The notes under the pieces: generated by a model
What the model was told of the DNA's origin: nothing
The model's input: only the letters and a program-made list of their open reading frames with translations
The model's database searches: none
Position numbers and translations under genes: made by a program
Source: Bauldia sp.
Lineage (GTDB): Bacteria; Pseudomonadota; Alphaproteobacteria; Rhizobiales; Kaistiaceae
Direction of reading: 5' to 3'
DNA length: 64,000 nucleotides
NCBI GenBank assembly: GCA_037200845.1
Contig: JBBCGQ010000001.1
Location: 434,001 to 498,000, forward strand
In this document: piece after piece, positions 1 to 64,000 of the stretch
How positions within the stretch are numbered: the stretch's first letter is position 1
Layout: the number at the start of each line of letters is the position of its first letter

Positions 1-1
1 G

Positions 2-1573
2 CAGATCGCCGATGCGGTCGCCCGCGAAAAGGCGATCGACCGCATGATCGTCGTCGCCGCGATGGAGGACGCCATCCAGAAGGCGGCCCGCTCGCGCTAC
101 GGCTCCGAGACCGACATCCGCGCCGAGATCAACCCGAAGACCGGCGAGATCAAGCTGCAGCGGCTGCTCAAGGTCGCCGACAAGATCGAGAACCCGGCCA
201 CCGATATCCTCATCGAGGACGCCCGCGCCAAGAACCCGGCCGCGCAGGTCGGTGACTTCATCGCCGAGCCGCTGCCGCCGATGGATTTCGGCCGCATCGC
301 TGCCCAGTCCGCCAAGCAGGTGATCGTGCAGAAGGTGCGCGACGCCGAGCGCGACCGCCAGTACGAGGAATTCAAGGACCGCATCGGCGAGATCGTCAAC
401 GGCCAGGTCAAGCGCGTCGAATACGGTAACGTCATCGTCGATCTGGGCCGCGGTGAGGGCATCGTGCGCCGCGACGAGCTGATCCCGCGCGAGACGTTCC
501 GCTACGGCGACCGCATCCGCGCCTACATCTACGACGTCCGCCGCGAGCAGCGCGGCCCGCAGATTTTCCTGTCGCGCACGCATCCGCAGTTCATGTCGAA
601 GCTGTTCGCGCAGGAAGTGCCGGAGATCTACGACGGCATCATCGAGGTCAAGTCGGTCGCCCGCGATCCGGGCTCCCGCGCCAAGATCGCCGTCATCTCG
701 CGCGACTCCTCCATCGATCCGGTCGGCGCCTGCGTCGGCATGCGCGGCAGCAGAGTCCAGGCCGTGGTGAACGAGTTGCAGGGCGAGAAGATCGACATCA
801 TCCCGTGGTCGCAGGACGCCGCGACGTTCATCGTGAACTCGCTGCAGCCGGCGGAAGTCGCCAAGGTCGTGCTCGACGAAGAAGCCGAGCGCATCGAGGT
901 CGTGGTGCCCGACGAGCAGTTGTCGCTCGCCATCGGCCGCCGCGGCCAGAACGTGCGCCTCGCCTCGCAGTTGACCGGCTGGGACATCGATATCCTGACC
1001 GAGCAGGAAGAGTCGGAGCGCCGCCAGAAGGAGTTCCTGGAGCGCACGCAGCTCTTCGTCGCCGCGCTGGATGTCGATGAAGTCGTGGCGCAGTTGCTGG
1101 CTTCGGAAGGCTTCGCCTCGGTCGAGGAAATCGCGTTCGTCGATATCGACGACCTCGCCGGCATCGAAGGCTTCGACGAGGAGACCGCTAACGAGTTGCA
1201 GACGCGCGCCCGCGAGTACATCGAGAAGATCGAGGGCGAGCACGACATCGAGCGCAAGAACCTCGGCGTCGAGGATGCCCTCAAGGAAGTGCCCGGCCTG
1301 ACCACGTCCATGCTGGTCGCGCTCGGCAAGGCCGGCATCAAGACGGTGGAAGATTTTGCCGGCGCCGTGCCGGATGAATTAACCGGCTGGACGGAGCGCA
1401 AGGACGGCGACCAGACCCGCCACGGCGGTGCGCTGGATTCCTTCCAGCTTAGCCGCGCCGATGCCGAGTCGATGATCATGCAGGCCCGCGTCAAGGCCGG
1501 CTGGATCACCGAAGCCGACCTCAACCCGCCGGCGGCCGAAGAAGCCGCGGCGGAAGCGGCCCCCGCGATGTAG
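2..1573 (+). CDS. nusA: Transcription termination/antitermination factor NusA (5' end outside window)
   Basis: NusA binds RNA polymerase and controls pausing, termination and antitermination. The frame is open from base 2 with no start codon of its own; the first visible residues (QIADAVAREKAIDR) are the usual NusA N-terminus, so only about ten residues are missing and the ATG at 44 is internal. Visible order in the 523 residues: N-terminal RNAP-binding domain, S1 domain (about 125-195, with YGNVIVDLGRGEG), two KH domains (GACVGMRGSRVQAV and LAIGRRGQNVRLAS), then two acidic C-terminal repeats typical of proteobacterial NusA. It is followed 16 bases later by the ylxR gene, as in the conserved rimP-nusA-infB operon. 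Identity is near certain. Confidence 0.97.
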   Translation, partial: QIADAVAREKAIDRMIVVAAMEDAIQKAARSRYGSETDIRAEINPKTGEIKLQRLLKVADKIENPATDILIEDARAKNPAAQVGDFIAEPLPPMDFGRIAAQSAKQVIVQKVRDAERDRQYEEFKDRIGEIVNGQVKRVEYGNVIVDLGRGEGIVRRDELIPRETFRYGDRIRAYIYDVRREQRGPQIFLSRTHPQFMSKLFAQEVPEIYDGIIEVKSVARDPGSRAKIAVISRDSSIDPVGACVGMRGSRVQAVVNELQGEKIDIIPWSQDAATFIVNSLQPAEVAKVVLDEEAERIEVVVPDEQLSLAIGRRGQNVRLASQLTGWDIDILTEQEESERRQKEFLERTQLFVAALDVDEVVAQLLASEGFASVEEIAFVDIDDLAGIEGFDEETANELQTRAREYIEKIEGEHDIERKNLGVEDALKEVPGLTTSMLVALGKAGIKTVEDFAGAVPDELTGWTERKDGDQTRHGGALDSFQLSRADAESMIMQARVKAGWITEADLNPPAAEEAAAEAAPAM

Positions 1574-1589
1574 GGGAGGGCGCCACACC

Positions 1590-2261
1590 TTGCCGCGCGT
1601 CAGCGAACCGACCGAGCGGACCTGCGTCGTGACACGGGAAGCCAAGCCTGTGTCCGAGCTGATCCGTTTCGTTGCGGCGCCCGACGGCACGGTGGTGCCC
1701 GACCTGAAGCGCAAATTGCCCGGCCGCGGCGTCTGGGTGACCGCCACCCGCGACATGGTTGCGATGGCGGTCAAGAAGCACCATCTGGAGAAGGCGCTCG
1801 ACGGCAAGGTGAAGGTCGATCCCGATCTCGCCGCCCGTCTCGACGATCTTCTCCTCGCCGCCGCTACCGGCGCTCTGGCCATGGCCCGCAAGGCCGGCAA
1901 CCTGATCGGCGGTTTCGGCAAGGTGGAGAAGGCGATCGGGTCCGATGACGTCATCGGCTTGGTCCATTCCAGCGACGCCGGAGCCGACGGAATCGCGAAA
2001 TTGCAGGCGGCGGCCCGCCGCCGGTTTGGTGAACAAGGCCTTCCCGCCATTCGAATTTTCGGCGGCGACCAATTGGATTTGGCGTTCGGCCTGTCAAATG
2101 TGATACATGCTGCCCTGCTCGCCGGGCCGGCGGGCGCGAACGTGCTGGCACGGGTCCAGGATCTCGTCCGCTACCGTGGCGAGCAAGGCCCGACGACCGG
2201 CAATTTTGGCCGCTCTTTCGACGCCCTCGACGAAGTGAATGACCTGTCCGCAGGACTATAG
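1590..2261 (+). CDS. YlxR/DUF448 RNA-binding protein fused to an L7Ae-like domain
   Basis: A 223-residue nucleic-acid-binding protein of the nusA-infB operon. The N-terminal 75 or so residues carry the YlxR signature: RTCVVTREAKPVSELIRFV, then PGRGVWVTATRDMV. The middle (about 85-175; ATGALAMARKAGNLIGGFGK) resembles an L7Ae/L30e fold, an arrangement I know from alphaproteobacterial YlxR proteins. The start is TTG, 10 bases after a GGGGAGGG ribosome-binding site that directly follows the nusA stop; no ATG or GTG lies near enough to replace it. The cellular role is not settled for the family; RNA binding in ribosome or RNase P biology is inferred. Confidence 0.88.
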   Translation: MPRVSEPTERTCVVTREAKPVSELIRFVAAPDGTVVPDLKRKLPGRGVWVTATRDMVAMAVKKHHLEKALDGKVKVDPDLAARLDDLLLAAATGALAMARKAGNLIGGFGKVEKAIGSDDVIGLVHSSDAGADGIAKLQAAARRRFGEQGLPAIRIFGGDQLDLAFGLSNVIHAALLAGPAGANVLARVQDLVRYRGEQGPTTGNFGRSFDALDEVNDLSAGL

Positions 2262-2277
2262 GAACTAAGAAGCACGC

Positions 2278-4899
<2,622 letters not shown>

Positions 4900-4916
4900 G
4901 GCAGAGAGCCGTAGGT

Positions 4917-4937
4917 AAAACGGGAGCTACCCGTTTT
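4917..4937 (+). terminator. Short hairpin with T-run between infB and rbfA
   Basis: Eight-base arms AAAACGGG / CCCGTTTT around the loop AGCTA, continuing into T residues, lie 17 bases after the infB stop and 64 bases before rbfA. It looks like a weak intrinsic terminator or attenuator. Since the downstream genes are normally co-transcribed it probably acts partially, if at all. Confidence 0.45.
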
Positions 4938-5000
4938 TCCGAGGGCTGGTTTGCGACAGATCAAGGAAACCGGAGCGCGTTTTCCGAGTTATAGGAAATC

Positions 5001-5444
5001 ATGAAACAGAACAAAGCTTCCCGTGCGCCGTCCCAGCGCCAGCTTCGTGTCGGCGAAGTGATCCGCCACGCGCTTTCCGAGATTCTCCAGCGCGGCGACG
5101 TCCACGATCCCATCTTCGAGACCAACGTGGTCACCGTGCCCGAGGTCCGCATGGCGGCGGACCTGAAGTGCGCCACCGTCTATGTGATGCCGCTCGGCGG
5201 CCGCAACATGGCGGAGGTCGTCGCCGCCTTCGACCGCAACAAGAATTACCTGCGCGGCGAGGTCGCCCGCAAAGTGAACCTGCGCAGCGCGCCGGATCTG
5301 CGGTTCCGCGTCGATACCTCGTTCGAGGAAGGCGCCAAGATCGACGCCATGCTGCGTTCGCCCGAGGTCAAGCGCGACATCGACGCCGCCAACGACGACA
5401 ATCCCGATCACGGCGTACCCGGCAAGGACGTCCCGCAGAACTGA
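5001..5444 (+). CDS. rbfA: 30S ribosome-binding factor RbfA
   Basis: Assembly factor for late maturation of the 30S subunit and 16S rRNA 5'-end processing, also linked to cold adaptation. The 147-residue protein has the single KH-like fold signature: SQRQLRVGEVIRHALSEIL at the N-terminus, then VTVPEVRMAADLKCATVYV and the C-terminal LRFRVDTSFEEGAKIDAML. The size is usual for the alphaproteobacterial family. The stop codon overlaps the truB start (TGATG), so the two are translationally coupled. Confidence 0.96.
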   Translation: MKQNKASRAPSQRQLRVGEVIRHALSEILQRGDVHDPIFETNVVTVPEVRMAADLKCATVYVMPLGGRNMAEVVAAFDRNKNYLRGEVARKVNLRSAPDLRFRVDTSFEEGAKIDAMLRSPEVKRDIDAANDDNPDHGVPGKDVPQN

Positions 5445-6361
5445 TGGGCCGCAGAAACAAGGGTCGCGACGTCTCCGGCTGGATCTGCCTCGACAAGGCC
5501 GCCGGCGTCACCTCGACCCAGGCGGTCGCCTCGGTGAAGCGCCTGTTCGGCGCCGCCAAGGCCGGCCACGCCGGCACCCTCGACCCGCTCGCCACCGGCG
5601 CGCTGCCGATCGCGCTCGGCGAGGCGACCAAGACGGTTCCCTTCGTGCAGGATGGCCGCAAGGTCTACCGCTTCACCGTCAGGTGGGGCGAGGAGACCGA
5701 CACGGACGACGCCGAGGGCAAGGTCGTCGCGACCGCGGGCGTGCGCCCGACGCGTGATGCGATCGAGGCGCTGCTCCCCGAATTCATCGGCGAGATCATG
5801 CAGCGCCCGCCGGCCTTCTCCGCGATCAAGGTCGACGGCGAGCGCGCCTACGATCTCGCCCGCGGCGGCGCCGAGGTCATCCTCGACGAGCGTGCTATCT
5901 CGGTGCATCGCCTGACGCTGACCGAGATGCCCGACGCCGACCACGCCGTGTTCGAGGCCGAGTGCGGCAAGGGCACCTACGTCCGCGCGCTGGCCCGCGA
6001 CATCGGCCGGAAGCTCGGCTGCCACGGCCACGTCGTGGAACTCCGCCGCCTCGTCGTCGGCCCCTTCGACGATCGCACCATGGTGCCGCTGACGAAGCTG
6101 ATCGACGCGCGCGAAGCCGGCGACGCCGAAAGCCTCGACGCGTTCCTGTCGCCGGTCGGCGTCGCGCTGGGCGCGTTGCCCGAGGTCGCGGTCAACGCCA
6201 ACGACGCCGCCCGCATCGGCCGCGGCCAGTCGGTGCTGATCCGCGGCCGCGACGCGCCGGTCGCGACCGACACCGCCCACGCCACCTACGGCGGCGTGAG
6301 CATCGCGGTTGGCGAGATTGCCGAGGGCGCCTTCCACCCGAAGCGGGTGTTCAAGGGCTGA
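5444..6361 (+). CDS. truB: tRNA pseudouridine(55) synthase TruB
   Basis: Makes pseudouridine 55 in the T-loop of tRNAs. The 305-residue protein opens with SGWICLDKAAGVTSTQAV, has the catalytic-Asp motif GHAGTLDPLATG, the substrate-site segment RPPAFSAIKVDGERAYDLAR and the KGTYVRALARDIG motif. The ATG at 5444 overlaps the rbfA stop; an open frame extends much further upstream but that part overlaps rbfA out of frame and has no TruB similarity. Confidence 0.96.
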   Translation: MGRRNKGRDVSGWICLDKAAGVTSTQAVASVKRLFGAAKAGHAGTLDPLATGALPIALGEATKTVPFVQDGRKVYRFTVRWGEETDTDDAEGKVVATAGVRPTRDAIEALLPEFIGEIMQRPPAFSAIKVDGERAYDLARGGAEVILDERAISVHRLTLTEMPDADHAVFEAECGKGTYVRALARDIGRKLGCHGHVVELRRLVVGPFDDRTMVPLTKLIDAREAGDAESLDAFLSPVGVALGALPEVAVNANDAARIGRGQSVLIRGRDAPVATDTAHATYGGVSIAVGEIAEGAFHPKRVFKG

Positions 6362-6550
6362 AAACCAAGCGTTGCCAATGGTTTGTACAGTTCCGGCTTT
6401 TCACTGGCAATCCTCCCCCCTTTCCGCCATATTCCGCCCGCTTTCGCCGCCCATGGCAGCGAATTGACCCCCGATCCCGACCGCGCTGGACGACATCCCG
6501 GCCCTGGCCGTCGATCACGGGGATTTTTCCAAAACCTGAAGGAGAACCCG

Positions 6551-6820
6551 ATGTCGATCTCAGCCGAGCGCAAGCAGGCGCTCATCAAGGAATACGCCAC
6601 CGGCGCCAACGATACCGGCTCGCCGGAGGTGCAGGTCGCGATCCTGTCCGAGCGGATCGCCAACCTGACCGAACACTTCAAGGGCCACGTCAAGGACAAC
6701 CATTCCCGCCGCGGCCTGCTCAAGATGGTCTCGCAGCGGCGCAGCCTTCTCGACTATCTCGAGAAGACCGAGAACGCCCGCTACAAGCAGATCATCGACC
6801 GCCTCGGTTTGCGGCGTTAA
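6551..6820 (+). CDS. rpsO: 30S ribosomal protein S15
   Basis: Primary 16S rRNA-binding protein of the small subunit platform, 89 residues, exactly the family length. Diagnostic segments are [33 protein letters not shown] and [11 protein letters not shown]. The ATG follows a GAAGGAGA ribosome-binding site. It sits 189 bases after truB and 201 bases before pnp, the usual rpsO-pnp arrangement in proteobacteria. Confidence 0.98.
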
Positions 6821-6859
6821 TCGCCGACAATTCGCGTATCCGCGTTTGTTGGTTGCTAG

Positions 6860-6883
6860 CGCGATGGCAATGGGGCCATCGCG
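6860..6883 (+). promoter_or_regulatory. Stem-loop in the rpsO-pnp spacer (pnp leader)
   Basis: Perfect nine-base arms CGCGATGGC and GCCATCGCG enclose a six-base loop, with no T-run after them, so this is not a terminator. In E. coli the same spacer holds an RNase III-cleaved stem-loop through which PNPase represses its own mRNA. A similar role here is inference from position and shape only. Confidence 0.4.
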
Positions 6884-7021
6884 ATTCCCGAAGGGACAGC
6901 AAAAGGGCCATGGCAGGATCGCCGGATGCTTTCGGAAATTCGAGAGCCTCTCGCCGTCTTGCCCATGGCTCCACGTTTGCTGGTCCCGGATCGCGTCTGT
7001 TGACGCATGAAAGGAAATGCC

Positions 7022-9166
<2,145 letters not shown>

Positions 9167-9188
9167 GCTTCACGGCATACGAATATCG

Positions 9189-9219
9189 AAAGGCCCGGCT
9201 CGCGCCGGGCCTTTTTGTT
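9189..9219 (+). terminator. Intrinsic terminator of the nusA-pnp operon
   Basis: AAAGGCCCGGC and GCCGGGCCTTT form an eleven-base stem with the loop TCGC, followed by more T residues (TTTTTGTTTTGG). It lies 22 bases after the pnp stop and is the clearest terminator in the left part of the window. Confidence 0.9.
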
Positions 9220-9249
9220 TTGGCAATTCGAGCACCACTCTCTGTTGCG

Positions 9250-9412
9250 TCACCTCTCCCTGAAAGGGAGAGGGCTTCAGCTCGTAGGAGCGAAGCGAGT
9301 TAGAGCTGAAGAGTGAGGATCCAGGACGCGAGAGGATGAGGGGTCAATGACCCTCACCCTTCCTCCCTAGGCCCGCTGCGGTCGCCAAGTTCGGGGCCCC
9401 TCTCCCTTTAAC
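9250..9412. repeat. Palindromic intergenic repeat family A, copy 1 (degenerate)
   Basis: Fills the 263-base gap between pnp and pckA. It consists of two half-elements. The first has a CTCTCCCTGAAAGGGAGAG hairpin and GGAGCGAAGCGAGTTAGAG; the second has CCCTCACCCTTCCTCCCTAGG and GGCCCCTCTCCC. The same parts recur, in better-preserved palindromes, at 38658-38834, 49518-49647 and 51606-51763. No gene is visible in it. Confidence 0.65.
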
Positions 9413-9429
9413 TTGTGCAGGCGCACTGT

Positions 9430-11010
9430 TCAGCCGGCGTGCGGCCCCGCCGCCAGCACGTCCGCCCCGACATCCTTCTCGAACCGCCGGAAATTCTCCG
9501 CGAACATCTTCGCCAGCTTCTTCGCCTGCGCGTCGTAGGCATCCTTGTCGGCCCACGTCTCGCGCGGCGTCAGCAGCCGGGCATCGACGCCTGGCACGGC
9601 CTCGGGGATGGAGAAGCCGAACGCCGGCTCGCGCCGGAAGCGCGCACTGTTGAGCGACCCATCCAGCGCCGCGGAAAGCAGGGCCCGCGTCGCGGCGATC
9701 GGCATGCGCTTGCCTACGCCATACGGCCCGCCCGTCCAGCCGGTGTTGACCAGCCAGCACGTGGCGCCGTGCCGCTCGATCAGCGTTTCGAGCAGCCGGC
9801 CGTATTCCGCTGGATGGCGCGGCATGAACGGCGCGCCGAAGCAGGTCGAGAACGTCGCCGACGGCTCGGTCACGCCGCGCTCGGTGCCGGCGACCTTCGC
9901 CGTGTAGCCGGAGAGGAAGTGGTAGATCGCCTCGGCCGGCGACAGGCGCGCGATCGGCGGCATGACGCCGAAGGCGTCGGCCGTCAGCAGCACGACGTTT
10001 TTCGGATGCCCGGCCCGGCCCGAGACACTGGCGTTGGCGATGACGTCGAGCTGGTACGCAGCGCGGCCGTTTTCGGTGAGCGAAGCATCGTCGAAGTCTG
10101 GCACCGATGAGGGCGCCGTCAGCACGACGTTTTCCAGCACCGTGCCGAAGCGGCGCGTCGCCGCGTGGATCTGCGGCTCGGCCTCCGGCGACAGGTGAAT
10201 CGTCTTGGCGTAGCAGCCGCCCTCGAAATTGAAGACGCCCTCGTCGCTCCAGCCGTGCTCGTCGTCGCCGATCAGCGTCCGGTTCGGGTCGGCCGACAGC
10301 GTCGTCTTGCCCGTGCCCGAGAGGCCGAAGAAGATCGCGACGTCGCCGGCCGGCCCGACGTTGGCCGAGCAGTGCATCGGCATGACGCCCTCCGCCGGCA
10401 GGCGGAAATTGAGGTAGGTGAACGCCGCCTTCTTGATCTCGCCGGCGTAGCTGGTGCCGCCGATGAGGATCAGTCCGCGGCGGAAATCGCAGGCAATGAC
10501 CGTCTCGCTGCGCACGCCGTGGCGCTTGGGGTCGGCGCGGAAACTTGGCACGTCGATGATGGTCAGCGCCGGCGGCACCGCACCGGGATCCTCCGGCCGG
10601 ATCAGCAGATTGCGCGCGAACAGAGCGTGCCAGGCAAGCTCGGTCGAGACGCGCACCCGCACCTGCCGCTCCGGCTCGGCGCCGATGGCGAGGTCCTGCT
10701 CGAACAGGGGGACGCGGCGTGCGTGCGCCATGAAATCGGCGGCGAGCAGGTCGAACTGCGCGACCGACATGCGGTTGTTCGCTTCCCACCAGACGTGCTC
10801 GCGCGTCGCGTCGTCCTCGACGATGTACTTGTCGCGCGGCGAGCGGCCGGTGTGCGCGCCGGTGGTGACTGCGAGTGCGCCGCCTGCGGCGACCGCGCCC
10901 TCGCCGCGCCGGATCGCCGCCTCGAACAGCGCCGCTGCCGTCATGTTCGCCGGCGGCGACCATTCGGCCGGCGCGCGCTCTTTCAGCGCGTGGTCGGTCT
11001 GCTGCGGCAT
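9430..11010 (-). CDS. pckA: Phosphoenolpyruvate carboxykinase (ATP)
   Basis: Converts oxaloacetate and ATP to phosphoenolpyruvate, CO2 and ADP, the first committed step of gluconeogenesis from C4 acids. The 526-residue protein shows [16 protein letters not shown], the kinase-1 P-loop [14 protein letters not shown], the kinase-2/metal motif [18 protein letters not shown] and [15 protein letters not shown], all typical of the ATP-dependent class. ATG start with AAGGGGAC upstream. A longer open frame on the same strand (up to 11128) is in a different phase and is a shadow. It is divergent from chvI, whose system is known to affect pckA expression in Agrobacterium. Confidence 0.97.
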
Positions 11011-11466
11011 GGCGGGTCCCCTTCAAAGCGACGCTTTGCTCAGGGCACCTCCGCCTACTGACTTTCGCCGCGCGCGCAACACCAAAATCCGCGCATAGAT
11101 GAACGCGATGCGACCAGAAATCGTCCAATGCGATGAGGCCCGTCCATCAATCTTCGCCGCCGCGGCGAGCGGCGATGGCGGCGCCGTGTCGCCGCGCCAT
11201 TGGCGGGCGTCCATCTTTTTCGGCTGCCGCGAGGTTGCGATGCAGGATCGCCACGCAGGCGCGACATTTTCGCAGGGCGTCGGACGTTGGCGGCCGGTGG
11301 GTTCGCCGATTAAGCCGCGTCAGGCGCCAATTGGCGCTCCGGCTTGTAATCCGGTACCCTCCGCCACAATTCATGCGCAATGTGACGGCAAACGCGGTGG
11401 TCCCCGCCTTTGCCTTATTTGCCCCGCGGTTTCCTTGGGGTTAGCGCCAGAACTGGAGAAGCCCGG
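11011..11466. promoter_or_regulatory. Divergent pckA/chvI control region with two related palindromes
   Basis: This 456-base stretch between divergent genes contains no credible coding sequence. It must hold the promoters of both pckA and chvI. Two related palindromes stand out: CGCCATTGGCG (11195-11205) and the perfect 14-base GCGCCAATTGGCGC (11324-11337), both built around GCGCCA/TTGGCG. They are candidate binding sites of one regulator; which one is unknown. I do not see convincing -35/-10 pairs. Confidence 0.4.
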
Positions 11467-12174
11467 ATGCCGACGATCGCCCTGGTCGACGACGATCGCA
11501 ATATCCTGACCTCGGTCTCGATTGCGCTGGAATCGGAAGGTTACCGCGTACAGACCTACACCGACGGCGCCTCGGCGCTGGACGGCCTCGAGGCCGCCGC
11601 GCCCGACCTCGCCATTCTCGACATCAAGATGCCGCGCATGGACGGGATGGAGCTGCTCCGGCGGCTGCGCCAGAAGACCGACCTGCCGGTGATCTTCCTG
11701 ACGTCGAAGGACGACGAGATCGACGAGCTGTTCGGCCTCAAGATGGGCGCCGACGATTTCATCAAGAAGCCGTTCTCGCAGCGCCTGCTGGTCGAGCGCG
11801 TCAAGGCGGTGCTCCGCCGCTTCCAGACGCGCGATCCCGCCGACAAGAAGAGCGAGGAGGTCCTCGCCCAGCGCGTGCTCGATCGCGGCGCTCTGTCGAT
11901 GGACCAGGAGCGCCACACCTGCACGTGGAAGGCGCTGCCGGTGACGCTCACCGTCACCGAGTTCCTCATCCTGTTCGCGCTTGCCCATCGCCCGGGCGTG
12001 GTCAAGAGCCGCAACGCGCTGATGGACGCCGCCTACGACGATCAGGTCTATGTCGACGACCGCACCATCGACAGCCACATCAAGCGGCTGCGCAAGAAGT
12101 TCAAGGCGGTCGACGACGATTTCGACATGATCGAGACGCTCTATGGCGTCGGCTATCGCTTCAAGGAAGCGTAG
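11467..12174 (+). CDS. chvI: Response regulator ChvI
   Basis: OmpR/PhoB-type DNA-binding regulator of the acid- and envelope-responsive ChvG/ChvI (ExoS/ChvI) system of Hyphomicrobiales. The 235-residue protein has a receiver domain (VDDDRN; phospho-acceptor Asp52 in [35 protein letters not shown]) and a winged-helix domain with [20 protein letters not shown] and [18 protein letters not shown] place the start at the ATG of [10 protein letters not shown], with GGAGAAG upstream; the open frame runs 19 codons further up without family similarity. Followed by chvG 27 bases later. Confidence 0.95.
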
Positions 12175-12201
12175 GAGAGCGCGTTAGAGCGCACGCTTGA
12201 G

Positions 12202-13989
12202 ATGACCGCGGGGATCGAGGAACGGCCGCTTGGCGGCTCGGAGGAAACCTCCGGGCCGAAGGTTGGAATCGTCCGCCGCGCGCTGACCGGCTTCTCGCGC
12301 GTCATCACGCTGCACGTCTTCACCAGCCTGACGCGCCGCATCGTCGTCCTCAATCTCGCAGCGCTGATCGTGCTGGTCTCGGGCATCCTGCTGCTCAACC
12401 AGTTCCGCGCCGGCCTCATCGACGCGCGCGTCTCGAGTTTGCTGATCCAGGGCGAGATCATCGCCGGCGCCATCGCCGCCTCGGCTACCGCCGACACCGA
12501 CACGATCAGCGTCGATCCCGACAAGCTGCTCGAACTGCAGACCGGGCAAAGCATTTCGCCCAACGACCAGCCTTTCGAGAGCACGGAATTTTCCATCAAC
12601 CCCGAGAAGGTCGCGCCGGTTCTCCGCCGCCTCATCTCGCCGACGCGCACGCGCGCCCGCATCTACGATCGCGACGGCACGCTGGTCGTCGACTCGCAGC
12701 ATCTCGATGCCGGCAACCAGATCCTCGCCTTCCCGCTGTCGCCGCCGGAAGGCGACTCGACGTCGTGGTTCGAGACGGTCTGGCAGCGGCTGAATCTCTG
12801 GCTGTCGAGCCGCGACCTGCCGCGCTACGAGGAACTCGGCGGCGCCAACGGCCGCGGCTACACCGAGGTCGTCTCGGCCCTAAGCGGGCAGGCGACACGC
12901 ATCGTCCGCATCAACGACAAGGGCGAATTGATCGTCTCGGTCGCCGTGCCGATCCAGCGCTACCGCTCGGTCCACGGCGCGCTGCTCCTGTCGACGCAGG
13001 GCGGCGACATCGACGACATCGTGCACGCCGAGCGTCTCGCCATCGTGCGCGTCTTCGTCGTCGCGTCCGGCGTCACGATCCTTCTGTCGATCCTGCTCGC
13101 CGGCACCATCGCCTCGCCGCTGCGTCGCCTTGCCGATGCCGCCGACCGCGTCCGCCGCGGCCTCCGTTCGCGCCCCGAGATTCCGGATTTCACCAACCGC
13201 CGCGACGAGATCGGGCACCTCAGCCAGGCGCTCCGCGAGATGACCAGTTCGCTCTACAACCGCATCGACGCGATCGAGAGTTTCGCCGCCGACGTTGCGC
13301 ATGAGATCAAGAATCCGCTGACGTCGCTGAGGAGCGCCGTCGAGACGCTGCCGCTCGCCAAGAGCGAGGACTCCAAGGCCCGCCTGTCGCGCGTCATCCT
13401 GCACGACATCCGCCGCCTCGACCGCCTGATCAGCGACATTTCCGACGCCTCGCGGCTCGACGCCGAGCTGGCGCGGCAGGATGCGGCGCCGGTCGATCTC
13501 CGCCAGTTGCTGTCGGCGGTGACCGCGATCATCCGCGATGCAGCGCCGCCCGGCGGGCCGGAGATCCGGCTGGAGTTCGCGGCCGGCGATCCCGCGGCCT
13601 ACTATGTGCTCGGCCACGACAGCCGGCTCGGCCAGGTGTTCAACAATCTCGTCGACAACGCCCGCTCGTTCTGCCGCAAGGACGGCGTCGTTCGCGTTGT
13701 CGCGCGTCCGCGCAAGGATGGCGTCGAGGTCGTCGTCGAGGATGACGGTCCCGGCATCCGGCCGGATCAGTTCGAGCGCATCTTCGAGCGCTTCTATACC
13801 GACCGCGCCGACGGTGGCGCCGATACCTTCGGGCAGAATTCCGGCCTCGGCCTGTCGATCTCCAAGCAGATCGTCGAGGCGCACAAGGGCCGCGTCTGGG
13901 CCGAGAACCGCACGCGCCCCAGCCCGACGCCGGGCGAGCCGCCGGTCGTGCTCGGCGCGCGCTTCACCGTGCGCCTGCCGGCGGCATGA
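12202..13989 (+). CDS. chvG: Sensor histidine kinase ChvG
   Basis: Membrane sensor partner of ChvI. In 595 residues: cytoplasmic N-terminus, a first membrane helix (about 47-68, VVLNLAALIVLVSGILLL), a periplasmic sensor domain (about 70-275), a second helix (VFVVASGVTILLSILLAGTI), HAMP, the HisKA domain with His367 in FAADVAHEIKNPLTSLRSA, and an HATPase domain with VFNNLVDNAR, VVEDDGPGIRP and NSGLGLSISKQIVEAH. The periplasmic part is bound by ExoR in relatives; no exoR lies in this window. The stop overlaps the hprK start (ATGA). Confidence 0.95.
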   Translation: MTAGIEERPLGGSEETSGPKVGIVRRALTGFSRVITLHVFTSLTRRIVVLNLAALIVLVSGILLLNQFRAGLIDARVSSLLIQGEIIAGAIAASATADTDTISVDPDKLLELQTGQSISPNDQPFESTEFSINPEKVAPVLRRLISPTRTRARIYDRDGTLVVDSQHLDAGNQILAFPLSPPEGDSTSWFETVWQRLNLWLSSRDLPRYEELGGANGRGYTEVVSALSGQATRIVRINDKGELIVSVAVPIQRYRSVHGALLLSTQGGDIDDIVHAERLAIVRVFVVASGVTILLSILLAGTIASPLRRLADAADRVRRGLRSRPEIPDFTNRRDEIGHLSQALREMTSSLYNRIDAIESFAADVAHEIKNPLTSLRSAVETLPLAKSEDSKARLSRVILHDIRRLDRLISDISDASRLDAELARQDAAPVDLRQLLSAVTAIIRDAAPPGGPEIRLEFAAGDPAAYYVLGHDSRLGQVFNNLVDNARSFCRKDGVVRVVARPRKDGVEVVVEDDGPGIRPDQFERIFERFYTDRADGGADTFGQNSGLGLSISKQIVEAHKGRVWAENRTRPSPTPGEPPVVLGARFTVRLPAA

Positions 13990-14426
13990 GCGACACCGTC
14001 CACGCCAGCGTCGCGCTCCTCGGCGAGCGCGGCGTCCTCATCCGCGGCGCCTCGGGCAGCGGCAAGTCGTCGTTGCTGCTCGCGCTTATCTCGTCGGCGA
14101 ACGCCGTGCTGGTCGCCGACGACCAAGCGCATCTCCGCGCCGAGCACGGCCGTGTCATCGCGCACGTGCCGGATGCGATCGCCGGGCTGATGGAAATTCG
14201 CGGCGTCGGCATTGTGCGGCGTCCGCATGTCGCGAGTGCGCCGATCGATCTCGTCGTCGATCTCCTGCCGCTCGCCGAATGTCCGCGTCTGCCTGACGCC
14301 GACCAAGCACACGCCATGCTGGCAGGCATCGCCGTGCCTCGCATTTTTATCGCAGTTGGCGCGCACGACGGCGTCGCCCGGGTGATGGCGGCGCTCGACC
14401 GGGCGGACGCCGGGATTCCGGCCTAA
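13986..14426 (+). CDS. hprK: Short HPr kinase/phosphorylase (C-terminal domain only)
   Basis: Predicted to phosphorylate the regulatory Ser of HPr. At 146 residues it holds only the kinase domain, with the P-loop RGASGSGKSSLLLALI and the downstream EIRGVGIV segment, and lacks the N-terminal domain of the Firmicutes enzyme (about 310 residues). This short form is normal in alphaproteobacteria. It overlaps chvG by four bases and lies just upstream of EIIA and HPr, so it probably links envelope stress sensing to the regulatory PTS. Confidence 0.9.
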   Translation: MSDTVHASVALLGERGVLIRGASGSGKSSLLLALISSANAVLVADDQAHLRAEHGRVIAHVPDAIAGLMEIRGVGIVRRPHVASAPIDLVVDLLPLAECPRLPDADQAHAMLAGIAVPRIFIAVGAHDGVARVMAALDRADAGIPA

Positions 14427-14549
14427 CAATTTGAAATTATTGCGATTCCAGATGGCTCTTGCATTGCAACAACGTTTGGCCAAGATGTGCGCCCGCTGCC
14501 CCGGGGGGCCGTTTTGGGCAGCGCCGAGGGTTGCCGTGGAAGAAGGTCG

Positions 14550-14951
14550 ATGATCGGACTTGTCCTGGTCACCCACGGGCGGCTCGCGGTCGAATTCCGC
14601 GCCGCGCTGGAGCATGTCGTCGGCGCGCAGACGCAGGTCGAGACGATTTCCATCGGCCCTGACGACGACGTCGAGCGCCGCCGCCAGGAAATTCTCGACG
14701 CCGTCGCCAACGTCAACACCGGCGCGGGCGTCATCGTGCTCACCGACATGTTCGGCGGCACGCCCTCCAATCTCGCGATCTCGGTGATGGAGGCCGGCAA
14801 GGTCGAGGTCATCGCCGGCGTCAATCTGCCGATGCTGATCAAGCTGTCGAAGGTGCGCGCCGAGAAGCCGCTCGCCGAGGCGATCGGCTACGCGCAGGAC
14901 GCCGGCCGCAAGTACATCAACGTCGCCAGCCAGGTCCTGAACGGGAAATAG
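14550..14951 (+). CDS. PTS EIIA component, mannose family
   Basis: A 133-residue phosphocarrier of the EIIA-Man fold. The phosphorylated His is His9 in MIGLVLVTHGRLA; VLTDMFGGTPSNLAIS is the other family signature. No EIIB, EIIC or EIID genes are present, so it acts as a regulatory output of the PTS rather than in sugar transport (inference; typical for this order). The start at 14550 has GAAGGT upstream and matches the family; the frame is open further up without similarity. Confidence 0.93.
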   Translation: MIGLVLVTHGRLAVEFRAALEHVVGAQTQVETISIGPDDDVERRRQEILDAVANVNTGAGVIVLTDMFGGTPSNLAISVMEAGKVEVIAGVNLPMLIKLSKVRAEKPLAEAIGYAQDAGRKYINVASQVLNGK

Positions 14952-14956
14952 CGCCG

Positions 14957-15247
14957 ATGGCCGGCGAGCCTTCCGCCACCCGCTCCGAGGAAGTCGTGAT
15001 CGTCAACAAGAAGGGCCTGCACGCGCGCGCCTCGGCGAAGTTCGTGCAATGCGCCGAGCGCTTCACCTCGGCCATCACCGTCGCCAAGGATGAGTCGAGC
15101 GTCGGCGGCGCGTCGATCATGGGGCTGATGATGCTTTCCGCCGGACACGGCTCGACCATCCGCATCAGCGCCGAAGGCGCCGACGCCGAGGCCGCGGTCG
15201 CCGCGCTGGTTGCGCTCGTCGCCGACAAGTTCGGCGAGGAAGAATGA
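14957..15247 (+). CDS. ptsH: Phosphocarrier protein HPr
   Basis: Relays phosphate from enzyme I to EIIA proteins. The 96-residue protein has the active-site His22 in NKKGLHARASAKFV and the regulatory Ser53 in GGASIMGLMML, the target expected for the HprK encoded about 1 kb upstream. It starts five bases after the EIIA stop, and its own stop overlaps the next gene (ATGA). Confidence 0.95.
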   Translation: MAGEPSATRSEEVVIVNKKGLHARASAKFVQCAERFTSAITVAKDESSVGGASIMGLMMLSAGHGSTIRISAEGADAEAAVAALVALVADKFGEEE

Positions 15248-16476
15248 CCGAAGTCGTCATCATCGGCGCCGGCGCCGCGGGCATCGCCGCGGCCCGCGCG
15301 CTCCATGACGCCGGCGTCGACGCGCTGATGGTCGAGGCCCGCGACCGCGTCGGCGGCCGCGCCTGGACGGTCGATTCCGGCCAGGGATTCCCTATCGATC
15401 TGGGCTGCGGCTGGCTGCATTCCGCCGACCGCAATCCGTGGCGCGAGATCGCCGAGGCCGGCGGCTGGGACGTCGATCACACCCCGCCGCCGTGGTCGCG
15501 GCCGACACTGCCTAAGGGCGCGCCGACGCCCGAGCAGGCGAAGTTCGGCGAGGCCATCGGCCGCTTTCGCGGATCGCTGGAAGATTTCCCGGAGAGCGAA
15601 CCCGACCGCGCCGCCTCGACCTACCTCGAGCCCGGCAATCGCTGGAACCCGCTGCTCGATGCGGTGAGCACCTACTACAGCGGCGCCGAGCTCGAATACG
15701 TCTCGCTGCGCGATCTCGCGCGCTACGACGACACCGGCGTCAACTGGCGCGTCACCGACGGCTACGGCGGGTTGATTGCCGACCATGCCTTCGGTCTGCC
15801 GGTGAAACTCAACTGCATCGTCACGCGCATCGATCGCCGCGGCAAGAAATTGCGCGTCGAGACGAACGATGGCGTCATCGACGCGGACGCGGTGATCGTA
15901 ACGCTGCCCAGCACCGTCATCGCCGAGACGCCGGATCTTTTCCTGCCTGCGCTGCCCGAGAAGGTGGAAGCGGCGATGGGCCTGCCGCTCGGCCTCGCCG
16001 ATAAACTCTACCTGTCGCTGGAAGGCGCGGAAGAATTCCATGAGGAGAGTCGCGCCTTCGGAAAAATGGATCGCACCGCCACCGCCGCGTATCACTTCCG
16101 CCCGTTCGGCCGCGGCGAGATCGAGGCGTACTTCGGCGGCACGCTTGCCGCGGAACTGGAGCGGGACGGAGAGGGCGCGTTCGTCGATTTCGCGGTCGCC
16201 GAACTTGTCGCGCTCTACGGCAGTGATTTTGCGAAGCGCCTGGCGCCGCTCGCCTCGCACTTCTGGCTCACCGATCCCTTCGCGCGCGGCTCGTATTCGT
16301 ATGCGAAGCCGGGCCACGCCGACGACCGCGCCAGACTCGCCGCGACGGTAGAGGACCGCATTTATTTCGCCGGCGAAGCATGCTCCAGGGCCGACTATTC
16401 GACCGCCCACGGCGCCTATCTGACGGGCGTCGCGGCGGCCAACGCCATAGCGCAAAACCGCAGAAAACCTGGCTAG
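15244..16476 (+). CDS. FAD-dependent amine oxidase family protein
   Basis: A 410-residue flavoprotein with an N-terminal dinucleotide-binding motif (VVIIGAGAAGIAAARALHDAG ending in ARDRVGGRAWT) and the C-terminal FAD-contact segment YFAGEACSRADYSTAHGAYL, both typical of monoamine/polyamine oxidases and related desaturase-like enzymes. No signal peptide. The ATG overlaps the ptsH stop. The substrate cannot be told from the sequence; being in this PTS-adjacent position says little about it. Confidence 0.85.
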   Translation: MTEVVIIGAGAAGIAAARALHDAGVDALMVEARDRVGGRAWTVDSGQGFPIDLGCGWLHSADRNPWREIAEAGGWDVDHTPPPWSRPTLPKGAPTPEQAKFGEAIGRFRGSLEDFPESEPDRAASTYLEPGNRWNPLLDAVSTYYSGAELEYVSLRDLARYDDTGVNWRVTDGYGGLIADHAFGLPVKLNCIVTRIDRRGKKLRVETNDGVIDADAVIVTLPSTVIAETPDLFLPALPEKVEAAMGLPLGLADKLYLSLEGAEEFHEESRAFGKMDRTATAAYHFRPFGRGEIEAYFGGTLAAELERDGEGAFVDFAVAELVALYGSDFAKRLAPLASHFWLTDPFARGSYSYAKPGHADDRARLAATVEDRIYFAGEACSRADYSTAHGAYLTGVAAANAIAQNRRKPG

Positions 16477-16485
16477 CCGGCGTCA

Positions 16486-16503
16486 CATAAACAAATCTTT
16501 ATG
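16486..16503. promoter_or_regulatory. Candidate SahR-type operator upstream of ahcY
   Basis: An AT-rich interrupted inverted repeat, CATAAA-N6-TTTATG, stands out in a GC-rich background 71 bases before the ahcY start. Methionine-cycle genes of many proteobacteria, ahcY foremost, are controlled by the ArsR-type repressor SahR at AT-rich palindromes. Assignment to SahR is inference from position and shape. Confidence 0.4.
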
Positions 16504-16573
16504 TCCTTATTGCCACGGGCCGCGGGCGAAGCTATAAGCCCCGCCAGCAACCCATCTGACCAGGAGTACCGCC

Positions 16574-17977
16574 ATGCCCGCGTCCGCCGATTACGTCGTC
16601 AAAGACATCGGGCTGGCCGATTGGGGCCGTAAGGAAATCTCGCTCGCCGAGACCGAGATGCCCGGCCTGATGGCGACGCGCGAGGAGTTCGGGCCGAAGC
16701 AGCCGCTGAAGGGCGCCCGCGTCGCCGGCTCGCTGCACATGACCATCCAGACCGCGGTGCTCATCGAGACGCTGAAGGCGCTCGGCGCCGACGTGCGCTG
16801 GGCCTCGTGCAACATCTACTCGACGCAGGACCACGCCGCCGCCGCCATCGCCGCGAGCGGCACACCGGTGTTCGCGATCAAGGGCGAGAGTCTCGAGGAC
16901 TACTGGGAATACACGCACAAGATTTTCGAGTGGGCCGACGGCGGCACGCCCAACATGATCCTCGACGACGGCGGCGACGCGACCATCCTCGTCCATCTCG
17001 GCAAGCGCGCTGAGGAGGGCGACGTCGCGTTCCTCGACAAGCCCGGCAACGAGGAAGAGGAAGTGCTGTTCGCCGCGATCAAGCAGCGGCTGAAATCGAA
17101 GCCCGGTTTCTATTCGGCGATCGCGAAGAACATCAAGGGCGTCACCGAGGAGACGACCACCGGCGTGCATCGCCTCTACGAGATGCAGAAGAAGGGCACG
17201 CTGCTGTTCCCGGCGATCAACGTCAACGACTCGGTGACCAAGTCGAAGTTCGACAACCTCTACGGCTGCCGCGAGTCGCTGGTCGATGGCATCCGCCGCG
17301 GCACCGACGTGATGATGTCGGGCAAGGTCGCGATGGTCGCCGGCTTCGGCGACGTCGGCAAGGGCTCGGCCGCCTCGCTGCGCCAGGCCGGCGCCCGCGT
17401 GCTGGTCTCCGAGATCGACCCGATCTGCGCGTTGCAGGCGGCGATGGAAGGCTACGAGGTCGTGACCATGGACGACGCCGCGCCGCGCGCCGACATCTTC
17501 GTCACCGCCACCGGCAACGTCGACGTCATCACCATCGAGCACATGCGGAAAATGAAGCACCGCGCCATCGTCTGCAACATCGGCCACTTCGACTCCGAGA
17601 TTCAGGTCGGCGCGCTGCGGAACCAGAAGTGGCACAACGTCAAGCCGCAGGTCGATGAGGTCGAGTTCCCCGACGGCAAGCGCATCATTCTCTTGTCCGA
17701 GGGCCGTCTCGTGAATCTCGGCAACGCCATGGGGCATCCGAGCTTCGTCATGTCGGCGAGCTTCACCAACCAGACGCTGGCGCAGATCGAACTGTTCACC
17801 AGGCCCGGCCAGTACAAGCGCGAGGTCTACACGCTGCCGAAGGCGCTGGACGAGAAAGTCGCGCGGCTGCACCTCGCCAAGATCGGCGCGCATCTCACCG
17901 AGCTCAACGATAAGCAGGCGCAATATATTGGGGTCGGCGCGGCCGGTCCCTACAAGCCGGAGACCTACCGCTACTGA
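16574..17977 (+). CDS. ahcY: Adenosylhomocysteinase
   Basis: Hydrolyses S-adenosylhomocysteine to adenosine and homocysteine, removing the inhibitor of methyltransferases. The 467-residue protein has [16 protein letters not shown] near the N-terminus, the substrate-site run [20 protein letters not shown], the NAD-binding motif [17 protein letters not shown] and the C-terminal end [11 protein letters not shown]...PYKPETYRY. It carries the roughly 40-residue insertion found in most proteobacterial enzymes. ATG preceded by CAGGAG. Confidence 0.98.
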
Positions 17978-18163
17978 GCCGGCATGAAGCCGGCGATGTA
18001 GCCGCGCCACACGCCGCCACTTTTATGCCTCCGCCCGCTTCATGGGGATTCGCCGAGAGGCTATACATGGTGGTGATTCGCGGGCGGGGCGCGGCTGCCG
18101 CTCGGGGGTTCGCGAGTCGAAGCCACCCATGAGTATAGGGACACGGCGGAGGGGTCCTATCTC

Positions 18164-20647
18164 ATGCGGAAGCATGACGGGAACGCGATGGCGATTCGTC
18201 GGGTCGGACACGCCGTCCTGCTCGCCGCCGTAGCGGCACCGTCTTTCGCCGAAGCCGAAGTTTCCCTCGCCGCGGCGGCTGCGCCGCTGCTCGACGTCGG
18301 CCAGGTCGTGCTCATGTCGGCGCTGGTCGGCGCCTTCGTCTTCGTCATCATCTCGACGGTGCAGCTGGTCCGCGCGCGCGGACGCTCCGAGGCGGAGAAC
18401 ACGCGCCTGCGCCTCGAGGTCGGCGATCTCAAGTCTTTCGCCGATCGCGCCGAGGCGCTCGTCAACGAGGAGGACCAGCGCCTCGTCGCGTGGGGCGCGC
18501 CCGGCGATCCGCCGCTGGTCGCAGGCTCGCTGCCGCGCAGCGCCGGCGCGCCGCTCGACCGCAACGAATTCCTGAATTTCGAGGAGTGGCTGCAGCCCGA
18601 ATCGACCCTGCGGCTGATGCAGCTTCTCGTCCTCCTGCGGGAAAAAGGCGAGCATTTCCAGCAGGTTGTGACGACGCGCGGCAACCGCCTGATCGAGGTT
18701 CGCGGCCGCACCGTCGGCGGCTCGGCGGTCGCCCGCTTCCGCGACTTGACCGGCGAGCGCCTCGCCCGCGCCGAAATCGAGGCGCGCCACGACCTGCTCG
18801 CCGCCGAGATGGAAACCATGCGCGCGATGCTGGCGTCCGCGCCGATGCCGATCTGGCTGCGCGACACCAAGGGCGCGCTGATCTGGACCAACGCCGCCTA
18901 CGCCGCCGCGGTCGAAGCGAAGGACAACGACGAGGCCGTCGCCCACAATCTCGAGCTGCTCGACACCAACAGCCGCGCCGCCATCGTCGCCGCGCACGCC
19001 GACGGTCCGGTGTTCACCAAGCGCCTGTCGGCGATCGTCGCCGGCGCGCGCCGCATCTTCGACGTCGCCGACATCGTCTCGCAGGGCGGTAGCGCCGGCA
19101 TCGCCGTCGATGTCACCGAAGTCGAAGCCGCGCAGGCAGCGCTCCGCCGCGAGATCGACTTCAACGCGCGCACGCTCGACCGGCTGCAGACCGCGGTCGC
19201 CGTCTTCGGTCCGGATCGCCGGCTGAAGTCATATAACGCCGCCTATCGCGCGCTGTTCGAGCTCGACCCCGGCTTCCTCGAATCCGCGCCCGACGAATCC
19301 GCGATCCTCGATCGCCTGCGCGCTGCGCGGAAGCTGCCCGAGCAGGCCGACTTCCGTTCGTGGCGCGCCGACCTTTTCGCGGCTTACCGTTCGACCGAGG
19401 CGCGCGAGCAGTGGTGGCACATGCCTGACGGGCAGACGCTCCGCGTCATCGCCAGCCCGCACCCGCAGGGCGGCGCCACCTGGGTCTACGAGAATGTGAC
19501 CGAGCGGCTCGATCTCGAAAGCCGCTACAACGCGCTTGTGTCGGTGCAGGGCGAGACGCTCGATCACCTCGCCGAGGGCGTCGGCGTGTTCGGCTCCGAC
19601 GGCCGGCTGCGCCTGCATAACCCGGCCTTCGAGGCCGTGTGGCGCCTCGACGCCGGCTTCCTCGCCGCGCGCCCGCACGTCACCGACATCGTCTCCGCCG
19701 TGCGCAAGCCGGGCGACGACGAGGCGATGTGGCGCCGCTTCACCGCCTGCGTCGCCGGCCTCGACGAGACGCGCGCCTCGATCTCCGGCCGCATGGAGCG
19801 GCCCGACGGCCGCGTCATCGACTACGCCACCGTGCCGCTGCCCGATGGCCAGACGATGGTGACGTTCCTCGACGTCACCGACTCGGTGCAGGTCGAGCGC
19901 GCGCTGGTCGAGCGCAACGAGGCGCTGGAGGCGTCGGACAGCCTCAAGAACGCGTTCATCCATCACGTCTCGTACGAGCTGCGCTCGCCGCTCACCAACA
20001 TCATCGGCTTCGCCCAGCTTCTGTCCGACGTGCGCGTCGGCCCGCTCAACAACAAGCAGCGCGAATACACCGGCTACATCATGTCGTCGTCGTCCTCGCT
20101 GCTCGCCATCGTCAACGACATCCTCGACCTCACCACCATCGACGCCGGCATCATGGGCCTCGATCTCGCCGAGGTGGACGTGGCGTCGACCGTGGTCGCC
20201 GCCATCGACGACGTGCAGCAGCGCCTCGACGAGAACCGCATCAAGCTCGAGACGCGTATCGCGCCCGATGTCGGCGGCCTCGTCGCCGACGCCAAGCGCG
20301 TCCGCCAGATATTGTTCAACCTCCTCGCCAACGCCGTGTCGTTCTCGACCGAAGGCGGCCACGTCATCCTCACCGCGGATCGCGTCGGCGGCGTCATCGA
20401 GTTCACCGTCAGCGACGAGGGCGCCGGCATCCCGGCGGCGTTCATCGACTCGGTCTTCGACCGCTTCGCCAGCCTGACGCGCGGTCAGGCGCGCGGCGGC
20501 GTCGGCCTCGGCCTGTCGATCGTGAAAAGCTTCGTCGCGCTCCACGGCGGCACGGTGGAGATCGCGTCGGAGGAGGGCAGGGGCACCGTCGCCAAGGTGC
20601 GCCTGCCGGTGAGGCCCGTCGCGCTTGACGAGACCGTCGCCGCGTGA
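18164..20647 (+). CDS. divL: DivL-type PAS sensor pseudo-histidine kinase
   Basis: An 827-residue cell-cycle signalling protein. An N-terminal membrane helix (about 45-68) is followed by PAS-like segments (about 215-320, 330-450 and 460-575), a DHp domain and an HATPase domain (NLLANAVSFS, VSDEGAGIP, GVGLGLSIVKSF). The H-box reads FIHHVSYELRSPLTN: Tyr604 replaces the phospho-accepting His, the hallmark of Caulobacter DivL, which modulates CckA in response to DivK. The neighbours (ahcY before, tsaE after) are those of Agrobacterium divL. Start chosen at 18164 with GGAGGGG upstream; 18188 is an alternative. Stop overlaps the next gene (GTGA). Confidence 0.88.
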   Translation: MRKHDGNAMAIRRVGHAVLLAAVAAPSFAEAEVSLAAAAAPLLDVGQVVLMSALVGAFVFVIISTVQLVRARGRSEAENTRLRLEVGDLKSFADRAEALVNEEDQRLVAWGAPGDPPLVAGSLPRSAGAPLDRNEFLNFEEWLQPESTLRLMQLLVLLREKGEHFQQVVTTRGNRLIEVRGRTVGGSAVARFRDLTGERLARAEIEARHDLLAAEMETMRAMLASAPMPIWLRDTKGALIWTNAAYAAAVEAKDNDEAVAHNLELLDTNSRAAIVAAHADGPVFTKRLSAIVAGARRIFDVADIVSQGGSAGIAVDVTEVEAAQAALRREIDFNARTLDRLQTAVAVFGPDRRLKSYNAAYRALFELDPGFLESAPDESAILDRLRAARKLPEQADFRSWRADLFAAYRSTEAREQWWHMPDGQTLRVIASPHPQGGATWVYENVTERLDLESRYNALVSVQGETLDHLAEGVGVFGSDGRLRLHNPAFEAVWRLDAGFLAARPHVTDIVSAVRKPGDDEAMWRRFTACVAGLDETRASISGRMERPDGRVIDYATVPLPDGQTMVTFLDVTDSVQVERALVERNEALEASDSLKNAFIHHVSYELRSPLTNIIGFAQLLSDVRVGPLNNKQREYTGYIMSSSSSLLAIVNDILDLTTIDAGIMGLDLAEVDVASTVVAAIDDVQQRLDENRIKLETRIAPDVGGLVADAKRVRQILFNLLANAVSFSTEGGHVILTADRVGGVIEFTVSDEGAGIPAAFIDSVFDRFASLTRGQARGGVGLGLSIVKSFVALHGGTVEIASEEGRGTVAKVRLPVRPVALDETVAA

Positions 20648-22116
20648 CCTCTGGCGGCGTGCCGGAAACCTCTGCTTCCCCGCTGATTATCGACCTACCC
20701 GACGAAGCCGCCACCGTCGCGCTCGCCGAGGATATCGCCGCGCGGCTGATGCCCGGTGACGTCGTCGCGCTGTCCGGCGACCTCGGCGCCGGCAAGACGA
20801 CGCTGGCACGCGCGCTGATCCGCGCCGTCGCCGACGACGCGAAGCTCGAGGTGCCGAGCCCGACATTCACGCTGGTGCAGACCTACGCCACGCCGCGGCT
20901 GAGCGTGGCGCACTTCGACCTCTACCGCCTCTCGCCGGACGAACTGGACGAGATCGGATTTGCGGACGCGCCCAACCACGGCGCGGTACTGATCGAGTGG
21001 CCGGAGCGGGCAGGGGACCAGCTGCCCGCCGAGCGCCTGGACGTGGCGCTGGCGCTGGCCGGCAGCGGACGGCGCGCTACAGTCAGCGGCAACGGCACCG
21101 TCCGGTCGCGTTTCGCCCGCAGCCGCACCGCCCGCGCGCTGCTCGATGCCGACGACTGGCGCGGCGCATCGCGCCGTCATCTGCAGGGCGACGCCTCGAC
21201 GCGCACCTACGAACGCATCCGCGCCGGCGGCAAAAGCGCGGTGCTGATGGACTGGCCGGCGCGCGGCCAGTTGACCGCCGGCGATCCGCGCGCCGCATTC
21301 CGCGCGCAGGGCGCCGCGACATTCGTCGCCGTCGACTCGGCCCTCGCGGCGGCGGGATTGTCGGTGCCGGCGATCTACGACACCGGCGATGGCTTCGTGC
21401 TGATGGAAGATTTCGGCAACGAGGGCGTCGTCGCCGACGATGTGCCAATCGTCGCCCGCTACGAAGTCGCGCTGGAGGCGCTGGCCGCCATCCACGCCGA
21501 GCCGCGCCCCGCCGGACTGCCCGGCCACAACCTGCCGCGCTTCACCGGCGATGTGCTGATGGCCGAGGTCGGCATCTTCGCCGACTTCTACGCGCCATAT
21601 ATCAGCCGCGCGCCGCTGCCGCCGGAAGCGCGCGCCGAGCTGGTGGCGCTGTGGCGCGACCTCGACGCGAAACTTCAGCAGTCCGAGCAGAGTTGGGTGC
21701 TGTTCGACGTGCAGTCGCCCAATCTTTTCTGGCTGCCCGGGCGCGCCGGAATCCGCCGCATGGGCTTCATCGATTTCCAGGACATGTTTTTCGGCCCGGC
21801 CGCCTACGATGTTGCCTCCCTCTGTCAGGATGCCCGTGTCACGGTGCCGCCTGAGGTGGAAGATGCGCTCGTTGCCCACTACATCGCCGCGCGTGGCCCC
21901 GGCTTCGATGCCGATTCTTTCCGCTCCGCCTACGCGATCGCCGGCGCGCTCCGCGTTGCCAAAATTTTGGGCGCTTTTGCGCGCCTGGCCGGAATTGGAA
22001 ATGGTAGATACATCAGGCACTTGCCACGCCTCCGTGCATATCTCGCCCGCTCGCTTGCCGCACCCGTTCTTTCCCCGTTCGCCCTCTGGTATGAGAAGCA
22101 CCTCTCCCTCGAATAG
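20644..22116 (+). CDS. tsaE: Fusion of TsaE ATPase and AmgK-like sugar kinase
   Basis: A 490-residue two-domain protein. Residues 1-150 are TsaE, the ATPase of t6A tRNA modification (Walker A SGDLGAGKTTLARALI, then PSPTFTLVQTY and HFDLYRLSPDELDEIGF). Residues 160-490 are an aminoglycoside-phosphotransferase-fold kinase like AmgK, which phosphorylates N-acetylmuramate/N-acetylglucosamine at the anomeric carbon; catalytic segment LFDVQSPNLFWL (Asp355, Asn360) and metal-binding FIDFQD (376-380). The usual His before the catalytic Asp is Phe354. GTG start overlaps the divL stop. The next gene, murU, encodes the following enzyme of peptidoglycan recycling. Confidence 0.9.
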   Translation: MTSGGVPETSASPLIIDLPDEAATVALAEDIAARLMPGDVVALSGDLGAGKTTLARALIRAVADDAKLEVPSPTFTLVQTYATPRLSVAHFDLYRLSPDELDEIGFADAPNHGAVLIEWPERAGDQLPAERLDVALALAGSGRRATVSGNGTVRSRFARSRTARALLDADDWRGASRRHLQGDASTRTYERIRAGGKSAVLMDWPARGQLTAGDPRAAFRAQGAATFVAVDSALAAAGLSVPAIYDTGDGFVLMEDFGNEGVVADDVPIVARYEVALEALAAIHAEPRPAGLPGHNLPRFTGDVLMAEVGIFADFYAPYISRAPLPPEARAELVALWRDLDAKLQQSEQSWVLFDVQSPNLFWLPGRAGIRRMGFIDFQDMFFGPAAYDVASLCQDARVTVPPEVEDALVAHYIAARGPGFDADSFRSAYAIAGALRVAKILGAFARLAGIGNGRYIRHLPRLRAYLARSLAAPVLSPFALWYEKHLSLE

Positions 22117-22128
22117 CCGGGCGACCCG

Positions 22129-22854
22129 ATGACCGCTGTCAGACCGAAGCGCGCGATGATCCTTGCCGCCGGTCTCGGTAAGCGCATGCGCCCGCTGACC
22201 GTGACGACGCCGAAACCGCTGATCGAGGTCAACGGCTGCGCGCTGATCGACTACGGTCTCGACCGGCTCGAGCGCGCCGGCGTCGAGGAGACGGTGATCA
22301 ACGTCCACTACCTTGCCGATCAGGTCGAGGCGCACGTCGCGCGCCGTCGTCGTCCGGCGATCGCGATTTCAGATGAACGCGGCGGGCTGCTCGACACCGG
22401 CGGTGGCATCGTCAAGGCGCTGCCGCGTCTCGGCCCGGCGCCGTTCTATCTGCTCAATTCGGATTCGTTCTGGATCGAGGGCGCGCGGCCCAATCTCGAT
22501 TGGCTGGCCTCGGCCTGGCGCGACGACCAGATGGATGCGCTGCTGCTCGTCGCCGCGACGGTGCGCGCCGTCGGCTACACCGGCCGCGGCGACTTCCGCA
22601 TGGACCCGGCCGGCAGGTTGATCCGCCGCGCCGAGCGCGAGGTGGCGCCCTTCGTCTACGCCGGCGCCGCCATCCTGCATCCGCGCCTGTTCGCGGCGAG
22701 CCCGCCCGGCGCGTTTTCGTTGAACCGGCATTTCGACGAGGCGATGGAGGCCGGCCGCCTGTTCGGCGTGCGGCTCGACGGGCTGTGGTTGCACGTCGGC
22801 ACGCCGGAAGCGGTCGGCGAGGCGGAACTGACTATCGCCGACAGCGCTGCCTGA
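22129..22854 (+). CDS. murU: MurNAc-1-phosphate uridylyltransferase (MurU-like)
   Basis: Nucleotidyltransferase of 241 residues with the sugar-nucleotide signature MILAAGLGKRMRPLTVTTPKPLIEVNG. MurU converts MurNAc-1-phosphate plus UTP to UDP-MurNAc, the step after AmgK in the recycling route that bypasses de novo synthesis. The 12-base spacing from the amgK-containing fusion supports this over a generic sugar nucleotidyltransferase. It lacks the long C-terminal beta-helix of GlmU-type enzymes. Confidence 0.87.
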   Translation: MTAVRPKRAMILAAGLGKRMRPLTVTTPKPLIEVNGCALIDYGLDRLERAGVEETVINVHYLADQVEAHVARRRRPAIAISDERGGLLDTGGGIVKALPRLGPAPFYLLNSDSFWIEGARPNLDWLASAWRDDQMDALLLVAATVRAVGYTGRGDFRMDPAGRLIRRAEREVAPFVYAGAAILHPRLFAASPPGAFSLNRHFDEAMEAGRLFGVRLDGLWLHVGTPEAVGEAELTIADSAA

Positions 22855-22858
22855 GGCG

Positions 22859-25800
22859 ATGGCGGAGCCGCGCCCGCCGAACGTCTTCACCATCCCGGCC
22901 GGAACGCCGTTCCTGCCGACGCTCGCCGAGGCGCTGCTCTCCGGCGCGCTGGTGCCGCTGCCCGGCGCCGATCCGCTGGCGCTCGCCGGCGTCACCGTGC
23001 TGCTGCCGACGCGCCGCGCCGCCCGCGCCTTCACCGATGTGCTGGCGGGACGCCTCGGTCGCGACGCCGCGATCCTGCCGACGGTGCGGCCGATCGGCGA
23101 CATCGATGAGGACGAGGCGCTGCTCGATCCGATGATCGAGCCGCTCGCCGACCGCCTGACGCTGCCCGCGGCGATCTCCGCCCTGACCCGCAAGCTGGCG
23201 CTGACCCGCCTGACGCTCGGCTGGGCGAGCGGCTTCCGCGGCAAGATTCTCGGCCTGCGCCCAGGTGAGCCGCTGCGGGTTGCCGCCTCCGCCGCCGATG
23301 CACTGCGCCTCGCCGGCGATCTCGCCCGTCTCGTCGACGACATGGCGACCGCCGACGTCGGCTGGGAAAAGATCCGCACGCTGGTGCCCGACGACCACGC
23401 CGAATATTTCCAGCTCACCCTCGAATTCCTCGAGATCGTCTCGCACGCCTGGCCGCAATATCTGCGCGACAACGACCGCGCCGATCCCGCGGCCCGCCGC
23501 GACACGCTGCTGCGCAGCGCCGCGGCGAGGCTGAAGCAGCACGGTTCGCCGGGCCCGATCGTCGCTGCCGGCTCCACCGGCTCGATGCCCGCCACCGCCG
23601 CGCTGCTCGCGGAGATCGCGCGCCTGCCGAACGGCGCCGTCGTCCTGCCCGGTCTCGACCAGACGCTCGACGCACGGGGATGGCACGCGATCGGCGGCGA
23701 CGACGGCCCGGCCGCCGCACACGGTCACCCACAATTCGCGCTGAAGCATCTGATCGGCCGCATGGGCGTCGCCCGCGACGCCGTGACGCCGCTGGGCGAC
23801 GCTCCCGACGGCGGCGCCCGCGTGCGCCTGTTGTCGGAAGCATCGCGCCCGGCCGAGACGCTGGACGCCTGGGCCGGCTACACGCCGCCGCCCGCCGCGC
23901 TCGACGGCGTCGACCTGCTCGTCGCGCGCAACGAGCAGGAGGAAGCGACCGCGATCGCGCTCGCCATCCGCGAGGCGGTCGAGAAGCCCGGCGTCACCGT
24001 CGGCCTGGTGACGCCCGACCGCACGCTCGCCCGCCGCGTCGCCGCCGAGCTTGGCCGCTGGGGCCTGGCGGTCGACGATTCGGCCGGCGCGCCGCTCGCC
24101 AACGAACCGCACGGCATCTTCGCGCGCCTGCTCGCCGAGGCCGCGGTGTCGGACGCCGACCCGCTCAAGCTGGCGTCGCTGCTCAAGCATCGCTTCGCGT
24201 CGTTCGGCCTGTCGCGCGACACCTGCCGGCAGGCGGCGGCGACGCTGGAGGTCGCGCTGTTTCGCGGTCGTCTCGCATCGGGCGGCATCGCGGGTTTGCC
24301 CGCCGTGCTGGAGCGGACGCGAGCCGAGACGCTGACCGAGAAAAATGTGCCGCTGGCGCGCCGGCGCCTCGACCCCAGCCAATGGAAGCTGGCGGCGAAT
24401 CTTGTTGCCGCGCTCACGGATTGCCTCGGCCCCATCGCCGAGGTGATGCGCAAGGGCGTCCCCATCGCGCTCGCCGATGCCGCCGGGTTGCTGGCCGCTG
24501 CGCTTGCCAAAGCCGCGGCGGACGAAACCGGCGGCGACGCCGCGTTGTGGCACGACGCGGGCGGCAACGCGCTGGCGACGCTGCTGGACGATCTGGTCGA
24601 TGACCACGAGGCGGCAAATCTAATGCTCGCGCCGGCCGATATTCCCTTCGTCTTCGGCGCGCTGTTCGCCGACGAGAAGGTGACGCGCCCCGCCGGCGAC
24701 GATCCGCGCGTCCACATCTGGGGCACGCTCGAGGCCCGCCTGCAGACCGTCGATTGCCTCATCCTCGGCGGCCTCGACGAGGGCGTGTGGCCGAGTGCGA
24801 CCCGCACCGATCCGTGGCTGTCGCGCGCCATGCGTGCCGCCATCGGCCTGTCGCCGCCCGAGCGGCGCCTCGGCCTCGCCGCCCACGATTTCTTCGAGGG
24901 GCTGGCGGCGCCGCGCGTCATCGTCAGCCGCGCCGAAAAGCGCGGCGGCGCGGCGACGGTCGAATCGCGCTGGCTGCAGTTGATCCGCGTCCTCATCGGC
25001 AAGGAGGAAGCCGATCGCCTCGCCGCCCGTGGCGCCAGGTACGTCGCGCTCGCCCGCGCCCTCGATGCCGCGCCGGACAAGCCGCGCCCGACCCGCCGGC
25101 CCGAGCCGAAGCCGCCGGTCGCGGCGCGGCCGAAGCATCTGTCGATCACCGAGATCGAGACGCTGATCCGCGATCCCTACGCCATCTACGCGCGCCGCAT
25201 CCTGAAGCTGGAGCCGCTCGATCCGCTCGGCCGCGCCCCAGACGGCGCGCTCCGCGGCACGCTCATCCACGACGCGCTCGGCAAGTTCACCGCCGCCTGG
25301 AGCGGCGCCTATGACACCGCCGCCGAGGTGCGCCTGCGCGAGATCGGCCGCGAGGCCTTGCGCGCTGTCGAAGATTTCCCCGACGTGCACGCCGTCTGGT
25401 CGCTCCGCTTCGACGCCATCGCGCACTGGTTCGCGTCGTGGGAGGCGGCGCGTGCTGCGGCGGTAGAGAAGCGCCACGCCGAGATCGACGGCAAGCTCGT
25501 GGTCCCCGTGCCCGGGGGCGAGTTCACGCTGCGCGGTCGCGCGGACCGTATCGACCTGATGGCGAACGGCAAGGTCGCGATCTACGACTTCAAGACCGGC
25601 TCGCCGCAGACCGAGCGCACCGTCTTCGCCGGCCTGACGCCGCAGATGACGCTGGAGGCCGCGATGGTCCGTGCCGGCGGCTTCCCGGATGTTCCGGCGG
25701 CGCTCAGCGTCGCCGATCTTGCCTGGCTGGCCGTCGGCCGCGCCGGGCGGCAGGACCCTTACGTCAACGCTGTGCGCCGCGGCGAGACTGCCGACGACCT

Positions 25801-25999
25801 CGCCGACAAGGCGCACGCCATGCTGATCGAGCTGGTGACCGCGTTCGCCGATCCGGGGCGGCCGTATGTGTCGCGGGCACGCCCGATGATGGAGCGCGCC
25901 CGCTACATCGGCGACTACGATCATCTCGCGCGTGTCCGCGAATGGGCGCTGGTCGAGAGCGAGGCCGACGTCGACATCTTCGGGAGCGCCACGCCGTGA
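22859..25999 (+). CDS. addB: Double-strand break repair protein AddB
   Basis: Subunit of the AddAB helicase-nuclease that resects DNA double-strand ends and loads RecA (the RecBCD equivalent). The 1046-residue alphaproteobacterial form has a degenerate helicase-like core (early VTVLLPTRRAARAFTDVL) and a C-terminal nuclease domain of the PD-(D/E)XK type (LRGRADRIDLMANGKVAIYDFKTGS around residue 890-915). ATG four bases after the murU stop; its own stop overlaps the addA start (GTGA). Confidence 0.95.
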   Translation: MAEPRPPNVFTIPAGTPFLPTLAEALLSGALVPLPGADPLALAGVTVLLPTRRAARAFTDVLAGRLGRDAAILPTVRPIGDIDEDEALLDPMIEPLADRLTLPAAISALTRKLALTRLTLGWASGFRGKILGLRPGEPLRVAASAADALRLAGDLARLVDDMATADVGWEKIRTLVPDDHAEYFQLTLEFLEIVSHAWPQYLRDNDRADPAARRDTLLRSAAARLKQHGSPGPIVAAGSTGSMPATAALLAEIARLPNGAVVLPGLDQTLDARGWHAIGGDDGPAAAHGHPQFALKHLIGRMGVARDAVTPLGDAPDGGARVRLLSEASRPAETLDAWAGYTPPPAALDGVDLLVARNEQEEATAIALAIREAVEKPGVTVGLVTPDRTLARRVAAELGRWGLAVDDSAGAPLANEPHGIFARLLAEAAVSDADPLKLASLLKHRFASFGLSRDTCRQAAATLEVALFRGRLASGGIAGLPAVLERTRAETLTEKNVPLARRRLDPSQWKLAANLVAALTDCLGPIAEVMRKGVPIALADAAGLLAAALAKAAADETGGDAALWHDAGGNALATLLDDLVDDHEAANLMLAPADIPFVFGALFADEKVTRPAGDDPRVHIWGTLEARLQTVDCLILGGLDEGVWPSATRTDPWLSRAMRAAIGLSPPERRLGLAAHDFFEGLAAPRVIVSRAEKRGGAATVESRWLQLIRVLIGKEEADRLAARGARYVALARALDAAPDKPRPTRRPEPKPPVAARPKHLSITEIETLIRDPYAIYARRILKLEPLDPLGRAPDGALRGTLIHDALGKFTAAWSGAYDTAAEVRLREIGREALRAVEDFPDVHAVWSLRFDAIAHWFASWEAARAAAVEKRHAEIDGKLVVPVPGGEFTLRGRADRIDLMANGKVAIYDFKTGSPQTERTVFAGLTPQMTLEAAMVRAGGFPDVPAALSVADLAWLAVGRAGRQDPYVNAVRRGETADDLADKAHAMLIELVTAFADPGRPYVSRARPMMERARYIGDYDHLARVREWALVESEADVDIFGSATP

Positions 26000-28900
26000 G
26001 CGCCGCCGAGCCGGTCGACTTCAAGACGCAGCAGACGACGGCGGAGGCGACGCACCCGCGCGCCTCGGCGTGGGTGTCGGCCAACGCCGGGTCGGGAAAG
26101 ACGTTCGTGCTATCGCGCCGCGTCATCCGCCTGCTGCTCGCCGGCACCGATCCCGCGCGCATCTTGTGCCTCACCTTCACCAAGGCCGCGGCCGCGGAAA
26201 TGGCGAAGCGCGTTTTCGAGATTCTCGGCGAATGGGCGACGCTGCCCGACGCCGAACTCTCGGCCCGCATCGCGGAGATCGAAGGCCACGCACCCGAGGC
26301 CGACGCGCTGCCGCCGGCGCGACGCCTGTTCGCCAAGGCGCTGAACACGCCGGGCGGCCTGAAAATCCAGACCATTCACGCGTTCTGCGAGCGCCTGCTC
26401 CATCAGTTTCCCTTCGAGGCCAACGTCGCCGGCCATTTCGAGGTGCTCGACGAGCGCGACGAGCAGGCGCTGAAGGAGGAGTCGCGCCGCGCCGTTCTCG
26501 CCACCGCCTACGCCCATCCGGACGGGAACCTGGGCGAGGCGCTGGCGACCGTGCTGCCGCTGGTCAGCGACCGCATGCACGAGGAGAGTCTCGCGAAATT
26601 CATCGACGAGCGCGATGCAGTCTACGGCTGGATCGCGAGCGAGCGCGCCGGATCGCTGGATGACGCCGTCGCCGGCCTCCGGGTGGACCTTGGCCTCGCC
26701 GACGACGAAACTTCCGACGCACTGCGCGCGGAGATCATCGCCGGCAACCCGTTGGACGCAGCCGCACTGCGCCGGCTTTTCGATCTGCTCATGTCGGGCT
26801 CGACCAAGGACATGGGTGCGGCGGAGCGGCTGGAGCCGTACCTCACCTCGACCGACGATGCGGTGAAGCTCGACGTATGGTTCGACTTCCTTTTCACCAA
26901 GGATGGCCCGCGCAAGGACGTCGCCACCAAGAAGACCGCCGCGCAGTGGCCGGGCCTCGACGTCATGCTGGCCAAGGAGGCAGAACGCATCGCCGCGCTC
27001 CGCGACCGCCTGCGCACCGCCGACCTCTACGAATCCACCGCCGCGATGCTGCGCCTCGCCGACGCCGCCTTCGCCGAGTATGACCGGCTGAAGCGCGCCC
27101 GCGGCGTTCTCGATTTCGAGGATCTCGTCGTCTGCACCGCGATGCTGCTGTCGCGCGTCGATGCACCGGGCTGGGTGCACTACAAGCTCGATCGCGGCGT
27201 CGAGCACATCCTGGTCGACGAGGCGCAGGACACCAGCCCGCGCCAGTGGCAGGTGATCCAGAATCTCGCCTCGGAATTTTTCGCCGGTGACGGCGCCAGC
27301 GACGCGGTTCGCACGCTGTTCGCCGTCGGCGACGAGAAGCAGTCCATCTTCTCGTTTCAGGGCGCCGTGCCCGCGTGGTTCTCGCGCGTCCAGCGCAAGA
27401 TCGGCGATGCCGCACGTGGCGGCGGCTACACCTGGTACGACCGCGAACTCCATCTCTCGTTCCGCTCCGCGCCGGTCGTGCTGGAGGCGGTGGACGCCGT
27501 ATTCCGCGCCGAGGCCGTCCACGCCGGCCTGACTGCGGAACCCCGCCCGCCGCACCACGAAGCCCGCCGCCGCAACGACGTCGGCCGCGTCATCGTCTGG
27601 CCGGTGATGGAGCCGCCGAAGAAGCCGGAAACCAGCAACTGGACCGACCCGGTCGATCATCTCGGCCAGGAAAGCCCGGAGGTGCAGCTTGCCCGCCGCC
27701 TCGCCGCCACGATCCGCGGCTGGCTCAGGAACGGCGAGCGCCTCGCCAACGGCCGGCCGATCCGCCCGGGCGGCATCCTCATCCTGTCGCGCTCGCGCGG
27801 CGCGCTCACCGACGCCATCAACCGCGAGCTGAAGAAGAACGACGTGCCGATCGCCGGCGCCGACCGCCTGACGCTGACCGAGCACATCGCCGTCATGGAC
27901 CTCATGGCCGCCGGTCGCGTCGCGCTGCTGCCCGAGGACGACCTGTCGCTCGCCGCGGTGCTGAAGAGTCCGCTGATCGGCCTCGATGAGGATGCGCTGT
28001 TCGCGCTCGCCCACGATCGCGGCAACAAGACGCTATGGGCGGTGCTGGTCGAGAAAGCATCGGCGGATCTGCTGTTCGCCGCTGCCAAGCAGCGGATCGA
28101 CCGCTGGCGGAAGGAGGCGGAATTCCGCGATCCGCACGCGTTCTTCGCCCGCATCCTCGGTCCGGACCAAGGCCGCCACGCGCTGCTCCAGCGGCTGGGC
28201 GCCGAGGCCGAGGACATCATCGACGAGTTCCTCGCCCAGACGCTCGCCTACGAGCGCACCAACGTGCCGTCGCTCCAAGGCTTCCTCGACTGGCTGATTG
28301 CCGGCGAGACCGAGGTGAAGCGCGACACCGAAACGCTGCGCGACGAGGTGCGCGTCATGACCGTGCACGGCGCCAAGGGCCTCGAGGCCGACGTCGTCTT
28401 CCTCGTCGATAACGGCATGGACCCCGCGCCGGCGTCGCATGATCTCCGCGTCCTGCCGCTCGATGCGGATCCCGATCCGCTCGATCCCGGGCCGGTGGTG
28501 TGGAACCGCTCGATCAGCCAGATGCCCGGGGCGATCGCCGAGCGCATCCGTGCCGAGCGCGTGCGCACCGAGGAGGAATACCGCCGCCTGCTCTACGTCG
28601 GCATGACGCGCGCGCGCGATCGCCTCTACGTTGTCGGCATCGTCAAGAAACCGGTGAAGGAGGAGAAGGACAACCGCTGGCACGCGCTCGTCCGCCGCGC
28701 GCTCGAGCCGGAGTGGCAGGAGACGAAAAACGAGCGCGGCGAGATCGAGTACGAATGGCGCGCGCCGGCGTCGGTCACGCCTGCCGAGATCGTGCCGGCG
28801 TCGCCGTTAGCGCGCCTCGAGCTGCCGCCGTGGACGGGCACGAACGCGCCGGCCGCGCCGCGTGCCGCGCTGCGCCTCGCGCCATCGTCGGCGCTGGCGC

Positions 28901-29493
28901 CGGTGCCGGTCGTCCGCGCCCGCCGCGAGGCCGACACGAGCCTCGCGCTGGAGCGCGGCCGCCTCGTCCACCGCCTGCTGCAGTCGCTGCCTGACGTGCC
29001 GGTGGAGCGGCGTGCCGAGATCGGCACGCGCTACCTGGATTCGGCTGCCGACGAGTGGAAGCCCGAGGATCGCGCGCGGTTGCTCGCCGAGGTGATGGCG
29101 GTGATCGCCGATCCTGCCTTCGCAGAAGCCTTCGCGCCGGGCAGCCGCGCCGAGGTCGAGATCGCCGGCCGCCTCGGCGACCGGATCGTTTCGGGCCGCA
29201 TCGACCGCCTCGCCGTTACCGACAGGCGCGTGCTGATCGTCGACTACAAGACCAACCGGCCGGTGCCCGCCGAGGCTCCCGATGCCTACGTCGGCCAGCT
29301 CGCCGTCTATCGTGCTGTGCTCGGCCGGCTCTACCCCGGCAAGGCAGTCGCCGCCGCGCTAGTATGGACCGACACGGCCGCCCTGATGGAGATCCCCGAA
29401 GCCGCGCTGATTCTCGCGGAATCGCGGATTTCCGCGGCCGGCGGCCATGCCGAATCCGCAAGGCAGACCGCCGGAACCGGCCCCGTTGCTTGA
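25996..29493 (+). CDS. addA: Double-strand break repair helicase AddA
   Basis: UvrD-like superfamily-1 helicase with a C-terminal nuclease, 1165 residues. Walker A is SANAGSGKTFVLSRRV (Gly-Lys at 34-35), followed by ILCLTFTKAAAAEMAKRV, LVDEAQDTSPRQW (Walker B), AVGDEKQSIFSFQGA, VMTVHGAKGLEADVVFLVD and YVGMTRARDRLYVVG. The nuclease motif is GRIDRLAVTDRRVLIVDYKTN. The start is the GTG overlapping the addB stop; the frame is open far upstream, but that part is the shadow of addB. Confidence 0.96.
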   Translation: MSAAEPVDFKTQQTTAEATHPRASAWVSANAGSGKTFVLSRRVIRLLLAGTDPARILCLTFTKAAAAEMAKRVFEILGEWATLPDAELSARIAEIEGHAPEADALPPARRLFAKALNTPGGLKIQTIHAFCERLLHQFPFEANVAGHFEVLDERDEQALKEESRRAVLATAYAHPDGNLGEALATVLPLVSDRMHEESLAKFIDERDAVYGWIASERAGSLDDAVAGLRVDLGLADDETSDALRAEIIAGNPLDAAALRRLFDLLMSGSTKDMGAAERLEPYLTSTDDAVKLDVWFDFLFTKDGPRKDVATKKTAAQWPGLDVMLAKEAERIAALRDRLRTADLYESTAAMLRLADAAFAEYDRLKRARGVLDFEDLVVCTAMLLSRVDAPGWVHYKLDRGVEHILVDEAQDTSPRQWQVIQNLASEFFAGDGASDAVRTLFAVGDEKQSIFSFQGAVPAWFSRVQRKIGDAARGGGYTWYDRELHLSFRSAPVVLEAVDAVFRAEAVHAGLTAEPRPPHHEARRRNDVGRVIVWPVMEPPKKPETSNWTDPVDHLGQESPEVQLARRLAATIRGWLRNGERLANGRPIRPGGILILSRSRGALTDAINRELKKNDVPIAGADRLTLTEHIAVMDLMAAGRVALLPEDDLSLAAVLKSPLIGLDEDALFALAHDRGNKTLWAVLVEKASADLLFAAAKQRIDRWRKEAEFRDPHAFFARILGPDQGRHALLQRLGAEAEDIIDEFLAQTLAYERTNVPSLQGFLDWLIAGETEVKRDTETLRDEVRVMTVHGAKGLEADVVFLVDNGMDPAPASHDLRVLPLDADPDPLDPGPVVWNRSISQMPGAIAERIRAERVRTEEEYRRLLYVGMTRARDRLYVVGIVKKPVKEEKDNRWHALVRRALEPEWQETKNERGEIEYEWRAPASVTPAEIVPASPLARLELPPWTGTNAPAAPRAALRLAPSSALAPVPVVRARREADTSLALERGRLVHRLLQSLPDVPVERRAEIGTRYLDSAADEWKPEDRARLLAEVMAVIADPAFAEAFAPGSRAEVEIAGRLGDRIVSGRIDRLAVTDRRVLIVDYKTNRPVPAEAPDAYVGQLAVYRAVLGRLYPGKAVAAALVWTDTAALMEIPEAALILAESRISAAGGHAESARQTAGTGPVA

Positions 29494-29550
29494 CTTGGCC
29501 CCACCGCCACCTAACTTCCGTTCGTCATTCCAACCGTAGCGAGGCTGACC

Positions 29551-29868
29551 ATGTCCACGACCGTGACCGACGCCAATTTCGACAAGGACGTGCTTGGCGC
29601 GTCGGGTCCCGTGGTCGTCGATTTCTGGGCGGAATGGTGCGGCCCGTGCAAGCTGATCTCGCCGGCGCTGGAGGAAATTTCGACCGAGATGGACGGCAAG
29701 GTGACTATCGCCAAGCTCAACGTCGACGATAATCCGAACATCACGATCCGCTACGGCGTCCGCTCGATCCCGACCCTGATAGTGTTCAAGAACGGCGAGC
29801 CGGTGTCGATGCAGGTCGGCGCCGCGCCCAAGGGCCGGTTGTCGGACTGGATCAAGAGCGCGATCTAG
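29551..29868 (+). CDS. trxA: Thioredoxin (CGPC active site)
   Basis: General cytoplasmic disulfide reductant, 105 residues, with the classical active site [12 protein letters not shown] (Cys30, Cys33) and the cis-Pro segment [16 protein letters not shown]. It follows addA by 57 bases, the conserved position of trxA in Hyphomicrobiales. A second, divergent copy lies 206 bases downstream. Confidence 0.97.
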
Positions 29869-29905
29869 TTCGCCACTCTCCCTTTCGTCATCGCGGCCTC
29901 CCCTT

Positions 29906-29993
29906 CGTCACCCCGGCGAAAGCCGGGGTCCAGCGCTAGGGCTTCGGCGTGTTCGGACGGCTGCGCTGGATTCCGGCTTTCGCAGGAATGACG
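29906..29993. repeat. Palindromic repeat family B, copy 1
   Basis: Starts CGTCACCCCGGCGAAAGCCGG and ends GGATTCCGGCTTTCGCAGGAATGAC. The ends are inverted copies of each other, with inner GTCCAGCGC / GCGCTGGA arms. This is the common alphaproteobacterial motif based on GGCGAAAGCCGG. A second copy sits after the second thioredoxin at 30406. Confidence 0.8.
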
Positions 29994-30074
29994 ACCAGGT
30001 TGGAAATTCCATTCCTTGATCGCCGGCCAATCGGCGCTAGCTTCGCGCTCCCCGTCGCCTGAGAGATTCGCCCC

Positions 30075-30395
30075 ATGGCCACCACCCACGTCACCGAAGC
30101 CTCGTTCGATTCCGAAGTGCTCGGCGAGTCGCTGCCCGTTGTCGTCGATTTCACCGCGGTCTGGTGCCCGCCGTGCCACGCCATCGCGCCGTACCTCGAG
30201 CAGATTTCCGACGAGCTCAGCGGCAAGGTGAAGATCGTCAAGCTCGACGTCGATGCCGACCCGGCGATCTCGACGCGCTACGGCGTCCGCTCGATGCCGA
30301 CGCTGATGGTGTTCAAGAACGGCGAGCTGATCGCGATGCAGATCGGCGCCCAGCCGAAGAGCCGGCTGTCGGACTGGATCAAGGCTGCGATCTGA
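30075..30395 (+). CDS. Second thioredoxin-like protein (CPPC active site)
   Basis: A 106-residue single-domain thioredoxin without signal peptide. It is closely similar to the upstream trxA over the C-terminal half (YGVRSMPTLMVFKNGEL, SRLSDWIKAAI), which indicates tandem duplication. The active site differs: FTAVWCPPCHAI (Cys31, Cys34), with Pro for Gly inside the CXXC and Thr for the usual Trp two positions earlier. CPPC changes redox potential in thioredoxin-fold proteins, so it may serve other partners; the function is inferred. Confidence 0.9.
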   Translation: MATTHVTEASFDSEVLGESLPVVVDFTAVWCPPCHAIAPYLEQISDELSGKVKIVKLDVDADPAISTRYGVRSMPTLMVFKNGELIAMQIGAQPKSRLSDWIKAAI

Positions 30396-30405
30396 CTCCC
30401 TTTTT

Positions 30406-30493
30406 CGTCACCCCGGCGAAAGCCCGGGGTCCAGCGCTGGCATGTCAGCTAGCTTCAGCGTTCGCGCTGGATTCCGGCTTTCGCCGGAATGAC
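30406..30493. repeat. Palindromic repeat family B, copy 2
   Basis: CGTCACCCCGGCGAAAGCCCGG at one end and GCTGGATTCCGGCTTTCGCCGG at the other, the same layout and almost the same length as the copy at 29906. It lies between the convergent thioredoxin and folC genes and could also act as a bidirectional transcription terminator. Confidence 0.8.
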
Positions 30494-30498
30494 TAACA

Positions 30499-31809
30499 CT
30501 AGGTGGGCGGCGTACCGTTCGCCGCCAGCACAGTCCCCGCAAGATAAAGCGAACCCGCGATAAGCACGCGCGGCGCCGGCACCTGCGCTGCCGCGATCGC
30601 GGCGAGCGCGGCTGACACGTCCGCCATCGGCTCGGCGATCAGCCCGGCCTCGCGCGCTGCCGCGGCGAGTTCCACCGCACCGCGGCTGGCGGCCGAGCCC
30701 GGCACCGGCACGGTATAGACGCGCTGGGCGAGGCCCGCGAACGGCTTGAAGAAGCCGACGGGGTCCTTGGTGTTCAGCATCCCGGAAATCATCACCAGCG
30801 GCTTCGGCGCGCGCTCCTCAAGGTCGGCCATCGCCTCGGCGATGACGTGGCCCGCGGCGGGATTGTGCCCGCCGTCCAGCCAGATTTCGGCATCGGGCAG
30901 CCGCGCGAACAGCGCGCCGCCGGCCAGCGACTGCAGCCGCGCCGGCCATTCGACATTGGCGAGCCCCGCTTCGAAGGCGGCGTTGGGCAGCCGCAATCCC
31001 GCCCGCCGAAGCGCCGCGATCGCAGTGCCGGCGTTGGCGTACTGATGACGGCCGGGCAGGCGCGGCGCCGGCAGGTCGATCAGCCCGTCCTCGTCCTGGT
31101 AGACCAGCCGCCCGCCCTCCGGATGCGCGACCCAATCGCGGTTGGCGATGAACAGCTCGGCCCGCCGCCGCGCGCCCTCGCGCTCGATCTCGGCGAGCGC
31201 CTCCTCGACTTGCGGCGCGATGATGCCCGGCCGTCCGCGTTTCAAAATGCCGGCCTTCTCGTGCGCAATCGCGGTCAGCGTCGCGCCGAGAAATTTTTCG
31301 TGATCGAGCGCCACCGACGTGATCACCGCGGCGAGCGGCGAGGGCACGACGTTGGTTGCATCGAGCCGCCCGCCAAGCCCGACTTCGAGCAGCACGATGT
31401 CGGCCGGGTGGCGCGCGAAGATGTCGAACGCCGCGGCGGTGGTGATCTCGAACTGGGTGATCGGCCGGCCGGCGTTGATCTTCTCGACCTGCGCCAGCGC
31501 ATCGACCAGCTCGTCCTCATCGACGAAATGGCTGCGCGGCCCGTCGCCGAGGCGGATGCGCTCGTGGAAGCGCACGAGATGCGGCGAGGTGTAGACGTGC
31601 ACGCGCTTGCCCGCGGCTTCCAGCATGGCGCGCATGAAGGCGGTGGTGGAGCCCTTGCCGTTGGTGCCTGCAACGATGATGACCGGCGCCAGCCGCCGCT
31701 CGGGATGGCCGAGGTCGGCCATCAGCCGCTCGACCCGCTCCAGCGACAGGTCGATTTCCTTCGGATGGAGCGTCGTCAGGCGCTCCAGGATCGCGTCTGA
31801 GCGCTCCAT
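30499..31809 (-). CDS. folC: Bifunctional folylpolyglutamate/dihydrofolate synthase
   Basis: Adds glutamate to dihydropteroate and to tetrahydrofolates. The 436-residue Mur-ligase-fold protein has the P-loop IIVAGTNGKGSTTAFMRAM, the DHFS/FPGS segment LLEVGLGGRLDATNVV, the TSVALDHEKFLG motif and the C-terminal LDGGHNPAAGHVI. Last gene of the trp-accD-folC run; accD ends 13 bases upstream. Confidence 0.96.
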   Translation of the reverse strand: MERSDAILERLTTLHPKEIDLSLERVERLMADLGHPERRLAPVIIVAGTNGKGSTTAFMRAMLEAAGKRVHVYTSPHLVRFHERIRLGDGPRSHFVDEDELVDALAQVEKINAGRPITQFEITTAAAFDIFARHPADIVLLEVGLGGRLDATNVVPSPLAAVITSVALDHEKFLGATLTAIAHEKAGILKRGRPGIIAPQVEEALAEIEREGARRRAELFIANRDWVAHPEGGRLVYQDEDGLIDLPAPRLPGRHQYANAGTAIAALRRAGLRLPNAAFEAGLANVEWPARLQSLAGGALFARLPDAEIWLDGGHNPAAGHVIAEAMADLEERAPKPLVMISGMLNTKDPVGFFKPFAGLAQRVYTVPVPGSAASRGAVELAAAAREAGLIAEPMADVSAALAAIAAAQVPAPRVLIAGSLYLAGTVLAANGTPPT

Positions 31810-31821
31810 GGAAACCGCGGC

Positions 31822-32703
31822 TTACTCGGCCGCGACGGGCAGGTTCGCCGGCAGCGACTCGGCGCCGAGCAGGCGGCAGAGGCGGGCGATCGTCTCGCGC
31901 AGCTTGTGGCGGTGGACGACGAGATCGACCATGCCGTGCTCGCGCAGGAACTCGCTGCGCTGGAAACCCTCCGGCAGCTTCTCGCGGATCGTCTGCTCGA
32001 TGACGCGCGGGCCGGCGAAGCCGATCAGCGCGCCGGGCTCCGCGACATGCACGTCGCCGAGCATGGCGTAGGAGGCGGTGACGCCGCCCATCGTCGGGTT
32101 GGTGAGCACGACGATGTAGGGCAGCTTCGCGTCCTTCAGCGTCTCGACCGCCACGGTCGTGCGCGGCAACTGCATCAGCGAGAACACGCCCTCCTGCATG
32201 CGCGCGCCGCCCGAGCCGGCGAAGAGCACGAACGGCTGCTTCTTCTCGACCGCGGTGAGCATCCCCGTGATGATTGCCTCGCCGGCAGCCATGCCGAGCG
32301 AGCCGCCCATGAAAGCGAAGTCCTGCACCGCGGCGGTGAGCGGCACGCCCTCGACCGTGCCGGTGGCGACCTGCACGGCGTCGACCGCGCCGGTCTTGGC
32401 GCGCGCGTCGCGCAGCCGCTCCGTGTAGCGCCGCTCGTCGCGGAACTTGAGCGGATCGATCGGCACGTCGGGCAGGGCGGCGAGCGTGTATTCGCTGCCG
32501 TCGAAGAAATGATCGAGCCGCTGCTTGGTCGTCATCCGCATGTGGTAGCCGGAGCCGGGGATGACGAAATGGTTCGCCTCGAGATCGCGATGGAACACCA
32601 TCTCGCCCGTTTCGGGACACTTGACCCAGAGGTTCTGCGCCACCTCGCGCTTGTTGAGGAGGCTGCGGATCCGGGGGCGAACGACGTTGCTGATCCAGCT
32701 CAA
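31822..32703 (-). CDS. accD: Acetyl-CoA carboxylase carboxyltransferase subunit beta
   Basis: Transfers carboxyl from biotin to acetyl-CoA in the first step of fatty-acid synthesis, with AccA. I start at TTG 32703, giving 293 residues beginning [11 protein letters not shown], because GGGAAG lies at the right distance and trpA ends just upstream; an in-frame ATG at 32754 would overlap trpA. The carboxyltransferase core is complete ([42 protein letters not shown]). The N-terminal zinc ribbon has lost three of its four Cys ([18 protein letters not shown]), as I recall in rhizobial AccD. Confidence 0.94.
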
Positions 32704-32716
32704 GCTTTGCTTCCCT

Positions 32717-33553
32717 TTATACTTTCTCGCGCGCGGCGCGGACGCCCTCGGCAAGTTCGGCGACCAGTTTGGTGACGTCCGAAACCGTCGTTTTCGTGGC
32801 CTTCCCGTCGGTACCGAGCGAGTTCTTGATCGCGCCGACGATGGCCGATCCTACCACGACGCCGTCGGCCGCGGCGCCTATCGCCGTCGCCTGCGCGGCC
32901 GTGCGCACACCGAAGCCGACCGCTACCGGCAATGTGGTGTGCCGTTTGATTCTTTCCACTGCCTTTGCGACCCGAGCAGGGTCCGGCGCGGCCATGCCCG
33001 TGATGCCGGTGATCGAGACGTAGTAAACGAACCCGGAAGTATTCTTCAGCACCGCCGGCAGCCGCTTGTCGTCGGTGGTCGGCGTCGCCAGGCGGATGAA
33101 GTTCAGCCCTGCCTTCAGGGCCGGGATACACAATTCGTCGTCGGCCTCGGGCGGCAGGTCGACCACGATCAATCCATCGACCCCGGCGGCGATCGCGTCG
33201 TCGACGAATTTTGCGCTGCCGTGGATATAAATCGGGTTGTAGTAACCCATCAGGATGATCGGCGTGTCCTGGTCGCCTTTGCGGAATTCGGCGACCATCG
33301 CCAGCGTCTTGTTCAGCGTCTGCCCGGCCTTGAGCGCGCGCTGCCCCGATGCCTGAACCGACGGGCCGTCCGCCATCGGATCCGAAAACGGCATGCCGAA
33401 CTCGATCATGTCGGCGCCCGCCTTCGGCAGCGATTTGAGGATCGCCATCGACGTGTCGTAGTCGGGGTCTCCGGCCGTGATGAAGCAGCCCAGCGCCGGG
33501 CGACCTTCCTTCTTCAGCGCGGCAAAGCGGCGGTCGATACGTGATGCCTTCAT
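32717..33553 (-). CDS. trpA: Tryptophan synthase alpha chain
   Basis: Cleaves indole-3-glycerol phosphate to indole and glyceraldehyde-3-phosphate. The 278-residue protein has the catalytic Glu in [17 protein letters not shown], the second acid in [12 protein letters not shown], and phosphate-site GFGVRTAAQ and GSAIV. The ATG at 33553 ([16 protein letters not shown]) matches the family start and overlaps the stop of the secreted-protein gene (ATGA); the frame is open another 49 codons without similarity. Confidence 0.96.
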
Positions 33554-34029
33554 TGCGGCGTCGACTCCGGGCAAAAGTTCGCAACTTGATCCTTGAGCGC
33601 GTCGTATCCCGCCCGGTCGAAATGCGCCTGCCAGGCGATCGACTTCCCGACGCGGAGGTCCGCGGTGAACGGCACGCCCCTGTCGGCGAGCAGCGACCAC
33701 AGCGTCGGCGCATCCCTGTCGCCGAGGCCGTACATCGAGCCGCCGCTGTCCTCCGCCACCACAGGAAAACTCACTTGTTTCCCGTCGTCGACTGCGACGT
33801 CGAGGCGTACGCCGGCGTCAACCGGCAACGCTTCCTCGTCATCGTCGATCGTCGAATATTCGGCAGTCAGCGCGCCATTCCGGCACTCGAACGAAAGGAA
33901 CGTGAGGCTGAACGCGTCGTCCGCCAGCATCAGCATGGTCTTGTCCTTTGAGAACGACCAGTCGGCATGCGCCGGCAAAGGTGAGGCGGCAGCCCAAGCG
34001 GCGAAAGCGGCGCCGAAGGCCGCTCTCAT
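33550..34029 (-). CDS. Predicted secreted protein of unknown function inside the trp operon
   Basis: A 159-residue protein I do not recognise. It starts at ATG 34029, overlapping the trpB stop (ATGA), and ends overlapping the trpA start (ATGA), so it is translated as part of the operon. Residues 1-22 are a signal peptide ([16 protein letters not shown], cleavage after AHA). The mature part is small and acidic, has only two Cys, and looks mostly beta, with [17 protein letters not shown] and [19 protein letters not shown]. Base composition matches the neighbours. In the relatives I know trpB and trpA are adjacent, so this is an insertion or a lineage-specific gene. Confidence 0.8.
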
Positions 34030-35246
34030 ATGTCCATCCCCAGATGCTTGGCGACGGTGAACACGTCCTTGTCGCCGCGGCCCGAAAGGTTGACGACGAT
34101 CGTCTTGTCCTTCGCCATCGTCGGCGCGAGCTTCGTCACATAGGCGAGCGCGTGCGCCGACTCGAGCGCCGGGATGATGCCTTCGATCTTGGTCAGCAAC
34201 TGGAACGCGTCGAGCGCCTCGTTGTCGGTCGCCGGCACGTATTTCACGCGGCCGGTGTCCTTCAGCCACGAATGCTCCGGACCGACGCCCGGATAGTCGA
34301 GACCGGCCGAGATCGAGTGGCCCTCGAGGATCTGGCCGTCGGCATCCTGCAGCAGGTAGGTGCGGTTGCCGTGCAGCACGCCCGGCCGCCCGCCACTCAT
34401 CGAAGCGGCGTGGCCGTTCTCGACCTCGAGACCGTGCCCCGCGGCTTCAACGCCGTAGATTGCGACGTCCTTGTCGTCGAGGAACGGGTGGAAGATGCCG
34501 ATGGCGTTGGAGCCGCCGCCGATGCAGGCGACGATTGCGTCGGGCAAGCGGCCCTCAAGTTCCATCATCTGCTCGCGCGTCTCGGTGCCGATCACCGACT
34601 GGAAATCGCGCACCATCTCCGGGTAGGGATGCGGGCCGGCGGCCGTGCCGATCAGGTAGTACGTGTCGCTGACGTTGGTCACCCAGTCCCGCAGCGCCTC
34701 GTTCATCGCGTCCTTCAGCGTGCCGTTGCCGGCGGTCACCGGATGCACCTCCGCCCCCAGCATGCGCATGCGGAACACGTTCGGCTTCTGCCGCTCGACG
34801 TCGGTGGCGCCCATGTAAACGACGCACGGCAGGCCGAAGCGCGCCGATACCGTCGCCGCGGCGACGCCATGCTGGCCGGCGCCGGTCTCCGCGATGATGC
34901 GCGTCTTGCCCATGCGCCGCGCCAGCAGAATCTGGCCGAGGCAGTTGTTGATCTTGTGCGAGCCGGTGTGGTTCAGCTCCTCGCGCTTGAGGTAGATCTT
35001 GGCGCCGCCGAGATGCGCGGTGAGACGCTCGGCGAAATAGAGCGGCGAGGGGCGGCCGGCATAATACGTGTTGAGGTTGGTGAGCTCCGCGTGGAAAGCC
35101 GGATCGTTCTTCGCCGCGGTGTATGCCGCTTCCAGGTCGAGGATCAGCGGCATCAGGGTCTCGGCGACGAAGCGCCCGCCGAAGATGCCGAAGAAGCCGC
35201 GCTCGTCGGGGCCGGTGCGGTAGCTGTTGGGTTGCGGGGCGTTCAC
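34026..35246 (-). CDS. trpB: Tryptophan synthase beta chain
   Basis: PLP enzyme condensing indole with serine. The 406-residue protein has [13 protein letters not shown] at the start, the PLP-binding Lys in [14 protein letters not shown], the phosphate loop [10 protein letters not shown] and the [15 protein letters not shown] segment. The start is GTG, overlapping the trpF stop (GTGA); the family N-terminus ([19 protein letters not shown]) supports it. Confidence 0.97.
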
Positions 35247-35908
35247 GACGCTACCTTCTCTTTTGCAACAGCGGCGCGGGCGTTGGTGATGAACGCGCGT
35301 ATCAGGTCGGGAGATTTGGCGCCCGGCGCCGTCTCGACGCCGGAGGAAACATCGACGCCCGGCGCGCCGGTGATGCGCAGCGCCTCGCCGACGTTCGCCG
35401 GCGTCAGCCCGCCGGACAGCAGATACGGGACCGCGGGCCGGAAGCCGGACAGGATGGTCCAGTCGAAAGTGTTGGCATTGCCGCCCGGCCGCGTTGCGTC
35501 CTTCGGCGGCTTGGCGTCGAGCAGCAGCATGTCCGCCACCGCGGCGTAGTTTCGCGCGGTGTCGAGATCGGCGGCGCCGGCGATGCCGACGGCCTTAAGT
35601 ACGCGCTTGCCGAAGCGGCGGCGCAGCTCCGCGACGCGCTCTACGCTTTCCTTGCCGTGCAGTTGCAGCCAGTCCGGATTGACGGCTTCGACGATGGCGC
35701 CGAGCGTTGCATCGTCGAAATCGACGGCCAGCGCGACGGTCTCCGCGCGCCCGCGCACGCGCTTCACCAGCCCCGCCGCTTTTTCGTTGGAAACGAACCG
35801 CGGCGTACGGGGAAAAAATACGAATCCGACCATGTCGGCGCCGGCCGCAAGGGCCGCGTCCAGCGTTTCCTCGGTCGAAAGACCGCAGATTTTCACGGTC
35901 AGGCTCAT
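35243..35908 (-). CDS. trpF: Phosphoribosylanthranilate isomerase
   Basis: Third committed step of tryptophan synthesis, a TIM barrel of 221 residues. It has [16 protein letters not shown] with the catalytic Cys, the [12 protein letters not shown] strand, [16 protein letters not shown] and the phosphate-binding [11 protein letters not shown]. First trp gene of the cluster; trpB overlaps its stop. The other trp genes (trpE, trpD, trpC) are not in the window, as usual in this order. Confidence 0.96.
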
Positions 35909-35959
35909 GGGGCGGGATTTCGCACGAAACTGCCTGTGAGTCCAACCGCTTCCGGCTGC

Positions 35960-36904
35960 CTAGGCGCCGAGCCGACGCCAGACTTCCACCGCTGCGGCAA
36001 GGTCTTCCGCCGCATGGCCGACCGACTTGAACAGCGTGATCTCATCGGCCGAACGGCGGCCGGCGAAGCCGGGCGCGACAATGTCGGCGAGCTCCCCGGC
36101 GATCGCCGCTTCGGTCAGCGCGCCAGAGGCCAACGGTTGCGTAATGTCGCCGCTTTCCTTCATGCCGGCGCGGCTGTCGACGTAGACCGTCGACCAGCGG
36201 ATCGCCGCGTCGTCGGCCTCGCGCATCGCCGGCGTGAAGGCGCCCACCAGATCGACGTGCGTGCCGGGCTTGAGCCACGCGCCCTCCACCAGGGGTTCGT
36301 TGCTGAGCGTGGCGACCGAGACGATGTCCGCGGCGCGGATCGCGGCTTCGCGGTCGGTTGTCGGCGTGACGGTGAGGCCGGCGCGCGTCAGCTCCGCCGC
36401 CAGGTGGACCGCGTGTTCGGGCGTCCGGTTCCAGATCGAAACGTGCGTCAGAGGCCGCACCGTGGCGTGCGCCGAGATCAGGTGGGGCGCCAGCGCCCCG
36501 GCGCCGATCATCGCCATATGGGTTGCGTCGGGGCGGGCGAGGGCGCTGGAGACCAGCGCCGAGGTCGCGGCCGTGCGCCACAGCGTCAGCGCCACGCCGT
36601 CGATCGCGGCGAGCGGGGCGCCGCTGTCGCCAGCCATCAGCAGATAGGTCCCCATGACACTGGGCAGCGAGCGCGTCGCGTTATCCGGGAAAACCGAGAC
36701 CAGCTTGACGCCGATGAAGCCGCCGTCCGCGCCCTGCTGCCATGCCGGCATCAGGAGCAGCGTCGCTTCCGTGCTGGGGCGCACGATGCGGTGATGATGG
36801 CGGGGCGGAGCCACGATGTTGTCGCGGAAGGCGGCGTGTATCGCGGCGATCAGGATCGGGTAGTCGAGAACCCAGTCGATGTCCTTCGCGGTGACGACGC
36901 GCAT
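35960..36904 (-). CDS. Ornithine cyclodeaminase / mu-crystallin family protein
   Basis: A 314-residue NAD(P)-binding protein with the family layout: substrate-binding N-terminus (LLLMPAWQQGADGGFIGVKLVSVFPDN), GTYLLMAGDSGAPLAAIDG, the Rossmann motif MAMIGAGALAPHLISAH and the DIVSVATLSNEPLV segment. Members deaminate ornithine, reduce ketimines or dehydrogenate alanine; the sequence does not say which. It lies between the lapA-like gene and trpF on the same strand, 51 bases before trpF. Confidence 0.86.
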   Translation of the reverse strand: MRVVTAKDIDWVLDYPILIAAIHAAFRDNIVAPPRHHHRIVRPSTEATLLLMPAWQQGADGGFIGVKLVSVFPDNATRSLPSVMGTYLLMAGDSGAPLAAIDGVALTLWRTAATSALVSSALARPDATHMAMIGAGALAPHLISAHATVRPLTHVSIWNRTPEHAVHLAAELTRAGLTVTPTTDREAAIRAADIVSVATLSNEPLVEGAWLKPGTHVDLVGAFTPAMREADDAAIRWSTVYVDSRAGMKESGDITQPLASGALTEAAIAGELADIVAPGFAGRRSADEITLFKSVGHAAEDLAAAVEVWRRLGA

Positions 36905-36911
36905 CGCCGGA

Positions 36912-37259
36912 TCAGGCCGCGTCGCGGTCGCGCGGCGGGAAGAGGGCGGGCGTGGTTGCCTCGATCTGTTGCCGCAGGCGCCCGATCTCGCCGCGCAGCC
37001 GCTCGTTGGCGGCGCGTTCGCTCCGCGCCATGTGGCGCCAGCGGCCCTGCCGTATCCATGTCGCGACGCCGCCGATGACGATGCCGACGGTCACCGCCGC
37101 GAACAGGAAGACGTAGAGCGGGCCGCTCGCCGACCAGCCCGGCGCGACCGTGCCGATCGGATCGAGCGAGAAGGTCACCGCGCCGCGGTTGGCGACGGAG
37201 AGCGCGACGATCACGATCGCGATGGGGATCAGGACGAAGAGGGTGAGAAAGCGCCGCAT
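36912..37259 (-). CDS. LapA-family inner-membrane protein
   Basis: A 115-residue protein with two membrane helices, about 4-24 (FLTLFVLIPIAIVIVALSVA) and 47-69 (PLYVFLFAAVTVGIVIGGVA), then a C-terminal coiled-coil-like tail (RAANERLRGEIGRLRQQIE). This is the LapA_dom/DUF1049 layout; the E. coli relatives LapA and LapB couple LPS synthesis to stress. It is part of the conserved ihfB-lapA-trpF order. Confidence 0.82.
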   Translation of the reverse strand: MRRFLTLFVLIPIAIVIVALSVANRGAVTFSLDPIGTVAPGWSASGPLYVFLFAAVTVGIVIGGVATWIRQGRWRHMARSERAANERLRGEIGRLRQQIEATTPALFPPRDRDAA

Positions 37260-37300
37260 CTAGCGATTGATCGACCCGCAGTGGCCGCAAGTCAAACGCG

Positions 37301-37579
37301 TCAGGTGTTCAGCCGCTCGCGCATTTCCTTGCCGGTCTTGAAGAAGGGCACGTACTTCTCGGTCACCGCGACCTTGGTGCCGGTGCGCGGGTTGCGCCCG
37401 GTGCGCGCCGGCCGGTTCTTCACGCTGAAGGCGCCGAAGCCGCGCAGCTCGACCCGGTCGCCGCGCGCCAATGCCGCCGTGATCTCATTGAGGATCGCGT
37501 TGACGATGTGCTCGACGTCGCGCTGATAGAGATGCGGGTTGCGCTCGGAGATCCTCTGGACCAGTTCCGATTTTATCAT
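37301..37579 (-). CDS. ihfB: Integration host factor subunit beta
   Basis: DNA-bending nucleoid protein, 92 residues, pairing with IhfA (not in this window). Family features: [23 protein letters not shown], the DNA-intercalating arm [12 protein letters not shown] and the C-terminal [15 protein letters not shown]. The start at 37579 matches the family; upstream codons of the open frame overlap the end region of sppA. It follows rpsA-sppA as in many proteobacteria. Confidence 0.95.
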
Positions 37580-37598
37580 CACGCCGCCCCCCGACGGG

Positions 37599-38588
37599 TC
37601 ACGTGTCCCCGCCCCCAGAACCCTGCCAAACCGACAGGAGACCGTCAAGCTTGAGGCCGTCGGGCAGGAGGCGGTCGATGAGCGCAGGCGTGATCGCCGG
37701 CGCGAGGCCGGTGGTCTGCATCAGCCACGTGATCACGGCCGAGGAGAGCGAGAACGGCCCCTTGCCCGGACGCGACGGTTCCCAGTCGTTGACCGGCAGC
37801 TTGGCGTCTACGCCCTTGGTGCCGAGCCAGGCAATCGCGACGTCCTCGCCGCCGAGCTCGTCGATCAGTTTCACGTTCAGCGCCTGCTGGCCGGTGTAGA
37901 TGCGGCCGTCGGCGTACGTCAGGGCCAGCGCCCGATCGAGCTTGCGCCGCTCGGCGACGATGTCGACGAACCAGCCGAACGTGTCGTTGACCAGGCCCTG
38001 CACCACCGCGCGCGCCTCGTCGCTGGTCGGGTGGAAAGGATCGGGCTCGGCCTTGAGCGGCGCGCTCTTGATGTCCTCGACCTTGACGCCGAGCTTGTCG
38101 AGCAGCGCGCTGACCTCCGGGTATTCGAAGATCACGCCGATAGAACCCGTGATCGAGGTGCGCCGCGCGACGATGTGGTCGGTGGCGATCGCCGCCATAT
38201 AGGCGGCCGACGCGCCGACCGTGCCGATGGTCGCGACGGTGGGCTTCGCCGCGGCGAGCTTGCGCAGGCTTTCGTACAGCGCCTCGCCGCCGGTGGTCGA
38301 GCCGCCGGTCGAGTTGATCGAGACGATGACGCCCTTGACCGCGTCATCCTTGGCGAGCCTGGCCAGCATCTCCGCCTGGTCGCGGTCCTCGGCGATGAAG
38401 CCCGAGATCGACACGCGCGCGATCTGCGCGTGCTTGATGAAGCCGCTGCCGCCGTTGCGGCTCGACGCCGCGGCGAAGATGGCGCCGGCGATCAGCACGA
38501 TCACGGCGGCGAACCCGATGAAGCGCCAGAACGAGAGTTTGCGCCGCAAGCGGCGGCGGTCGACGATCTGGTCGGCGGTCATGGACAT
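37599..38588 (-). CDS. sppA: Signal peptide peptidase SppA
   Basis: Membrane-bound serine protease that degrades released signal peptides; 329 residues, the short 36-kDa type. A membrane helix (about 22-42, [19 protein letters not shown]) precedes the ClpP-like protease fold. [21 protein letters not shown], the catalytic Ser in [15 protein letters not shown] and the Lys-region [15 protein letters not shown] are visible. It ends 20 bases before ihfB. Confidence 0.93.
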
Positions 38589-38657
38589 TGGCGTGGCCTC
38601 GCTTGGTCCCGGAGGCGTGGGTTAGCGCCTTATGGGCGCAGCGGCAAGACGGCAGGC

Positions 38658-38834
38658 GGCGCCCCCCTCACCCTTCGTCTCTAGTTCGCTTGGCTCACAA
38701 GAGCCGAAGCCCTCTCCCACAAGGGGAGAGGGGGACTAACCGGCGCTGCGGCTTGTTCCCTCTCCCTTGGTGGGACAGGGCTCTTTCTCTTGGCGAGCGA
38801 AGCGAGCCTAGAGAAAGAGGGTGAGGGGGGCGCC
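38658..38834. repeat. Palindromic intergenic repeat family A, copy 2 (most complete)
   Basis: The 312-base gap between rpsA and sppA is mostly this 177-base element. Its ends are a perfect 17-base inverted repeat, GGCGCCCCCCTCACCCT and its complement. Inside lie a CTCTCCCACAAGGGGAGAG hairpin, GGCGAGCGAAGCGAGCCTAGAG and a second CCCTCTCCC block, so the whole element folds on itself. No coding capacity. It resembles a small non-autonomous mobile element or a BIME-like repeat. Confidence 0.8.
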
Positions 38835-38838
38835 GTGC

Positions 38839-38876
38839 AAACAAAAAGCCCGCCGGAATGAACCGGCGGGCCTGAT
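38839..38876 (-). terminator. Intrinsic terminator of rpsA
   Basis: Read on the minus strand, GCCCGCCGG-TTCATT-CCGGCGGGC is followed by TTTTTGTTTG. It begins 24 bases after the rpsA stop and separates rpsA from the sppA-ihfB transcription unit. Confidence 0.88.
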
Positions 38877-38900
38877 TTGATGCGATGAGAAAAAACCAGC

Positions 38901-40628
38901 CTAGCTGGTCTTCTCCTCGTCTTCTTCGCGCTGCTTGAGCGCCGCGCCGAGGATGTCGCCGAGCGAGGCGCCCGAGTCGGACGAGCCGTACTGCGCCACG
39001 GCTTCCTTCTCTTCGGCGATTTCCAGCGCCTTGATCGATACGCTGATCTTCCGCGTCTTCTTGTCGAAGGCGGTGACGCGCGCGTCGACCTTCTCGCCCT
39101 TGGCAAAGCGCTCCGGCCGCTGCTCCGACCGGTCGCGCGACAGGTCCGAACGGCGGATGAAGGCGGTGAGGTCGGTGTCGGCGATACGCACGTCGATGCC
39201 GGCTTCCTTGACGTCGATGACCTCGCACGTGACGACCGCGCCCTTGCGGACCTCGCCGGAGGCACCGGCTTCCTCGAAGGGATCGGCGCCGTTCACCTGC
39301 TTGATGCCGAGCGAGATGCGCTCCTTCTCGATATCGACGTCGAGCACCTGCGCCTTGACCTTGTCGCCGCGGTTGTAGGTCTCGATCGCCTGCTCGCCCG
39401 GAACGCTCCAGTCGAGGTCGGAGAGGTGGACCATGCCGTCGACGTCGCCGTCGAGGCCGACGAACAGGCCGAACTCGGTCTTGTTCTTGACCTCGCCCTC
39501 GACGATCGTGCCGACCGGGTACTTGGCGGCGAACGTGTCCCACGGATTGGCGAGCGTCTGCTTGAGGCCAAGCGAGATGCGGCGCTTCACCGGGTCGACC
39601 TCGAGGATCATCACTTCCACTTCCTGCGAAGTGGCGACGATCTTGCCGGGGTGGACGTTCTTCTTGGTCCAGCTCATTTCGGAGACGTGGATGAGGCCTT
39701 CGATGCCCGGCTCCAGTTCGACGAATGCGCCGTAGTCGGTGATGTTCGTCACGCGGCCCTTGAAGCGCGCGTTGACCGGGTACTTGGCCTCGATGCCCTG
39801 CCACGGATCGGCCTCGAGCTGCTTCATGCCCAGCGAGATGCGGTGCGTCTCGTGGTTGACGCGGATGATCTGCACCTTGACCGTCTGGCCGATGTTGAGC
39901 ACCTCGGACGGATGGTTGATGCGGCGCCACGCGATGTCGGTGACGTGCAGCAGGCCGTCGATGCCGCCGAGATCGACGAACGCACCGTAGTCGGTGATGT
40001 TCTTGACGACGCCGTCGATGATCTGGCCTTCCTCGAGGCTCTGGACGAGCTCCGAACGCTGCTCGGCGCGCGTCTCTTCCAGCACCGTGCGGCGGGAGAC
40101 GACGATGTTGCCGCGGCGCTTGTCCATCTTGAGGATCTGGAACGGCTGCGGCGTATGCATCAGCGGGGTGACGTCGCGAACCGGCCGGATGTCGACCTGC
40201 GAACGCGGCAGGAAGGCCACGGCGCCGTCGAGATCGACGGTGAAGCCGCCCTTGACCTGGTTGAAGATCACGCCGGTGACCTTCTCGTTCTTGTTGAAGC
40301 TTTCCTCGAGCTTGACCCAGCTCTCTTCGCGGCGGGCCTTCTCGCGGGAGAGGACTGCCTCGCCGAGCGCGTTTTCGATGCGCTCCAGGTAGACCTCGAC
40401 TTCGTCGCCGACCTTCAGCTCGGACTCACGTCCGGGGGCGGCGAATTCCTTGAGGGCGACACGCCCTTCCGTCTTCAGGCCGACATCGATGACCGCGAGG
40501 TCCTTTTCGATGGCGACGATGGTGCCCTTTACGACACTGCCCTCCATGAGGGAGTCGGCAGTGAAAACCTCGTTGAGGAGGGCGGTAAAATCTTCACGCG
40601 ACGGGTTCGCGGTATTGGCTACTGGCAT
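38901..40628 (-). CDS. rpsA: 30S ribosomal protein S1
   Basis: Largest small-subunit protein, which captures mRNA. The 575-residue protein contains six S1 repeats, for example VKNITDYGAFVDLGGIDGLLHV, VTNITDYGAFVELEPGIEGLIHV and VKNKTEFGLFVGLDGDVDGMVHL. The start at 40628 (PVANTANPSREDFTALL) fits the family; the frame is open 78 codons further up without similarity. It follows cmk as in most proteobacteria, with a 247-base leader that may carry autoregulation, though I see no specific element there. Confidence 0.96.
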   Translation of the reverse strand: MPVANTANPSREDFTALLNEVFTADSLMEGSVVKGTIVAIEKDLAVIDVGLKTEGRVALKEFAAPGRESELKVGDEVEVYLERIENALGEAVLSREKARREESWVKLEESFNKNEKVTGVIFNQVKGGFTVDLDGAVAFLPRSQVDIRPVRDVTPLMHTPQPFQILKMDKRRGNIVVSRRTVLEETRAEQRSELVQSLEEGQIIDGVVKNITDYGAFVDLGGIDGLLHVTDIAWRRINHPSEVLNIGQTVKVQIIRVNHETHRISLGMKQLEADPWQGIEAKYPVNARFKGRVTNITDYGAFVELEPGIEGLIHVSEMSWTKKNVHPGKIVATSQEVEVMILEVDPVKRRISLGLKQTLANPWDTFAAKYPVGTIVEGEVKNKTEFGLFVGLDGDVDGMVHLSDLDWSVPGEQAIETYNRGDKVKAQVLDVDIEKERISLGIKQVNGADPFEEAGASGEVRKGAVVTCEVIDVKEAGIDVRIADTDLTAFIRRSDLSRDRSEQRPERFAKGEKVDARVTAFDKKTRKISVSIKALEIAEEKEAVAQYGSSDSGASLGDILGAALKQREEDEEKTS

Positions 40629-40875
40629 TGACACTCCTGTGTCGCCGGGTGTGCCGCCCGACGGTTGGCGTTGAAAATATCCCGCCTTCGAAACCCTGCC
40701 CGAATGGGCGCCCGCGCTGGTCGCGGTGCGGCACGATCGGGTCCCGAAAGTGAGGCGAAGTCTTGGGTTCCCCCGCCAAGGGCGGGAAGCCGGCCGCACG
40801 ACAATGTCGGCGAACCGTTCAGAACCGGCCGTTTCTATAGCGATCCCGGCGTCGCCGGGCAAGAGCAGGTCAGGC

Positions 40876-41505
40876 CTACGATTGCGCTTTCGCCTTCTCG
40901 ACGATGGCGAGCGCCGCCTGGAACGCCTGCTCGGGATTCATATGGGAGGTATCGAGCAGGATTGCATCGGGCGCCTGCGCCAGCGGCGCGGTCCGCCGGC
41001 CGGCATCGCGCTCGTCGCGTTCCTTGATTTCGGCAAGGATCGTCCGGTAGCGGACGTTGCGGCCTTTATCGAGCAGCTCGTCCGTCCGCCGCTGCGCCCG
41101 CACCTCCGGGCTGGCGGTGACGTAAATCTTCACCTCGGCTTGCGGGCAGATCACGGTGCCGATGTCGCGCCCGTCGAGCACGGCGCCGCCGGGCCGCGCC
41201 GCGAAATCCTGCTGGAACTTGAGCAGCGAGGCGCGCACCCCGGCATGCACGCTGACGCGCGAGGCGATCTCGCCGGCCTCGCGACCCCGCAGCGTCGGGT
41301 CGGAAAGCCGCTCGAGGTCGATATCGAGGGCGACGATCGCCGCCGCCGCCGCGTCGTCCGGATCGAGCCCGCGCTCGACCATCGTCTTGCCGACGAGGCG
41401 GTAGAGCAGGCCGGTGTCGAGGTACGGCAGGTGATAGTGCCTGGCCAGCCGCGCCGCGAGGGTGCCCTTGCCCGCCGCCGCCGGACCGTCGATCGCGATG
41501 ATCAT
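40876..41505 (-). CDS. cmk: Cytidylate kinase
   Basis: Phosphorylates CMP and dCMP. The 209-residue protein has the P-loop IIAIDGPAAAGKGTLAARLA, LPYLDTGLLYRLVG, the substrate segment GAVLDGRDIGTVICPQAEVKIYV and the lid-region RYRTILAEIKERDERD. It begins five bases after the aroA stop, so aroA and cmk are co-transcribed. Confidence 0.97.
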   Translation of the reverse strand: MIIAIDGPAAAGKGTLAARLARHYHLPYLDTGLLYRLVGKTMVERGLDPDDAAAAAIVALDIDLERLSDPTLRGREAGEIASRVSVHAGVRASLLKFQQDFAARPGGAVLDGRDIGTVICPQAEVKIYVTASPEVRAQRRTDELLDKGRNVRYRTILAEIKERDERDAGRRTAPLAQAPDAILLDTSHMNPEQAFQAALAIVEKAKAQS

Positions 41506-41510
41506 GCGCG

Positions 41511-43478
<1,968 letters not shown>

Positions 43479-43513
43479 TCAGGGGGTTCCGGCAACCCAG
43501 GTTTCCCTAGGTC

Positions 43514-43589
43514 GGGGCCATAGCTCAGCTGGGAGAGCGCCTGCATGGCATGCAGGAGGTCAGCGGTTCGATCCCGCTTGGCTCCACCA
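43514..43589 (+). tRNA. tRNA-Ala, anticodon GGC
   Basis: Seventy-six bases including an encoded CCA. The acceptor stem GGGGCCA pairs with TGGCTCC (one G-T). D-arm GCTC-AGCTGGGA-GAGC; anticodon stem CCTGC/GCAGG with loop ATGGCAT, so the anticodon is GGC; T-arm AGCGG-TTCGATC-CCGCT. All elements are intact. Confidence 0.98.
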
Positions 43590-43648
43590 ACCTTACCCCG
43601 TTCTCATGCCGTCGCGGCCTCTGTCCGCGGCACGCCTCGGAAGCGTCG

Positions 43649-44548
43649 ATGAAAAGCGTACGCAGACTCATCGACGGGCCGATCATCCATCCCGGCATGC
43701 TTCCCGGAACTGACGGCGACAACATCAACGGCGCATCGCTGATCGCCGTGCCGGAGTGGCTGCCGTCCCGGCTCGGCCGCTTCTACATGTACTTTGCGCA
43801 CCATGCCGGCAGCTATATCCGCCTGGCTTATGCCGACGATCTCGCCGGACCCTGGCAGATACACCCGCACGGCTCGCTGCGGCTGGAAGATGCGCCCGCC
43901 TGCCGCGATCACATCGCCTCGCCTGACGTCCATGTCGATCCGGTTGCCCGCCGGATCGTCATGTTCTTCCACGGCCCGGTCCGCGATGGCAGGAGACAGC
44001 GGACGTTCGTCGCCAGCTCGGCGGACGGAATACGATTTGCGGCGGGACCGGAAGAGATCGCGGATTTCTACTTTCGAACCGTGCCATGGCGGGACCGCTG
44101 GATCGGAATGTCGAAAGGCGGCGTCGCATACATCTCCGCCAGACGCGACGCAGACTATCGGCCGGTAGCGGCCGCGATCTTTCCCGGGCAACACCCGTCG
44201 CGCAACATGCCGGGCGACGTCCGCCACGTCGCGCTGCATGTCATCGGAGACGTCCTTCAGGTCTTCTATACGGAGATAGGCGGCGCGCCGGAGCAAATCT
44301 ACCGGACGACCGTGGACCTCGCCGCCCCGATAAACGCCTGGACCACGGCCGGCCGCCAACTGGTTCTGGCACCGCAGCGGCCGTGGGAGGGCGCCGGCCT
44401 TCCGCTGACGAGGTCGCGCGCCGGCGCGGCGCCCGGCCCCGAGCATGCGCTACGCGATCCCGCGATATTCTCGTGGAGCGGCGCGTTGTATCTGCTCTAC
44501 GCTGTCGCCGGCGAATCCGGCATCGGCATCGCTGAATTGATCGAATAG
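43649..44548 (+). CDS. Beta-propeller protein resembling GH43/GH32-type glycosidases
   Basis: A 299-residue protein with no signal peptide. Repeated blade-like motifs, such as FYMYFAHHAGSYIRLAYADDLAGPW, SPDVHVDPVARRIVMFFHGP, LQVFYTEIGGAPEQIY and ALRDPAIFSWSGALYLLYAV, fit a five-bladed propeller like that of GH43 and GH32 families. Catalytic acids are not certain, so hydrolase activity is inferred. The start at 43649 follows a weak CGGAAG; the open frame upstream runs into the tRNA. The gene lies 59 bases after tRNA-Ala. Confidence 0.7.
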   Translation: MKSVRRLIDGPIIHPGMLPGTDGDNINGASLIAVPEWLPSRLGRFYMYFAHHAGSYIRLAYADDLAGPWQIHPHGSLRLEDAPACRDHIASPDVHVDPVARRIVMFFHGPVRDGRRQRTFVASSADGIRFAAGPEEIADFYFRTVPWRDRWIGMSKGGVAYISARRDADYRPVAAAIFPGQHPSRNMPGDVRHVALHVIGDVLQVFYTEIGGAPEQIYRTTVDLAAPINAWTTAGRQLVLAPQRPWEGAGLPLTRSRAGAAPGPEHALRDPAIFSWSGALYLLYAVAGESGIGIAELIE

Positions 44549-44596
44549 ACGGATGTCGATGCCGACGAAGCAAAGCCGTAATCGACTGCCTGCACC

Positions 44597-45367
44597 GTGA
44601 TCCGCGCCCTGCTTAAATCCCAGCCCGGCGCCGACCAGTCAGCGTTCGTCCGCGCCCACGTGGAAGCCTTGCGGGCACCGGGAGCTCTCGCCCGGCGGCT
44701 TCGGGAAATCGATCAGCACCGCCCTTCCCGCCGTATTTTTCTGATGGGCTGCGGACGCTCGGGAACCTGGCTGCTCACCGCTGCATTTTCGACCTTCGGC
44801 GACCTCGACGTGATGGGCGCGGAAAGTCCGGCCGAGGCGTTCGGCATGTTCGCCACGGACAAGCCGGCGCTCCTGGTCAAGCGCGACCACGTCGCCTACC
44901 AGCGCATCGAAGAGCTGCCCGACAGCATCGAGATTGCAATCATCGTGCGCCATCCGTTTGCGGTTCTCACCAGCCACAATCCGGTAAGCCGGCGCGCGTA
45001 TCACATCGCCCCGCACCGCTGGCTGGGTGAAATGCTTGCCCTCCAGTACCTTCTCGATACGCGTCGGCCGGCCACGGTCATTGTCCGCTACGAAGACCTC
45101 GTGACCGATCCGGATCGCGTCCAGACCCGCCTGTCAGAAGCGTTCCGCCTGCCGATCGCACATCCGATGTCGGCCATCGCCGAGGTATTTCGTCCGCCGG
45201 CGAGTGCGCTCTCGGCGATGCACGGCCTCCGGCCGGTCGATCGCGACTCCGTGGAGAAATACAAGCACGATCCGGAGAAGATCGCCTATCTCCGCTCGAT
45301 CCGCCCGCGCCTCGGCCGCCTTCTCACATGGGTGGCGGAAGAATACGGCTACGACATCGAGATTTGA
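44597..45367 (+). CDS. Sulfotransferase-family protein
   Basis: A 256-residue protein with the two PAPS-binding elements of sulfotransferases: the 5'-phosphosulfate loop IFLMGCGRSGTWLLTAAF (51-60) and the 3'-phosphate segment IIVRHPFAVLTSHNPVSRR (Arg118, Ser131). VRYEDLVTDP is another family mark. It starts at GTG, 48 bases after the propeller gene. A glycan-modifying job together with the propeller protein (for example sulfation of a surface or exported polysaccharide) is inference. Confidence 0.78.
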   Translation: MIRALLKSQPGADQSAFVRAHVEALRAPGALARRLREIDQHRPSRRIFLMGCGRSGTWLLTAAFSTFGDLDVMGAESPAEAFGMFATDKPALLVKRDHVAYQRIEELPDSIEIAIIVRHPFAVLTSHNPVSRRAYHIAPHRWLGEMLALQYLLDTRRPATVIVRYEDLVTDPDRVQTRLSEAFRLPIAHPMSAIAEVFRPPASALSAMHGLRPVDRDSVEKYKHDPEKIAYLRSIRPRLGRLLTWVAEEYGYDIEI

Positions 45368-45415
45368 CGGTCATCGTTTGGCGACGGCGGGCCGCGCTTC
45401 CGTGTTTTTTTGGAG

Positions 45416-45823
45416 CTAGTTCGCCACGTCCGGCGCGAAGTTCATCGCCACGCCGTTGATGCAGTAGCGCAGGTGGGTCGGCGGCGGGCCGTCGTTGAAG
45501 ACGTGGCCGAGGTGGCTGCCGCAGTTGGCGCAATGGCACTCCGTCCGCGTCATGCCGTAGCTGCGGTCGACCGAGTTCTCCACCGCGCCCGGCACCGGCT
45601 CGTTGAAGCTCGGCCAGCCGGTGCCCGACTCGAACTTGACCTTCGACTTGAACAGCGGCTGCCCGCAGCCGGCGCACGAGAACGTGCCGGCGCGCTTCTC
45701 ATGCAGTAGCGCGCAGCTTCCCGGCGCCTCGGTGCCGTGGTCGCGCATGATGCGATACTGCTCGGCGGTCAGCGTCTTGCGCCACTCCGCGTCGCTGCGC
45801 TCGAAGGGGAAATGCTTGTCCAT
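45416..45823 (-). CDS. msrB: Peptide-methionine (R)-S-oxide reductase MsrB
   Basis: Reduces methionine-R-sulfoxide in proteins. The 135-residue cytoplasmic protein has both zinc-binding CXXC pairs (FSCAGCGQPLF and CANCGSHLGHVF), the motif GTGWPSFNEPV and the catalytic Cys in LRYCINGVAM. Start at ATG 45823 with GGGAGA upstream. It lies 71 bases downstream of dipZ on the same strand. Confidence 0.96.
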   Translation of the reverse strand: MDKHFPFERSDAEWRKTLTAEQYRIMRDHGTEAPGSCALLHEKRAGTFSCAGCGQPLFKSKVKFESGTGWPSFNEPVPGAVENSVDRSYGMTRTECHCANCGSHLGHVFNDGPPPTHLRYCINGVAMNFAPDVAN

Positions 45824-45894
45824 TCTTGTTGTCTCCCTCTGATTGCTTTGGCTGTCGCTAATATAGGTATTGCACGCCGATCCCGGGAGTGCAG

Positions 45895-47646
45895 CTAGCC
45901 GAAGGTGAACGAAAACGCCTGGACGCCGGGGTCGAGAAAATCGATCTCGAAGGTCCGGTCGCCGGGCGTGCCGCTCTGCCGGACGAGCTGGTAGAGCCGC
46001 TGCTCGGCGATAGTGCCGTCGCCCGCCGCGTCGGTATCGACGCCGTGATCGTCGCCCGGCGGCTTGCCGTCGATCAGCACGCGGAAGCGTACCGGCTTGC
46101 CGTCGGCGCCGGGCCCCAGCACCAGATGCAGGTCGCGCGCATGGAAGCGGAAGGCGATGCTGCCGCCGGCCTGGTTGAGGATGGCGTTTTCGCCCTGGAC
46201 GGTCCAGTCGCCGGCAAGGCCCCACTGGTTGAGCTGCAGTGGCGCCGAGATCGTGTAGACGTGCGCCGCGTCGCGCGTCGCAGTATCGCCGTCGGAGACG
46301 AAGTTGGCGGCCCGGCTGTAGCCGATATAGGTCTCCGGCGACTTGACGTTGGCCTGGTCGGCCGCCGCCTCCGCGCCGCCGGCATTCACCGCCACCAGAT
46401 CGCCGGGCACGTCGGTCTTGCCCGCCTCGCGCAGCAGCGCCTGTATGATCTCTTCCGACTGCGCGTACGAGCCTTCGCCGAAATGATGGTGGCGGATGTT
46501 GCCGTTGGCATCGATGAAGAAATGCGCCGGCCAGTACTGGTTCTGGAACGCGCGCCAGATGGCGAAGTCGTTGTCGATCGCCACCGGATAGTCGATGCCG
46601 ATATCGGCGATCGCGTTTTTGACGTTGCCGATATCTTTCTCGAACGCGAACTCCGGCGAGTGGACGCCGATGACCACCAGCCCATCGTCCTTGTACTTGT
46701 CGGCCCAGGCGCGGACGTAGGGCAGGGCACGCAGGCAGTTGATGCACGAGTAGGTCCAGAAATCGACCAGCACGACCTTGCCCTTCAGCGCCTCGGGCGT
46801 CAGCGGCGGCGAGTTGAGCCACGTCACCGCGCCGGCGAGCGATGGGAACTGGCCTTCGACGGGCAGGGGATCGCCGGGCTTGTATTCGGCGTTCGCCGAA
46901 GCCGGCACGTTCTGCGTCGGCGCGACCTTGTCGAGCAGTCCTTGCTCCAGCGTCGCGGTGCTGGCGGTCGAAACCTGCGTCAGGAATCCGGTGTCGAAGC
47001 CGAAGGCGATGGCCGCGACTCCGACCAGGACCGCGACGCCAAGGCCGCGCCGGATCCATTCGCCGGCGCCGAGCGACCGCTTCATCGCGGCGAACACGCG
47101 CCCGCCGATCAGCAGCGCCACCGCGATCGAGGTCGCGGCGCCGAGCGCATAGGCGAGGAGCGCCAGCGACGTCCCGAAGCTGGCGCCGCCGAGCGCCGCG
47201 CCGGTGAGCACCAGGCCGAGGATCGGCCCGGCGCACGGCGCCCAGAGTAGCCCGGTCGCCACGCCGAGCAGGAAGGACGAGACGAACGACGAGCGCGCTG
47301 TGCTGCCCGGTCCCGACGCCTGCTGCGACAGCCGCGCGCCGATGGCGACCAGCGGTCGCGTCAGCCGATCCGCGATCTCGGGGAACAGCAGCGTGATGCC
47401 GAACACCGCCAGCAGCGCGAGGGCCGCGAACCGGCCGTACTGATTGGCCGCCACCGCCCAGCCACCGCCGACGGCCGCCAGCGAGGCGACAACGGCAAAG
47501 GTGATCGCCATTCCGAGCAGCATCGGCAGGATGCTGGTGACGAACGGTTTGTCGGCGCGCGCGAAGACAAAGGGCAGCACCGGCAGGATGCAAGGACTGA
47601 GGATCGTGAGCGCCCCGCCGATGTAGGCAATGAAAAGCAGCGTCAT
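45895..47646 (-). CDS. dipZ: DipZ-type thiol-disulfide protein (CcdA + thioredoxin + C-terminal domain)
   Basis: A 583-residue membrane protein. Residues 1-225 form a CcdA/DsbD-like domain with several helices and the two redox Cys of the family, Cys19 (LSPCILP) and Cys138 (LLWAPCAGP). Residues 250-410 are an AhpC/TlpA-like thioredoxin domain with VDFWTYSCINCLRALPY (Cys301, Cys304). The C-terminal 150 residues are the carbohydrate-module-like domain of mycobacterial DipZ. It should pass electrons from cytoplasmic thioredoxin to periplasmic partners. Start at ATG 47646; the frame is open upstream without similarity. Confidence 0.9.
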   Translation of the reverse strand: MTLLFIAYIGGALTILSPCILPVLPFVFARADKPFVTSILPMLLGMAITFAVVASLAAVGGGWAVAANQYGRFAALALLAVFGITLLFPEIADRLTRPLVAIGARLSQQASGPGSTARSSFVSSFLLGVATGLLWAPCAGPILGLVLTGAALGGASFGTSLALLAYALGAATSIAVALLIGGRVFAAMKRSLGAGEWIRRGLGVAVLVGVAAIAFGFDTGFLTQVSTASTATLEQGLLDKVAPTQNVPASANAEYKPGDPLPVEGQFPSLAGAVTWLNSPPLTPEALKGKVVLVDFWTYSCINCLRALPYVRAWADKYKDDGLVVIGVHSPEFAFEKDIGNVKNAIADIGIDYPVAIDNDFAIWRAFQNQYWPAHFFIDANGNIRHHHFGEGSYAQSEEIIQALLREAGKTDVPGDLVAVNAGGAEAAADQANVKSPETYIGYSRAANFVSDGDTATRDAAHVYTISAPLQLNQWGLAGDWTVQGENAILNQAGGSIAFRFHARDLHLVLGPGADGKPVRFRVLIDGKPPGDDHGVDTDAAGDGTIAEQRLYQLVRQSGTPGDRTFEIDFLDPGVQAFSFTFG

Positions 47647-47892
47647 GGTTAGGCCTTCACCCTCGACCCCCGATCGTCCCGCAACGCCGGTATATACGGT
47701 CGCCGCCGCAGTTTCGGGCTCATGGCCCGCGTTTTTCACGCGCAATTGAAGCCTCCGGCGGCCGGCCGCACGTCCTCGGGACGACGCCGTGAACCGGATA
47801 CACGCCGGCAAAACCAAATCTTGATTGGTTTGTGGAAACCTTTCCGGGCAAGCCGACGTAGCTAGAGGCGCGGGACAACCGGATTCGACGAG

Positions 47893-48735
47893 ATGACGAC
47901 CGAGGCGATGGCGACGGACGACAGGCCGCTCCCCGACGGGCGCGTGCTTATCCGCCGCCATTCCGGGCTGGTCCGCATCACGCACTGGATCAACGTCGTC
48001 TGCATCCTCTTTCTGCTGATGAGCGGGCTGCAGATATTCAACGCCACGCCGGCGCTATACGTCGGACAATACGCCGACTTCGACCATCCGATCGCGAGCT
48101 TCGGTGCCCGCCAGACTCCGGATGGGCTGGCCGGCGAGACGATGCTGTTCGGCATCCGCTTCAACACCACCGGCTTCCTCGGCCTGTCGGTCGCCGATGG
48201 CCAATGGCAGGTGCGCGCCTTCCCGGCATGGGCGACGGTGCCGAGCTACCAGGATCTGGCGACCGGCCGCCGCTGGCATTTCTTCTTCGCCTGGGTCTTC
48301 GCCATTAACGGCGCCATTTACCTGATCGCCAACCTGCTCAACCGCCACATCTGGCGCGACCTCGTGCCGACCTGGCGCGATATCCGCAACCTGCCGGCAA
48401 CCGTCGTCGAACACATCCAGCTCCGCTTCGAGCACGTGCGCGAATACAATCCGCTGCAGAAGCTCGCCTACCTCGGCATCCTGCTGGTGCTGGTCGTCAT
48501 CGTCTTCGCCGGGATGACGATGTCGCCCGGCCTCGACACTGCCTTCCCGTGGCTGGTCGACATCTTCAACGGCCGCCAGACGGCGCGCACGGTGCACTTC
48601 GTCGCCGCGACGCTGATCGTGCTGTTCGTCATCGTCCATGTCGCCATGGTTCTGGTCTCCGGCGTCTGGAACAATCTCCGTTCCATGATCACCGGCCGCT
48701 ACGCCATTCGCCCGGAGGACGGCCATGACCGCTAG
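47893..48735 (+). CDS. Cytochrome b561-type membrane subunit
   Basis: A 280-residue membrane protein with four to five helices, starting HSGLVRITHWINVVCILFLL, a His-containing helix typical of cytochrome b561/formate-dehydrogenase gamma-like subunits. Further heme-ligand candidates are in RRWHFFFAWVFAING and ARTVHFVAATLIVLFVIVH. It overlaps the next gene by 11 bases and should supply or accept electrons for that molybdoenzyme. Confidence 0.87.
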   Translation: MTTEAMATDDRPLPDGRVLIRRHSGLVRITHWINVVCILFLLMSGLQIFNATPALYVGQYADFDHPIASFGARQTPDGLAGETMLFGIRFNTTGFLGLSVADGQWQVRAFPAWATVPSYQDLATGRRWHFFFAWVFAINGAIYLIANLLNRHIWRDLVPTWRDIRNLPATVVEHIQLRFEHVREYNPLQKLAYLGILLVLVVIVFAGMTMSPGLDTAFPWLVDIFNGRQTARTVHFVAATLIVLFVIVHVAMVLVSGVWNNLRSMITGRYAIRPEDGHDR

Positions 48736-49510
48736 CCGCCGCAACTTCCTCCGCGGCCTCGGCGCCTCGGCGACCGCGCTGGTCGCCGCCGCGTGCAAGC
48801 CGCTCGATCACGCCGGCGCCCAAGGCGCGTGGTTCCGCGAAAATGTGCTGCAGCTTGGCGAGGACATAAATCTCAAGGTCCAGCGTTTCTTCCTCAAGCC
48901 GACGTCGCTGGCACGCGAATTCACCGAGGCCGACCTGTCGCCAAAGTTCAAGGCGAACGGCTCGACCAACCCCGACAGCCCCGAATACCAGGCGATGGTC
49001 GCCAACGACTTCGCCGACTGGAAGCTGAAGGTCGGCGGCCTCGTCGAGACGCCGATGGAATTTTCCCTCGCCGACCTCCGCGCCCTGCCGGCGCGCGAGC
49101 AGATCACCCGCCACGACTGCGTCGAGGGCTGGAGCTGCATCGGCAAATGGAAGGGCGTCCAGCTCGCGACCATCCTCAACATGGTCAAGCTCAAGCCCGA
49201 GACGCGCTACATCCTGTTCACCTGCGCCGACGAACTGGAAAAGACGCTCGACGGCACCGGCCGCTACTACGAGACGCACGGGCTGGAGGACGCCTTCCAC
49301 CCGCAGACCATCCTCGCCTACGACATGAATGGCGGCACGCTGACCGTCCCGCACGGCGCGCCGCTGCGGCTGCGCACCGAGCGCACGCTCGGCTATAAGA
49401 TGGCCAAGTACATCATGTCGATCGACGCCATCGACGACTTCTCCAAGATCAGCCGCGGCCGCGGCGGCTTCTGGGAAGATCGCGGGTATGACTGGTATGC
49501 GGGGATTTAG
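48725..49510 (+). CDS. Exported molybdopterin-dependent oxidoreductase (sulfite oxidase fold)
   Basis: A 261-residue protein with a twin-arginine signal (SRRNFLRGLGASATALVAAACK). A Cys at 24 allows a lipoprotein reading but the lipobox is poor. The molybdenum-ligand Cys lies in HDCVEGWSCIGKWKGV; the C-terminal GAPLRLRTERTLGYKMAKYI matches the sulfite-oxidase/YedY fold. With the preceding cytochrome b it looks like an MsrPQ-type pair, but MsrP itself is longer and the substrate cannot be told. Confidence 0.88.
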   Translation: MTASRRNFLRGLGASATALVAAACKPLDHAGAQGAWFRENVLQLGEDINLKVQRFFLKPTSLAREFTEADLSPKFKANGSTNPDSPEYQAMVANDFADWKLKVGGLVETPMEFSLADLRALPAREQITRHDCVEGWSCIGKWKGVQLATILNMVKLKPETRYILFTCADELEKTLDGTGRYYETHGLEDAFHPQTILAYDMNGGTLTVPHGAPLRLRTERTLGYKMAKYIMSIDAIDDFSKISRGRGGFWEDRGYDWYAGI

Positions 49511-49517
49511 CCGGCAG

Positions 49518-49647
49518 CGCCCCCTCACCCTCTTTCTCTAGGCCCGCTTTGCTCGCCAAGAGAAAGAGCCCTCTCCCACAAGGGGAGAGGGGACAAACCG
49601 ACATCGAGGCATATCCCTCTCCCCTTGTGGGAGAAGGGTGCGGGGGC
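49518..49647. repeat. Palindromic intergenic repeat family A, copy 3
   Basis: Begins GCGCCCCCTCACCCTCTTTC and ends AGGGTGCGGGGGC. It contains CTAGGCCCGCTTTGCTCGCCAAGAGAAAG and the CTCTCCCACAAGGGGAGAG hairpin, and is shorter than the copy at 38658. It fills most of the gap before the oxidoreductase gene. Confidence 0.78.
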
Positions 49648-49718
49648 CAGCTTCCGCTTGCAAATCACGCCAACTCGCGGCTTCCTCCCGCCTCAACATC
49701 AATCCGGGGGAAGCGACG

Positions 49719-50723
49719 ATGGCCAAGGATAAAGTACGCTGGGGTGTGATTTCGACGGCCAACATCGGCCTCGCCAAAGTCCTTCCCGGGATGATGAAGT
49801 CGAAGGAGATCGAGATCCGCGCCATCGCCTCGCGCGATCTGAAGACCGGCAGGAAGGCCGCAAAGAAGCTCGGCATCCCGGTCGCCTACGGCAGCTACGA
49901 GGAGCTGCTCGACGACCCCGAGATCGAGGCGATCTACAACCCGCTGCCCAACCATCTCCACGTCCCGCTGACGCTCGCCGCCGCCAAGAAGGGCAAGCAC
50001 GTGCTCTGCGAGAAGCCGATGTCGCTGACCGCGACCGAGGCCGAGCAGCTTCGCGATGTGCCGAAGGGCGTGCTCATCGCCGAAGCCTTCATGGTCCGCG
50101 CCCATCCGCAATGGATCAAGGCGCGTGAGCTGGCCCGCTCCGGCAAGCTCGGCGAACTGCGCGCCGTGCAGGGGCTGTTCTCGTACTACAACGTCGACCC
50201 GAACAACGTGCGCAACATGGCCGACATCGGCGGCGGCGCGCTCTACGATATCGGCTGCTACCCGATCGTCATCGGCCGCTACATCTTCGGCGCCGAGCCG
50301 GTGCGCGTCGTCTCGCTCGTCGACCGCGATCCGAACTTCAAGACCGACCGCACGGCGAGCGCGCTGATCGATTTCGGCAACGGCCGCCACCTCACCTTCA
50401 CGTCGTCGACGCAGGCCGCCAACTACCAGCGCATCAACATCCTCGGCAGCAAGCAGCGGCTCGAGGTCGTCATCCCGTTCAACGCCCCGCAGGGCGGCGC
50501 CATGACGATCCTCACCGATACCGGCAAGGAACTCGCCGGCAAGTCGGCCAAGCCGATCAAGCTGCCCAAGGCCGACCAGTACCAGCTCCAGGGCGAGACC
50601 TTCTCCCGCGCCGTCCGCGGCAAGGAGAAGCTCGAATTCGGCCTGGAGGACGCCATCCTCCAGATGCGCGTCATCGACGCCCTTTTCCGCTCCGAAAAGA
50701 GCGGAAACTGGGAGAAACCATAG
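49719..50723 (+). CDS. Gfo/Idh/MocA-family oxidoreductase
   Basis: A 334-residue NAD(P)-dependent sugar or cyclitol dehydrogenase relative. N-terminal Rossmann fold VRWGVISTANIGLAKVLPGM, the family motif GKHVLCEKPMSLTATEAEQL and the C-terminal substrate domain with GGGALYDIGCYPI. The start at 49719 follows GGGGGAAG. No pathway neighbours reveal the substrate. Confidence 0.87.
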   Translation: MAKDKVRWGVISTANIGLAKVLPGMMKSKEIEIRAIASRDLKTGRKAAKKLGIPVAYGSYEELLDDPEIEAIYNPLPNHLHVPLTLAAAKKGKHVLCEKPMSLTATEAEQLRDVPKGVLIAEAFMVRAHPQWIKARELARSGKLGELRAVQGLFSYYNVDPNNVRNMADIGGGALYDIGCYPIVIGRYIFGAEPVRVVSLVDRDPNFKTDRTASALIDFGNGRHLTFTSSTQAANYQRINILGSKQRLEVVIPFNAPQGGAMTILTDTGKELAGKSAKPIKLPKADQYQLQGETFSRAVRGKEKLEFGLEDAILQMRVIDALFRSEKSGNWEKP

Positions 50724-50735
50724 CCTGCGGAGTGG

Positions 50736-50765
50736 GTTGAACGGCGCCCCGAAGCCTCCCATATT
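50736..50765 (+). promoter_or_regulatory. Candidate heat-shock (RpoH) promoter of hsp20
   Basis: GTTGAA (50736-50741), a 16-base spacer and CCCATATT (50758-50765) match the -35 CTTGAA and -10 CCCCATNT pattern of sigma-32 promoters. It lies about 70 bases before the hsp20 start and just before the structured leader. Confidence 0.65.
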
Positions 50766-50770
50766 CAGCC

Positions 50771-50829
50771 TTGTCCCGGGTGCCTCGAAGAGGGCCCGGG
50801 CGAGAGTTTGGGTCGCTTCCAGGAGGACC
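50771..50829 (+). promoter_or_regulatory. ROSE-like RNA thermometer in the hsp20 leader
   Basis: Two hairpins fill the leader. The first (50775-50800) pairs CCCGGG...GCCTC with GAGGGC...CCGGG around the loop GAA. In the second, GG-TCGCT (50811-50817) faces AGGA-CC (50824-50829) around a six-base loop, so the UYGCU motif of ROSE elements masks the AGGAGGA ribosome-binding site seven bases before the ATG. ROSE elements control rhizobial small heat-shock genes by melting at high temperature. Confidence 0.6.
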
Positions 50830-50835
50830 GCCGCA

Positions 50836-51264
50836 ATGACGCGAATTTCCGCGTTTTCCAGCCCGCTGCTGCTCGGTTTCGAAGAGATCGAGCGTGCGCT
50901 AGAGCGCCTGTCGAAGGGCGCCGGCGACGGCTATCCGCCTTACAACATCGAGCGCATGGCCCGCGCCGGCGACAAGCCGGAGCGCCTGCGAATTACGCTC
51001 GCCGTGGCCGGCTTCAGCGAGACTGAACTCGACGTCACCGTCGAGGACAACGAGCTGATCGTCCGCGGCAAGCAGCAGGACGAAGCGGAGCGGCAGTTTC
51101 TTCATCGCGGCATCGCCGCGCGGCAGTTCCAGAAAACATTCGTGCTCGCCGAGGGGATCGAAGTCATCGGCGCCGAGTTGAAGGATGGACTGCTGTCGAT
51201 CGATTTGGCGAGGCCGGAGAGCGCGCGTGTCGCGCAGCGGATCGCCATCAACGGACGCGGCTAG
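50836..51264 (+). CDS. Small heat-shock protein Hsp20
   Basis: ATP-independent holdase chaperone of 142 residues. The alpha-crystallin domain covers about 35-130 (LRITLAVAGFSETELDVTVEDNEL; the conserved GVL-like end reads LKDGLLSIDLARP). The start at 50836 has a perfect AGGAGG; the open frame upstream is the leader RNA. It is followed 23 bases later by the DUF1150 gene. Confidence 0.93.
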   Translation: MTRISAFSSPLLLGFEEIERALERLSKGAGDGYPPYNIERMARAGDKPERLRITLAVAGFSETELDVTVEDNELIVRGKQQDEAERQFLHRGIAARQFQKTFVLAEGIEVIGAELKDGLLSIDLARPESARVAQRIAINGRG

Positions 51265-51287
51265 AGCCGGTCCAGGAGGGTAGTGAG

Positions 51288-51542
51288 ATGACACACGCAG
51301 AAAAGATTCAGATGAGCGACGAGACTTTCGCCGCGCTCGGCGGCGGTCGCATCGCCTACGTCAAGCCGCTCAAGGCCGACGATGCGCGCGGGCTCTTCCC
51401 GCAGATGCCGCCGGTCGCCCCGGGCCTCGAACTGTGGGCCCTGCTCGCCGCCGACGGCTCGCCGATCATGCTCGCCGACAGCCGCGAGGCGGTGCTGATG
51501 AATGCGAACGAGAACGAGCTGGAGACAGTGAGTCTGCATTAG
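51288..51542 (+). CDS. DUF1150 family protein
   Basis: An 84-residue small protein typically paired with hsp20 in Hyphomicrobiales. Family segments: FAALGGGRIAYVKPL, GLELWALLAADGSPIMLAD and the acidic C-terminus. Good ribosome-binding site (CAGGAGGG) upstream. The function is unknown; a heat-shock accessory role is inferred from co-transcription. Confidence 0.88.
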   Translation: MTHAEKIQMSDETFAALGGGRIAYVKPLKADDARGLFPQMPPVAPGLELWALLAADGSPIMLADSREAVLMNANENELETVSLH

Positions 51543-51560
51543 GTTCGTCGCGTCGCTGGA

Positions 51561-51594
51561 AAAAAAGGCCGGGCGAAAGCCCGGCCTTTTTTGT
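51561..51594 (+). terminator. Intrinsic terminator of the hsp20-DUF1150 operon
   Basis: A perfect 14-base stem, AAAAAAGGCCGGGC and GCCCGGCCTTTTTT, with a GAAA tetraloop, lies 18 bases after the DUF1150 stop. With A- and T-runs on both sides it could work in both directions. Confidence 0.92.
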
Positions 51595-51605
51595 GTAGGG
51601 CGGAG

Positions 51606-51763
51606 CTCCCTCACCCTGTTTCTCTAGGCTCGCTCCGCTCACCAAGAGAAACAGCCCTCTCCCCGATGGGGAGGGGACAAGAACTCGGTATCGTCCCTCT
51701 CCCCATCGGGGAGAGGGCTTCGGCTCTTACGAGCGAAGCGAGTTAGAGACGAAGGGTGAGGGT
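51606..51763. repeat. Palindromic intergenic repeat family A, copy 4
   Basis: Starts CTCCCTCACCCTGTTTCTCTAGG and ends GACGAAGGGTGAGGGTGCG. It contains two blocks of CCCTCTCCCC...GGGGAGGG type and the GAGCGAAGCGAGTTAGAG segment, so it is nearly full length. It lies between the hsp20-operon terminator and the end of ptsN. Confidence 0.78.
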
Positions 51764-51766
51764 GCG

Positions 51767-52231
51767 CTACGCCGCGTTGTGCGTCGCGCCTTCGGTCAGC
51801 ACCGAGTACAGCGCCGAACTGTCGGACGACGCGCGCAGCTTCTGCACCACGCCCGGCTCGCGGAAGAGCCGCGCGATCCGCGCCAGCGCCTTGAGGTGAT
51901 CGGCGCCCGAGGATTCCGGCGCGAGCAGCAGGAAGATCAGATCGACCGGCGTCTCGTCGAGCGCCTCGAAATCGATCGGCTTCGGCAGCCGCGCGAACAG
52001 CCCGAAAATCCGGTCGAGCTTGCCGAGCTTGCCGTGCGGGATGGCGATGCCGCCGCCGACGCCGGTGGAGCCCAGCTTTTCGCGCTTCACCAGCGTGTCG
52101 AAGATGTCCTTCTCCTCGACGCCGGTCATCGCGGCCGCCTTCTCGGCGATCGCCTGCAGCACCTGCTTCTTGCTGTTGGCCTTGAGCGAAGGGAGGATCG
52201 CTTCCGGCGTTACGAGATCGCTGAGGTCCAT
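51767..52231 (-). CDS. ptsN: PTS EIIA-Ntr regulatory protein
   Basis: Nitrogen-type EIIA of 154 residues that regulates rather than transports. The phosphorylated residue is His66 in GVGGGIAIPHGKLGKL; LLAPESSGADHLKALARIARLF is the other family signature. Start at ATG 52231 (DLSDLVTPEAILPSL). It is the last gene of rpoN-raiA-ptsN and completes, with HPr and HprK at 14-15 kb, most of the PTS-Ntr chain. Confidence 0.95.
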   Translation of the reverse strand: MDLSDLVTPEAILPSLKANSKKQVLQAIAEKAAAMTGVEEKDIFDTLVKREKLGSTGVGGGIAIPHGKLGKLDRIFGLFARLPKPIDFEALDETPVDLIFLLLAPESSGADHLKALARIARLFREPGVVQKLRASSDSSALYSVLTEGATHNAA

Positions 52232-52271
52232 AGTCTGTTCCAGTGTTCCGGTTGCGTCTGGCGGTCGCCCG

Positions 52272-52859
52272 CTAGTGCTTCGCGGTTTCCCTTTTTGTGC
52301 CGAGCGACGGATCGATCCAGCCGATGTGGCCGTCGCTCCGCCGGTAGACGATGTTGACGCCGCCATGCCCGGCATGACGGAAGACTTTGACGTGCGCGTC
52401 GGTGAGGTCGAGCGACATCACCGCATTGCCCACCGTCATCGTCTCAAGGTCGGTGGTCTGCTCGGCGATGATCGTCGGGTCGGCATCCGTCGGCGCCACT
52501 TCTTCTTCGTCCGGCGCCGCGATCACGTACTCCGTCGCCGCCAGCGAGTCGTCGCGCCGCACGTGGTGGTGTTCCTTGAGCCGCCGCTTGTAGCGCCGCA
52601 GGCGCTTCTCGATGTGCCCCGCCGCCTGCTCGAAACTCTGGTGCACGTCCTGCCCGCGGCCTTCCGCCTGCAGCACAATGCCGGTGTCGAGATGGACCAG
52701 GCACTCCGTGCGGAAGCCCGACCCTTCGCGCGCCACGGTCACGTGGCCGGTAAAGCCGCCGTCGAAATATTTCTCGATCGCATCGCCGATACGCGCGTCG
52801 GCGAGCGTTCGAAAGCTCTCGCCGATGTCGACGCTTTTTCCGGAAATACGCAGGCCCAT
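52272..52859 (-). CDS. raiA: Ribosome hibernation promoting factor, long form
   Basis: Binds 70S ribosomes in starved cells and promotes dimerisation. The 195-residue protein has the N-terminal HPF/YfiA domain (RISGKSVDIGESFRTLADARI, DGGFTGHVTVAREGSGF) and the C-terminal dimerisation domain (TVGNAVMSLDLTDAHVKVFRHAG, VVYRRSDGHIG-like NIVYRRSDGHIGWIDP). The long form is usual in alphaproteobacteria; its position next to rpoN is conserved. Confidence 0.94.
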   Translation of the reverse strand: MGLRISGKSVDIGESFRTLADARIGDAIEKYFDGGFTGHVTVAREGSGFRTECLVHLDTGIVLQAEGRGQDVHQSFEQAAGHIEKRLRRYKRRLKEHHHVRRDDSLAATEYVIAAPDEEEVAPTDADPTIIAEQTTDLETMTVGNAVMSLDLTDAHVKVFRHAGHGGVNIVYRRSDGHIGWIDPSLGTKRETAKH

Positions 52860-53086
52860 CGGCGCTTCGAACCTTCTCGGCTTGTCTCTGTGTTCGCCAG
52901 CTCAAGGGGCTGCCGAACCGGGCATGGGGCTCGCGTCGGACTGGGCCTCGCCGGCGCGGATTTATTACACGTAACGCCCGCCCGGGTGCTGTTGGGCGCC
53001 CCTTCTAGGGAGGGTGGGCTGACAAGTCAACCGAGCCCGAAATGTTCCGTTACCGGCACAATATCCAGCCGAATTCCGCTGGATTT

Positions 53087-54658
53087 CTAGAGGCTTGCCT
53101 GCTTCTCGCGGCGCCGCTGCACCGATGAGGGGATGCGCATTGCCTCGCGATATTTCGCGACCGTGCGCCGGGCGATATCCACGCCGGATTCGCGCAGCAC
53201 CTTCACGATGGTGTCATCCGAAAGGATCGCCGACGACGGTTCGTCGTCGATCAGTTTGCGGATGCGGAAGCGCACCGCCTCGGCCGAATGGGCCTCGCCG
53301 CCCTCCGCGTGCGCGATCGAGGCGGTGAAGAAATACTTGAGTTCGAAGATGCCGCGCGGCGTCGCCATGTACTTGTTCGAGGTGACGCGCGACACGGTCG
53401 ACTCGTGCATCGCGATCGCCTCGGCGATCGTCTTGAGATTGAGCGGGCGCAGGTGCTGGACTCCCTCGGCGAGGAACGCGTCCTGCTGGCGCACGATCTC
53501 GGTCGCGACCTTGAGGATGGTGCGCGCCCGCTGGTCGAGACTCTTGACCAGCCAGTTCGCGGTCTGCAGCGCCTCGGCGAGATACGCCTTGTCGGTGTCC
53601 TTCTTTTTCTGGCGCGAGACGGTGGCGTAGTAGCTCTGGTTGACCAGGACCTTGGGCAGCGTGCCGGAGTTGAGTTCGACCAGCCAGCCGCCGTCCGGCC
53701 CCAGCCGCACGATCACGTCTGGTATCACCGGCTGCACCGGCGCCGAGCCAAACGAGGCGCCGGGCTTCGGGTTGAGCGCGCGGATCTCCTTCAGCATCTC
53801 GGCAAGGTCTTCGTCGTCGACGCCGCAGAGGCGTCTGAGCGCCGCCATGTCGCGCCGCGCGACGAGATCGAGATGCGCCACCAGTGCCGCCATCGCCGGA
53901 TCGAAGCGGTCGCGCTCGCGAAGCTGTATCGCCAGGCACTCGGCAAGATCGCGCGCACCGATTCCGGCCGGCTCGAAGGTCTGCACGATGCGCAATGTTT
54001 CCTCGACCAGCGCCAGCGGCGCACCCAGGCGCTCCGCAACCTGCTCAAGGTCGATGCGCAGGTAGCCGCCCTCGTCGATCTCGTTGACCAGCGTCTGGCC
54101 GATCAGGCGTATCGCCGGATCCTCGACCGCGAGGCCGAGCTGATCGGAGAGATGGTCGGCGAGCGACTTCTCCTCCGCGATGAAGGCCTCGAGATTGTAG
54201 TCCTCCGACGACACCGGCTGGCGCGACGGCGTCGTCTGCCACGTCTCGGCCGGCAGGCCGGGCGACACTTCCTCGGGCGCCTTGCCGGCATCGTCCTGGA
54301 AGACGTTGGAGAGATCGGCATCGAGCTTCTCGGCGATCGCCGTCGGCGCCTCGAGCTGCTGCTCCATCCAGTCGCCCATCTCGGGCGCCGTTTCGGAGGG
54401 CAGCTCTATCGCGCCGTCGCTATCGCCGTCGCCGCTCCGGTCCATGTCGCGGTCGTCGGCAGCGTCATCGCCGTCGGAGCGTTCCTCGCGCTCCTCGTTC
54501 TCCGCCCGCTCGAGCAGCGGATTGCGTTCGAGTTCGGCATCGACGTAGGCGATGAGATCGAGATTCGATAGCTGGAGCAGCTTGATCGCCTGCATCAACT
54601 GCGGCGTCATCACCAGCGACTGGCTCTGGCGGAGCTCTAACTTGTGCGAAAGCGCCAT
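53087..54658 (-). CDS. rpoN: RNA polymerase sigma-54 factor
   Basis: Directs RNA polymerase to -24/-12 promoters with AAA+ activators; nitrogen and other functions. The 523-residue protein starts with region I (LELRQSQSLVMTPQLMQAIKLLQ), has an acidic region II, the core-binding domain and the DNA-binding domain ending in the RpoN box ARRTVAKYREAM. It lies between lptB and raiA, the classical arrangement. Confidence 0.97.
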   Translation of the reverse strand: MALSHKLELRQSQSLVMTPQLMQAIKLLQLSNLDLIAYVDAELERNPLLERAENEEREERSDGDDAADDRDMDRSGDGDSDGAIELPSETAPEMGDWMEQQLEAPTAIAEKLDADLSNVFQDDAGKAPEEVSPGLPAETWQTTPSRQPVSSEDYNLEAFIAEEKSLADHLSDQLGLAVEDPAIRLIGQTLVNEIDEGGYLRIDLEQVAERLGAPLALVEETLRIVQTFEPAGIGARDLAECLAIQLRERDRFDPAMAALVAHLDLVARRDMAALRRLCGVDDEDLAEMLKEIRALNPKPGASFGSAPVQPVIPDVIVRLGPDGGWLVELNSGTLPKVLVNQSYYATVSRQKKKDTDKAYLAEALQTANWLVKSLDQRARTILKVATEIVRQQDAFLAEGVQHLRPLNLKTIAEAIAMHESTVSRVTSNKYMATPRGIFELKYFFTASIAHAEGGEAHSAEAVRFRIRKLIDDEPSSAILSDDTIVKVLRESGVDIARRTVAKYREAMRIPSSVQRRREKQASL

Positions 54659-54747
54659 GCGGCCAACGGAACCCGGAACTCGATTCCCGGAAAACTGGTC
54701 CGGAAATTGCTTATAGCATTCCTTTGGTAACCGATTGGTAGCCGGCT

Positions 54748-55638
54748 TTAAAGGCTAAACTGTTCGCCAAGGTAAAGCCGCCGCACGTCCGGGCTGGCGA
54801 CGATGTCGTCCGGGCGCCCTTCGTAGAGCACTTCCCCCGAATGAATGATGTAGGCGCGGTCGATAAGACCGAGCGTTTCCCGCACGTTATGGTCGGTGAT
54901 CAGCACCCCGATGCCGAGGCTGGTGAGATGGCGGACGAGATTCTGGATGTCGCCGACCGCGATCGGATCGACCCCGGTGAACGGCTCGTCGAGCAGCATG
55001 AACGCCGGCCGCGAGGCGAGCGCCCGCGCGATCTCGGCCCGCCGCCGCTCGCCGCCCGATAGCGACACCGCCGGCGCGTGGCGGAGATGCGCGATGCGGA
55101 ACTCCGCCAGCAGCGCCTCGAGGTGATCCTCGCGCTGGTGCTTGTCCGGCTCCACCACTTCGAGGATCGAGCGGATGTTCTGCTCCACCGTCATGGCGCG
55201 GAAGATCGACGCTTCCTGCGGCAGGTAGCCGATGCCGAGCCGTGCCCGCTGGTACATCGGCATGCCGGAGATGTTGTGTCCGTCAATATCGATGATGCCG
55301 CGGTCGGCGCGCACCAGTCCGGTGATCATGTAGAAGATCGTGGTCTTGCCGGCGCCGTTCGGCCCGAGCAGCCCGACCGCCTCGCCGCGCGCCACCGCCA
55401 GGCTCGCGTCGCGCACCACCGAGCGGCCGCGATAGGCCTTCGCCAGCCCGCGCGCCACCAGCCAGCCGCGCCCGCCGGCATCGGGTATCAGGCGCGACGG
55501 CGGCTTCTCGGAGGCACCACGCTTGCTGCGGCGCCGCGGCTGCTCCTCCTCGCGCGGACGCTCGGCCTGGCGGCCGTTCGCCTTCGCTTTGTCGGCGGCC
55601 TTGTCCGGACCGCGGCCGAAGTAGCTGGAAACCGCCAA
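54748..55638 (-). CDS. lptB: LPS export ABC transporter ATPase LptB
   Basis: Cytoplasmic ATPase that powers lipopolysaccharide transport to the outer membrane. The 296-residue protein has Walker A LGPNGAGKTTIFYMITGLV, the signature VSLSGGERRRAEIARAL and Walker B AFMLLDEPFTGVDPIAV. A basic, low-complexity N-terminal extension of about 58 residues precedes the ATPase domain; this is longer than E. coli LptB (about 240 residues) but known in this order. lptA ends 91 bases upstream. Confidence 0.94.
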   Translation of the reverse strand: MAVSSYFGRGPDKAADKAKANGRQAERPREEEQPRRRSKRGASEKPPSRLIPDAGGRGWLVARGLAKAYRGRSVVRDASLAVARGEAVGLLGPNGAGKTTIFYMITGLVRADRGIIDIDGHNISGMPMYQRARLGIGYLPQEASIFRAMTVEQNIRSILEVVEPDKHQREDHLEALLAEFRIAHLRHAPAVSLSGGERRRAEIARALASRPAFMLLDEPFTGVDPIAVGDIQNLVRHLTSLGIGVLITDHNVRETLGLIDRAYIIHSGEVLYEGRPDDIVASPDVRRLYLGEQFSL

Positions 55639-55729
55639 CGCCTAAGTACCTTTGCTGATCAGCCGGCAGATAAGCCGACCGCCCGGGGACTGTCGAGGGG
55701 CGCCGCGCTCAAGTTCTTGGCACCGTTGC

Positions 55730-56242
55730 TCAATTGCTCGTCGGCGAGAACACGCCGCGGATCTGCTTGCCCGGTGCCTGATCGACGCGTGCCCGTCCGG
55801 TGGAGAGATTAACCACCAGCTTCGCGCCTGTTATGACGTTCGCGCCCTGCGACAGCACGACGTTGCCGTCGACCGTGATGGTGTTGGTCGGCATGTCGAC
55901 CACGGCGGTGTCGCCGGTCACCACCTGATCCTTCGACGTGACCTTGATGCCGCCGTTCGCTTCGATGCGCGTGAACGACGAGGCGGCTGCGCCTTCGAGC
56001 CCCGAGTAGAGCTTGATCTCGCCGGCCTTCATCGTCGTGTTGCCGCGCTTCACGGTGACGCCGCCCGAGAACACCGAGATGCGCTGCGTGCCCTCCTCGT
56101 AAGTTTCGAGCGACTGCGCATCGACCTGGATCGGGTCGGTCTGCTTCGCCTGGAAGCCGCCGAAGATGTCCGCCGTCGGGTCTGCGAACGCGGGCGACAC
56201 GGCGAGCGCCAGCAAGGCGGCGACGGCGAAGCGGCGGATCAT
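55730..56242 (-). CDS. lptA: LPS transport periplasmic protein LptA
   Basis: Periplasmic bridge for lipopolysaccharide, 170 residues. Signal peptide of about 20 residues (RFAVAALLALAVSPAFA), then the OstA beta-jellyroll: PIQVDAQSLETYEEGTQRISVFSGGVTV, GDTAVVDMPTNTITVDGNVVL. The start overlaps the lptC stop (ATGA). A much longer open frame in this phase is a shadow of lptC. Confidence 0.92.
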   Translation of the reverse strand: MIRRFAVAALLALAVSPAFADPTADIFGGFQAKQTDPIQVDAQSLETYEEGTQRISVFSGGVTVKRGNTTMKAGEIKLYSGLEGAAASSFTRIEANGGIKVTSKDQVVTGDTAVVDMPTNTITVDGNVVLSQGANVITGAKLVVNLSTGRARVDQAPGKQIRGVFSPTSN

Positions 56243-56973
56243 TGGGCGGTGGCTCCGGTGCCGGCGGGCGCGGTGAGATCGCCCGGCGGCAGATACGTCA
56301 CCGACACGCCGTTCGAGAAGAGGATGTGCTTGCCGTTGCCGGTGATGTTGACGGCGTTGGCGTGGATCGTCCCGTCCGCCGTCGAGAACATCAGCGGCGA
56401 CGACGAGGTCAGCGTGCCTTTGCCGAGATCGATTGCCGCTTCCTGCAGGCGGCCGGCGTAACCGTTGTCGGTCTTGAGATCCATTCCGTCCTTGAGCAGC
56501 AGCGTGTTGTCGTTGCCGTTGTAGACGCCGGTCGCGGCGTTGACGGTAGCGAAGCCGGCGTCTTCCAGGCCGAAGCGGCCGGTGATCGTCTTGAACGTCA
56601 CCACCTTCGGATCGTCGAGGCTCTGTAGCGCGCTGTCCGCCTTCACCTCGTAGGCGCGGCGTGTGCCCTCGAAGCCGGAGATGTGCGGCTTGTCCATAAC
56701 GACGCTGTTGGATTTCGGGTCGATGGTCGCGACCGCCACCAGCGAGGCGAGGTCGCCGGGGATGACCCGCGCCGTCGCCCAGAAGGCGACGATCGCGAGG
56801 ATCGCCAATGTCGGCAGGATGAATTTGAGATTGCGGACCAGCGCCGAGTGCCGCGTCGCCTTGGCATAGGCGTCGGGATCGCGCTCCTTCGGCGGATTGT
56901 AGCGGATGCGCGGCGCCCGCGGTTCCCCGCGCTGCCGGTCGTCTGCATACTGGTCGTCGTCCACGGCGCTCAT
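56239..56973 (-). CDS. lptC: LPS export protein LptC
   Basis: Bitopic inner-membrane protein that hands lipopolysaccharide from LptBFG to LptA. The 244-residue protein has one membrane helix (about 49-68, FILPTLAILAIVAFWATARV) and a periplasmic beta-jellyroll. The length exceeds E. coli LptC (about 190) but is common in alphaproteobacteria. The open frame runs further upstream into rnd, out of phase with it. Stop overlaps lptA. Confidence 0.9.
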   Translation of the reverse strand: MSAVDDDQYADDRQRGEPRAPRIRYNPPKERDPDAYAKATRHSALVRNLKFILPTLAILAIVAFWATARVIPGDLASLVAVATIDPKSNSVVMDKPHISGFEGTRRAYEVKADSALQSLDDPKVVTFKTITGRFGLEDAGFATVNAATGVYNGNDNTLLLKDGMDLKTDNGYAGRLQEAAIDLGKGTLTSSSPLMFSTADGTIHANAVNITGNGKHILFSNGVSVTYLPPGDLTAPAGTGATAQ

Positions 56974-57017
56974 CCTGGCCGTATTGTGGGGCTTCCCGGG
57001 CCCCGCCGCAATGAGGC

Positions 57018-57629
57018 CTAGTGCGCGAAGATGTCTTCTTCGCCCCAACCGGCGAGGTCGAGCTTCGCCCGCGTCGGCAGGAAAGCGAAGCAGGCGGCGG
57101 CGATTTCGCTCCGCCCCTCGCGCGCCAAGCGGCCCTCCAGCTTGTCCTTGAGCTGGTGCAGGTAGAGCACATCGGAAGCGGCGTAAGCGAGCTGCGCGTC
57201 GCTCAGCGTCTCGGCTGCCCAGTCGGAGCTCTGCTGCTGCTTCGAGATTTCGATGTCGAGGATGTCCTTGAGGAGATCCTTCAGCCCGTGGCGGTCCGTA
57301 TAGGTGCGCGTCAGGCGCGACGCGATCTTGGTGCAGAACAGCGGCCCGGTCATGACGCCGAAGGTGTGGAACAGCACCGCGATGTCGAACCGCGCGAAAT
57401 GGAAAATCTTTGTCACCGCCGGATCGGCGAGCAGCGCGGCGATGCGCGGCGCTTGTTTCTGTCCCGCCGCGATCTGCACGACGTCGGCGTTGCCGTCGCC
57501 GCCCGACAACTGGATGAGGCACAGCCGGTCGCGATGCGGCAGGAGGCCGAGCGTCTCGGTGTCGATGGCGACACTGTTGCCGTAGCGCACGTCGGCGGCG
57601 AGGTCGCCCTTGTGGAAGCGGATAGCCAT
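57018..57629 (-). CDS. rnd: Ribonuclease D-type 3'-5' exonuclease
   Basis: A 203-residue DEDD exonuclease: Exo I VAIDTETLGLL, Exo II FHFARFDIAVL, Exo III YAASDVLYLHQLKDKL. It lacks the C-terminal HRDC domains of E. coli RNase D (about 375 residues), a short form common in alphaproteobacteria and active on tRNA or other small RNA ends. First gene of the lpt-rpoN run; divergent from the secreted-protein gene at 57784. Confidence 0.92.
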   Translation of the reverse strand: MAIRFHKGDLAADVRYGNSVAIDTETLGLLPHRDRLCLIQLSGGDGNADVVQIAAGQKQAPRIAALLADPAVTKIFHFARFDIAVLFHTFGVMTGPLFCTKIASRLTRTYTDRHGLKDLLKDILDIEISKQQQSSDWAAETLSDAQLAYAASDVLYLHQLKDKLEGRLAREGRSEIAAACFAFLPTRAKLDLAGWGEEDIFAH

Positions 57630-57783
57630 GGGCCGCGGTTATAGGGGGAAATCGTTAAAAACATAAAGGGCGAAGCGAGACGACACCCGCTGGCCGCCGT
57701 GGCCGCCCCGCTATGACGTTTGTCACTTGAGCGCCGGATGCGTTGCGGTAGCTTTTGAATGAATAGAGCATACGGAGGCCGTC

Positions 57784-59337
57784 ATGCGTGCCCTTGTCGT
57801 TGCTTGCCTCGCAGTTCTCTCGGCCGCCCTATTCGCCGTGCTGCCGCTGTCGCCCGCGTCCGCCGCCGAACGTCTGGCAGCCGGCAGTTGGGCCGACAGT
57901 TGTCCTAACGGGAGCGTGTCCGGTTTCACGCTGACGGCGGATTGCCTCGACGGCGCCGGCGCTCTTCACACGACCTCGCTCTCTCTGTTGAGCTGCGGGC
58001 AGCCGCCGGCGGCGGGCAACGCCAACGGCCGGCTCGTCTGCGAAAGCGGCCCGCGTAGCCTGGCGGTTCCCGGCAGTTGGTCCTCCTCCTGCGGCAACGA
58101 TCTGCTCGCGGGCCAATCGTTGAAGGCGATATGCCTCGACGGCGCCGGCCAGAAGGTCTCGGCCTTTCTCGACCTGTCGACCTGCGCCCGGCCGCTGCGC
58201 GCCGGCAACCAGAACGGCCGCCTGGTCTGCGAAAGCGGCCTCGCGCAGGCTGCGCCGACCTCGCGCACGACGATCCTCCATCTGAATCCGCCGCCGCCTG
58301 CTGGTCCGCCCCCGGTATTGCGTTTGCCTCTGCCCGTGCCGGGTATCGTGCTCAATGTTCCCGGCCAGGCCGCATCCGCCGGCCCGAGCTTTGCCGGCGC
58401 CTGGAACGTCACGACCAATGCCGGCGAACGTTTCCAACTCCTGCTCAATCAGAATGGCGCCGCCGTCACCGGCAGTGCCGATGTCAACGGAACCCACGTC
58501 ATCCTCAGTGGAAACGCGGTCGGCGGACGGCTCGATGCCACCTGGGTGATCGGCACCCCGTCCGGCGGTCGGCTTACCGGCGCCGGCGTATTCGATTTAT
58601 CCCCCGACGGCAGCCAACTCACGGGCGCGCTACGGATCGGCAGCCAGGTCGCGAACAACGCCTCCTGGGTGGGCGTGCGGGGCAGCGGCGCCTCGTCTGT
58701 CGTCTTGGCTCCACCTGGCGCCGCAAATCTTCCGGCCATGACTACAACGAACAGTGCCGACGGCCCCGTACGGGCGACCGTCAGGAGCTCCGTCTCCATA
58801 CGCACCGCGCCCACGATGAAGGGCTCGGACATCTTGGGCACGCTTCTCCAGGGTACCGAGGTGACGGTCGAGTGCCAGAAAAGCTGGTGCGCGCTTTCAA
58901 CCGGCGAGGGTTTTGTTTCGAAGGGATTCCTCACCCTCCATGGCCCAGCGGCATCGACAAATACCGCCGCATCAACTGGCGCAGCAATGCCGAGCAACGA
59001 GACCCGCGTCGCCGTCGGGCAGGTCGCGCCCCCGTCCGCCGCGGCGCCGGTTGCGGTCGACTCGTTCGTTGGCTCCGGCTGCAGTCCACGCCCGCCTTCC
59101 GTGGATCTCGGCGGCGCCAAAGTCACGCTGATGTTCCACAACGCCAGTTCCGCCACGCGCCACTTGTTCTGGATCAACAGGAACGGCGAGCGGGTGCCCT
59201 ACCAGATCATCCCGCCGGGCGGCACCGTGCCGCAAGAAACTTTCAACGGGCACGTCTGGGAGCTGACCGACGAAGACGGCCAGTGCAAGACGTTCTTCAC
59301 CGCAGGGACTATCAGCCAGACGCTGGAGACGCACTGA
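57784..59337 (+). CDS. Multi-domain secreted protein: cyanovirin-like repeats, SH3, VHL-beta-like domain
   Basis: A 517-residue exported protein. Signal peptide 1-27 (LSPASA). Residues 30-152 are two tandem repeats like the halves of a CVNH (cyanovirin-N) lectin domain; Cys at 40/54/71/86 and 103/117/134/149 have identical spacing (14, 17, 15), and each repeat ends NGRLVCESG. A Pro-rich linker (168-190) precedes a beta-rich domain (200-300, FAGAWNVTTNAGERFQLLLN). A bacterial SH3 domain (334-385, SVSIRTAPTMKGSDILGTLL) and a C-terminal domain (426-517) resembling the beta domain of VHL (LFWINRNGERVPYQIIPPGG, GHVWELTDEDGQC) follow. Carbohydrate binding is inferred from CVNH; domain calls were made by eye. 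Confidence 0.8.
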   Translation: MRALVVACLAVLSAALFAVLPLSPASAAERLAAGSWADSCPNGSVSGFTLTADCLDGAGALHTTSLSLLSCGQPPAAGNANGRLVCESGPRSLAVPGSWSSSCGNDLLAGQSLKAICLDGAGQKVSAFLDLSTCARPLRAGNQNGRLVCESGLAQAAPTSRTTILHLNPPPPAGPPPVLRLPLPVPGIVLNVPGQAASAGPSFAGAWNVTTNAGERFQLLLNQNGAAVTGSADVNGTHVILSGNAVGGRLDATWVIGTPSGGRLTGAGVFDLSPDGSQLTGALRIGSQVANNASWVGVRGSGASSVVLAPPGAANLPAMTTTNSADGPVRATVRSSVSIRTAPTMKGSDILGTLLQGTEVTVECQKSWCALSTGEGFVSKGFLTLHGPAASTNTAASTGAAMPSNETRVAVGQVAPPSAAAPVAVDSFVGSGCSPRPPSVDLGGAKVTLMFHNASSATRHLFWINRNGERVPYQIIPPGGTVPQETFNGHVWELTDEDGQCKTFFTAGTISQTLETH

Positions 59338-59577
59338 CCGCCCTTGCGCAAGCGGCGTCGGGTGTGGCGACTTGGTGGCCCTACGCGTCCGCGGGATTAT
59401 TTTTCTGTAAGTTGGATTGCCGTTTTCCGGCGCCTAGCCTTTGAATCGTGAACGGTGACCCGCCGGCGGATGGCTCCATGCCAAACCGCGACCCGACGAG
59501 CCAGGACCGGTCACGATGTGCGGCGGGCGACTCCCCTCCCTGACGTCGACCGTCGTCATTTCGGAAGGAACACTACC

Positions 59578-59865
59578 ATGCGTCGTCTTATCCTGGCGGC
59601 AGCTCTGGCTGCCGCGTCCGCTTCGTTTGCGTTTGCTCCGGCCTTCGCCGATGGCGCCTTCTCGGACGATCCGGGCGTCAACGATCTCGGTGTCGACATC
59701 GGCGGCGTGAACCTGACGCCGTCGGGCGTGCACGCTTACCTCGCCGCACAGTCGCCCGAGATGCGTCGCGAGCTCGTGAACGCGTGCAACACCTACCTGA
59801 CGCATCCGGCCGGCGCCGGCGAAGCGACGCTCGCCTTCTGCGGCGACATCGGCGGCAAGGCCTAG
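59578..59865 (+). CDS. Small secreted protein of unknown function
   Basis: A 95-residue protein with a clear signal peptide (RLILAAALAAASASFAFAPAFA, cleavage after AFA at about 24). The mature 70 residues contain two Cys (in NACNTYL and AFCGDIGG), allowing one disulfide, and a helix-like SPEMRRELVNACNTYL. The ribosome-binding site GGAAGGA fits the ATG at 59578. I do not recognise the family. It is followed by a terminator, so it is probably well expressed and transcribed alone. Confidence 0.85.
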   Translation: MRRLILAAALAAASASFAFAPAFADGAFSDDPGVNDLGVDIGGVNLTPSGVHAYLAAQSPEMRRELVNACNTYLTHPAGAGEATLAFCGDIGGKA

Positions 59866-59880
59866 AACTACCCCGCGAGG

Positions 59881-59924
59881 CCGGAAGGGGAGGGGCGCGG
59901 CGGCCCTTCCCCTTCCGGGGTTTT
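59881..59924 (+). terminator. Intrinsic terminator after the small secreted protein
   Basis: CCGGAAGGGGAGGG pairs with CCCTTCCCCTTCCGG across the loop region GCGCGGCGG, followed by GGTTTTG. The stem is long and stable; the T-run is short (four). Confidence 0.75.
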
Positions 59925-59926
59925 GC

Positions 59927-59992
59927 TATAGACGTATTTGTAATTTTCCGTCTATATCTTTCTATAGACGGAAAATAGATTGTCGGTCTATA
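59927..59992. promoter_or_regulatory. Doubled inverted-repeat operator before the nucleotidyltransferase gene
   Basis: Four boxes: TATAGAC at 59927-59933, GTCTATA at 59950-59956, TATAGAC at 59963-59969 and GTCTATA at 59986-59992. They make two identical units TATAGAC-N16-GTCTATA, 36 bases apart. The middle pair extends to a perfect 14-base inverted repeat (59943-59956 with 59963-59976). A possible promoter, TTGTAA (59938) - 17 bases - TCTATA (59961), lies inside, so binding would block it. The last box ends seven bases before the GTG. Confidence 0.7.
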
Positions 59993-59999
59993 ACCCGAC

Positions 60000-60989
60000 G
60001 TGCCGAAAATCAGCCTCGCTCTGTCGACTCTTTATTCCGACCTGGCCCAACGGGTCCACTCGCGCGCTCTGCGCGCCGGCTCGCCGTTCGTGATGAACGT
60101 CAAGGGCCGAGCATACGCATACGTCAAAAGACAAATCGGCAGCACGCGACGCGACGACTACGTCGGGCCGGTCGATGACGCCAAAGCTCAGGCGCAAATC
60201 GAACTGATCCGGCAAGCCCAGGAGCAGGAAAAGCAGGATCGCCAAACGATCCGTCTCCTCGTCCGCTCCGGCATTCCCGCTCCATCGAAGGAATTGGGCC
60301 GCGTTCTGGATGCGCTCTCCGAGGCCGGCATCTTCGCCGACGCCACACTTATCGGCACGGCCGCCTATCAGTGCTATTCGCCCATCATCGGCCACGAGCT
60401 TCCGAGCCCGACGCTGACGACCGGCGATGCCGATCTGGCCACGGCCCGCCTGGCTATTCGCAGTTTGCCGGAAGGCGAAACCATCCTCGACGTGCTGCGG
60501 CGCGCCGAGCCGACCTTCGCCCCGGTTCACGCTCTCTCGAACCGCAAGGCGCCTTCGTCCGCCTTCCGGGCGCGCGACGGATTCATGGTCGACCTGGTGC
60601 CTCAGCAACGCACGCGGCGTGACCCCAATCCAATTCCGATCGAAGGCGCGGGAGCGGTCCCTCTGCAATTTGTCCGCTGGCTGATAACCGATCCGATCAC
60701 CGCCGTGGCCTTGTTCGGAACAGGCGTCGCGGTACGCATCCCACAGCCGGCAAGGTTCGCGATCCACAAACTGATTCTGGCGCAGGAGCGGCGCGACGAC
60801 CAACGGGCAAAGCGGCGGAAGGACCTGTTGCAGGCCCGGGCATTGGTCGAGGCACTGCGGGAATCCGATCCCTACGCCCTGGCGGACGCCTACGACGATG
60901 CGTCAGGGCAGGGCAAGCGGGGCTGGGCGAAGAAGATCGAAAGATCGCTCAGCGAGCTTCAGATTTCCGTCGCGGAGATCATCGGCTAA
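60000..60989 (+). CDS. Nucleotidyltransferase-fold protein, GSU2403-like
   Basis: A 329-residue protein of the NTP_transf_8/GSU2403 type. The N-terminal third is helical and ends in a coiled-coil-like run (IELIRQAQEQEKQDRQTIR). The nucleotidyltransferase core follows: DATLIGTAAYQCYSPIIG, the paired acids Asp143 and Asp145 in TTGDADLATA, and a third candidate acid Asp198 in FMVDLV. The C-terminus is helical (HKLILAQERRDDQRAKRRKDLLQA). Start is GTG 60000 without a clear ribosome-binding site. Single gene with an elaborate operator, as in toxin-antitoxin or defence nucleotidyltransferases; no partner is visible. Function unknown. Confidence 0.75.
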   Translation: MPKISLALSTLYSDLAQRVHSRALRAGSPFVMNVKGRAYAYVKRQIGSTRRDDYVGPVDDAKAQAQIELIRQAQEQEKQDRQTIRLLVRSGIPAPSKELGRVLDALSEAGIFADATLIGTAAYQCYSPIIGHELPSPTLTTGDADLATARLAIRSLPEGETILDVLRRAEPTFAPVHALSNRKAPSSAFRARDGFMVDLVPQQRTRRDPNPIPIEGAGAVPLQFVRWLITDPITAVALFGTGVAVRIPQPARFAIHKLILAQERRDDQRAKRRKDLLQARALVEALRESDPYALADAYDDASGQGKRGWAKKIERSLSELQISVAEIIG

Positions 60990-61136
60990 AGGCCGAATTC
61001 TCCTTAAAAGTGGTGCCCAGGAAAGGATTGCGCGGTTGGGCCCAAGAAGCCTTGAAATTCAAGGACTGATCAGGCCGATCGATCGAGATTGTAACACACT
61101 CTTGTAGCGCACTCGCGTTCTCCGGCACCAGCGCTG

Positions 61137-62189
61137 CTATGCCGGCATGCGACGGATCAGTGCCTTGATCCACACCATGCATGCGCCGATCGCCCACTCC
61201 GTTTGGAATTTTGTCAGCGAGGCCGGGGTGTCGGACCCAGGCCCGTGGCTAAGAGGGTTTCTGATTGCGGTGAAGAAGTGCTTCAGCGCGACCGCTTCCC
61301 AAGGTTCGATGAATTTGGCGCGATTGGACGCGAGATTGTCGATGAAGTTGTGGGCTCCAGTTTCCCGGCCTTGGGTCCAGCCCATCTCCTCGGAGATGAC
61401 CTTGATGGTACTCTCAAGAGCACGTGCCGCGTATAAGGCCGGATCGCGCCCAGCAGTGTCACGACGATCAACCGCCTCCTTCATGTCCACATCGACGTTC
61501 CTCCACCGGGGGTCGGCTAGTAGGGTCCAAAAAGGTGCATCGACCTCTCGAGTCGAAAGGTTGTCCGGAGCAAGCTGGATAAAGCCGTTGTGGTAGTGGA
61601 GAGGGGCGCCCGCCTGTTGGAACCGCGTATTCAGCTCTGCCACCGCATTAAGGAATGATTGGCTCTTCGCGACATTCGCCGCTGTGAGACCGTCAGCCAA
61701 ATCTCCGGGAAGGCGGAAGAGTGATGTTGACGGTCGAAGCTTCGCTGCCGAGATTGTAGCGGGAAGCTTGGCGGTTTCCTCCGTTATCTGATCGCCCCGG
61801 GTTCGAAACCCTATTTCTACTAGGCTAAGCCGCTCCATGATGAAGGAACCGGCAGGCTCAGTCCCATCAAATGCCTTAAGCATCCAATTTTCGCAGACCG
61901 TTATGATCGGCCAAGTGCCGGCGATCTGATGTGGCTTCCCCATCCAGGTGCTCGTGTACGCGTAGGCGTGCGGCGAAAGTGATTTGACCCCGAGTTCCAT
62001 GGAGAGACGATTGTGTATGTCTATCCAGAAAGCCTTCCCCGTGTCGCTCTCGTTGCCCCCGACATAGAAGGGGCATACCTGCTCGGCCAATATTCGGAAG
62101 GCCTGAACAATCAGGCGGCGCTGTTGTTCGCCAAATGAAGTCCAGATTTGGGTTGATGCATAGCGGTGGGCAAAGATATCGGTCAGCAT
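61137..62189 (-). CDS. Abortive-infection-type protein with HEPN motif
   Basis: A 350-residue protein whose N-terminus (LTDIFAHRYASTQIWTSFGEQQRRLIVQAFRIL is typical in order) resembles the AbiJ N-terminal domain family, and whose C-terminal 100 residues are helical with the HEPN ribonuclease motif R-X4-H: Arg310-His315 in FTAIRNPLSHGPGS. HEPN proteins of defence and toxin systems cleave RNA. ATG 62189 lies 24 bases after the stop of the STAND-type gene, so the two form an operon. GC content is visibly lower than in the core genes. Family assignment is by eye. Confidence 0.7.
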   Translation of the reverse strand: MLTDIFAHRYASTQIWTSFGEQQRRLIVQAFRILAEQVCPFYVGGNESDTGKAFWIDIHNRLSMELGVKSLSPHAYAYTSTWMGKPHQIAGTWPIITVCENWMLKAFDGTEPAGSFIMERLSLVEIGFRTRGDQITEETAKLPATISAAKLRPSTSLFRLPGDLADGLTAANVAKSQSFLNAVAELNTRFQQAGAPLHYHNGFIQLAPDNLSTREVDAPFWTLLADPRWRNVDVDMKEAVDRRDTAGRDPALYAARALESTIKVISEEMGWTQGRETGAHNFIDNLASNRAKFIEPWEAVALKHFFTAIRNPLSHGPGSDTPASLTKFQTEWAIGACMVWIKALIRRMPA

Positions 62190-62213
62190 GCGAGCATCGC
62201 GCGCGGGTGCCCC

Positions 62214-63712
62214 TTAAGTTGGCTGCAGCAGCGGTGCGAAAAGTGCGCGCAAATCATCATCATCAAACGCGTCAGACTGCTCGGACGACCTAAGGCCAAC
62301 GGATGGTGAATTTGACCGCCCGTGGGTGTCTTCAAGCCATTCTCTCTTCTTCTCGACTGCCTCGACGGCGTGTTCGATTGCGACAGCCGAAACGCTGGCT
62401 CGAGCCCCGAGCTTTCGCAGCGTTCCCGCATAGTCATTCAACGTAGACTCTGAATCGATGTCAGATATTGCTTCTCCTACGTTCGCAATCTCACTGCGGA
62501 TCGCCGCGTCTACCGCTTCAAGCGCATCCGTGCTTAGGGCATATCGCCATCTCTCGACGGCGTCGGACACATTCTCAAGCTCGTCCCCCGGCATTCCAGT
62601 TTCCAACATCCCAATAAAGTGTTGCTCCAAGAGGTCCGCCATTCGAGCGGCATTTGGGAACTCGCCGTAGTAGCCATCGTCGCGAAGCTTTCCCATCAAT
62701 CCGACGACCTCTTCGCCGTCGCGCCAAGAGTCCAACCCTCCGATAGGGTACTCCGACAGTGACAGAGCCGTTTCGGCGAAAACATCTTCCTTGGCTTCAA
62801 ACCACCAGCAGATCAGAAGGTCGATTCGGGCAACATTGTTTAGCCCATAGGCCCTGCCTATCCGAACATTGTTCTCCAGCGCGTACATGTAGATCGGTTC
62901 CTGCGCGAACTGGGCAGCGACCGAATCGAAAGCTGCGGCTAAGCTGGCGACATTACCCCGCTCCTTGATCTGCTTGCCCTGTTCCCAAACTGCGGCCGCC
63001 CATTTCGTGGAAACCGCTGCCCGCGCTAGGTCGCAGAGCAAGTGAAAATCGTTCACGTATCCGGCTAGGTAGTCCCGAAGCGAAGGATTAATAAATGTGA
63101 CCGTCCCATCCTCGATGGAAACGAATCCACCTTCGAGAATGCGTAGTGCTTCTTCAAAATCCTTTGGATCGTGTGAATCTCCATACTTCGCCGATAGCGC
63201 TGAGTGCACCGCGCGGTAGTTAATTCGAAGCACGTCGACTGATACGCCGTACTCTGAACAGAAATATAACGTCAGCAACAAGTGCTGGCAGGCTTTGGAT
63301 ATGTGAGTTCGAAACGCGATGTCCCAAAGACGGGTCGGATGATCGAGCAGGTTCTTGAACTGCCTTGGATAATCTGCAGCCGGAATGTCGTGGACATGGG
63401 AGATATCCGTCATCCACTCAATTAGCCGTGGATTATAATGCTCGTGATCGACGACTTCCACGAGGCTGCCGCTGTTGATAAGCGACGCGATATGCGCTTG
63501 AGGCGTGCCAGAGGCAACGAGATGATTATAGAGAATTCGCGCCCTTATTCGTCGATCGTACACCTCAACATCGAGGACATACTTCGCAATTTCCAGACGA
63601 CGATCGGCGAGGTGCTCTGAAACTCGACGAGCTTCTTCGAAGATGTATGCGCGAGTCGTTAGGATAAACCGGGCGTTGGGCGACGAGCGCACACGGCTTA
63701 TGAAACGTGCAA
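62214..63712 (-). pseudogene. STAND-type ATPase gene, 5' part lost at an IS junction
   Basis: The remaining 3' part encodes about 500 residues. Near its broken start it reads LARFISRVRSSPNARFILTTR followed by AYIFEEARRVSEHL, which is the segment after Walker B in STAND NTPases of defence systems; the rest is a helical region of unknown role with an acidic C-terminus (DAFDDDDLRALFAPLL). The Walker A and any N-terminal effector domain are missing. The frame hits TGA at 63723-63725 just where sequence of the insertion element begins, so the gene is interrupted. An internal GTG at 63692 could still start a fragment. Confidence 0.7.
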
Positions 63713-63726
63713 GGGCGATGTTTCAC

Positions 63727-63755
63727 TTGACATACCCACGCCCAATACCTAGATT
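63727..63755 (+). promoter_or_regulatory. Promoter of the IS1595-type transposase
   Basis: TTGACA (63727-63732), a 17-base spacer and TAGATT (63750-63755): a consensus -35 and a good -10. An AAGGAG ribosome-binding site follows at 63763-63768, eight bases before the ATG. The promoter lies directly inside the element's presumed left end, near GGGCGATGTTTCAC (63713). Confidence 0.75.
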
Positions 63756-63775
63756 CTTGGCCAAGGAGACAGTCC

Positions 63776-64000
63776 ATGGCCATCTCGGTTCTTTCCGCAC
63801 CGCATTTTCATAACGAGGAAGCCGCTTTCGAGTACGTCGAAGCGCACCTCTGGCCTAATGGCCCGGTCTGCCCGCATTGCCAGAACGCGGACGGTACTAA
63901 AATCGGGCGTCTCAATGGCAAGACCACTCGCGCGGGCCTTCGCAAGTGCTACGTCTGCCGGAAACCTTTCACCGTCCGCATAGGTTCGATCTTCGAGGAC
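63776..64000 (+). mobile_element. IS1595-family transposase, 3' end outside window
   Basis: Seventy-five codons are visible. They give the N-terminal zinc ribbon of IS1595 (ISXO2-like) transposases: HLWPNGPVCPHCQNADG and LRKCYVCRKPFTVRIGSIF, two CXXC pairs. The DDE-type catalytic domain would follow outside the window. The element sits at the point where the STAND-type gene loses its 5' part. The left inverted repeat cannot be fixed without the right end. Confidence 0.88.

Follow-up and report, generated by a model that had tools for sequence, protein, structure and literature searches.

The window, by which we mean the whole 64,000-nucleotide stretch of DNA analysed here, encodes an exported multi-domain protein of 517 amino acids (intact ORF at 57784..59337, + strand) whose C-terminal VHL-beta domain carries equivalents of all five residues that contact hydroxyproline in human VHL, and these residues are kept in most of the bacterial VHL domains compared. 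All of the domain families discussed here are already known, while the conservation of the pocket residues across the bacterial domains is new. In animals, VHL is the reader of prolyl hydroxylation in oxygen sensing, and many PROTAC drugs use it as their handle. We suggest, tentatively and at somewhat less than an even chance, that the window protein is an exported binder, in which the lectin part would take glycans and the VHL part would take hydroxyproline or a similar ring, the targets being probably foreign glycoproteins. The first-pass annotation of this DNA had proposed a multi-ligand binder, and the retained pocket would make that proposal more specific.

The ORF starts with an ATG, and a GGAGG is located just 5' to it. 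Residues 1 to 28 (57784..57867, +) constitute a Sec-type signal peptide which ends in ASA-AE, with cleavage predicted after ASA, and the protein would leave the cytoplasm by means of this signal. The domains follow in the order of a CVNH pair, a beta-rich middle domain, a bacterial SH3 domain (SH3_3) and the VHL-beta domain. No catalytic domain was found in the 517-aa protein.

The VHL-beta domain spans residues from about 433 to 513 (59080..59322, +). The Pfam family of VHL (PF01847) matches residues 447 to 497 with an E-value of 2.5e-5 and a score of 24.6 bits, which is above the cut-off of 21, and a profile built from bacterial VHL domains matches human VHL with an E-value of about 3e-12. 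AF2 modelling of residues 424 to 517 together with 20 bacterial relatives (21 aligned sequences, no templates) yields an all-beta model with a pLDDT of 80.5 and a pTM of 0.72. Foldseek comparison of this model with the PDB gives pVHL for 50 of the 50 matches listed (best E-value about 3e-6, probability 1.0), with TM values of about 0.6–0.7 on the query and about 22% identity in the alignments. Since AF2 may have learned pVHL, the profile is the more independent evidence of the two. Profile and model together lead us to assign the 426–517 region firmly to VHL-beta, with a predicted pVHL beta-sandwich fold, and the resemblance to the VHL beta domain noted in the first-pass annotation is thereby borne out.

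The window protein agrees with the pVHL beta domain in predicted fold, in sequence profile and in the five hydroxyproline-contact residues. However, only the beta domain matches, and the alpha domain with its Elongin C box is absent. The chain stops at residue 517, about 20 residues past the Pfam match, and, ending this close to the beta domain, it has no Elongin C box. The bacterial protein is also predicted to be exported, whereas pVHL is cytosolic. A further difference from pVHL is the presence of two extra cysteines in the bacterial VHL domains, one before the first strand and the other after the H-x-W segment. Of 50 domains, 47 have both and 2 have neither, and the remaining domain has an odd, unpaired one. 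Because the two cysteines occur together, a disulfide is suggested, which would fit an exported protein; in the window protein, it is probably formed between Cys433 and Cys501.

In pVHL, the residues W88, Y98, S111, H115 and W117 contact Hyp564 of HIF-1alpha (PMC4195687). According to our alignment, the equivalents of these residues in the window protein, all on the + strand, are W463 (59170..59172), Y473 (59200..59202), T486 (59239..59241), H490 (59251..59253) and W492 (59257..59259), respectively. Threonine at the position of S111 is also found in Drosophila VHL (PMC4195687). We compared the pocket in 35 bacterial VHL domains obtained from whole-genome family searches or protein searches, leaving out one near-duplicate. 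All five residues are kept in 27 of the 35 domains, that of the window protein included, in a sample whose sequences are interrelated and were retrieved with a family profile that itself rewards conserved positions. Position by position, threonine or serine is kept in 35 domains, histidine in 34 and tyrosine in 27 (the Y98 position is thus lost in 8), while one of the tryptophans is kept in 35 and the other in 33. The five pocket columns carry a mean of 3.8 bits of information, whereas the average column has 2.0; five columns drawn at random are as conserved as this with a p of about 1e-5, a value uncorrected for kinship among the sequences. Strong conservation is otherwise seen at N78 and G93. 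The pocket residues could be kept partly for folding. Largely the same pocket residues are present at VHL loci, in the cyanobacteria, Verrucomicrobia and Chloroflexi at most of them, of Hyphomicrobiales, Granulosicoccaceae, Nostoc, Synechococcales, Verrucomicrobia and Chloroflexi, although the scan patterns included some of these residues.

VHL is present in 20 of the 101 nearest relatives. Samples drawn across the class and across the phylum gave it in 7 of 385 and 7 of 398 genomes, respectively, and none of 14 well-known control genomes has it. The domain stands alone or is joined to CHAT (L080), to MliC (L017) or to a recurring N-terminal domain. Found alone or with such varied partners, VHL behaves as a mobile module that is added to exported proteins of bacteria; a signal-peptide-like start was seen by a rough test in 32 of the 35 VHL carriers. 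It is almost as probable as the hydroxyproline reading that the VHL-beta fold in these proteins is a generic secreted scaffold, the cage of which binds a sugar, a proline-containing or aromatic peptide or a small ring, and that the likeness of the pocket reflects descent or folding needs only. The highly mixed partner domains (CHAT, MliC and unknown ones) would be in line with a scaffold of this kind, as would export of the bacterial proteins in contrast to cytosolic pVHL. However, a scaffold does not readily account for the retention of five contact residues, with the polar serine or threonine and the histidine among them, in so large a share of the domains.

The gene surroundings of VHL bear on both readings. 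No 2OG-oxygenase family is present beside the named VHL loci among the 25 commonest of 79 neighbour families, and this lack of a neighbouring hydroxylase is also what a generic scaffold would predict. In the window genome, PF13640 is matched only by one YbiX-type dioxygenase and PF13661 has no match. If the VHL part does bind hydroxyproline, these observations make a foreign source of it more likely than a hydroxylated partner of the bacterium's own.

Several of the VHL carriers deserve mention for their architecture. The CHAT fusion (L080:1648-3264) is a Synechococcales protein in which the CHAT domain is fused to VHL-beta. In many exported proteins of alphaproteobacteria, VHL is preceded by a recurring N-terminal domain with the motif (V/I)PETD...C (L065, L066, L009, L004, L018, L073, L092, L094, L095 and L096), and scanning of this part of L006/L065, L066 and L073 revealed no Pfam family. 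In one genome, two VHL-domain proteins (L011 and L022; G045:C1:999677-1000335) are encoded side by side.

The protein EMK97_00595 of Litorilituus sediminis has earlier been described as a bacterial, exported VHL-beta protein and was read as a tumour suppressor (PMC9002001). It resembles the window protein in being bacterial and exported and in having a VHL-beta domain but differs in the reading given to it, and the passages searched in that report contain neither a hydroxyproline-pocket comparison for EMK97_00595 nor CVNH. This is the sole report of a bacterial VHL domain that we found in the open-licence literature, where only one other paper, on an unrelated subject, names PF01847, and earlier mentions may exist elsewhere. 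A wider proposal, which we regard as rather doubtful, is that VHL-beta domains which read hydroxyproline are exported in several bacterial phyla to recognise hydroxyproline-rich proteins of hosts or of the environment, and that the animal oxygen-sensing reader, which shares the pocket, may derive from such modules. If bacterial exported VHL does bind hydroxyproline, recognition of plant, algal or animal matrix proteins would be a second and possibly older role of the family. In that case the bacterial domains would also be useful in the laboratory as small hydroxyproline binders, probably stabilised by a disulfide, and one could test directly where the VHL pocket came from.

The lectin part of the window protein consists of a CVNH pair (residues 34 to 150; 57883..58233, +) with four cysteines per repeat. 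The cysteines are located at positions 40, 54, 71 and 86 in the first repeat and 103, 117, 134 and 149 in the second, so that the spacing 14-17-15 occurs twice, exactly as the first-pass annotation had reported. From the single sequence, the Pfam family (PF08881) matches residues 37 to 147 with an E-value of 5.5e-5 and 24.3 bits, 0.2 bit under the cut-off, and an NCBIfam mannose-binding lectin model also matches the protein, far under that model's cut-off. AF2 modelling of the whole 517-aa protein from the single sequence gave no usable fold (pLDDT 35), the CVNH part included. However, cyanovirin-N is matched with an E-value of about 3e-11 by a profile that combines the window protein with a relative in genome G004 and with two CVNH stretches from a third genome. 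Because of this match we consider the CVNH assignment, and with it the earlier reading of residues 30 to 152, secure at the level of sequence. The pair shares with cyanovirin-N homologues the tandem repeats and the first cysteine pair of each repeat, but has two more cysteines per repeat and a longer inter-repeat stretch and is fused to other domains. By analogy with the family, it probably binds glycans, which would probably be of the mannose type.

The middle domain (residues from about 203 to 299; 58390..58680, +) shares 34% identity with that of the G004 relative. It is beta-rich as described earlier, and no Pfam family matched it. A PDB search gave only a weak match (0.009) to OspB of Borrelia, and a resemblance to OAA-family lectins appeared below the cut-off (E 0.005) for the G004 copy only; both were left as leads. 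If the latter resemblance is real, the middle domain of the G004 relative would be a second lectin. The SH3_3 domain (PF08239) covers residues 335 to 383 (58786..58932, +) in a full-length match with an E-value of 5.9e-6. Its score of 26.8 bits lies 0.2 bit under the cut-off of 27, and the match in the G004 relative is sub-threshold too, so the SH3 call of the first-pass annotation holds at the threshold only. The single-sequence scores of CVNH and SH3_3, both just under their cut-offs, might also have arisen by chance in a secreted protein of low complexity, but such an origin of the domain calls is very improbable: the profile searches, together with the fold match of the VHL model, refute it for CVNH and VHL.

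The full architecture of CVNH, barrel, SH3 and VHL was seen in the window protein only. Other Hyphomicrobiales had been suggested as a place where the same domain order might recur; among 397 genomes of the order it was found in no other protein, and one relative carries the order minus VHL. This relative (L002 ORF, P0002, in G004) resembles the window protein in having CVNH, the beta domain and SH3, with 36% identity, but ends in a Pro/Ala/Lys-rich tail in place of VHL. CVNH itself is present in 3 of the 397 genomes and the CVNH-barrel-SH3 core in 2 (the window genome and G004), while scanning of the full-length protein against genome contigs and plasmids returned no relatives. It is also conceivable, though unlikely, that the protein serves periplasmic or envelope housekeeping, with SH3 on the cell wall, CVNH on the bacterium's own surface polysaccharide, VHL on an envelope partner and no foreign ligand. 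The presence of SH3_3 would suit such a role, and the gene is oriented divergently from a block that includes genes for an RNase D-type exonuclease, LPS-transport-type genes and rpoN. However, this setting is not shared by the G004 relative, which is not syntenic and lies on a different contig than the RNase D homologue of that genome, and the core is rare in the order, unlike housekeeping genes. We return to the exported binder of foreign glycoproteins, in which a VHL module appears joined to a core known without VHL from G004. The aromatic cage with its threonine and histidine would, as the residue conservation suggests, bind 4-hydroxyproline or a very similar ring in an extracellular polypeptide. 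Together, CVNH and VHL might anchor either the cell or a secreted capture protein to plant or algal hydroxyproline-rich glycoproteins or to collagen-like material, and the SH3 domain may tether the protein to peptidoglycan.

Directly downstream of the gene and in the same direction, a small exported-looking protein of 95 amino acids with no clear family is encoded at 59578-59865 (+). Further on, the gene of an AbiJ_NTD4 protein (61137-62189, -) adjoins an ORF that matches nSTAND3 NTPase (62214-63692, -), and this pair, about 2 kb downstream, is a possible anti-phage locus.
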